Below, one piece after another: positions 1 to 43,875 of a stretch of DNA of 43,875 nucleotides. The notes under the pieces were generated by a model that saw nothing but the letters and a program-made list of their open reading frames with translations, was not told the DNA's origin and did no database searches. The stretch spans positions 1 through 43,875 of the forward strand of contig CAISHQ010000021.1 of the NCBI GenBank assembly GCA_903885195.1, written 5' to 3'. Within the stretch, counting starts at the first letter, position 1, and every line of letters begins with the position of its first letter. The DNA is from an uncultured Pseudomonadota bacterium. GTDB taxonomy: Bacteria > Pseudomonadota > Gammaproteobacteria > Steroidobacterales > Steroidobacteraceae. The position numbers and the translations under genes are program-made.

Positions 1-1
1 A

Positions 2-1735
2 TCGGCCGAAGGCGGCGCTGCCGCCGCCGGCTCCGCGGACGAGCAACTCGGACTGCGCTTGCGCCGACTGATTGCCGACAGCGAAGCGGCCAACGCCTTG
101 CTCGACCCACTGCCGCGCGCGACGGTGCCCGCGGGTTCGCCTGCATTCGTCGATCCGCTCGCAGACGGCACGTTGCAACGGCAACTCGCGCAGGCGCGGG
201 CCGATCTGCAGGCGCTCGAGGGCATCGACCGCAACCGACTCGGCCCGACGGACCAGATTGCCCGCGACGTATTGAACTTCAGCGCCAGTGAAATTGTCCG
301 CCGTCACGAGAGCGGGCTCGTGCAACTGGCACTGGCGGCGCCCCTCGACTCCATGAGCGGGCTGCATGTGGAACTGCCTGACTACGTCTCTGGCGCCGGC
401 GCACCGTTCAACACCGTCGAAGACTACCAACGAGGCCTCGAGCGCTTGCAAGGTTTCGCGCAGCACCTCGAGTCGGTCCGCCAGCGCGCCTCCGCTGCGC
501 TCGATCAAGGCTACCGACAGCCGACCGTGACGACCGCCAAAGTGCTCGCACAGTTGCAGGCCATGCTCGCCCTGCCCGCTGCCGAATCGCCGCTACTCGC
601 CTGCACCCGACGATTTCCAACCGATCTCGATGCAGCGACCCGCGCCACGCTCGAGCGCCAGTACCAGACGATGGTCAACGAGCAGGTGCTGCCCGCGTAC
701 GCACGCCTCGCGGAGTTCCTGAAGACCCGCTACCTGCCGCAAGCCCTTGAGGCTCCGGGGCGTTGGGCGCTCAAGGATGGTGACCGCCTGTATGCGGACG
801 AACTCAAATACCACACCACCGTAGCCGTGACCGCCGAGGAGTTGCACCGCACCGGCCAGCAGGAAGTGGCGCGTTACCTCGAGGGGATGCGTGAGGTTGT
901 CGGCCGTGTCGGCTTCAAGGGCAGCCTAGCGGAATTTTTTGAGTTCATCCGCCGCGACCCGCAGTTCTACTACACCCGACCTGAAGATCTGCTCGCGCGC
1001 TTTCGCGAAATCGAAGCGCAGATCTGGCGCGGCATGCCAGCGCTCTTTGCGCGTCGCCCCAAAGCGCCTTTTGCCGTCCGGGCACTGCCTGCGATCGGCG
1101 GTCAACGTGGCACGGGCTACTACCGTCCGGGTCCACCCGATGGCAAGACCGAGGGCGTGCTCTGGTTCAACATGGCCATGCTCAAGACCCGACCGATCCC
1201 GACCCTGGAAACGCTGACCATCCACGAGGGCATACCCGGGCACCACTACCAGATCACTCTGGTGCTGGAAGATGCACGACTGCCGGACAACCTGCGCTTT
1301 GGCAGTCACACCGCCTACTCGGAGGGCTGGGGTCTTTACGCCGAGTCCCTCGGGCCAGAGCTCGGCATGTTCAACGATCCGTACCAATACTTTGGTCATC
1401 TCGACATGGCCATGCTGCGCGCGGTGCGCCTCGTCGTCGACACGGGTCTGCACGCTCTGCGCTGGAGCCGTTCACAGGCCATCGACTACATGCTCGCCAA
1501 CACGTCGATGGCGCGCTACGACGTCGAGGTGGAAATCGACCGTTACATCACCAAACCCGGTCAGGCCTGCGCTTACAAGACCGGTGAATTGCGCATTCGC
1601 GCCTTGCGCGAAGCGGCGCAACGCGAACGCGGCACCGCGTTTGATCTGCGCGAGTTCCACTCACAGATCCTCGACACGGGCGCCCTGCCGCTCGAAGTGC
1701 TCGAGCGCAAGGTGCGCGGCTGGATGCGCACGTGA
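2..1735 (+). CDS. DUF885 family metallopeptidase-like protein, 5'-truncated by window edge
   Basis: The reading frame is open to the first base, so the true start and any signal peptide lie outside the window; the TTG at 59 is only an internal codon. About 577 residues are visible, close to the usual length of DUF885 proteins (roughly 580-610), so only the N-terminus is missing. The zinc-site signature HEGIPGHHYQ is encoded at 1223-1252, and a downstream HTAYSEGWGLYAE segment supplies the usual glutamate region. DUF885 proteins resemble gluzincin peptidases and are usually predicted to be secreted or periplasmic, but substrates are poorly known. The stop codon overlaps the GTG start of the next gene by 4 bp, which suggests co-translation with a membrane transporter pair. 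The family call is firm and the peptidase function is inferred. Confidence 0.88.
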   Translation, partial: SAEGGAAAAGSADEQLGLRLRRLIADSEAANALLDPLPRATVPAGSPAFVDPLADGTLQRQLAQARADLQALEGIDRNRLGPTDQIARDVLNFSASEIVRRHESGLVQLALAAPLDSMSGLHVELPDYVSGAGAPFNTVEDYQRGLERLQGFAQHLESVRQRASAALDQGYRQPTVTTAKVLAQLQAMLALPAAESPLLACTRRFPTDLDAATRATLERQYQTMVNEQVLPAYARLAEFLKTRYLPQALEAPGRWALKDGDRLYADELKYHTTVAVTAEELHRTGQQEVARYLEGMREVVGRVGFKGSLAEFFEFIRRDPQFYYTRPEDLLARFREIEAQIWRGMPALFARRPKAPFAVRALPAIGGQRGTGYYRPGPPDGKTEGVLWFNMAMLKTRPIPTLETLTIHEGIPGHHYQITLVLEDARLPDNLRFGSHTAYSEGWGLYAESLGPELGMFNDPYQYFGHLDMAMLRAVRLVVDTGLHALRWSRSQAIDYMLANTSMARYDVEVEIDRYITKPGQACAYKTGELRIRALREAAQRERGTAFDLREFHSQILDTGALPLEVLERKVRGWMRT

Positions 1736-1980
1736 GCGAGACCTCGCAGGACACACGCACGCTGCGCGCGCATCACGCGCTGATGTTGCTGCCCTTTATC
1801 TGGCATCTGGCGCTCGCGCCAATGATCAACGACGTACGCTGGCAGCCCTGGGGTCTGCCGTTTGCGATGGTGTGGCAGATGGCGGGCATCCTGGTCACGA
1901 GCCTCATCATCGGCACCGTGTATCGGCTTGATCGCGAGCCCCGCCCCGACCGTCAACCGCCCAACGACCCACAGCCGTGA
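1732..1980 (+). CDS. DUF3311 small membrane protein, partner of SSS symporter
   Basis: This 82-aa protein has two predicted hydrophobic helices, roughly residues 15-35 and 42-63, with the family-like LLPFIWHLALAP and the segment around GLPFAMVWQ. DUF3311 proteins are typically encoded directly upstream of sodium:solute symporters, like the YhdT/PanF pair, and are thought to be accessory subunits with no proven role. The gene starts with GTG inside the stop of the DUF885 gene (GTGA) and ends in the GTG start of the symporter (GTGA), so all three are probably translationally coupled. The C-terminal tail is short and rich in Pro, Arg and Asp, probably cytoplasmic. The family call rests on size, topology and neighbour. 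Confidence 0.8.
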   Translation: MSETSQDTRTLRAHHALMLLPFIWHLALAPMINDVRWQPWGLPFAMVWQMAGILVTSLIIGTVYRLDREPRPDRQPPNDPQP

Positions 1981-3428
1981 CCGCCTCAGCCCTGCTGATC
2001 GCCGGCAGCATCGTCGCCCTCACGGTGATCGCATCGCTGTGGTACGCCGCACGTCACCGCAGCGCAGCGGGGCTCAACCTCGACGAGTGGGCCGTCGGCG
2101 GACGCCGCTTTGGCACCTGGATCTTCTGGTTCGTCAACGCCGGCGAGATCTACACCACGTTTGCGCTGCTCGGTATCACAGGGTACGCCTGGGCGTTCGG
2201 CGCACCCGCGTACATCGCCTTCACATCGGTATCGCTCGCCTGCACGCTCGGCTACTGGCTGATGCCGCGTATCTGGCATGCGGGCCGCAGTGGCGGGCTA
2301 CTGACCCAAGCGGACTATTTCGTCCAGCGCTATCAAGCTCGCTGGCTCGGCGCAGTGGTCGGCATCGCCGGAATCATCGCGCTCATCATGTATGTGCAAA
2401 TCCAGCTCACCGCACTGTCCTTGGTGTTTAGGCTGACCTTGGGTTCGGCGCTGCCAGCGGCCTGGGCGAGCTCGCTGGCTGCGCTCTTGATGCTGCTGTT
2501 CGTCTACCTTGCCGGCCTGCGCTCGGCAGCGTTCGCGGCAGGCATCAAGGACGTATTGATGCTGGTGCTGGTCGTGATCCTGGGCGGCACGGTCGCGGCC
2601 AAGGTCGGTGCGGACTCGATGCTCGACGTGTTCCAGCGAGTTCAGCAACTGCATCCGAACATAGGGCACTTTCCGGGACTCGACGCCGCAGCGGGGCTCG
2701 ACACGACCTGGTTCGTCACCGCGGCGCTCAACGTGGCGCTCGGCACCTGGATCTTCCCGCATATGTTCCAGCTGTGTTTCGCGGCGCGTGATGCGGACAC
2801 CATCCGCCGTAACGCCATATGGCAGCCGCTCTATTCGCTCAGCTACTTCTTCATCATTCTGCTCGGCTTTGCCGCGCTGTTGGCGGGCACACAACCCGAA
2901 GGCGGCAACCTGAACGCGGTGCTGCTGCAGTTCGTCGCCGATCGCTACTCGCCGTGGCTCGTGGGTCTACTGGCCGGTACCGTCTGCCTTCTAGCCCTCG
3001 TTCCGGGGTCACTGCTGCTGCTCACCGCAGGGTCGATCTTCACTCGCAATGTGGTCGCGCCACTGCGCGAAGTGGGCGAACGGCAGGCGGTGTGGATCGC
3101 GCGGACGGCCATGATCGTCTTCGCCGCCTGTGCGGTGCTGCTGACCCTGACCTCGAACGAGTCACTCGTGGCGGTGGGTCTTGCCGCCTACGGCGCCATC
3201 GGCATGCTGGCACCCGGGGTGTTCTTCGGATTTCTTTGGCCAAGGACAAGCGCCCTGGCGATCGCGGCCGGCATGGCCGCCGGCTACACCGCGCTGTGGT
3301 GGGCGCCAGCTCGCCAACTGCTATCGACCGCCCTGCCCGGCTGGGATAGTGGTTTAGCAGCCATGCTGGTCAACGCGCTTGTGGTCGCAGTCATCACCCT
3401 GGCAGCGCCGCGGCGCCCTGCCAGCTGA
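1977..3428 (+). CDS. Sodium:solute symporter (SSS) family permease
   Basis: This 483-aa, highly hydrophobic protein has about 12-13 transmembrane segments. Near the N-terminus it carries the SSS-type segment LDEWAVGGRRFGTWIFWF followed by a GEIYTTFALLG helix, similar to monocarboxylate/amino-acid permeases of the MctP type. SSS proteins couple Na+ entry to uptake of small solutes at the inner membrane. The substrate cannot be read from sequence; context with a DUF885 peptidase suggests amino acids, short peptides or organic acids (inference). The GTG start overlaps the preceding stop by 4 bp. It is convergent with the aldo/keto reductase gene across a 76-bp repeat-bearing gap. Confidence 0.87.
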   Translation: MTASALLIAGSIVALTVIASLWYAARHRSAAGLNLDEWAVGGRRFGTWIFWFVNAGEIYTTFALLGITGYAWAFGAPAYIAFTSVSLACTLGYWLMPRIWHAGRSGGLLTQADYFVQRYQARWLGAVVGIAGIIALIMYVQIQLTALSLVFRLTLGSALPAAWASSLAALLMLLFVYLAGLRSAAFAAGIKDVLMLVLVVILGGTVAAKVGADSMLDVFQRVQQLHPNIGHFPGLDAAAGLDTTWFVTAALNVALGTWIFPHMFQLCFAARDADTIRRNAIWQPLYSLSYFFIILLGFAALLAGTQPEGGNLNAVLLQFVADRYSPWLVGLLAGTVCLLALVPGSLLLLTAGSIFTRNVVAPLREVGERQAVWIARTAMIVFAACAVLLTLTSNESLVAVGLAAYGAIGMLAPGVFFGFLWPRTSALAIAAGMAAGYTALWWAPARQLLSTALPGWDSGLAAMLVNALVVAVITLAAPRRPAS

Positions 3429-3500
3429 GCGCGCCACCACAGCGTAGCGCGCCAACACAGCGGGGCGCGCCAAAACACAGCGGAGCGCGGCCCGCGCTAC
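3429..3500. repeat. Short tandem repeat with terminal REP-like hairpin
   Basis: Three imperfect copies of a roughly 18-19-bp unit (GCGCGCCA, 1-3 bases, ACAGCG) fill the gap between two convergent genes. The right end (3484-3498) is a perfect hairpin, AGCGCGG-C-CCGCGCT. GTAGCGCG at 3444-3451 is matched by its inverse CGCGCTAC at 3493-3500. On the minus strand the hairpin starts with GTAG, as in some REP families. It could act as a bidirectional transcript end, but no U-tract is present. Confidence 0.6.
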
Positions 3501-3504
3501 CCGC

Positions 3505-4533
3505 TCAAGCCCGGTTGAGCGTGTATTTCATGATGCGACCATGCGGGCCGTCGCGATCCCGCTCGAGCGCATACACCTCGCCGGAGGGACCGCGTCGCTG
3601 GGCACAGATGGCGTTGATGTCGCGTGCGTCCTCGCTCGATAGCATCAGCCCCCCGAGAGTTCGATGCTGCGGCAGATGCGCCGTGTTCGTGGCACCGACG
3701 ATGGCGGCTGCGACCTCGGGCCGATCGAGCACCATGCGGGTCGCCACCGATGCGATGTCGACACCGTGCCTCAGCGCCACCCGCTGCAGCACCTCGAGCA
3801 ATTGCTGAAAGAGCGGCCAGCCGCCGAACTCCTCGATGATCAGACGGTACTTGATCAGCGAGCGATTCATGAGATCCGTGGGTGATGGTTGCCTGAGCCA
3901 GGCATTGCTGAGAAATCCTCCAGCCACCGTGCCATAGCAGAGCAGGCCGATGCCGGTTGCGGCGCAGTACTCGGCCATCGCGCCGCTCGGTCGTTCATCG
4001 AGCAGCGAGTACTGCACTTGGTGACTGACCACTGGCACCCCACCCTCGACGATGTGTCTCAAGTGCTCCAGATCGAAGTTGGTCAAGCCGATATGTCGAA
4101 TCTTGCCCGCGCGTTGCAGCCGCTCGAGCACGAGCGCGATCTCGACATGGCGTGGCACCGCGTAGTCCCACCAATGGAACTGCACGAGATCGAGCCTCTC
4201 GACACGGAGTCTTTGCAAAGACCGATCAATGATCGCCTCGACCTCAAGGGGTCCCACGATCGACAGCCGATCAAGATCGGGCACGAACTTGGTGTGGATC
4301 TGCACCTGCTGCGCGAGCGACGGGTACTGAGCCCGGAACTCACCGATCAGTTCTTCGACGCCGGTGTAGATGTCGGCGCAGTCGAACGTGGTGATGCCCG
4401 CCTCGACGAAGGCCGCCATGTCACGCAGCGCTTGCGCGCGATCGATGCTGCCGTGGCCTCCGGCTAGATGCCAGCCACCTTTGATGATGCGCGAAATCGA
4501 ATATCCGGCGGCCAGTGTACTCGTCGGTATCAT
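3505..4533 (-). CDS. Aldo/keto reductase
   Basis: This 342-aa (beta/alpha)8 oxidoreductase is predicted to use NADPH to reduce carbonyls in the cytoplasm. The catalytic tetrad is visible: Asp51 and Tyr56 in FDCADIYTG, Lys82 in HTKF, and His120 in VQFHWWDY. The glycine-rich and SNF/TNF-like segment (HIGLTNFDLEHL) follows at about residue 150. The start ATG overlaps the stop of the upstream TIGR04076-like gene (ATGA), so expression is coupled. A GGAG motif lies 4 bp before the start. The physiological substrate is not evident; length and layout fit the general aldo/keto reductase family rather than a named enzyme. Confidence 0.88.
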   Translation of the reverse strand: MIPTSTLAAGYSISRIIKGGWHLAGGHGSIDRAQALRDMAAFVEAGITTFDCADIYTGVEELIGEFRAQYPSLAQQVQIHTKFVPDLDRLSIVGPLEVEAIIDRSLQRLRVERLDLVQFHWWDYAVPRHVEIALVLERLQRAGKIRHIGLTNFDLEHLRHIVEGGVPVVSHQVQYSLLDERPSGAMAEYCAATGIGLLCYGTVAGGFLSNAWLRQPSPTDLMNRSLIKYRLIIEEFGGWPLFQQLLEVLQRVALRHGVDIASVATRMVLDRPEVAAAIVGATNTAHLPQHRTLGGLMLSSEDARDINAICAQRRGPSGEVYALERDRDGPHGRIMKYTLNRA

Positions 4534-4883
4534 CGCTCCGGCCCTGCCGTCCCAGGCTTGGCAACCGCGGTCGTATCGGCGCGACGAAAGGTTCGTTTGC
4601 CGGTGCGCGTGATGCGCAGCCGCGTCGGGCAGTTGGGGTCGGGACAGGCGACCTCGGCATCGCTCGTCATCCAGTCATTCGCGTCCGTGACGCGCTGTTT
4701 GGCGGCCAGCAGAGGTAGCACCGCGGCGAGCGAGTAGATCGAGAAGCCCTGCCCCGGTGGCAGCGTCAGCATCTCACCCTGCAACACGAAATGGTCGCCG
4801 GGTTTCGCTCCACACCAGATCTTGGCGCCCTCTGGCGCCACGACCTCGACCTTAAGGTCATAGAGTTCGAAAGAGTCGGACAA
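4530..4883 (-). CDS. TIGR04076-like small cysteine-containing protein
   Basis: This 117-aa soluble protein starts N-terminally with a beta-rich KVEVVAPEGA segment. It contains a GAKPGDHFVL stretch, a hydrophobic middle (FSIYSLAAVLPLLAAKQ) and a CPDPNCPTRLRI motif at residues 80-91; Cys24, Cys80 and Cys85 are the only cysteines. This layout matches the uncharacterised TIGR04076 family as I remember it. The start is TTG, supported by a GGAGG 9 bp upstream that overlaps the end of the HDOD gene. It sits between an HDOD protein and an aldo/keto reductase with a 6-bp gap and a 4-bp overlap. The Arg/Lys-rich C-terminus looks like a lineage-specific tail. Function unknown; metal or redox binding by the cysteines is speculation. 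Confidence 0.7.
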   Translation of the reverse strand: MSDSFELYDLKVEVVAPEGAKIWCGAKPGDHFVLQGEMLTLPPGQGFSIYSLAAVLPLLAAKQRVTDANDWMTSDAEVACPDPNCPTRLRITRTGKRTFRRADTTAVAKPGTAGPER

Positions 4884-4889
4884 GGAGAG

Positions 4890-5810
4890 TTACCTCCGAG
4901 GCGCTGGAGCCAGATCCGCCTGAAGTTGGTACCGCACCCGATCGAGCGCCTCTTCGTCTAGGCCGATCAACTCCAGCTCTTCGTCATCGACTTCGAGACT
5001 CGGCAGATCGTCGGCGAAGCCACCCGGCACCGATGCCGCGACTCGGTCGGCGATGCTCACCAGCACCGCTGCCGGCTGGGCATCTTCGGCGGCGTCCATC
5101 GGCGAGTGGTGAAATCCCACCCCGTCGAGCAGGAACGTTGGGAACTGCCAGCGATCGCACAACCGGCGACCGAGCGCCGCATGATCGAAACCGAAGACCT
5201 CGAGTTCGAGCGCACGTAAATCCTTGCGCGGAGCAGACCCTTCGCTGCGGGCGATGTCGTCCAGCGGCTGAACGCGCTCAAGAGCCTCGATCAGCCGATC
5301 ACGGTCCGAATAGAGCTCAGCCATGATGCCAACATCGTGAATGAGCCCAATGACGTAGAACTCTTCCGAGGTCAGGTAGGGATGCGGCTCAGGCAACTCC
5401 ATTGCCAGAAGCTTGGCTGCCGACGCCGTGGTGGTCGCATGACGCCAGAGCTCGTTGGCCAAGGAACGAAACCGACCTGCTTCGCGGCGCGGCTGAAAAA
5501 ACCGCTCGGCCGAGGTGATGATCGCCAGGTTGCGGACCGTGTTAAGACCCAAAATGAGGATCGCCCGCTCAATGTCCGCGATCCGCCGGGACAGGCCGTG
5601 GGTGCTGGCATTGACGGCCTGGAGAATGCGCGCCGTCAGGATCGCATCTTCCCCCACCGCCCGCCGCAAGTCGGCGGCACTGGCAAACGGGCTGTCGACC
5701 AGACGGATGACTTCAAGTGCGACTTTGGGAAGCGTGGGCAACGCGTCGAGCAGCCGCTCCGCTTCGATCGGCAGATCGCTGCTTCGACGAAGCTGTGGCT
5801 TTGCATTCAT
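4890..5810 (-). CDS. HDOD domain protein (signal-transduction scaffold)
   Basis: This protein has 306 aa from the ATG at 5810. The HDOD region spans roughly residues 18-215: a DALPTLPKVALEVIRL opening, the LTARILQAVN segment, an AILILGLNTVRNLAI core helix and GLIHDVGIMAE with His158-Asp159. HDOD proteins are degenerate HD-domain relatives that take part in bacterial signalling, motility and stress responses; most have no shown hydrolase activity. The C-terminus is acidic (DDEELELIGLDEEALD). An in-frame TTG at 5837 would add nine residues, but neither start has a strong ribosome-binding site. It is the first gene of the operon with the TIGR04076-like protein and the aldo/keto reductase. Confidence 0.85.
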   Translation of the reverse strand: MNAKPQLRRSSDLPIEAERLLDALPTLPKVALEVIRLVDSPFASAADLRRAVGEDAILTARILQAVNASTHGLSRRIADIERAILILGLNTVRNLAIITSAERFFQPRREAGRFRSLANELWRHATTTASAAKLLAMELPEPHPYLTSEEFYVIGLIHDVGIMAELYSDRDRLIEALERVQPLDDIARSEGSAPRKDLRALELEVFGFDHAALGRRLCDRWQFPTFLLDGVGFHHSPMDAAEDAQPAAVLVSIADRVAASVPGGFADDLPSLEVDDEELELIGLDEEALDRVRYQLQADLAPAPRR

Positions 5811-5898
5811 GACGCCGTCGGGACCATGGGATATCAAATAGTTAGCAGCGCAGTTTAGCGTACTTTAGCAATGCAGGTCACCCGCCAACCGATTCGAA

Positions 5899-7599
5899 TC
5901 ACCGCCGACGCGGCTTTCCCATTGGTTTGTCGCTGCGGGCTCTCGATATCTGCAACGGCCTCCCGCGAACCACGATGCCGGCCAAATGCGTGAGCACGTG
6001 TTCCGGAATATTGGCCGGGAGCCGAACCAGCGTGTGATCGTCACGAATGTCGATGCCGTTGATTTCGCTGCCATGCAGATCGCCCTCGTGGGCCAAGGCG
6101 CCGACGATATTGCCCGGCTGCACGCCGTGCCGACGACCGACCTCGACTCGGAACATCGCTTGCGGCCCCTCGGGGCGTCGCGGTCGCCCCCCTTTTCGCT
6201 CGCCGGATGCCGCCTCCTCGAACGAAGGGTCACGGCTGTCGACGGTTGGGTCCGGGGCCGACTCCACCGATCGCTTGGCGACGAACAAGGCTCGACCGGA
6301 TTTACCCATCGACGCCAGGGCTGCCGCGACATCGAAAACGTCGGCACCGCTCTCGTGCACGAACTCCTCGATGACGGCCCGATAGGGGGCAAGCTCCGCC
6401 GAGCCAATCAGCTCGCTCAGCTCCTTCTTGAACTTCTCAGCTCGACGCGCGTTGACGTCCTGAACGGTCGGCAGCGTCATCGGCTCAATCGGCTGGCGCG
6501 TGGCACGCTCGATGATGCGCAACATGTTTCGTTCGCGCGCTGCGATGAAGAGGATCGCCTCGCCCGACCGACCCGCTCGCCCGGTTCGGCCGATGCGGTG
6601 TACGTAGGACTCACTGTCGTAGGGCACGTCGTAATTGACGACATGGGTGATGCGCTCGACATCGAGTCCGCGTGCGGCGACATCAGTCGCAACCACGATA
6701 TCGACCTTGCCCGCCTTGAGCGCCGCGATGGTGCGCTCGCGCTGCGCCTGCTGGATGTCGCCGTTCAGTGCAGCGGCAGCAAAGCCTCGCGCCTCGAGTT
6801 TCTCAACGAGCTCGACGGTCGATTGCTTGGTGCGAGCGAACACCAGCATCGCGTCAAAAGGCTCGACTTCAAGCAAGCGCGTCAGGGCATCGAGTTTGTG
6901 TACGCCTGCGACCAGCCAATAACGCTGACGGATGTTCGCCGCCGTTGCCGTCTTGGATTTGACGGTAATTTCGCGCGGATCCCGCAAATGCTTTTGCGCA
7001 ATGCGTCGGATCGGTGCGGGCAGCGTCGCCGAAAAAAGTACGACCTGGCGCTCGGGCGGCACGAGACCGAGGATGTGATCGATGGCATCGACAAAGCCCA
7101 TCTGCAGCATCTCGTCGGCTTCATCGAGCACCACGTGAGCGATGGTCTTGAGGCTCAGCGTGCCGCGCTCGAGGTGATCCATGACGCGACCCGGTGTGGC
7201 CACAATGACATGCACGCCGCGACGCAGCGCATTGAGCTGAGGTGTGTAACTTTGCCCCCCGTAGATCGGCAGCACGTGCAGACCTGACAGGTGGCTGCCG
7301 TACTTCTGGCAGGCCTCGGCGACCTGGATGGCCAGTTCGCGGGTGGGCACAAGAATCAACGCCTGTGGTTCGCGCCGGGCGACGTCGATGCGCGAGAGCA
7401 GCGGCAAAGCGAACGCTGCCGTCTTGCCGGTGCCGGTCTGAGCCTGGCCAATGAGGTCGCGCCCCTCGAGCAGGACGGGGATGGTCGCCTGCTGAATGGG
7501 CGATGGGGACTCGTAACCGACCGCCGCCAAGGCACTCAGGACAGCGGGCGATAGACCAAGATCGGCAAAAGAAACGGAATCGGGTGTCGGGTCGTGCAT
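5899..7599 (-). CDS. deaD: DEAD-box ATP-dependent RNA helicase, DeaD/CsdA type
   Basis: This 566-aa helicase has, in order, a Q motif (FADLGLSPAVLSAL to SPIQQATIP), Walker A AQTGTGKT, DEAD, SAT, and the motif VI region HRIGRTGRAG. It ends in a DbpA/CsdA-type RNA-binding RRM-like domain (about residues 475-555, FRVEVGRRHGVQPGNIVGAL) and a basic tail. DeaD/CsdA unwinds structured RNA, assisting 50S assembly and mRNA turnover, especially in the cold. I chose the ATG at 7599 because homologues begin near this point. An in-frame GTG at 7653, with a GAGGGGG about 10 bp upstream, would add 18 residues. The gene lies just downstream of the initiator tRNA on the same strand. Confidence 0.9.
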   Translation of the reverse strand: MHDPTPDSVSFADLGLSPAVLSALAAVGYESPSPIQQATIPVLLEGRDLIGQAQTGTGKTAAFALPLLSRIDVARREPQALILVPTRELAIQVAEACQKYGSHLSGLHVLPIYGGQSYTPQLNALRRGVHVIVATPGRVMDHLERGTLSLKTIAHVVLDEADEMLQMGFVDAIDHILGLVPPERQVVLFSATLPAPIRRIAQKHLRDPREITVKSKTATAANIRQRYWLVAGVHKLDALTRLLEVEPFDAMLVFARTKQSTVELVEKLEARGFAAAALNGDIQQAQRERTIAALKAGKVDIVVATDVAARGLDVERITHVVNYDVPYDSESYVHRIGRTGRAGRSGEAILFIAARERNMLRIIERATRQPIEPMTLPTVQDVNARRAEKFKKELSELIGSAELAPYRAVIEEFVHESGADVFDVAAALASMGKSGRALFVAKRSVESAPDPTVDSRDPSFEEAASGERKGGRPRRPEGPQAMFRVEVGRRHGVQPGNIVGALAHEGDLHGSEINGIDIRDDHTLVRLPANIPEHVLTHLAGIVVRGRPLQISRARSDKPMGKPRRR

Positions 7600-7613
7600 C
7601 GCTAACTCTATGG

Positions 7614-7692
7614 CAAAGGCCTTTGGGATCGAGTCGCGATGCGGACGGGTCACGTCGTGACAGCCCCCCTCGAAAGGCTCGTCGCGAGGGGG
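7614..7692 (-). promoter_or_regulatory. Palindromes and hairpin upstream of the helicase gene
   Basis: Three symmetric elements lie between the tRNA and the helicase. CAAAGGCCTTTG at 7614-7625 is a perfect 12-bp palindrome. GTCAC-GTC-GTGAC at 7649-7661 is an inverted repeat. CCCCCTCG at 7665-7672 pairs with CGAGGGGG at 7685-7692 with a 12-nt loop, directly behind the tRNA 3' end. The last could help end or process the tRNA transcript, although no U-run follows. The others may be operators or leader structure. Confidence 0.45.
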
Positions 7693-7695
7693 AAT

Positions 7696-7772
<77 letters not shown>

Positions 7773-7786
7773 CCAGGAAGCCGACG

Positions 7787-7815
7787 ACTATAGTCGTTTC
7801 AGCCGCGGGTTTCAA
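7787..7815 (-). promoter_or_regulatory. Sigma-70-type promoter of the initiator tRNA
   Basis: On the minus strand, -35 TTGAAA (7810-7815) is followed by a 17-bp spacer and -10 TATAGT (7787-7792), each matching 5 of 6 consensus bases. A GC-rich discriminator CGTCGGC follows, typical of stringently controlled stable-RNA promoters. Transcription should begin about 7 nt before the short leader of the tRNA. The -10 sits in a 14-bp palindrome, ACGACTATAGTCGT, at 7784-7797. Confidence 0.75.
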
Positions 7816-7829
7816 GGTGGCAGCGCGGC

Positions 7830-7858
7830 TTGACCCCGCCTGAGCGCAGGGCTGTACT
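7830..7858 (+). promoter_or_regulatory. Candidate sigma-70 promoter of the M20-amidohydrolase gene
   Basis: TTGACC (7830-7835) and TGTACT (7853-7858) are separated by exactly 17 bp and lie about 30 bp before the ATG at 7889. The -35 matches 5 of 6 bases and the -10 matches 4 of 6. This is a sequence match only. Confidence 0.5.
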
Positions 7859-7888
7859 GGCCGCCAGTCTCTCGAACAGGCAAACCGC

Positions 7889-10606
7889 ATGCGCCTTCGC
7901 ACCACCCTACTCGCCTTCGCACTGACGCTCGTAGCCATGCCAATTGGCGCGGCCGAGGCCACACCCCCCACTGCGGCTACGACCCCTACTGCCGCAGCGC
8001 AGCTGACGCCGCTGCAGGCCAAGGCTCGTGAAATCTTTAAAAAGGTCGTGAGTTTCAGGAGTATCGCGCCCGGCTACGAGACGCCCCAGCTGGCCGAGTA
8101 CCTCGCGGGCGAATTCCGCGCCGCAGGGTTTGCCGAGGAAGACATCCTGCTCGAGCGCCACGAGGAAACCGCCTATCTGCTCGTGCGCTACCGAGGGCGC
8201 ACCCCGGCCAACGAGCCAGCACGAAAACCCGTCCTTCTGCTCTCGCACCTCGATGTGGTGCCGGCGCTCAAGGAACATTGGAAACGCGATCCATTCCGAC
8301 TCGAAGAGGCCAATGGGTTCTTCTATGGTCGTGGCACGCTCGATGTCAAAAACGGCGTAGCAACGCTCACCGCGCTGCTGCTGCGCCTCAAGCAGGAGAA
8401 GTTCGTACCGACCCGCGATCTGGTGCTGGTGCTGAGCGGTGATGAAGAGACGACCGGCGCGACCACCCGGCATTTACTAGAGAAGCATCGCGACTGGGTC
8501 GATGCCGAATACGCTCTCAATACCGATGCCGGCGGCGGCACGCTCGATCGCGAAGGCCGGGCCCGCTCGTACAACATCCAGACCGCCGAGAAGACCTATG
8601 CGAGTTACAAGTTGAGCGCCTACAACCCGGGCGGCCACAGCTCGCAACCCCGTGCCGATAATGCGATCTATGAACTGACCGATGCACTGAAGGCCGTGCA
8701 GGCCTATCGATTCCCTGTGCAGTGGTCCGATACGACGATCGGCTTTTTCAAAGCCACGGGCGCGATCGCCGACGGACCACTCGGCACCGCGATGCGCGCC
8801 TTCGCTGCGGATCCGCGCAACGCCGCAGCGGCCGATGAACTCTGGAAACACCCGGTGTACGTCGGCGCCACCCGTACCACCTGCGTGCCCACCATGCTGC
8901 GCGCCGGCCATGCCGAGAACGCGCTGCCCCAGCAAGCCACCGCCACGGTGAACTGCCGCATCTTCCCAGGCGTCACGCCACAGGCGATCCGCGAGACCCT
9001 GCAAAAGGTCGTCGGCGAGCGCATCGAAATCGAGATCATCGACGATCCACGCTACAGCGATGCCTCACCGCTCAGGGAGGACGTGGTGCAGGCTGTGACG
9101 GCGACCGTCCACGAACGGTACCCCGGCATCCCCATCATCCCGATTCAGGAATCGGGCGCGACGGATGGCCTCTTCTACCGCGCCGCCGGCATTCCGACGT
9201 ACGGCATCAGCGAAACCTTCATCAAGCCGGAGGACCAGTTCGCCCATGGCCTCGATGAGCGGATCCCCGTGCAGTCGTTCTACGCCGGGCTCGATCATTG
9301 GCATCGCATCGTCACGCGTTTGTTCGGGCCGACGCCAATGCTGTCGACCGTGGATTGCGGACGCCTGATCGACGGCCTGACGGACACGGTGCTTCGCAAC
9401 CAACGCCTGCAGATCGACAACGGGCGCATTGTGGCCCTGACCGCAATCGATAACCCCACCGCGGCGAACAGCTCCGCGCAGAGCTCGCAGCACCTCGATC
9501 TTCGCGATCACACCTGTCTTCCGGGGCTACTCGATCTGCATACGCACCTGACGGATCTACCCGAGAACACGGCGGACTTTCGCATCTACCCGCGGCGCAG
9601 TCCGCAGGATCACCTCGCGCTCGCCCGCAAGAACGCGTTGGCCACGTTGCAGGCAGGCTTCACCACCGTACGCGACGTGGGTGCCTACGTCGGAGCACTC
9701 GACAAGGAACTGCGCGATGAGATCGACGCCGGCGTCACGCCGGGCCCGCGCATGCAAGTCTCGATCGGGTACCTGACCATCTCGGGCGGCGGCGGCGACA
9801 TGCTGCTGCCCGGCTTCCCGAAGAGCCAGGCGCTGACGCCCCTGCCCCGCATGCGCCGAGGTGTGGCGAAGGGGCCCGAGCAGTTTGCTGCGCGAGCGAG
9901 CGCCTTCCTCGACGACGGCGCCGACGTGCTGAAGATCATCGCCTCGGGCGCTGTGCTCTCCCCGGGCGGCGTGCCGGGTTCACCCGAGATGACACCCGCC
10001 GAGATTACGGCTGTGACACGTGCCGCTCAATCACGTGGCAAACGCGTGGCCGCCCACGCACACGGCGCCCGATCGGTGAAAGAAGCCATCCTCGCAGGCG
10101 CCAACACCATCGAGCATGCCTCACTGATCGACGAGGAAGGCCTGCGATTGGCCCGCGAGCGCGGCGTTGCGCTGGCGATGGACGTGTACAACGGCGACTA
10201 CATCGATACCGAGGGTCGCCGCCAGGGGTGGCCCGCCGAGTTTCTGCAGAAGAACCTCGACACCACCGAAGCGCAGCGTCAGGCCTTCACGCGCGCCGTG
10301 CAGATCGGCACACCCATCGTATTCGCGACGGACGCAGGGGTGTTTCCGCACGGACTCAATGCGCGGCAATTTCGCATCATGGTGCAACGCGGCATGACAC
10401 CGATGCAGGCCATCCGCTCAGCGACCGGCGTCGCGGCCGAGTATATGGGTTGGTCGGATCGCGTCGGCGCGCTCGCTCCCGGACGCTACGCGGATCTCGT
10501 CGCCGTGCGTGGCGATCCCCTCGCCGACATCACGCTGCTCGAGCGCGTCGATGTGGTGCTGAAGGGCGGCGTACCCGTCAGCCGAGCACCTGCTCGCACA
10601 AACTGA
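7889..10606 (+). CDS. Secreted fusion of M20 metallopeptidase and imidazolonepropionase-like amidohydrolase
   Basis: This single 905-aa frame has a signal peptide (about residues 1-22, ending PIGAAEA). Residues 40-480 form an M20 peptidase with likely two-metal ligands and catalytic residues His120, Asp122, Asp152, Glu186, Glu187, Asp213 and His453. Residues 488-905 form an amidohydrolase with His551 and His553 (DLHTHL), Lys682 (KIIASGA), His723/His725, His743 (IEHAS) and Asp815 (FATDAG), all usual metal ligands. Both active sites look intact. The amidohydrolase half has no signal peptide of its own. Likely periplasmic degradation of peptides or N-acyl amino acids in two steps (inference). 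The 3' end overlaps the nuoN 3' end by 29 bp, tail to tail. Confidence 0.9.
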   Translation: MRLRTTLLAFALTLVAMPIGAAEATPPTAATTPTAAAQLTPLQAKAREIFKKVVSFRSIAPGYETPQLAEYLAGEFRAAGFAEEDILLERHEETAYLLVRYRGRTPANEPARKPVLLLSHLDVVPALKEHWKRDPFRLEEANGFFYGRGTLDVKNGVATLTALLLRLKQEKFVPTRDLVLVLSGDEETTGATTRHLLEKHRDWVDAEYALNTDAGGGTLDREGRARSYNIQTAEKTYASYKLSAYNPGGHSSQPRADNAIYELTDALKAVQAYRFPVQWSDTTIGFFKATGAIADGPLGTAMRAFAADPRNAAAADELWKHPVYVGATRTTCVPTMLRAGHAENALPQQATATVNCRIFPGVTPQAIRETLQKVVGERIEIEIIDDPRYSDASPLREDVVQAVTATVHERYPGIPIIPIQESGATDGLFYRAAGIPTYGISETFIKPEDQFAHGLDERIPVQSFYAGLDHWHRIVTRLFGPTPMLSTVDCGRLIDGLTDTVLRNQRLQIDNGRIVALTAIDNPTAANSSAQSSQHLDLRDHTCLPGLLDLHTHLTDLPENTADFRIYPRRSPQDHLALARKNALATLQAGFTTVRDVGAYVGALDKELRDEIDAGVTPGPRMQVSIGYLTISGGGGDMLLPGFPKSQALTPLPRMRRGVAKGPEQFAARASAFLDDGADVLKIIASGAVLSPGGVPGSPEMTPAEITAVTRAAQSRGKRVAAHAHGARSVKEAILAGANTIEHASLIDEEGLRLARERGVALAMDVYNGDYIDTEGRRQGWPAEFLQKNLDTTEAQRQAFTRAVQIGTPIVFATDAGVFPHGLNARQFRIMVQRGMTPMQAIRSATGVAAEYMGWSDRVGALAPGRYADLVAVRGDPLADITLLERVDVVLKGGVPVSRAPARTN

Positions 10607-12020
10607 GCAGGCTCTCGGGAAAGAGGCCCAGCACCAGCACCGCCAGGGCATTCAACCCGAGTGCCAGACGCACCCCCGGATGGGACTCGGTCGGAGGTGC
10701 AGAGGCGTTCGGCGCATCGAAGTACATCAGCTTGACCACGCGCAGGTAGTAGAACACGCCGATCACGGACACCGCCGCAGCAAACACCACGAGCGCCAGA
10801 TGGTTCGAGGCCCAGAGCGCCTCGAAGATCTGCAACTTCGCCCAGAAGCCAACGAAGGGCGGGATGCCGGCCGTCGAGAACATCAACATCATCATCATCA
10901 GCGCAAGCAGCGGGTCACGCGCGTGCAGACCCTTGTAATCATCGAGTTCGTCGGCCTCGAAACCCCGTCGCCCCGCAAGCAGGATCACGCCAAACGAACC
11001 GAGCGTCATGATGACGTAGGTGATTGTGTAGTAGAGCGCCGCCTCGTAGCCCTGCTCCGTCCCGGCGACGAACCCGAGCAGAATGAAGCCCACATTGCCG
11101 ATGGCCGAATAGGCCAGCATGCGCTTGAGATTGGTTTGCGCGATCGCGATGACGTTACCGAGCAGCGCCGAGAGTACGGCCAGAATCGCGAGCATCTGGG
11201 CCCAGGTGTCGACGATGTTACCGAGGCCACCCGCCAACAACCGGAACGCGAGTGCGAACGAGGCGATCTTGGGTGCCGTGGCGACGAACAGGGTCACGGC
11301 GGATGGCGCACCGTGGTACACGTCCGGCACCCACATATGGAACGGCACCGCACCGAACTTGAAGGCGATGCCGACGACGACGAACACCACGCCCATGATG
11401 AGCCCGAGTGAAGGCTCACCCTGCAACGACACGGCAAGCTCGGAGAAGAGCAAGGTTCCGCTGAGTCCATACACCAGCGACATGCCGTAGAGCAGACAGC
11501 CCGAAGCGATGGCACCCAGCACGAAGTACTTCATCGCCGACTCCGCGGCGACCCCCGAGTCCCGATCGGTCGCTACCAGCGCATACAGCGACAGGGCCAG
11601 CAGCTCGATACCCATGTACATGGTCAACAGGCTGCCCGCCGAGATCATCACGAAGATGCCGAGCACGGCGCTCAGCACGAGCACGTAGTACTCGCCTTTG
11701 GCCAGCTCGCGCGCTTCGAGGTAGTGCCGCGAATACAGCAGTGCCACGGCCACGAACAGGAAACACAATAGTTTCAGCAGCGTGCCGAGCGGATCGGCGA
11801 TGTACATCCCGGAGAAGAGCTCCACCGGTGCGCTCACCTGCGCGTAGGCCAGCGTCAGCGCCGCACCGACTCCAAGCGTGATCAGCGTGAGGGTCGGCGT
11901 GATGCGCGCAGCGGCCTTGCCCGCGAACACATCGACCAACAACACCACGCAGATCGCCGCTGCAAGGTAGATCTCAGGCAGTGCCGGTGCGAGCGAGGCG
12001 AGAGTGAAAGTCGGTGTCAT
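10578..12020 (-). CDS. nuoN: NADH-quinone oxidoreductase subunit N
   Basis: This 480-aa antiporter-like membrane subunit of complex I has about 14 transmembrane helices and helps translocate protons across the inner membrane. Conserved features include the proton-channel segment GIELLALSLYALV, AFKFGAVPFHMWVPDVYHGAP with its lysine, and the NLKRMLAYSAIGNVGF region. It is the last gene of the nuo operon, 12 bp after nuoM. Its final 29 bp overlap the end of the convergent M20-amidohydrolase gene, so transcripts from both sides collide or share sequence. No hairpin-plus-U terminator is visible at this junction. Confidence 0.97.
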   Translation of the reverse strand: MTPTFTLASLAPALPEIYLAAAICVVLLVDVFAGKAAARITPTLTLITLGVGAALTLAYAQVSAPVELFSGMYIADPLGTLLKLLCFLFVAVALLYSRHYLEARELAKGEYYVLVLSAVLGIFVMISAGSLLTMYMGIELLALSLYALVATDRDSGVAAESAMKYFVLGAIASGCLLYGMSLVYGLSGTLLFSELAVSLQGEPSLGLIMGVVFVVVGIAFKFGAVPFHMWVPDVYHGAPSAVTLFVATAPKIASFALAFRLLAGGLGNIVDTWAQMLAILAVLSALLGNVIAIAQTNLKRMLAYSAIGNVGFILLGFVAGTEQGYEAALYYTITYVIMTLGSFGVILLAGRRGFEADELDDYKGLHARDPLLALMMMMLMFSTAGIPPFVGFWAKLQIFEALWASNHLALVVFAAAVSVIGVFYYLRVVKLMYFDAPNASAPPTESHPGVRLALGLNALAVLVLGLFPESLLSLCEQVLG

Positions 12021-12032
12021 GTCATCCCCTGA

Positions 12033-13550
12033 TCACAGCGGCAACTTGCTCGTGACGATCTGCTCGACGAGGTGCCGCACGGACACCTGCATGATCTCGA
12101 GCAGCGGCGCAGGCCACAGTCCGAGCAGCAACACGCCTGCCGCCAGCAAGGCCAGCACGAAAAATTCCCGGCCGTTCAGATCCTCGAGCGTCGCCACCTG
12201 ATCGTTGCCCACCGGACCGAACACCACGCGCTTGACGAGCCAGAGCGTGTAGGCCGCGCCCAGAATCAGCGTGGTCCCGGCGAGGAATGCGTACCAGAAG
12301 TTCGCCTTGAAGCTCGCGAGGATCACGAGGAATTCGCCAACAAACCCCGAGGTGCCGGGAAGTCCCGAATTGGCCATCGCAAAGAGCACCATGAAGGCGC
12401 CGAATACCGGCATGCGATTGATGACGCCCCCATACGCGCTGATCTCGCGACTATGCAAGCGGTCGTACATCACGCCCACGCAAAGGAACATCGCGCCCGA
12501 AATGAGTCCGTGGGAGACCATCTGCACCATCGCTCCGTCGATGCCCATCGCCGCGCCCTTGAGGCTGCCGGTCTGAGCGGCGATGTCGAAGGCGAGGAAG
12601 GCGCCGAGCGTCACGAAGCCCATGTGGGCGATCGAGGAATACGCGATCAGTTTCTTCATGTCGGTCTGCACGAGGGCGACCAAGCCGATGTAGACGACGG
12701 CCACAAGCGACAGCCCGATGATGAGCCAGTCGAGTTCGCGCGCCGCATCGGGCGTGATCGGCAACGAGAAGCGCAGGAACCCGTAACCACCCATCTTCAG
12801 CATGATGGCGGCCAGTACCACCGAACCGCCGGTAGGCGCTTCGACGTGGGCATCCGGCAACCAGGTGTGCACCGGGAACATCGGAATCTTGACCGCAAAG
12901 GCGGCGAAGAACGCGAGGAAGATCCACAACTGCTCCTCGCGACCGAGCGGCAAAGCCTGCAGGGCCGCGATGTCGTACGTGCCTGCCTTCAGGTACATGT
13001 AGATCAGCGCGATCAGCATGAACACCGAACCCAGGAAGGTGTATAGGAAGAACTTCAGCGTCGCGTACACGCGGCGCGCTCCGCCCCAGATGCCGATGAT
13101 CAGGAACATCGGGATCAGCATCGCTTCCCAGAAAAAGTAGAACAGCAACCCATCGAGGGCACTGAACACGCCGACCATCAGGCCTTCCATGATCAGGAAG
13201 GCGGCGTAGTACTGCGATGGGCGCTTGTCGATCACCGTCCAGGCGGCAATCACCACCGGCACGGTGATGAAGGTCGTCAGCAGCACGAGCGGCAGCGAGA
13301 TGCCATCGACACCTAGGTGGTAGGTGGCGTTGAAAGCCGGGATCCACGGCGCTTGCTCGAGGAACTGGAACGCCGCCGTGCTCGGATCGAATCCGGTGTA
13401 GAGCGGCACCGACAAGGCAAACGTCGCCACTGCCGTAGCGAGCGCGATCCACCGCACTGCCCCGATGCGCTGATCACCGCAGCCGAGTACCAACAGGCCA
13501 CCCGCAACGGGCAACCAGATCAAGATCGACAACAACGCGGACTCAATCAT
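12033..13550 (-). CDS. nuoM: NADH-quinone oxidoreductase subunit M
   Basis: This 505-aa Mrp-antiporter-type subunit pumps protons in the complex I membrane arm. Visible hallmarks are the FFWEAMLIPMFLIIGIWG helix with the channel glutamate, AVKIPMFPVHTWLPDAHVEAP with its lysine and histidine, and DMKKLIAYSSIAHMGFV. I chose the ATG at 13550 because it overlaps the nuoL stop in an ATGA junction. A GTG at 13568 would add six residues but lie deeper in nuoL. The length fits the usual 490-510. Confidence 0.97.
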   Translation of the reverse strand: MIESALLSILIWLPVAGGLLVLGCGDQRIGAVRWIALATAVATFALSVPLYTGFDPSTAAFQFLEQAPWIPAFNATYHLGVDGISLPLVLLTTFITVPVVIAAWTVIDKRPSQYYAAFLIMEGLMVGVFSALDGLLFYFFWEAMLIPMFLIIGIWGGARRVYATLKFFLYTFLGSVFMLIALIYMYLKAGTYDIAALQALPLGREEQLWIFLAFFAAFAVKIPMFPVHTWLPDAHVEAPTGGSVVLAAIMLKMGGYGFLRFSLPITPDAARELDWLIIGLSLVAVVYIGLVALVQTDMKKLIAYSSIAHMGFVTLGAFLAFDIAAQTGSLKGAAMGIDGAMVQMVSHGLISGAMFLCVGVMYDRLHSREISAYGGVINRMPVFGAFMVLFAMANSGLPGTSGFVGEFLVILASFKANFWYAFLAGTTLILGAAYTLWLVKRVVFGPVGNDQVATLEDLNGREFFVLALLAAGVLLLGLWPAPLLEIMQVSVRHLVEQIVTSKLPL

Positions 13551-15556
13551 GCGAACACCAGGAACCACGCCAGCAACCCAGCGAGGCCGATCATCATCCA
13601 GAAGGCGTAGGAGTAGAGATAACCGGTCTGGATGCGTCGAACCACACCCGACAACGCACCGATGAGGTTCGCACTACCGTTGACGAGAGCGCCGTCGATC
13701 AGGGTTTGATCACCCGCTTTCCAGAACACGCGTCCGAGCAGCCGACTGCCGGCTGCCAGCACGTTCTCGTTGAACCAATCGAAGTAATACTTGTTGTCGA
13801 GCAGCTTGCGCACCGGCGCGAACACACCCGCGAACCGCTCTGCTGCCGCCGGGTTCTTCAGGAACAGATACCAGGCCGACAGCACACCGGCGAGCGCCAA
13901 CCACAGTGGCGGGTGCCCGACCGCAGCCAGCGCAAAGGACGCCGGATCGTGGAAGTGGGTGGCGAGCTCTGCCAGCACGTCGTTGCGCTCCAGCACCACG
14001 ATGGCGCCTGCGAAGTAGCCGCCGAAGAGCACGGGTTGCACCGTCAGATAACCGATGACGATCGACGGGATCGCCAGCAACACGAGCGGCAAGGTCACGA
14101 CCCACGGACTTTCGTGCGGCGTACCGCCGTGGCCGCCGTGATGCCCGTGATCGTCGTGAGCGTGGTCGTCGTGCGCGTGGTCGTCGTGCGCCCAACGCGG
14201 CGCGCCGTGGAAGGTCATGAACACCATGCGGAACGTGTAGAAGGCCGTCACGAACACGCCAATCAACACGCACCAGTAGGCGTAACCCGCTCCCCATCGA
14301 TCGGACTCGTGCACCGCCTCGATGATGAAATCCTTCGAGTAGAACCCTGACAGAAACGGCGTACCGATGAGCGCCAGCGCACCGATCCAGCAGGTGATGG
14401 CCGTGATCGGCATCAGGCGCGCGAGGCCGCCCATCTTGCGCATGTCCTGCTCGTGGTGCATGCCGATGATCACCGAGCCCGCCGCGAGGAACAGCAGGGC
14501 CTTGAAGAAGGCGTGCGTCATCAGGTGAAAAATCGCCGCACCGTACGCCGATGCTCCGAGTGCCACGGTCATGTAGCCAAGCTGCGATAGCGTCGAGTAG
14601 GCGACCACGCGCTTGATGTCGTTGTTGACGATGCCGAGAAAGCCCATGAACAAGGCCGTGGTGGCCCCAACCACGAGCACGAACGACAGCGCCGCTTCGG
14701 ACTGCTCAAATAGTGGCGAGAACCGCGCCACCATGAAGATGCCCGCGGTCACCATCGTCGCCGCGTGGATCAGTGCCGAGATCGGCGTGGGGCCTTCCAT
14801 CGAGTCGGGCAACCACACGTGCAGCGGCACCTGTGCCGATTTGCCCATCGCGCCGATGAAGAGACAGATGCAGATGAGCGTGATCGCCGACACCGTCCAG
14901 GTATCCCCTAGCGCAAACTGCGCCGTGGCGATGGCCGGGGCCGCGGCGAAGGCATCACGGTAATCGAGAGAGCCCGTGTAGTAGACCACCCCGGCAATGC
15001 CGAGCACGAAGCCGAAATCACCCACGCGATTGACGAGAAAGGCCTTCATGTTCGCAAAAATCGCGCTCGGCTTCGTATACCAGAAGCCGATCAGCAAGTA
15101 CGACACCACGCCGACCGCCTCCCAGCCGAAGAACAGCTGCAGGAAGTTGTTGGACATGACGAGCATCAGCATCGCAAACGTAAAGAGCGAGATGTACGAG
15201 AAGAACCGCTGGTAGCCCGGATCTTCGTGCATGTAGCCGATCGTGTAGATGTGCACACAGAGCGATACGAAGGTCACGACGCACATCATCAGCACCGAGA
15301 GCTGATCGACGAGGAAGCCCACTTCCATGCGAATGCCATCACTGACGAGCCAGGTGTACACCGTGTCGTTGTAGACGCTGACCTCGCCGGTGATGAGCTG
15401 CCACGCGATCTGCGCCGACAGCACGAACGAGGCGCCGACCGCAGCGATGGTCACGACGTGGGAGCCGGTACGACCGATCCACTTACCGGCAAGACCAGCG
15501 AGGATCGCCGCGATCAGCGGCAGCAGCGGGATGGCGAGCAGTACGTTCGGATTCAT
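13547..15556 (-). CDS. nuoL: NADH-quinone oxidoreductase subunit L
   Basis: This 669-aa protein is the distal proton-pumping subunit of complex I, bearing the long C-terminal lateral helix (from about residue 560) that runs along the membrane arm. Key segments are LFFGWEAVGVVSYLLIGFWY, AQVPLHVWLPDSMEGPTP and DIKRVVAYSTLSQLGYM. Residues about 456-482 form a loop of HDDHA repeats with ten histidines, longer than in E. coli, where a short His/Ala loop sits at the equivalent place. It is followed 4 bp after its start side by nuoK and coupled to nuoM by ATGA. Confidence 0.97.
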   Translation of the reverse strand: MNPNVLLAIPLLPLIAAILAGLAGKWIGRTGSHVVTIAAVGASFVLSAQIAWQLITGEVSVYNDTVYTWLVSDGIRMEVGFLVDQLSVLMMCVVTFVSLCVHIYTIGYMHEDPGYQRFFSYISLFTFAMLMLVMSNNFLQLFFGWEAVGVVSYLLIGFWYTKPSAIFANMKAFLVNRVGDFGFVLGIAGVVYYTGSLDYRDAFAAAPAIATAQFALGDTWTVSAITLICICLFIGAMGKSAQVPLHVWLPDSMEGPTPISALIHAATMVTAGIFMVARFSPLFEQSEAALSFVLVVGATTALFMGFLGIVNNDIKRVVAYSTLSQLGYMTVALGASAYGAAIFHLMTHAFFKALLFLAAGSVIIGMHHEQDMRKMGGLARLMPITAITCWIGALALIGTPFLSGFYSKDFIIEAVHESDRWGAGYAYWCVLIGVFVTAFYTFRMVFMTFHGAPRWAHDDHAHDDHAHDDHGHHGGHGGTPHESPWVVTLPLVLLAIPSIVIGYLTVQPVLFGGYFAGAIVVLERNDVLAELATHFHDPASFALAAVGHPPLWLALAGVLSAWYLFLKNPAAAERFAGVFAPVRKLLDNKYYFDWFNENVLAAGSRLLGRVFWKAGDQTLIDGALVNGSANLIGALSGVVRRIQTGYLYSYAFWMMIGLAGLLAWFLVFA
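14147..14191 (-). repeat. Three 15-bp in-frame repeats encoding AHDDH in nuoL
   Basis: Three consecutive 15-bp units encode AHDDH, AHDDH and AHDDH, with silent changes in the last copy (GCT and GAT). They are followed by Gly/His-rich codons to about 14117. The coding repeat probably expanded by slippage. The protein segment lies in a soluble loop and could bind divalent metal. Confidence 0.8.
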
Positions 15557-15560
15557 CAGC

Positions 15561-15866
15561 TCAACCCTTCATCGTGTCGAGGTCTTCGACGTTGATGCTG
15601 CGCCGCTCGCGGAACAGCACCACCAGGATGGCGAGCCCTATCGCAGACTCCGCGGCCGCAACGGTCAGCACGAAGAACACGAAAACTTGCCCGTCGAGAT
15701 CACCGAGAAAGCGCGAAAAGGACACGAAGCTGAAGTTCACGGCGAGCAGCATCAACTCGATGCACATCAACAGCAGAATCACGTTCTTGCGGTTGAGAAA
15801 GATCCCCGCGATCGACAGCGAGAACAGGACCGCGGACAGCGTCAGCATGTGCTGCAGGGTGATCAT
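15561..15866 (-). CDS. nuoK: NADH-quinone oxidoreductase subunit K
   Basis: This 101-aa, three-helix subunit of the complex I membrane arm (equivalent to mitochondrial ND4L) takes part in proton transfer. The conserved glutamates in [13 protein letters not shown] (helix 2) and [12 protein letters not shown] (helix 3) are present. The length is typical. The ATG at 15866 overlaps the nuoJ stop in an ATGA arrangement, and nuoL starts 4 bp after the nuoK stop. Confidence 0.98.
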
Positions 15867-16486
15867 GGGCCCTCCCCCTGCGCCGAGTCAGGCTTCGCGC
15901 CGACTCCCTTGATGAGTCGCACCCGATCCTCCCGCCGGACGGCCACTTGCTTGGCCACATCCTGCGGCTTGAGCCCCGGGCGCCGGCGCATGGTCAGCGA
16001 GATGGCCGCGATGATCGCCACAAGCAGCACCATCGCCGCGAGCTCGAACGGGTATACGTAGGTGGTGTAGAGCACTTCGCCGAGCTCACGCGTGTTGCTG
16101 TGATCAGCCGGCTGCGGCGCAACGCCAATGGCGGTGTCGATACCGAAGCCGCGCACGGCGAACACGGCCGACATCTGCGCGATCACGAGAAACGCCGTGA
16201 TCCAGCCGAGCCAGGCGTAGCGGATGAAGCCACGCTTGATCTCCTCGACGTTGATGTCGAGCATCATGACCACGAACAGGAACAAGACCATCACGGCGCC
16301 GACGTACACCAGCACGAGCACGATGGCGAGGAACTCCGCCTCGATGAGCAACCAGAGCGCCGCGCTCGAGAAGAACGCGAGCACCAGCGCCAGCGCCGAG
16401 TACACCGGGTTGCGCGCCACGATCACACCGAGCGCAGCGGCCAGCAGAATCGCCGACAACACGTAAAAGAGCACTTGGACGATCAC
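15863..16486 (-). CDS. nuoJ: NADH-quinone oxidoreductase subunit J
   Basis: This 207-aa membrane subunit (ND6 equivalent) has five helices. The conserved third helix [22 protein letters not shown] contains the segment that links quinone chemistry to the proton path. I set the start at GTG 16486 because GAGGAA lies 6 bp upstream and homologues begin with this hydrophobic helix; a GTG at 16510 would add eight polar residues. The C-terminal 40 residues are soluble and basic ([20 protein letters not shown]). Confidence 0.95.
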
Positions 16487-16540
16487 GCGGACTTCCTCAT
16501 CGCTACACACTGCATGGCTGCGTACTTCACGGCGTTCGAC

Positions 16541-17026
16541 CTAGCGGTACGGCGCATCGGCCGCCTTGTCGGCGTCGATCAGGGCCGCATAGCGCTCGCC
16601 CACCGCGAGCAGCTTGTCCTTGGTCATGATGTTCTCGCCGCGGTGCTCCATGTGGTACTCGTGGATGCGCGTCTCGACGATGGCATCTACCGGACAGGCC
16701 TCTTCGCAAAAGCCGCAGAAGATGCACTTGAAAAGATCGATGTCGTAGCGCGTGGTGCGGCGCGTACCGTCGGCAGCGACGTCCGAGTCGATGGTGATGG
16801 CAAGCGCCGGGCAAACCGCTTCGCAGAGCTTGCAGGCGATACAACGCTCCTCGCCGTTCGGATAACGACGCAGCGCATGCAGCCCGCGGAACCGCGGCGA
16901 TTGCGGGGTCTTTTCTTCGGGGTAGTTGACCGTGACCTTCCTGCGAAACAGCGTGCGCGCCGTGACCGAGAGGCCCGTGAGCAGCTCGGTCAGCAGGAAA
17001 GTCTTGGCAATGCTCTGCAGTGACAT
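16541..17026 (-). CDS. nuoI: NADH-quinone oxidoreductase subunit I (2x 4Fe-4S)
   Basis: This 161-aa peripheral-arm subunit carries clusters N6a and N6b. Two ferredoxin motifs are visible, [12 protein letters not shown] and [12 protein letters not shown], at about residues 62-73 and 101-112. These pass electrons toward NuoB. The N-terminal amphipathic helix (residues 1-30) anchors it to the membrane arm. The ATG at 17026 lies 13 bp after the nuoH stop. The length fits Proteobacteria. Confidence 0.98.
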
Positions 17027-17039
17027 GAGTGTGCGTGCC

Positions 17040-18095
17040 TCAGTTCTTCCAGGGGCCCACGCCCCAGTACACCATCAAGCCCTCGACCGCGATCCACACC
17101 AGCGTCACCGGGATCAGCACCTTCCAGCCGAGGCGCATGATCTGGTCGTAGCGATAGCGCGGGAAGGTGGCGCGATACCACATGAAACAGGTGAGGAAGA
17201 AGAACAGCTTCAAAAAGAGCCAGTGAAATCCGGGCGCCGCCAGCGGGTGACCGGCCGCCAACAAACCTTCGAAGGGGCTCAGCCAACCGCCGAGGAAGAA
17301 CACCGCCGTCAGCGCCGAGATGAGGATCATGTTGGCGTATTCCGCCAAGAAGAACAGTGCGAAGGCGATGCCCGAGTACTCGACGTGAAAGCCCGCGACG
17401 ATTTCCGACTCACCCTCGGCGACGTCGAACGGCGCGCGGTTCGTCTCCGCGACACCCGCGATGAGGTAGACGACGAAGAGCGGGAAGAGCCAGATCAGAA
17501 ACCAGTTCGACACGCCGCCTGCCTGCGCGCGCACGATGTCGCCGAGATTGAGCGTTCCTGCCGCCATGACCACACCCACGAGCGCAAAGCCCATGGCGAT
17601 TTCATAGGCCACGACCTGCGCGGCAGAGCGCATCGCACCGAGGAAGGCGTACTTCGAGTTGGCCGCCCAACCGGCGAGGATCACTCCGTACACACCGACC
17701 GAGGTCAGCGAGAGCACGTAGAGCAACCCGGCATCGATGTCGGCGATGACGAGATTCGGATCGAGCGGCATCACGGCCCAGGCCGCAAACGCCGGAACGA
17801 GCGTGATCGCCGGTGCAATGCGGAACAGCCACTTGTTCGACGCCGAGGGCACCACCACTTCCTTGAGCAGCAGCTTGATGACATCGGCGAAGGGCTGGAA
17901 GATTCCGGGCAACAGGCCGAACAGACTGCCGACGCGGTTCGGGCCCTTTCGCAGCTGCATCCAGCCGATGACCTTGCGCTCCCAGAGCGTGGTGAATGCT
18001 ACCGAGAGAATCACGGCTACGGTCACGATGAGAATCCATGCCGTCGAGCGGACGTAGGACGGCAAGCCGGACCACAGTTCGAGCAACGAGTCCAT
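17040..18095 (-). CDS. nuoH: NADH-quinone oxidoreductase subunit H
   Basis: This 351-aa membrane subunit (ND1 equivalent) forms the quinone entry site with NuoB and NuoD. Diagnostic segments are [18 protein letters not shown], the [23 protein letters not shown] quinone-loop region (two parts) and the [22 protein letters not shown]-terminal motif. The ATG at 18095 shares one base with the nuoG stop (TGATG) and has a GGAGGG upstream; a TTG directly before it is not needed. Confidence 0.97.
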
Positions 18096-20314
18096 CAACC
18101 CTGCCCTCCTGCAGTACGACTGCGCTCGGCGATGCTCGTCTGCTGCAAGGCCGGCGATCGTCGCAATACGGCATCGATCGAGTACATCGGCACATCGAGC
18201 GTGCCGAGATCGAGATCTGCCGAGGCGCTGACCGCAGCCATCGCCGGAACGTGCGTGGACACGAGCGCCTCAGGGGCCCCGGCACCCGCTGCGGCATCGA
18301 TGAGCTGCTGCAGTTCGGCGCGAACGTCCTCGGAGCTTTGCTGGGCGAAGCCCTCGAGCCCGAGTACGTTGGCGAGCACGCGCAGGATCTTCCAGCCCGG
18401 GCGAGCCTCGCCGGGCGCTGCTGTCGCTGCCGTCTGGCTCTGCATCATGCCTGCAAGGTTGATGTAGCTGCCCGAGGTCTCGGCGAACGCCGCCATCGGC
18501 AACAGCACGTGCGCCACGCGCTTGATGGACTCGCTCGCAAAGGGGGTCAGCGCCACCACGCAAGCCGCTTGATTCAACGCGCGCTCGGCGAGCGTGGCGT
18601 CGGCGAAGTCCGCCTCGGGTTCCATCGCACCGACCAGCAAGTACGCCCGCTGCGGGTGTTCGAGCATCGCCTGCACGGAGTGACCGATCGCCGTCGCCGC
18701 GCGACCACCGGCCTCGCGATGCGGCACACAACCCGCGAGCCACAGACCCGCCGCATTGCCACCCTCGGCCAGCAAGCCGAGTCGCGCACCGCTGACACGA
18801 GCAAGCTCAGCACCGAGCGCACGCAAATCGACGCTCGAGGGATGACGCAACGCCATCGCTCCGAGCCAGACGATGCGCTGCGTGCCGTGACACAGTGCTG
18901 CCGCCGCCGAGCGATGCGCATCGCTCACCACCACGCCGTGCAGCAGATCCGCAAACAACGGTCCGGGAGAGGATCCGGCGAGTTCTGCAGCCGCCTTCAC
19001 GATCGCTGCAAGCTCATGCACCCACGCGGCCGGCGCTGCGCCGACACGCGACGCCACCCGGAAGTGATACGGCGCAGGCTCCGCCTCGATGAACGCCACG
19101 CGCGCCTTGCCTCGCACCACCGCCTTGCGCAGGCGATGCGCGAGCAGCGGCATTTCAGCGCGCAGGTTGCCGCCCACCACCAGTACGCCAGTCAGCGCAT
19201 CGACCTCGCCGATTGGCAGCCCAAGCGTCGGGTGCAGCGGATCGGCTGACGCATCGCGAAAGTCCCGAACGCGCAGCCGATGATCGATGTTCGCACTACC
19301 GAGGGAGCGGGTTACGCGAGCCGCGAGGTGCGCTTCTTCTACGGTGCAGGAAGGATGGACCAGCGTGCCGAGGTTTTCTCCTGCAGCCTTGAGACCGCGT
19401 GCGGCAGCCTGCAGCGCCTCTTCCCAAGACGCCTCGCGCCATTGCCCCTCAACGCGCAGCATGGGCTTCAGCAGCCGATCTTCGGCATGCAGCCCTTCGT
19501 AGCTGAAGCGATCGCGATCGGCGATCCAGGTTTCATTGATCGACTCGTTCGGTCGCGGTACGACGCGCTTGAGTGTGCCGCGCAGCACATGACCAAAGAG
19601 ATTGCTGCCGAAGCCATCGTGCGGCGCGACGAGCGGCGCCTGAGTCATTTCCCAGGAGCGCCCCTGGAAGCGGAACGGCTTGGAATTGAGCGCGCCCACC
19701 GGGCACAGATCGATGATGTTGCCCGACAGCTCGTGATCGACGCTGCGCTCGATCCAAGTGCCGATTTCCATGTTCTCGCCACGACCTGTCGTGCCGAGCT
19801 CGGGAATACCGGCGACATCCTGACCGAAGCGCACGCAGCGCGTGCAGTGGATGCAGCGCGTCATGTCGGTGGAGACCAGCGGGCCGAGATTCTTGTCCTT
19901 CACCACCCGCTTGCGCTCGTTGAAGCGCGCGATGTCGCGACCGAACCCGAGCGCAAGATCCTGCAGCTCGCACTCACCACCCTGATCGCAAATCGGACAA
20001 TCCAGCGGGTGATTGATCAGCAGGAACTCCATCGTCGCCTTCTGCGCACCGATGGCGGCCTTCGACTTGGTGAAGATCTTCATGCCCTCGGCGACCGGTG
20101 TGGCGCAGGCCGGCAGAGGCTTCGGCGCCTTCTCGACTTCGACGAGACACATGCGGCAATTTGCTGCCACAGGCAATTTGTCGTGATAGCAGAAACGCGG
20201 GACATACGCCCCGTGCTGATCGGTGACGTGAATGATCATTGCGCCCTTACGGGCCTTGACGGCCTGGCCGTCGACTTCGACGTTGATCAGATCGTCTTGC
20301 GGATTAGCTGCCAT
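18095..20314 (-). CDS. nuoG: NADH-quinone oxidoreductase subunit G (Fe-S, molybdopterin-like fold)
   Basis: This 739-aa peripheral subunit starts with a 2Fe-2S ferredoxin domain (N1b: cysteines in [13 protein letters not shown] and ACATP), then the HxxxCxxCxxxxxC motif for N5 ([14 protein letters not shown]) and N4 (CIHCTRC and LCPVGAL). The rest is a degenerate molybdopterin oxidoreductase fold. Cysteines for cluster N7, present in E. coli, are absent; the region reads HDGFGSN, as in mitochondria-like enzymes. I chose the ATG at 20314 from homologue starts; another ATG at 20359 would overlap nuoF by 23 bp. Confidence 0.96.
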
Positions 20315-20336
20315 GTTCTTGGAATCCCGCGACGGC

Positions 20337-21659
20337 TCAGGCCGCCTCCGGCTGGGCATCGACGAGGCTGCGCCCGCGATGCTGGATCATGTACTCGAAC
20401 TCGTGACGGAACTTCTGCAGGAAGCTCTGCACCGGCCATGCCGCCGCATCGCCGAGCGCACAGATGGTGTGGCCCTCGATGCGACCCGCCACATCCACGA
20501 GCAACTGCAAATCTTCCATGCGGCCCTGCCCATCGACGATGCGCTTGAGCACGCGATTCAGCCAGCCCGTACCTTCACGACAGGGCGTGCACTGCCCGCA
20601 AGATTCGCTCTTGTAGAACCGCGAGATACGCTCGAGCGTGCGCACCATGCAAGTCGTCTCGTCCATCACAATCACGGCCGCCGAGCCCACCGAGGAGCCA
20701 ACCGCGCGCAACGAGTCGTAGTCCATGTTGACGCCGAGCATCACATCGCCCGGTACGACCTTGACCGAGGAACCACCGGGGATCACGGCCTTGAGCTTGC
20801 GCCCGCCCCGAACGCCACCTGCGATCTCGAGCAAATCTTTGAAGGGAATGCCGAGCGGCAACTCGTAGTTGCCGGGCTTGTTGACGTGGCCCGAGACCGA
20901 AAAGATCACCGTGCCGCCGGCGTTGGTGGTGCCGAGCTTCGCGAACCACTCGGGCCCCTTGCGCAGGATCGTCGGTACCGATGCGTAACTCTGCGTGTTG
21001 TTGATGGTGGTCGGCTGCCCGTAGAGACCGAAGGCGGCCGGGAACGGCGGCTTGAAGCGCGGCTTGCCTTGCTTACCCTCGAGTGATTCGAGCAGCGCGG
21101 TTTCTTCGCCGCAGATGTAGGCGCCCGCACCGACGAAGGTGTACAGATCGTAGTCGATCCCCGAGCCCTGGATGTTCTTGCCGAGCAGCCCTGCCTCGTA
21201 GGCTTCCTTGACTGCGGCCTCGAAGCGCGGCACGGGTTCGCCCAGAAACTCGCCGCGGATGTAGTTGTAACCAACGGTGGCGCCCATCGCGTAGCCGCCG
21301 ATCGCCAGACCCTCGACGAGCGCGTGCGGGTTGAAGCGCAGGATGTCTCGATCGTGGCAGGTGCCGGGTTCACTCTCGTCGGAGTTGCAGACCGCGTACT
21401 TCTGCATCGGCGCGTTGCGCGGCATGAAGCTCCACTTCATGCCGGTGGGGAAGCCCGCACCACCGCGACCACGCAGACCCGAAGCCTTGACAGCTTCGAT
21501 CACCTGCTCGCGCGTCATCTCACCGGCGAGGATTTTGCGCCACGACGAGTAGCCGCCGATCTTCTGGTAGGTCTCGAGCGTCCAGGGGCGTTCGAGACCA
21601 ATCGACTCGAACACGACCAGATTCATCCGATCACGCCAGGTATCCACCGCGTTGCTCAT
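20337..21659 (-). CDS. nuoF: NADH-quinone oxidoreductase subunit F (NADH/FMN binding)
   Basis: This 440-aa subunit binds NADH and FMN and carries cluster N3; it is the electron entry point of complex I. The FMN/NADH glycine-rich motif is [13 protein letters not shown], the conserved acidic segment is [12 protein letters not shown], and the N3 cysteines are in [12 protein letters not shown] plus the downstream HTICALGD. The ATG at 21659 overlaps the nuoE stop (ATGA). The length is typical (about 430-445). Confidence 0.98.
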
Positions 21660-22210
21660 GGCAGTCCATCCAGGATCTTGTCGACCTTCTCGGGCGTCAG
21701 GTACTCGTGGAACTCATGATCGACCATCATCATGGGCGCACCCGTGCAAGACGCGAGGCACTCTTCTTCCTTCTTGAGGAAGATGCGCTTGTCTGGCGTG
21801 CTCTCGCCCACCTTGATGCCGAGCTTGCGCTCGCAGTGCGCGAGAATGTCCTCTGCGCCGTTGAGCCAGCAGCTGATGTTCGTGCACACGCTGACATGAT
21901 GGCGCCCGCACTCGTGCGTCTCGAACATCGAGTAGAACGTCGCCACCTCGTAAACCTGGATCGACGGCAGACGCAAATACTCCGCGACGGCGTCCATGAT
22001 GGGGCCAGTGAGAAAACCCTGATTCTGCTCCTGCGCAAAGCGCAGTGCAGAGAGCGTCGCCGAGCGCTGCCGCCCGGCCGGAAAACGACTGATCCAGCCG
22101 TCGATCTCGTGGCGCGTGTGCTCGCTCAGCAGGTGTACGTTCGGCCCGTCGCCCGGGATAAAACGCTGCCCGTCGCTGGTCGGAACGCCCTCGGTCGCGC
22201 TGGAACTCAT
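21656..22210 (-). CDS. nuoE: NADH-quinone oxidoreductase subunit E (2Fe-2S)
   Basis: This 184-aa thioredoxin-fold subunit carries cluster N1a. Ligands appear as CTNISC (a C-x4-C pair) and CLASCTGAP. The N-terminal helical part includes [16 protein letters not shown] and the [10 protein letters not shown] signature. About 20 residues before the core are an unconserved tail. Its start overlaps the nuoD stop and its stop overlaps the nuoF start, both in 4-bp ATGA junctions, which suggests equimolar synthesis of the dehydrogenase module. Confidence 0.97.
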
Positions 22211-23460
22211 CGGTCGATTTCTCCGAAAACGATGTCCTGGGTGCCGATGACGGCCACCACGTCAGCCAACATGTGGCCCGTGACCATCTCCTCGAGTGCG
22301 GCCAAATGCGCAAAACCCGGCGCGCGGCACTTGAGGCGATACGGTTTGTTGGCGCCATCCGAGACGAGGTAGATACCGAATTCGCCCTTCGGCGCCTCAA
22401 CGGCGGCGTACGTCTCGCCCTCCGGCACGCAGTAGCCTTCGGTCATCAGCTTGAAGTGGTGGATGAGCGATTCCATATCGCCCTTCATGTTCTCGCGGCG
22501 CGGCGGGCGAACCTTTGCATCGGCCACCATCACGGGGCCCGGATTGCGCTTCAGCCACTCGACACACTGCGCGACGATGCGGTTCGACTGGCGCAACTCT
22601 TCCATGCGCACGAGATAGCGGTCGTAGCAATCGCCGTTCACACCCACGGGAATGTCGAAGTCGAGCTTCGAGTACACCTCGTAGGGCTGCAGCTTGCGCA
22701 AATCCCAGGCGATCCCTGAGCCGCGCAGCATCGGCCCCGAAAAGCCGAGCTGCATCGCCCGCTCGGGCGACACTACGCCGATGTTGACCGTGCGCTGCTT
22801 CCAGATGCGATTGTCCGTGAGCAGCGTTTCGTATTCGTCTACCGCCTTCGGGAAGCGGCGCGTGAAATCCTCGATGAATTCCAACAGGCCCGCCGCGCGG
22901 GCCTCGTTCAGCCGATCGGCGTCCTTCTGCGAGCGCCAGCGCGAGGCCTGGTACTTCGGCATCTCGCGCGGCAAATCGCGATGCACACCGCCCGGCCGGT
23001 AGTACGTGGCATGCATGCGCGTCCCGGAGACCGCCTCGTAGCAGTCCATCAGATCCTCGCGCTCCTTGAACGCGAGCAAAAACACCGTCATCGCGCCGAT
23101 GTCGAGACCGTGCGCCCCAAGCCACATCAAGTGGTTCAGGATGCGGGTGATCTCGTCGAACATCGTGCGGATGTACTGCGCGCGCAGCGGCGGCGTCACA
23201 CCGAGCAGACGCTCGATCGCCATGACGTAGGCGTGCTCATTGCACATCATGGACACGTAATCGAGACGGTCCATGTAGCCGATCGACTGGTTGAACGGCT
23301 TCGACTCGGCAAGCTTTTCGGTGGCCCGATGCAGCAGACCAATGTGCGGGTCTGCCTTCTGCACGACTTCGCCATCGAGCTCGAGCACGAGGCGCAGCAC
23401 GCCGTGGGCCGCCGGATGCTGCGGCCCGAAGTTCATGGTGTAGGACTGGATCTCAGCCAT
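22207..23460 (-). CDS. nuoD: NADH-quinone oxidoreductase subunit D
   Basis: This 417-aa subunit (49-kDa equivalent) forms most of the quinone pocket together with NuoB. It opens with [22 protein letters not shown], broken here as [13 protein letters not shown] and LRLVLELDG, which carries the conserved quinone-site histidine. It also contains [29 protein letters not shown] and the C-terminal DIVFGEIDR. It is separate from nuoC, unlike the E. coli nuoCD fusion, with an 8-bp overlap. Confidence 0.98.
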
Positions 23461-24172
23461 TGGCCGGCCCTCTGCCTTCGATCAACGCCGGGTCATAGCG
23501 GTTGTCGTGTCGAATCACCCGCGGCACCAAAGTGCGCGACTCGATGCTGACCGGTTCGTACACCACGCGTTGCTTGATGGGGTCGTAGCGCACCTCGACG
23601 TTGCCGATCAGCGGGAAGTCCTTGCGGAACGGATGTCCGATGAAGCCGTAGTCAGTGAGCAAACGGCGCAAATCCGGGTGGCCGCGGAACAGGATGCCGA
23701 ACAGATCGAACGCCTCGCGTTCAAACCAGTTCGCCGAGGCCCACACGCCCACCAGCGAATCGATGATCGGCTCCTCGTCATCGACGCAAAAGCTGCGCAG
23801 GCGCAATCGGCGATTGCCGCTGATCGAGAGCAACTGCGCGACCACCGCAAAACGTCGGCCCGAGGGGCGCTCCTCGGACTCCACCGCACCCAGGGGCCGA
23901 CCGCCTTGGCGGGTCACGCCACGTGAAAAGCCGGAGCCCGTCGCCGAGAACGTCTTCCACTCGGTGCGGCCGTAATCGAGATAATCGACCCCTGCGAGAT
24001 CAACCAGCATCTCGAAGCGCAGGGCCGGGTGATCGCGCAACGCCGTAGCGACGGCCAAAAGATTCGCGGGCTCGCACTCGTAAGCGAGCTCATCCGGCAG
24101 TGAGTCGACGCGCTGGGCGGAGCCCGCCAGCACTTCATCCACGGTAGCTGCGAACGCGGCAAGGTCGGTCAT
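23453..24172 (-). CDS. nuoC: NADH-quinone oxidoreductase subunit C
   Basis: This 239-aa structural subunit (30-kDa equivalent) lies in the peripheral arm. The family signature [20 protein letters not shown] and the C-terminal [18 protein letters not shown] are present. An insert of about 35 residues between LDYGRTEW and [11 protein letters not shown] is Gly/Arg-rich, a lineage feature. The open frame extends to 24367, but the ATG at 24172 overlaps the nuoB stop (ATGA) and matches homologue starts, so the 65 upstream codons are shadow sequence inside nuoB. Confidence 0.96.
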
Positions 24173-24666
24173 GGTCGGGTCACCGAACTCGTACGCGCGA
24201 TTTTCTTCTGCAACTGGATGATGCCGTAGAGCAGCGCCTCGGCCGTGGGCGGACAGCCGGGAACGTAGACGTCGACCGGCACGATGCGATCGCAGCCACG
24301 CACCACCGCATAGGAATAGTGGTAGTAGCCGCCGCCATTGGCGCAGGAACCCATCGAGATCACCCAACGGGGCTCGGGCATCTGGTCATACACCTTGCGT
24401 AGCGCAGGAGCCATCTTGTTGACCAATGTTCCGGCCACGATCATCACGTCCGACTGACGCGGGCTCGGTCGAAATACAACGCCGAAACGGTCCAGGTCAT
24501 AGCGGGAGGCACCGGCGTGCATCATCTCGACCGCGCAACAGGCGAGCCCGAAAGTCATGGGCCACAGCGACCCGGTCCGCGCCCAGTTGACGAGATTGTC
24601 GACCTGGGTCGTTACGAAACCGCGCTGCGCAAAGCCCTGCGCATCGGCGTCTTGGGTCAATCCCAC
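24169..24666 (-). CDS. nuoB: NADH-quinone oxidoreductase subunit B (cluster N2)
   Basis: This 165-aa subunit (PSST equivalent) binds N2, the last iron-sulfur cluster before quinone. Ligand cysteines are in [19 protein letters not shown] and VPGCPP. The start is GTG at 24666, with AGGGGG 7 bp upstream, overlapping the nuoA end by 10 bp. A TTG at 24660 forming a TTGA junction is the only close alternative. The longer open frame to 24777 lies inside nuoA and is not conserved protein. Confidence 0.96.
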
Positions 24667-25025
24667 TCGAGCGCCCCCTTTTTCCACTCGTAAATGAAGC
24701 CGACGATGAGGATGCCGAGGAAGATCCCCATCGAGACCAGACCGAACGTGCCGATGGATTTCAGGGCAACGGCCCACGGAAACAGGAAGGCGATTTCAAG
24801 ATCGAAGACGATGAAGAGGATCGCCACCAGGTAGTAGCGCACATCGAACTTCATGCGCGTGTCTTCGAAGGCCTCGAAGCCGCACTCGTATGCCGAGAGT
24901 TTCTGCGCGTCGTTGGGCGCGCGACTGAAATATCGGCCGAAGCTCGTGCCCAGCAGCAACAACACAGCCGCAAGACCCGAAGCCACCAACAGGAAAATCA
25001 ACGCCGGCAAGTAATTCGACAACAT
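24657..25025 (-). CDS. nuoA: NADH-quinone oxidoreductase subunit A
   Basis: This 122-aa, three-helix subunit (ND3 equivalent) is the first gene of the operon. The conserved loop [20 protein letters not shown] includes the cysteine that moves during the active/deactive transition in mitochondria. [11 protein letters not shown] follows. The ATG at 25025 has a GGGAG 7 bp upstream. The leader before it holds a perfect 7-bp hairpin and a TACAAT -10 candidate. Confidence 0.98.
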
Positions 25026-25043
25026 TCACCCGCTCCCGCACAC

Positions 25044-25094
25044 GCGTGGCTGGTGTGCCACGCAACCCCCGTGCTGCAAGCGCCGCGGATTGTA
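25044..25094 (-). promoter_or_regulatory. Putative nuo operon promoter (-10) and leader hairpin
   Basis: On the minus strand TACAAT at 25089-25094 lies 19 bp behind the tRNA-Leu 3' end and predicts a transcript start near 25082. No good -35 is seen at 16-18 bp, so activation or readthrough from tRNA-Leu may be needed. The 57-nt leader holds GCGTGGC-ACACCA-GCCACGC (25044-25063), a perfect stem of 7 bp ending about 18 bp before the ATG. Confidence 0.5.
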
Positions 25095-25113
25095 GCAGGA
25101 GATGAACCGGAGT

Positions 25114-25198
25114 TGGTGCGGTCGGGGAGACTCGAACTCCCACGCCTTTCGGCGCTAGCCCCTCAAGCTAGTGTGTCTACCAATTCCACCACGACCGC
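25114..25198 (-). tRNA. tRNA-Leu (anticodon GAG)
   Basis: The 85-nt gene includes an encoded CCA. Acceptor GCGGTCG pairs fully with CGACCGC and the discriminator is A. The anticodon arm CTAGC-TTGAGGG-GCTAG gives anticodon GAG, reading CUC/CUU. A class II variable arm (GCGCCGAAAGGCGT region) and the T arm GGGAG-TTCGAGT-CTCCC are present. It lies 25 bp behind secG, the same place as leuU of E. coli, and is probably processed from the secG transcript. Confidence 0.97.
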
Positions 25199-25223
25199 AA
25201 TGTCGTCTGCCGTGACTAAAGCG

Positions 25224-25556
25224 TCACTGCCCCGGAGTGACGGGCGCCGCCGGAGCGGGCACCGAGGGGATCACTTCCGTCGTTGCGCCCTGCTCGAGCA
25301 ACCCTTTCGAGGTGTCGACGGTGGGCCGCGTACCGAGCCACGCGAGGGCGAGGCTGTTGATCATGAAAATGGCGGCGAATACCGCCGTTGCGCGCGAGAG
25401 TCCCGTGGTCGCACCGCGCGCACCGAACACGCTGCCGGAGGCGCCTGCACCAAAGCCCGCGCCTGCATCGGCGCCACGGCCGCGCTGCAACAGCACGAGC
25501 GCGATGATCGCGAGCGACACAAACACCTGCAGGATGGTCAGCGCAGTCAGCAACAT
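25224..25556 (-). CDS. secG: Preprotein translocase subunit SecG
   Basis: This 110-aa inner-membrane subunit of SecYEG stimulates SecA-driven export. It has two transmembrane segments (about residues 4-24 and 53-73), the LVLLQRGRGADAGAGFGAG loop typical of SecG with the FGARG element, and a Pro/Ala-rich C-terminal tail. The ATG at 25556 lies 13 bp after the tpiA stop. Placement before tRNA-Leu is conserved across gammaproteobacteria. Confidence 0.96.
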   Translation of the reverse strand: MLLTALTILQVFVSLAIIALVLLQRGRGADAGAGFGAGASGSVFGARGATTGLSRATAVFAAIFMINSLALAWLGTRPTVDTSKGLLEQGATTEVIPSVPAPAAPVTPGQ

Positions 25557-25569
25557 GTTCTTCCGAACC

Positions 25570-26346
25570 TCACACCGCGGCCGCCGCGACGATCGCGACG
25601 AACTCTTCCGCTTTCAGGGAGGCTCCTCCGACCAGACCGCCATCGACATCCGGCATCGCGAACAACTCGCGCGCGTTACCGGCCTTGACGCTGCCACCGT
25701 AGAGCACCCTAAGCGAGCCCGCGATTATAGCATCGTGCGCGGCGATTCGACCACGTATGAAGGCATGCACCTCCTGCGCCTGCGCCGGGGTGGCCGTGCG
25801 GCCGGTGCCGATGGCCCAGACGGGCTCATAGGCAACGAGGCCACGGCCAAGGGCTGCCACCCCGCAATGCGCGATCAAGGCATCGAGCTGCCGGGCCACC
25901 ACTGCCGAAGTCTGGTCCCCGTCTCGCTCGGCCAGTGTTTCGCCGACGCAGAGGATCGGTGTGAGCCCGGTCGCGAGCGCAGCGGCGTACTTTCGGGCGA
26001 TGATCTCGTCGCTTTCGGCGTAGAGCGCCCGCCGCTCCGAGTGCCCCACGATCACGTGACTGCAGCCCACCTCGCGCAGCATCTCGCCCGCCACCTCGCC
26101 GGTGTAGGCGCCCTGCCCGGTTTCGGCACACAGGTTCTGGGCACCGAGCGCGATCCCTGAATCAGCAAGACGGCCTGCGACGGCGGCGAGGTACACGAAC
26201 GGTGGGCAGACGAGGGTATCCACGGCGCCTGCTGCAGCGCCGAGGCCCGCAAGACCCTGCCGCAGACCATCGACGAGTGCCGCGTTCGCCGCACCCGAGC
26301 CGTACATTTTCCAATTGCCCGCTACCATCGATCGACGAGTGTTCAT
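25570..26346 (-). CDS. tpiA: Triosephosphate isomerase
   Basis: This 258-aa TIM-barrel enzyme interconverts dihydroxyacetone phosphate and glyceraldehyde 3-phosphate in glycolysis. Catalytic lysine is in AGNWKMYG, histidine in IVGHSERR, glutamate in VAYEPVWAIGTG, and the phosphate loop GGSVKAGNA is present. I use the ATG at 26346, which shares a base with the glmM stop (TGATG) and lies 7 bp after GGAGG; the GTG just before it gives one extra residue. Location between glmM and secG is as in Pseudomonas and Xanthomonas. Confidence 0.97.
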   Translation of the reverse strand: MNTRRSMVAGNWKMYGSGAANAALVDGLRQGLAGLGAAAGAVDTLVCPPFVYLAAVAGRLADSGIALGAQNLCAETGQGAYTGEVAGEMLREVGCSHVIVGHSERRALYAESDEIIARKYAAALATGLTPILCVGETLAERDGDQTSAVVARQLDALIAHCGVAALGRGLVAYEPVWAIGTGRTATPAQAQEVHAFIRGRIAAHDAIIAGSLRVLYGGSVKAGNARELFAMPDVDGGLVGGASLKAEEFVAIVAAAAV

Positions 26347-27689
26347 CACTTCACCTCCGCCGCCACGTCACGCACGATGCGCGCCAACTGCTCGGCGTGC
26401 TGCTTCGCTTCCTCGGCATCTTCGAGTTCGACCATCACGCGTATCAACAGCTCTGTACCCGAGGCTCGCAGCACCAGCCGCCCTCGACCCTCAAGCGCAC
26501 GCGACATTTCGCTCACGGCATCGCTCACGCGCGGCACGGCATACGGATCGAAACGGCGCGCAACCTTGACGTTGACCGAGTGCTGCGCCAGCAAAGGCAA
26601 CGCTGAGGTAAGTTCGGCGAGTGAGGCGCCGGTGCTGCGCATCACGGCCAGCACCTGTAGCGCCGCGACCATGGCGTCCCCGGTCGTGGCGTGATCGAGC
26701 GTGAGCAGATGACCCGAGGTTTCTCCGCCCAACACGCCGCCCGTCTCACGCAACTTCGCGAGCACGTAGCGATCGCCGACCGCCGCGCGATGGAATTCGA
26801 TGCCGCGCTCGCGCAGCGCGCGCTCGAGGCCGTAGTTGCTCATCAGGGTGCCGACCACCGGCCCCTGCAGCGTTCCCGCCGCGTGACGAGCGGTGGCGAT
26901 GACAAACAGCAACTGATCGCCGTCGACCTTGCGCCCGAGGTGATCGACCATGACCAGCCGGTCGCCATCGCCATCAAGTGCGATACCCACCTGCGCCTTC
27001 ACGCCGGGCACCGTCAGCTGCAACAAGTGCGGAGCAGTGGAGCCACAGCCATCATTGATGTTGCGGCCATTCGGCGAGCAGCCGATCGGCACAATCTCTG
27101 CGCCGAGGTCGGTGAGGATGCGCGGGGCGACCTTGTAGCCTGCGCCGTGCGCACAGTCGATGACGATCTTCATGCCCTCGAGCGTGATGCCGGGCGGCAG
27201 GGTCGAAATGCAGAAGTCCTGATACGCCTTGCGCGTCTTGTCCACGCGCGATGCCCGACCCAAGGCACGCGACTCGCGCGTGGTCGGCGGTTTCTCGAGC
27301 TCCGCCTCAATTCGCTCCTCGGCCTCATCCGAGAGCTTGCCGCCCTCGGCATCGAAGAACTTGATGCCGTTGTCGTAGTACGGATTGTGCGAGGCGCTGA
27401 TCACCACACCGAAGCGACAGCCGAAGTGACGCGTCATAAAAGCGATGCCCGGTGTCGGCAACGGGCCGATCAATCGAACATCGAGTCCCGCGGCGACGAA
27501 CCCGGCCTCGAGCGCGGCCTCGAACATGTAGCCTGACAAACGCGTGTCCTTGCCGATCAGCACGCTGCCGCCCTGCGGCGCCAACGCGCGTGCCGCCGCG
27601 CTCGCCAAACGCAAAACGAAATCCACGGTCAGCGGGGCTTGCCCAACCTTGCCGCGGATCCCGTCGGTTCCAAAATAAATTCTGCTCAA
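26346..27689 (-). CDS. glmM: Phosphoglucosamine mutase
   Basis: This 447-aa enzyme converts glucosamine 6-phosphate to glucosamine 1-phosphate for peptidoglycan and LPS precursors. The phosphoserine loop is ISASHNPYYDNGIKFF, the Mg site is DGDGDR, and the C-terminal phosphate-binding RASGTELLIRVM is present. The start codon is TTG (27689), supported by a GGAGAGG 6-8 bp upstream and by alignment, since family members begin with this residue before YFGTDGIRG. TTG overlaps the folP stop (TTGA). Confidence 0.97.
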   Translation of the reverse strand: MSRIYFGTDGIRGKVGQAPLTVDFVLRLASAAARALAPQGGSVLIGKDTRLSGYMFEAALEAGFVAAGLDVRLIGPLPTPGIAFMTRHFGCRFGVVISASHNPYYDNGIKFFDAEGGKLSDEAEERIEAELEKPPTTRESRALGRASRVDKTRKAYQDFCISTLPPGITLEGMKIVIDCAHGAGYKVAPRILTDLGAEIVPIGCSPNGRNINDGCGSTAPHLLQLTVPGVKAQVGIALDGDGDRLVMVDHLGRKVDGDQLLFVIATARHAAGTLQGPVVGTLMSNYGLERALRERGIEFHRAAVGDRYVLAKLRETGGVLGGETSGHLLTLDHATTGDAMVAALQVLAVMRSTGASLAELTSALPLLAQHSVNVKVARRFDPYAVPRVSDAVSEMSRALEGRGRLVLRASGTELLIRVMVELEDAEEAKQHAEQLARIVRDVAAEVK

Positions 27690-28531
27690 GAGCCTCTCCT
27701 GCCGATCGCCGCCCAGACCTTCAGTACATCGACGGTCTGCGACACGTCATGGGCGCGAATGATACGCGCTCCGCCGTCCACTGCCGCGAGCGCCAACGCG
27801 AGACTGCCGGCGAGTCGTTCCTCCACCGGTCGGCCGGTGAGGGCTGCAAGCCAGGACTTGCGAGACAGGCCCACCAGCAAGGGCGGCCCCATACGCGCCA
27901 ACTGCGGCAGCCCCTGCAGCAACTGCAGGTTGTGCTCGGCGGTCTTGCCAAAACCGAATCCCGGATCGATGAGTACGCGATCCGCCTCGATGCCAACCTC
28001 GAGACAGGCCTCGAGCCGTCCGCGCAGGAACACCTCGACGTCGTCCACCACATTGCCGTAGCTCGGCGAGCGCTGCATCGAGCGCGGCTCACCCTGCATG
28101 TGCATCACGCAGACTGCGGCCCTGCCGGACGCCGCGGCCTCGAGCGCGCCCGGCAAGCGCAGGCCATACACGTCGTTGATGAGATGCGCACCAGCCTCGA
28201 GTGCCGCGGTGATGACTTCGGGCTTGCTGGTATCCACCGAGACGAGCACGCCGCGGCGCACCAGCTCGCGCACCACAGGCACCACTCGGCGCAATTCCTC
28301 ATCGACGGGCACGGGATCGGACCCCGGCCGCGTCGACTCGCCGCCGACATCGATGATGGCGGCACCATCGCGCTGCATTTGCAGCGCCGCATGCAGGGCC
28401 GCGTCGACATCGACGAAGCGGCCGCCATCGGAGAAAGAATCCGGGGTGACGTTGAGCACGCCCATGACCACGGGCGAACGCAGATCAAGCTCGCGATCCG
28501 CGCAGCGCACCACGCCGGGCACCGTGCTCAA
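27686..28531 (-). CDS. folP: Dihydropteroate synthase
   Basis: This enzyme of up to 281 aa condenses p-aminobenzoate with dihydropterin pyrophosphate in folate synthesis and is the sulfonamide target. Signatures are MGVLNVTPDSFSDGG, DVGGESTRPGS, the SVDTSKPEV strand, LINDVYGLR, and DPGFGFGKT. The start is uncertain: TTG at 28531 gives 281 aa, while GTG codons at 28522, 28513 and 28510 would trim 3-7 residues; none has a strong ribosome-binding site. It lies 14 bp after the ftsH stop. Confidence 0.95.
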   Translation of the reverse strand: MSTVPGVVRCADRELDLRSPVVMGVLNVTPDSFSDGGRFVDVDAALHAALQMQRDGAAIIDVGGESTRPGSDPVPVDEELRRVVPVVRELVRRGVLVSVDTSKPEVITAALEAGAHLINDVYGLRLPGALEAAASGRAAVCVMHMQGEPRSMQRSPSYGNVVDDVEVFLRGRLEACLEVGIEADRVLIDPGFGFGKTAEHNLQLLQGLPQLARMGPPLLVGLSRKSWLAALTGRPVEERLAGSLALALAAVDGGARIIRAHDVSQTVDVLKVWAAIGRRGS

Positions 28532-28545
28532 GGCGCGGGCTCGAT

Positions 28546-30477
<1,932 letters not shown>

Positions 30478-30613
30478 GTGCTCTACCTCGGGGGGTGCGG
30501 TCCGTGCACCGGATTGCCAAACTACACGATCCCTGCCCTAAATTCGACCACGGCAGACGTTGGTAAGTTCGCCACACGGTGGCCAGCAGGGCGTTGCGGC
30601 GATCGGTTGCGGC

Positions 30614-30619
30614 TACAAT
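30614..30619 (+). promoter_or_regulatory. Candidate -10 element for yhbY, possibly leaderless
   Basis: TACAAT matches the -10 consensus in 5 of 6 bases. It ends 7 bp before the GTG at 30627, so the predicted transcript would begin at or next to the start codon. TTGCGG at 30594-30599 is a weak -35 with a short 14-bp spacer. No ribosome-binding site is seen before the GTG. Confidence 0.45.
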
Positions 30620-30626
30620 CGGCGCC

Positions 30627-30923
30627 GTGAAAATCTCCGACAAACAGCGTCGCTACCTCAAGGGCCTCGCCCACCCCCTCAAACCCGTCATCCTGATCGG
30701 CAATTCCGGCCTCACCGAGGCCGTGGTCACCGAGACGGCGCGGGCCCTGCACGATCACGAACTCATCAAGGTTCGCATGAGCGGTGCCGAGCGCACCGTG
30801 CGCGATGCGGCGCTCGCCAGCCTTGCGGAGCGAACGGGCAGCGCGCTCGTCGGTCGGATCGGCCACGTGGCCACCTTGTATCGGCCGCGCCGAGAGTTAT
30901 CGAAGATCGTGTTGCCGGACTGA
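30627..30923 (+). CDS. yhbY: YhbY/CRM-domain RNA-binding protein
   Basis: This 98-aa protein consists of one CRM domain, which binds RNA and associates with pre-50S ribosomal particles. The family signature runs from KQRRYLKGLAHPLKPVILIG through NSGLTEAVV to the C-terminal GHVATLYRPRRE. The GTG at 30627 (protein starts MKISDKQRR) matches homologue starts; upstream in-frame codons back to 30579 are not conserved. It is convergent with greA across 12 bp and divergent from ftsH. Confidence 0.94.
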   Translation: MKISDKQRRYLKGLAHPLKPVILIGNSGLTEAVVTETARALHDHELIKVRMSGAERTVRDAALASLAERTGSALVGRIGHVATLYRPRRELSKIVLPD

Positions 30924-30935
30924 GGCGATGCGCCG

Positions 30936-31408
30936 CTACTCGTAGCGGACGCCGACGATCTCGTAGCTGCGGTTGCCACCCGGTGCCGCCACCTCCACCA
31001 CGTCTCCCTCGGACTTGCCGATGATCGCGCGAGCGATGGGCGAGATAATGGCGATGCGGCCGGCGCGGATGTCGGCCTCGTCCTCGCCGACGATGGTGTA
31101 GGTCACCCGCTTGCCGTCGGCCTCGGCCTCAAGGTCCACCGTGGCGCCAAACACCACCCGCCCCTCAGGCGAGAGCTGCGTGACGTCGATGATGTCGGCC
31201 GTCGACAACTTGCCCTCGATCTCGGCAATACGACCTTCGATGAAGCCCTGCTGCTCGCGGGCCGCGTGGTATTCGGCATTCTCGGAGAGATCCCCGTGGG
31301 CACGCGCCTCGGCGATGGCCTTGATAACGTTCGGCCGATCCTCGGACTTCAGTTTCTTCAGTTCCGCGCGCAGCAACTCTGCGCCGCGCAGGGTCATCGG
31401 ATTGCGCT

Positions 31409-31412
<4 letters not shown>
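30936..31412 (-). CDS. greA: Transcription elongation factor GreA
   Basis: This 158-aa protein rescues backtracked RNA polymerase by stimulating transcript cleavage. It has the N-terminal coiled coil (to about residue 75) with the GreA signature [20 protein letters not shown], including the acidic tip, and a C-terminal FKBP-like domain ending IVGVRYE. The ATG at 31412 overlaps the carB stop in an ATGA junction, which ties GreA synthesis to carAB transcription. Confidence 0.97.
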
Positions 31413-34633
<3,221 letters not shown>

Positions 34634-34653
34634 GGACGCTCGTGACCCTTGGC

Positions 34654-35772
34654 TCAGGCTGCACGGCGCCGCTGCATGGCGGCGGTGAAGCGTTCAAAAA
34701 GATATTTGACGTCGTGCGGGCCCGGGCTCGCTTCCGGATGGCCCTGGAAACCGAACGCATCGCAGTCGGTGCGCGCCACGCCCTGCAGGCTGCCGTCGAA
34801 GAGCGAGCGGTGCGTCGCCTTCAGATTCGCCGGCAAGGACGCCTCGTCGATCGCAAAGCCGTGGTTCTGCGACGTGATGAGCACGCGACCCGTCTGCAGA
34901 TCCTGTACGGGATGATTAGCGCCGTGATGCCCGAACTTCATCTTGACGGTGCGTGCACCGCTTGCGAGTCCAAGCAGCTGGTGCCCAAGACAGATGCCGA
35001 ACACCGGCAGCTGCGCGGCGATCAGTTCGCCGATCGCGCGAGTGGCGTAATCGCAAGGCTCCGGATCGCCGGGGCCGTTCGAGAGGAACACACCCTCCGG
35101 CGCGAGCGCGCGCACTTCGGCGGCACTCGTCTGCGCGGGCACCACCGTGACACGGCACCCGGCATCGATGAGCAGACGCAGGATGTTGTGCTTGACGCCG
35201 TAGTCGTAGGCCACGACGTGATAGGGCTTGTGCTCGGCCGAACGCGCCGGCGGCGCATCAAAGCTCGATCCCTGCGTCCACTCGTGCCGCGCCGCAACGC
35301 TGACGACCTTGGCGAGATCCATGCCCTTGAGACCCGGAAACGCGCGCGCGCCCGCGAGCGCCTCGGCCTCGTTCGGTGCGATGCAGCCCGACTGCGCGCC
35401 CTTCTCGCGCAGGATGCGCGTCAGACGTCGCGTATCGATGCCGGCGATCGCCACGACGCCCTGTGCGTGCAGGAATTCGCGCAAGCCTTGCTGCATGCGC
35501 CAGTTGCTCGCGCGCGGCGGCAGGTCTCGAATCACGAGACCCGCGGCGTAGGCGCGCGTGGATTCCATGTCTTCGAGATTGGTCCCGACGTTGCCGATGT
35601 GCGGATACGTCAAGGTGACGATCTGCCTCGAGTACGAAGGGTCAGTAAGAATTTCCTGATACCCGGTGAGTGCCGTATTGAAAACGACTTCACCGGAAGT
35701 GGCGCCTGGTGCGCCGATCGATTCACCGCGGAACGTAGAGCCGTCCGCGAGTGCCAACACTGCATCGCTCAC
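34654..35772 (-). CDS. carA: Carbamoyl-phosphate synthase small subunit (glutaminase)
   Basis: This 372-aa subunit hydrolyses glutamine and passes ammonia to CarB. The N-terminal domain has [20 protein letters not shown] (20 residues). The class I amidotransferase domain holds nucleophile Cys in [13 protein letters not shown] and the His-Glu pair in [15 protein letters not shown] chose the GTG at 35772 because [12 protein letters not shown] aligns with homologue starts; a GTG at 35781 would add three residues. A structured leader of about 130 nt and a strong promoter precede it. Confidence 0.95.
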
Positions 35773-35839
35773 TCGAATCACCCGTCTGTGTTCTTCTGCC
35801 AAACCTCTCCGACGCAGTGTGCGAGGTTTAGATGAACAA

Positions 35840-35901
35840 AGCGGGAGGCATCCTCTCGAACACCTCCCGCCCTGCACGGACTAACCCGGCTATCGGATTA
35901 G
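35840..35901 (-). promoter_or_regulatory. carA leader: two hairpins, possible attenuator
   Basis: On the minus strand the predicted transcript opens with CTAATCCG-ATAGC-CGGGTTAG (35881-35901), an 8-bp stem with one G-U pair. It then forms GCGGGAGG, a 14-nt loop and CCTCCCGC (35840-35869), a perfect 8-bp stem directly followed by TTTGTT. The second looks like a weak intrinsic terminator or attenuator about 70 nt before carA. Confidence 0.55.
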
Positions 35902-35907
35902 AAGGAA

Positions 35908-35937
35908 ATTCTATGGTTTTTAGGCCCCATCTGTCCA
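35908..35937 (-). promoter_or_regulatory. Sigma-70 promoter of carAB
   Basis: TGGACA (35932-35937) and TAGAAT (35908-35913) are separated by 18 bp, each 5 of 6 to consensus. The DNA just upstream (35941-36010) is very AT-rich for this genome, like an UP element. A run of pyrimidines, TTCCTTCT, lies at the expected start. A TGAAT half-site at 35975-35979, with a poor second half, is only a weak ArgR-box candidate. Confidence 0.65.
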
Positions 35938-36006
35938 TGGAAATCGGCAGCACTTAAATAAGGTTAATTCCCGGTGAATCACTATAAATTATTGATTTTT
36001 AAAGAA

Positions 36007-36759
36007 TTAAGACTGCGTCGAAATTACATCCATCATGGAATAACGTCCCGCGGGCTTACCGACCAACCAGCGCGCCGCTTGCAGCGCTCCACGGGCAAAA
36101 ACTGACCGGTCAGTGGCCTGGTGCTGCAACACCAGTCGCTCGCCTTCACCTGCGAAGTAGACGGCATGATCGCCGACGATGTCGCCTGCTCGCAGCACAG
36201 AGAATCCAATTTCGCCGATTTTGCGCTCTCCGGCGCCACGGGGAGCGACCGCCGCCTCATCGAGCGCCTGACCGCGCCCTTCGGCCGCAGCCCGACCCAA
36301 GGCCAGGGCCGTCCCTGAGGGGGCGTCCTTCTTGTGCCGGTGATGACCCTCGAAAATTTCGATATCGAACTCTGCGGGCAGCGCACGGGCCGCCGCGCGG
36401 ACGAGCTCGGCAAGCAGGGTCACACCCAAACTCGTGTTCGCGGCGATGAGTACGGGGATGCGCTCTGCAGCCGCGGCCGCCGCGGCCTCGACGTCATTAC
36501 TCAAACCCGTCGTGCCAACGAGCGCGGCGACGCCCTGCTCGGCGCAGCGGGCGAGATTCGCCGCGGTCTGCGTCGGAGAAGAAAAATCGATCATGACTTG
36601 TGCGCCAGGCAACACGCTCGCAAGGTCAGTGGTGATGCCGCGCGCCGCATCGGCGGCACGATCGATGGCACCGACGCATTGGAACTCAGGTTGCGCACTC
36701 GCGAGCTGCGTGATCGTCTGCCCCATGCGTCCGGCCGCACCCACCATCACCCAACGCAT
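36007..36759 (-). CDS. dapB: 4-hydroxy-tetrahydrodipicolinate reductase
   Basis: This 250-aa enzyme uses NAD(P)H in lysine and diaminopimelate synthesis. The Rossmann nucleotide motif GAAGRMGQ is at residues 8-15 and the catalytic and substrate-binding signature EGHHRHKKDAPSGTA is present, with GTTGLS and the ANTSLGV segment before it. The ATG at 36759 lies 40 bp after dnaJ. The 234-bp AT-rich gap after its stop holds the carA promoter; no clear terminator is seen there. Confidence 0.97.
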   Translation of the reverse strand: MRWVMVGAAGRMGQTITQLASAQPEFQCVGAIDRAADAARGITTDLASVLPGAQVMIDFSSPTQTAANLARCAEQGVAALVGTTGLSNDVEAAAAAAAERIPVLIAANTSLGVTLLAELVRAAARALPAEFDIEIFEGHHRHKKDAPSGTALALGRAAAEGRGQALDEAAVAPRGAGERKIGEIGFSVLRAGDIVGDHAVYFAGEGERLVLQHQATDRSVFARGALQAARWLVGKPAGRYSMMDVISTQS

Positions 36760-36799
36760 GTCATCTCACCTCGGTTGCTGCGAGAGCCGGCGAGCGATG

Positions 36800-37924
36800 T
36801 CAGCTGCCGGAGAAAAACCGTTTCACGCCCTCGAAGAAGCCTTCTTCGCGCGGCGTGTGCCCGCGCCCGTCGCTGCGCAGTGACTGGTCGAACTTCTTCA
36901 GAAGCTCGCGCTGCTCGGCCGACAGGTTCACTGGCGTTTCTACCACAACACGGCAGAACAGATCGCCCCGTTCACCACCACGCACTGGTTTGACGCCCTT
37001 GTCGCGCAGACGAAAAACGCGACCGGACTGCGTCTCGGTCGGGATCTTCAACGACACTTCGCCCTCGAGCGTCGGCACGTTCACCGCACCGCCGAGCACG
37101 GCCGTGGCGAAACTCACCGGCACTTCGCAGGAGAGATCATCGCCTTCACGCTCGAAGATCGGGTGCGGCTTGACGTTCATCTCGATGTAGAGATCGCCCG
37201 GCGGTCCGCCGTTGCGCCCCGCCTCGCCTTCGCCACCAAGGCGAATACGATCGCCCGTGGAGACGCCCGCAGGCACCTTCACCGAGAGCTTGCGCGTGCG
37301 ACGGATGCGACCTTGGCCCAGGCAGGTGTCACAGGGGTTCTTGACGATGCGGCCGGTGCCGCGGCAACGATTGCAGGGCTGCTGCAGCTGGAAAAAGCCC
37401 TGCGAGATGCGCATCTGGCCCGAGCCCTGACATTGCTCGCAGGTGACCGGCGAATGCCCCTTGGCGGCGCCGCTCCCGTTGCAGGTCTCGCACTCCATGA
37501 GGCGCGGGATCTCGATCTCGGTGGTGTAGCCGAACACGGCCTGCGGCAACTCGAGCTCGAGCTCGTAGCGCAGATCCGCCCCGCGAAACACCTGCGAGCG
37601 CCCACCTCGACGGCCGCCACCGAAGATGTCGCCGAACACTTCGCCGAAGATGTCGCCGAAATCGGCGCCACCGCCGCCACCACCGCCCTGCCGCGCGGCA
37701 TCGATGCCGTCATGACCGTGCTGATCGTAAATGGCGCGCTTCTGCGCGTCAGTGAGGACTTCGTAGGCTTCCTTGGCTTCCTTGAAGCGCTCCTCGGCCT
37801 CCTTGTCATCCGGATTGCGGTCCGGGTGATATTTCATGGCGAGGCGTCGGTAGGCCTTCTTGATGTCGGCCTCCGACGCATTCCTCGCCACCTCGAGGAC
37901 CTTGTAGTAGTCGCGCTTGGCCAT
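36800..37924 (-). CDS. dnaJ: Chaperone protein DnaJ
   Basis: This 374-aa type I Hsp40 activates DnaK ATPase and delivers substrates. The J domain (residues 1-70) has HPD in KYHPDRNP. A Gly-rich linker follows ([18 protein letters not shown]). Four zinc motifs are present: [24 protein letters not shown] and CDTCLGQG. The C-terminal substrate domains end at FFSGS. It starts 18 bp after the dnaK stop and shares its heat-shock transcript. Confidence 0.98.
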
Positions 37925-37942
37925 GGCTCAGGGGCGGTCCGT

Positions 37943-39895
37943 TCAGGACGCCTTGCGATCCTGATCCTTGTCCTTCACTTCCTCGAACTCGGCATCGAGC
38001 ACGTCACCGCGATCGTTGCTGGCCGACGCGTCCGCGCCTGCCGCACCGCCCGCCGCACCCGCACCCGCCCCTGCGCTGTCGGCTGAGTAAGCCTGCTGCG
38101 CGATGTTCGAAGAGGCCTGCATGAGCGCCTCGAGCTTCTTCTCGATCTTGTCCTTGTCGTCGCCCTTGAGCACGCTCTTAAGATCTCCGAGTGCGGACTC
38201 GACCTTGCTGCGCTCCTCGACAGGCACCTTCTCGCCGAGATCCTTCAGCATCTGCTCGACCGAATGGACCATGCCGTCGGCCTTGTTGCGCGTCTCGACC
38301 AGCTCGCGGAACTTCTTGTCATCGTCCGCGTGCGCCTCGGCATCGCGCACCATTCGCTTGATCTCATCCTCCGAGAGGCCCGAGCTCGCCTTGATGACGA
38401 TGCGCTGCTCTTTGCCCGTCGCCTTGTCCTTGGCCGACACGTTGAGGATGCCGTTGGCATCGATATCGAAGGTGACTTCCACCTGCGGCGTACCGCGGCG
38501 CGCCGGCGGCAGGTCTGACAGATCGAACTTGCCGAGCGACTTGTTGTCGAGAGCGCGCTCGCGCTCACCCTGCAGCACGTGGATGGTCACGGCCGTCTGA
38601 TTGTCCTCAGCGGTCGAGAACACCTGCTGCTGCTTGGTCGGAATGGTCGTGTTCTTCTCGATGAGCTTGGTCATCACGCCGCCCAAGGTCTCAAGACCGA
38701 GCGAGAGCGGCGTCACATCGAGCAGCAAGACGTCCTTGACGTCGCCCGCGAGCACACCGCCCTGAATCGCCGCACCGACGGCCACCGCCTCATCGGGGTT
38801 TACGTCCTTGCGCGGCTCTTTGCCGAAGAAATCCTTGACGTGCTTCTGCACGAGCGGCATGCGCGTCTGGCCGCCGACGAGGATGACCTCCGACACATCA
38901 TTAGCCGAGAGGCCTGCGTCGTTGAGCGCGACCTTGCAGGGCTCGATGGTGCGCTTGACGAGATCCTCGACAATGGACTCGAGCTTGGCGCGCGTGAGCT
39001 TCACGGCGAGGTGCTTCGGCCCCGAGGCATCCATGGTGATGTACGGCAGGTTGATGTCGGTCTGCTGGCTCGAGGAGAGCTCGATCTTCGCCTTCTCGGC
39101 CGCTTCCTTCAGGCGCTGCATGGCGAGCGGATCTTTGCGCACATCGACGCCCGATTCCTTGAGGAATTCGTCGGCGAGGAAGTTGATCACGCGCAGGTCG
39201 AAGTCTTCGCCACCGAGGAAGGTGTCGCCGTTCGTGGAGAGCACCTCGAACTGACGCTCGCCATCAACCTCGGCAATCTCGATGATCGACACGTCGAAGG
39301 TGCCACCACCGAGGTCGTACACAGCGATCTTGCGATCACCGCCCGCCTTGTCGAGCCCGTAGGCAAGTGCCGCGGCGGTCGGCTCGTTGATGATGCGCTT
39401 GACGTTCAGACCCGCAATGCGTCCGGCGTCCTTGGTGGCCTGACGCTGCGAGTCGTTGAAGTATGCGGGCACCGTGACCACGGCCTCGGTGACCTCTTCA
39501 CCGAGGAAATCCTCGGCGGTCTTCTTCATCTTCATGAGCACGCGCGCAGAAATCTCCGGCGGGGCCATTTTCTTGCCCTGCGCCTCGATCCAGGCATCGC
39601 CGTTATCGGCCTTGACGATCTTGTAGGGCACCATGTCGATGTCCCTCTGCACGATCTTCTCGTCGAAGCGACGGCCGATCAGACGCTTGACCGCGTACAG
39701 CGTGTTGGTCGGATTGGTAACGGCCTGCCGCTTGGCGGACTGGCCGACCAGCACCTCGTCGTCCTTGGTGAAGGCAATGATCGAGGGAGTTGTACGATCG
39801 CCCTCGCTGTTTTCGATGACCCGCGGCTTGCCGCCATCCATGATGGCGACGCAGGAATTGGTGGTGCCGAGATCGATACCGATGACTTTGGCCAT
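37943..39895 (-). CDS. dnaK: Chaperone protein DnaK (Hsp70)
   Basis: This 650-aa Hsp70 folds and protects proteins in an ATP-driven cycle. The nucleotide-binding domain begins [16 protein letters not shown] and contains [15 protein letters not shown] and the [11 protein letters not shown] phosphate loop. The substrate domain follows from about residue 390, and the C-terminal lid ends in an Ala/Gly-rich stretch and [10 protein letters not shown] use the ATG at 39895 with GGAG 8 bp upstream; the frame extends to 39928 but homologues start MAKVIGID. A consensus sigma-32 promoter lies in the 96-bp gap upstream. Confidence 0.98.
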
Positions 39896-39946
39896 GAGGG
39901 TTCTCCGTCGCGGCGCGAGCGCCGACAAGTCTGTGTTAGTGCTGGG

Positions 39947-39975
39947 AAATGGGGATGCGGTGGCTGGGTTTCAAG
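39947..39975 (-). promoter_or_regulatory. Sigma-32 heat-shock promoter of dnaK-dnaJ
   Basis: On the minus strand CTTGAA (39970-39975) and CCCCATTT (39947-39954) are separated by 15 bp. The -10 matches the sigma-32 consensus CCCCATNT in all defined positions. A transcript start near 39940 would leave a leader of about 45 nt. Confidence 0.8.
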
Positions 39976-39991
39976 CGCGGGGCGATGCGAC

Positions 39992-40504
39992 TCACTCCGG
40001 CGCCCGGGCAATCACGACCCGCGCGGCGCGCAGCAGGCGGCCATTCAGGCTGTAGCCGCGCTGCACCACGGCGAGCACGGAGTTGGGCTCGGCGGTCGCC
40101 GAGGGCTGAGCCGCCATCGCCTCGTGGAGGTTGGCATCGAAGGGCTCACCCTGCGGGTTGAGCTCGACGATGCCGGCGCGCTCGATCGCCTTGGCGAGCA
40201 GGCGCTGCGTCGCGGCTTGGCCCTCGATCAACGCGGCGGCATCGGCGCGGGCGGAGTTCTCGATGGCAAGGTCGAGGCTGTCCTTGACCGGCAGCAAATC
40301 CGCCGCGAACTTCTCGAGGGCGTAACGGTGAGCGTTTTCGACGTCGCGCTGGGCACGCTTGCGGACGTTGTCGAGTTCGGCCACCGCACGCAAGTGCTGG
40401 TCCCGAGCCGCGGCGGCACGCGCCTCTGCATCGGCCAATTGGGCCTGCAACTGCGCCACATCGGGCGTCTGTTCAGGGGCGGCCTGGGGCGATTCGTCCG
40501 TCAT
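39992..40504 (-). CDS. grpE: Nucleotide exchange factor GrpE
   Basis: This 170-aa DnaK partner releases ADP. The N-terminal coiled coil (about residues 15-75) includes the ARAAAARDQHLRAVAELDN stretch and the family signature region KFAADLLPVKDSLDLA. The C-terminal beta domain includes NPQGEPFDANLHEAM and ends RAARVVIARAPE. The length is slightly short for the family, as is common. It lies 98 bp after hrcA with its own sigma-32 promoter. Confidence 0.96.
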   Translation of the reverse strand: MTDESPQAAPEQTPDVAQLQAQLADAEARAAAARDQHLRAVAELDNVRKRAQRDVENAHRYALEKFAADLLPVKDSLDLAIENSARADAAALIEGQAATQRLLAKAIERAGIVELNPQGEPFDANLHEAMAAQPSATAEPNSVLAVVQRGYSLNGRLLRAARVVIARAPE

Positions 40505-40593
40505 TCCGGGCTCCGAAATCCGTTTTTCATACAGTGAGTTACGAGAGGAAGCCCACCCGAGACGCAGGTCTCAGGCGTGCACCTTAGCGGCCG

Positions 40594-40621
40594 ATGTGGG
40601 GCCTAGCGGCGAGAATTCAAG
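40594..40621 (-). promoter_or_regulatory. Sigma-32 heat-shock promoter of grpE
   Basis: On the minus strand CTTGAA (40616-40621) lies inside the last hrcA codons, followed by a 14-bp spacer and CCCCACAT (40594-40601), one mismatch from CCCCATNT. The predicted start near 40587 gives an 80-nt leader containing a small GAGAC/GTCTC hairpin at about 40555-40568. Confidence 0.7.
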
Positions 40622-41664
40622 GCCGAACCGAGCAAACGGGCCGTCATGTCGACGATGGGGATCACCCGCTCGTAGGCCATGCGCGTTGGGCCGATCACCC
40701 CGATCACACCCATCACCCCGTCATCGCCGCTGTAGGGAGCGGTGACAACGCTGCAGTCATCGAGAATCTGGTAGCCCGACTCCTGGCCGATGAAGATCTG
40801 TACGCCTTCGGCGTGCAGGCTCTGATCGAGTAGGTGCAGGAAGTCGCGCTTCTCATTGAAGGCCTCGAACAGGCGCTTGAGCTTCTCCACCGAGGTGAGT
40901 TGGGCCGCCCCCATGAGGTTGGTCTCGCCCGCCACGATGTAATCAAGATTCACGTTCGGTTGGGCGCCCTGCTCGAACACCTGCTGCGCCACCGTGATGG
41001 CATCGATCATCAGCGCGTTCATGTGCTCGCGGGCCTCCTGCAACTGACGCAGGATCTCGCCGCGGGCCGCCTCGGGGGTGCTACCCACCAGGAGCTCGTT
41101 GAGAAAATGGGCCGCCCGCCGCAACTCCTCGGCCGAGTGGTGACGGGACAGCTGGATGATGCGGTTCTGCACCTCGCGGTCGTTGAACACCAGCACCACG
41201 AGCACCCGATTCTCCGAGAGCGTCACGAACTCGATCTGCGTAATCGAGGCGGCCTTCGGCCGCGGCACGGTGACAACGCCAGCGAGTCGGGTGACGTTCG
41301 AGAGCATTTGCGACGCGCTTGCCACCAGCGCCTTGGAATCTGCGCCGTGGCTGGCATCGAGGTGCCGACGCAGCTCTTCGGCCGCCACCTGCTCGAGCGG
41401 GCGGGTGCGCAGCAGCGTATCGACGAAAAACCGATAGCCCCGATCGGTCGGCACGCGGCCCGCCGAGGTGTGCGGCGAGACCACGAAGCCGAGCTCCTCA
41501 AGGTCGGCCATCACGTTGCGGATGGTGGCCGAGGAGAGACTCAGGCCCGAGTCGCGCGACAGGGTGCGCGAGCCCACCGGCTGGCCGTCGCGGATATAAC
41601 TCTCGACCAGGATTCGCAGCAATTGCTGCGAACGCTCGTTGAGAAGATCGTAATCCTGCGCCAT
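40603..41664 (-). CDS. hrcA: Heat-inducible transcription repressor HrcA
   Basis: This 353-aa repressor binds CIRCE operators and is titrated by GroEL. The N-terminal winged helix spans residues 1-100 (RSQQLLRILVESYIRDGQPVG and SSATIRNVMADLEELGF). A GAF-like core follows, with VLVFNDREVQNRII, and the C-terminus carries IGVIGPTRMAYERVIPIVD. No CIRCE (TTAGCACTC-N9-GAGTGCTAA) is visible before hrcA, grpE or dnaK, so its target is probably elsewhere, such as groESL. Its last codons contain the grpE promoter. It is divergent from nadK. Confidence 0.96.
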   Translation of the reverse strand: MAQDYDLLNERSQQLLRILVESYIRDGQPVGSRTLSRDSGLSLSSATIRNVMADLEELGFVVSPHTSAGRVPTDRGYRFFVDTLLRTRPLEQVAAEELRRHLDASHGADSKALVASASQMLSNVTRLAGVVTVPRPKAASITQIEFVTLSENRVLVVLVFNDREVQNRIIQLSRHHSAEELRRAAHFLNELLVGSTPEAARGEILRQLQEAREHMNALMIDAITVAQQVFEQGAQPNVNLDYIVAGETNLMGAAQLTSVEKLKRLFEAFNEKRDFLHLLDQSLHAEGVQIFIGQESGYQILDDCSVVTAPYSGDDGVMGVIGVIGPTRMAYERVIPIVDMTARLLGSALNSRR

Positions 41665-41704
41665 GGTGGCTACACGCTACCGACAGCCACCGAACTGCGT
41701 CAAG

Positions 41705-41763
41705 CAACGCGTTTTTCGCGTTGGTTCCGTCACGTCGGCATGATAAAACCACGACTGGTTTTA
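41705..41763. promoter_or_regulatory. Two perfect inverted repeats between hrcA and nadK
   Basis: CAACGCG-TTTTT-CGCGTTG (41705-41723) is a 7-bp inverted repeat and TAAAACCA-CGAC-TGGTTTTA (41744-41763) is an 8-bp inverted repeat, in a 110-bp divergent region. The second ends 11 bp before the nadK ATG. They could be operators or RNA hairpins for either gene. A weak hrcA promoter, TTGACG-N18-TAGCGT, lies on the minus strand just downstream of the first repeat. Confidence 0.6.
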
Positions 41764-41774
41764 CCCGGTGCCCC

Positions 41775-42662
41775 ATGAGCCACATCCGCCTCTGTGCCCT
41801 CGTCACCCGCTTTGCCGATGCCCGGGTCGCCGAGAGCGCCACGCAACTCGCCGACCACCTCAGCGCCCGCGGTGTCACGGTGCTCGCCCTTGAAGACGAG
41901 GCCGAGCGCCTGCCCGGCCTGCGCGCGCGCTTCGTGCCTGAAGCGGAGCTCGCGGCCGTCGATCTGATGGTCGCCATCGGAGGCGATGGCACGCTGCTCT
42001 ATGGTGCAGGCCTCGTCGCTCCGCGCGGCACACCCCTGCTCGGCGTCAACCGAGGCCGACTCGGGTTTCTGACAGACGTGATGCCCGAAGACATGCTCGC
42101 CTCCGTCGATGCGGCGCTCGCCGGGCAGTGCAGCCGCGATGAGCGCCCGCTACTCTCGGCCGAGCTTCTCACCGCAGCCGGACAGTCGGCCCGCGGGCTC
42201 GCCCTGAACGACATCGTCATGCAGACCCACCAGAGTGGCCACCTCATCGACTACGAGACCTGGATCAACCAGCGCTTCGTCAACACGCATGGCGGCGATG
42301 GCCTCGTGGTCGCCACGGCCACAGGCTCCACCGCCTATGCGCTCTCCTGCGGTGGCCCCATCGTCGAGCCCGATCTCGATGTGCTCGTGGTCGCGCCGAT
42401 TTGCCCGCACACGCTCTCCGATCGCCCCATCGTGGTGGCGGCCCGCTCGGTCATCGAGGTGCGCCTCACGGATCGGCCTGACTCGAACGCCGAAGTGGTT
42501 TGCGATGGCCGCCCGCTCGGACGCCTCGCCCCCGGCGATCGGCTCACCATCACTGCGGCGCCGCAGCGCATCACGCTGCTGCACCCTGCGGGCTACGACT
42601 ACTACCGACTGCTGCGCAGCAAGCTCAATTGGGGCCGGCGCAGCTTCGACGTGCAGCACTAA
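41775..42662 (+). CDS. nadK: NAD kinase
   Basis: This 295-aa cytosolic enzyme phosphorylates NAD to NADP with ATP or polyphosphate. It carries the GGDGT motif (AIGGDGTLLYGA), the NE/D motif as LND, and the glycine-rich TATGSTAYALSCGGPIV. The ATG at 41775 matches homologues starting just before the RLCALVTRF-like strand; the frame runs upstream to 41721 through the inverted repeat. recN follows 12 bp later. Confidence 0.97.
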   Translation: MSHIRLCALVTRFADARVAESATQLADHLSARGVTVLALEDEAERLPGLRARFVPEAELAAVDLMVAIGGDGTLLYGAGLVAPRGTPLLGVNRGRLGFLTDVMPEDMLASVDAALAGQCSRDERPLLSAELLTAAGQSARGLALNDIVMQTHQSGHLIDYETWINQRFVNTHGGDGLVVATATGSTAYALSCGGPIVEPDLDVLVVAPICPHTLSDRPIVVAARSVIEVRLTDRPDSNAEVVCDGRPLGRLAPGDRLTITAAPQRITLLHPAGYDYYRLLRSKLNWGRRSFDVQH

Positions 42663-42674
42663 AGCACGGCGTCC

Positions 42675-43875
42675 ATGCTCACCCACCTGCACATCCGCGA
42701 TTTCGCGATCATCGATGCGGTCGAGCTCGAACTCGGTCGCGGCCTCTGCGTGCTCACCGGCGAAACCGGCGCAGGCAAGTCCATCCTCGTCGATGCGCTG
42801 CAGCTTGCTGTCGGCGCCCGCGCGGGGAGCGAAGTCATTCGCCACGATGCGGCGCGCGCCGAGGTCACCGCCACCTTCGATCTCACGCAGGCGCCGGCGG
42901 GTCTGCGGGCGCTCTTGGAAGAACAGAGCATCGAGATGGGCGATGAGCTGCTGGTGCGGCGCCTCATCACCCGCGAGGGCAAGTCGCGCGCCTACCTCAA
43001 CGGGCAGGCCGTACCGGTGCAGGTGCTTCGCGAGGTCGGCGAGTGGCTCGCAGAGATCCACGGCCAGCACGAGTTTCAATCTTTGGTGCGCCCGGCTGCA
43101 CAACGCGACCTGCTCGATCGCTACGCCGGCGCCGAAGCGCAGGCTGCAGAAGTCGCGCGATTGCATCGGCTGCGCGTCGAGCGATCCACTGCCCTCGCCG
43201 CCCTCGAGTCGGCCGCCCGCGAGCGGGACGACCGGCTCGATCTGCTCAAGCATCAGGTGCAGGAACTCGAAGCGCTCGCCCTCAAGAGCGGCGAACTTGC
43301 GACGCTCACCGAGGAGCGCACCCGCCTCGCCAACAGCGGGCGCCTCGCCGAAGGTGCGCGCGGCGCGCTGGAGCTGCTCTACGAGGCTGAGGACGCCAAC
43401 GCCCATGCCTTGGCCTCTCGTGCGCTGAGCCTGCTGCGTGCCGCCGGCCAACTCGACCCGAAGCTCGCCGCGCTGCAGCCCTCGCTCGACTCCGCGCTCA
43501 TTAGCCTCGGCGATGCCGCCCAGGAACTCACGCGGTATCTCGATGATCTCGAGGCCGACCCCGTGCGCCAGGCAGAGCTCGAGCAGCGCCTCGCGAGCAT
43601 CGAGGCGCTGGCGCGCAAGCACCGCGTCGTTGCAGAACAATTGCCCGAGAAGATGGCCGAGCTGCAGTCCGAATGGCAGCGTCTCGAGCAACTCGATGCC
43701 AACCTTGCCGCCCTGCAAGGGGAGCTCACGCACGCGGCGAAGGCCTGGCACGGGGCTGCCAGCGCACTCTCCGAGCGGCGCCGCAGCGCCGCCGCCAAGC
43801 TCTCCGCCGACATTACCGCCCGCATGCAAACTCTCGGCATGGCAGGCGGCCGCTTCGCCGTGACGCTGCAGCCCC
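42675..43875 (+). CDS. recN: DNA repair protein RecN, 3'-truncated by window edge
   Basis: About 400 residues are visible of a usual 550-560. RecN is an SMC-like ATPase that acts in double-strand break repair. The N-terminal head begins MLTHLHIRDFAIIDAVELEL with Walker A GETGAGKS at about residues 29-36 and the HGQHEFQSL element. Long coiled-coil arms follow (about residues 155-360). The frame is open to the last base. The start ATG is 12 bp behind nadK with only a poor ribosome-binding site, and no LexA box is seen in the gap. Confidence 0.95.
   Translation, partial: MLTHLHIRDFAIIDAVELELGRGLCVLTGETGAGKSILVDALQLAVGARAGSEVIRHDAARAEVTATFDLTQAPAGLRALLEEQSIEMGDELLVRRLITREGKSRAYLNGQAVPVQVLREVGEWLAEIHGQHEFQSLVRPAAQRDLLDRYAGAEAQAAEVARLHRLRVERSTALAALESAARERDDRLDLLKHQVQELEALALKSGELATLTEERTRLANSGRLAEGARGALELLYEAEDANAHALASRALSLLRAAGQLDPKLAALQPSLDSALISLGDAAQELTRYLDDLEADPVRQAELEQRLASIEALARKHRVVAEQLPEKMAELQSEWQRLEQLDANLAALQGELTHAAKAWHGAASALSERRRSAAAKLSADITARMQTLGMAGGRFAVTLQP

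Follow-up and report, generated by a model that had tools for sequence, protein, structure and literature searches.

The amidohydrolase Cc2672 of Caulobacter is an L-Lys/L-Arg carboxypeptidase (PDB 3mtw) of MEROPS family M38 in the amidohydrolase superfamily, and it hydrolyses L-Xaa-L-Arg/Lys (PMC11342369). According to a review of the L-aminoacylases, nearly all of these enzymes belong to either M20 or M38, with Cc2672 listed under M38 (PMC11511702).

In the window analyzed here, the whole 43,875-nucleotide stretch of contig CAISHQ010000021.1 from an uncultured member of the Steroidobacteraceae, a single gene joins an M20 metallohydrolase to a Cc2672-like amidohydrolase. The fusion is real and confined to one lineage, and it combines two well-known enzyme families in a new domain architecture without amounting to a new kind of system; no paper describing this fusion was found in the literature. 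Our favored reading, to which we give a probability of roughly 0.55, is that the two genes truly fused, that the fusion has been conserved in one genus and that its product is a bifunctional exported enzyme, both halves of which would be amide hydrolases acting on substrates with a C-terminal amino acid.

Organization of the fused gene and its product

The ORF reading of the window gave an ATG start, 905 codons and zero internal stops for positions 7889-10606 of the plus strand. The gene and its parts are:

7889..10606, plus strand: fused M20-amidohydrolase gene, 905 aa (uninterrupted ORF, profile matches, genus-wide homologues)
7889..7957, plus strand: export signal-like N-terminus MRLRTTLLAFALTLVAMPIGAAE, the sole one, predicted to serve both enzymes (sequence, judged by eye)
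8003..9325, plus strand: M20 metallohydrolase half, residues ~39-479, including the lid/dimerisation domain at 233-377 (Pfam, NCBIfam NF006596, structure model)
9326..9349, plus strand: linker, residues ~480-487, differing in length and sequence among fused species (junction alignment)
9350..10588, plus strand: Cc2672-like amidohydrolase half, residues ~488-900, without the signal peptide present in separate relatives (Pfam, PDB 3mtw, junction alignment)

A tRNA-Met gene (CAT; minus strand, 7696-7772) lies directly upstream, and a convergent nuoN-like gene (10578-12020, minus strand) shares 29 bases with the 3' terminus of the fused gene (window 10578-10606). The second tRNA of the window is for Leu (GAG, 25114-25198).

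The sequence-only reading had proposed that one frame joins two metal-dependent hydrolases, each with its full set of ligands, and this was borne out for the single 905-codon ORF. Matches to the Pfam families Peptidase_M20 (residues 116-476), M20_dimer (233-377) and Amidohydro_1 (544-895) were each above the curated cut-off; the M20 half scored 99 bits against PF01546 (cut-off 24.6) and 56 against PF07687 (cut-off 21), and, with 566 bits against a cut-off of 349, residues 11-478 matched nearly the whole of NCBIfam NF006596 (PRK09133). Members of NF006596 are named 'hypothetical protein', with no function assigned, and the M20 half may be either a peptidase or an N-deacylase. For the amidohydrolase half, the best NCBIfam model was NF051886, the Xaa-Pro dipeptidase of Caulobacter type, at 432 bits, which is below the equivalog cut-off of 500, and the second half was therefore not filed as an Xaa-Pro dipeptidase equivalog.

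The two halves were aligned separately in order to count conserved ligands (45 M20 and 50 amidohydrolase sequences). By homology, the M20 metal ligands are H120, D122, D152, E186/E187, D213 and H453, plus H250 in the lid; they comprise the two-metal set (H, D, E, D/E, H) together with the catalytic D and E, and H120, D122, D152, E186, E187, D213 and H453, as well as H250, are invariant among the 45 sequences. The ligands of the amidohydrolase half, again by homology, are H551, H553, K682 (likely carboxylated), H723/H725, H743 and D815, corresponding to the HxH, Lys, His, His, Asp set, and all those checked were invariant across the 50 sequences. This set and a TIM-barrel fold identify the half as a Cc2672/M38-like member of the superfamily.

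An AlphaFold2 model of the fused protein, computed from an alignment (A1) in which the M20 C-terminus of the single-domain rows was misaligned (FAHGLDE against FPHGLNA), had a mean pLDDT of 91 and a pTM of 0.70, with both domains complete. The halves are predicted to fold confidently, and their placement relative to each other is uncertain at this pTM. Among the structural matches listed, the best for the amidohydrolase half was Cc2672 (3mtw; Z 59.6, rmsd 1.8, 401 residues, 40% identity), with further matches to other arginine carboxypeptidases, dipeptidases and ochratoxin-degrading amidohydrolases. The M20 half matched DapE, ArgE and M20 peptidases at Z 31-36, the best of the matches listed being DapE (7uoi, Z 36.4).

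In the junction alignment, the fused proteins pass from the usual M20 C-terminus through a short variable linker to the start of a mature amidohydrolase. This agrees with the earlier placement of the junction near residues 482-488, and, as also proposed, no second signal peptide was seen at the junction of the window protein, its one signal-like segment (judged by eye) being at the extreme N-terminus. The internal ATG at 9338, which had been pointed out in the same reading, was rejected as a second start given that no ribosome-binding site is visible and that most fused relatives do not conserve the Met.

Conservation and distribution of the junction

The genus search identified the same in-frame junction in eight of 24 genomes, the window counted, representing eight species. 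Full-length fusions were present in G015, G014, G008, G020, G003 and G002, at 78-89% identity to the window protein, and in G004 the fusion was recovered as two contig-end pieces, one of which crosses the junction. The fused genomes are separate assemblies from different samples, and the genus bearing the fusion occurs in lakes and other environments. Two contigs (L016 and L023) that bear the fused gene of this genus come from a MAG (isolate AE-03may19-112) whose label, Klebsiella pneumoniae, looks wrong. Values of dN/dS were 0.03-0.16 for both halves in all computable pairs, reflecting strong purifying selection on each; synonymous distances were often near saturation.

Since the same junction occurs in the same frame in seven other genomes, chance is excluded. 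The sequence-only reading had offered, as its alternative to a natural fusion, a stop codon lost between two adjacent genes, and an artefact of this sort, whether a missed stop or an assembly join, is extremely improbable: no support for it was found, and the junction shared by eight genomes, along with the low dN/dS across both halves, excludes assembly error or recent stop loss. Nor were the close relatives uniformly split or marked by an indel, the outcome that was to count against a fusion; one close relative, G021, is split. A search for the full-length fusion in other genomes had been suggested, and seven carry the junction, which upholds the view that two exported metallohydrolases, usually separate and encoded by separate genes in the samples from outside the genus, have fused naturally.

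Outside the genus, a pattern-based scan of samples comprising 217 genomes of the family, 396 of the order, 369 of the class and 298 of the Sphingomonadaceae found no fusion, so that rare fusions may exist elsewhere, and the matches outside the genus in the contig search were separate M20 and amidohydrolase genes. In the sister genus (G056 and G037) both genes are present, unfused and 68-74% identical, the amidohydrolase having its own signal or a lipoprotein-like N-terminus. Within the genus, the fusion was not found in 16 of the 24 genomes, which implies that it is dispensable; in G001 the M20 gene alone was found. Several candidate fusions were rejected: L042, L078 and L080 are tandem pairs in which a Cc2672-like amidohydrolase sits beside a more distant one (31-34% to the query), and in L083 the M20 and amidohydrolase genes are separate and in tandem.

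The split form in G021 and the history of the fusion

In G021, the M20 and amidohydrolase genes stand apart, and exactly at the site of the junction parts of an arn cassette (lipid A aminoarabinose) lie between them. When compared with the fused G014, the match of G021 contig C147 spans the upstream flank and the M20 gene and ends at the last M20 codons, and that of contig C622 begins where the mature amidohydrolase begins and takes in the downstream flank, with an identity of about 84% on either side of the junction. With the arn names assigned by eye from the sequences, the M20 gene is followed by a UDP-glucuronate-decarboxylase-like gene and an ArnT-like gene, and the amidohydrolase gene is preceded by ArnC-, formyltransferase- and ArnD-like genes, its start codon overlapping the arnD stop. 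The two contigs (L142 and L143) are very probably neighbours, based on a homologous continuous cassette in G006 and G019 (L187 and L188) that bridges both contig ends, with roughly 2 kb unseen between them. None of the fused genomes yielded the decarboxylase gene of the cassette. That the G021 amidohydrolase captured its signal peptide from the gene following arnD was rejected, as in G006 and G019 this gene encodes an LptF-like permease whose start differs, judged by eye.

In the rpoB tree, the split G021 is sister to the fused G014 (100/100), which rules out the fused genomes as a single clade and favors a later split in G021; the fusion, with the same junction, is found in three separate branches of the genus. 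The G014+G021 grouping in trees of the fused gene was disfavored by the protein (p-AU 0.0125) and not by the DNA (0.38). The G021 arrangement may thus represent either a fission or the pre-fusion state, a choice that we leave undecided, with rpoB favoring fission and the gene trees not deciding. A more elaborate scenario, which we consider doubtful, has a bifunctional exported exo-amidase that combines two non-homologous metalloenzymes of convergent chemistry in one assembly, with the junction as a site of gene traffic and the fusion possibly re-split by the arn cassette, the second half gaining a new signal peptide.

A small deletion could have joined two adjacent genes, leaving two working enzymes whose joining brings no benefit, as would suit a fusion limited to one genus, missing from two-thirds of its genomes and with its halves separate in the relative G021. 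We regard such a neutral accident as unlikely, however, given that the junction recurs in three separate rpoB branches and has been kept over large synonymous divergence (dS about 1).

Proposed function and comparison with known enzymes

Under the favored reading of a bifunctional exported enzyme, the fused protein would be exported, probably to the periplasm, as suggested by its signal-like N-terminus, and the amidohydrolase half, its own signal peptide missing, would rely on that of the M20 half. The M20 half, with its fold of DapE/ArgE/aminoacylase-1 type, would cleave the amide before the C-terminal L-amino acid of a dipeptide or N-acyl amino acid, and the Cc2672-type half would cleave the same type of bond with a different side-chain preference, likely for basic residues as in Cc2672. 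The halves would accordingly be unrelated enzymes with a similar chemistry, the release of a C-terminal amino acid, and the protein most likely serves as an exported scavenger of dipeptides or N-acyl amino acids with a broadened range. Fusion would widen the substrate range of such a scavenging enzyme and would fix both a 1:1 ratio and the shared export of its two activities. M20 relatives are known as dimers and amidohydrolase relatives as octamers; a large assembly is expected, with M20 domains around an amidohydrolase core.

A shared task is also suggested, independently of the fusion, by gene order in sphingomonads. The M20 and amidohydrolase genes are adjacent and unfused in five sphingomonad genomes (tandem in G619; divergent in G758, G630, G675 and G676) among roughly 40 listing both genes, by a rough hand count, and an S9 peptidase adjoins the pair in two. 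Tandem duplicates of the NF006596-type M20 gene were also observed in sphingomonads (G856:C3:185489-188356, G815:C1:998361-1001203 and G892:C1:80011-82860). Adjacency elsewhere and the fusion itself suggest a joint task, and the S9 neighbours fit a peptide-degrading cluster, all of which would also suit a sequential coupling in which the product of one half feeds the other, for example M20 deacylation followed by dipeptide cleavage by the amidohydrolase. We think this coupling rather improbable, given that close relatives of both halves perform the same single type of amide hydrolysis and that the sequence gives no sign of an order of action. The sequence-only reading had proposed that a fusion would couple two hydrolytic steps, for example at a peptide bond and at an N-acyl or cyclic amide. 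Two parallel, similar activities are likelier than a pathway, because the second half is closest to dipeptidases and carboxypeptidases of the Cc2672 type, not to cyclic amidases.

The genus and its sister genus hold fused, separate and cassette-split forms and so offer a natural test of why enzymes fuse, to which the adjacent but unfused genes of the same two families in sphingomonads add. For NF006596, a widespread subfamily of exported M20 proteins to which no function is assigned, the fusion also provides a functional hint in the form of a shared substrate world.

Among described enzymes, Cc2672 shares its fold with the second half at 40% identity, aligned throughout and with all metal ligands in common, but the amidohydrolase described here makes up the C-terminal half of a larger polypeptide and lacks a signal peptide of its own, and its substrate is a predicted one. 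The arginine carboxypeptidase Sgx9359b (3be7/3dug), the ochratoxin-degrading ADH3 (8ihq) and LlADH have the same fold as the second half, with 33-36% identity where listed; unlike the protein that carries this half, they are single-domain enzymes, and the substrates reported for them differ. The first half resembles the M20A enzymes (DapE, ArgE and aminoacylase-1; NF006596/PRK09133) in its M20 fold, lid domain and ligand set, and differs from them in being fused and, as predicted, exported. The Rv0071/74 deletion fusion of M. tuberculosis (PMC6347829) likewise places a Cc2672-type amidohydrolase under a new N-terminus, there by deletion, but in that case the partner is a short repeat segment, with no second enzyme, and the amidohydrolase is truncated.
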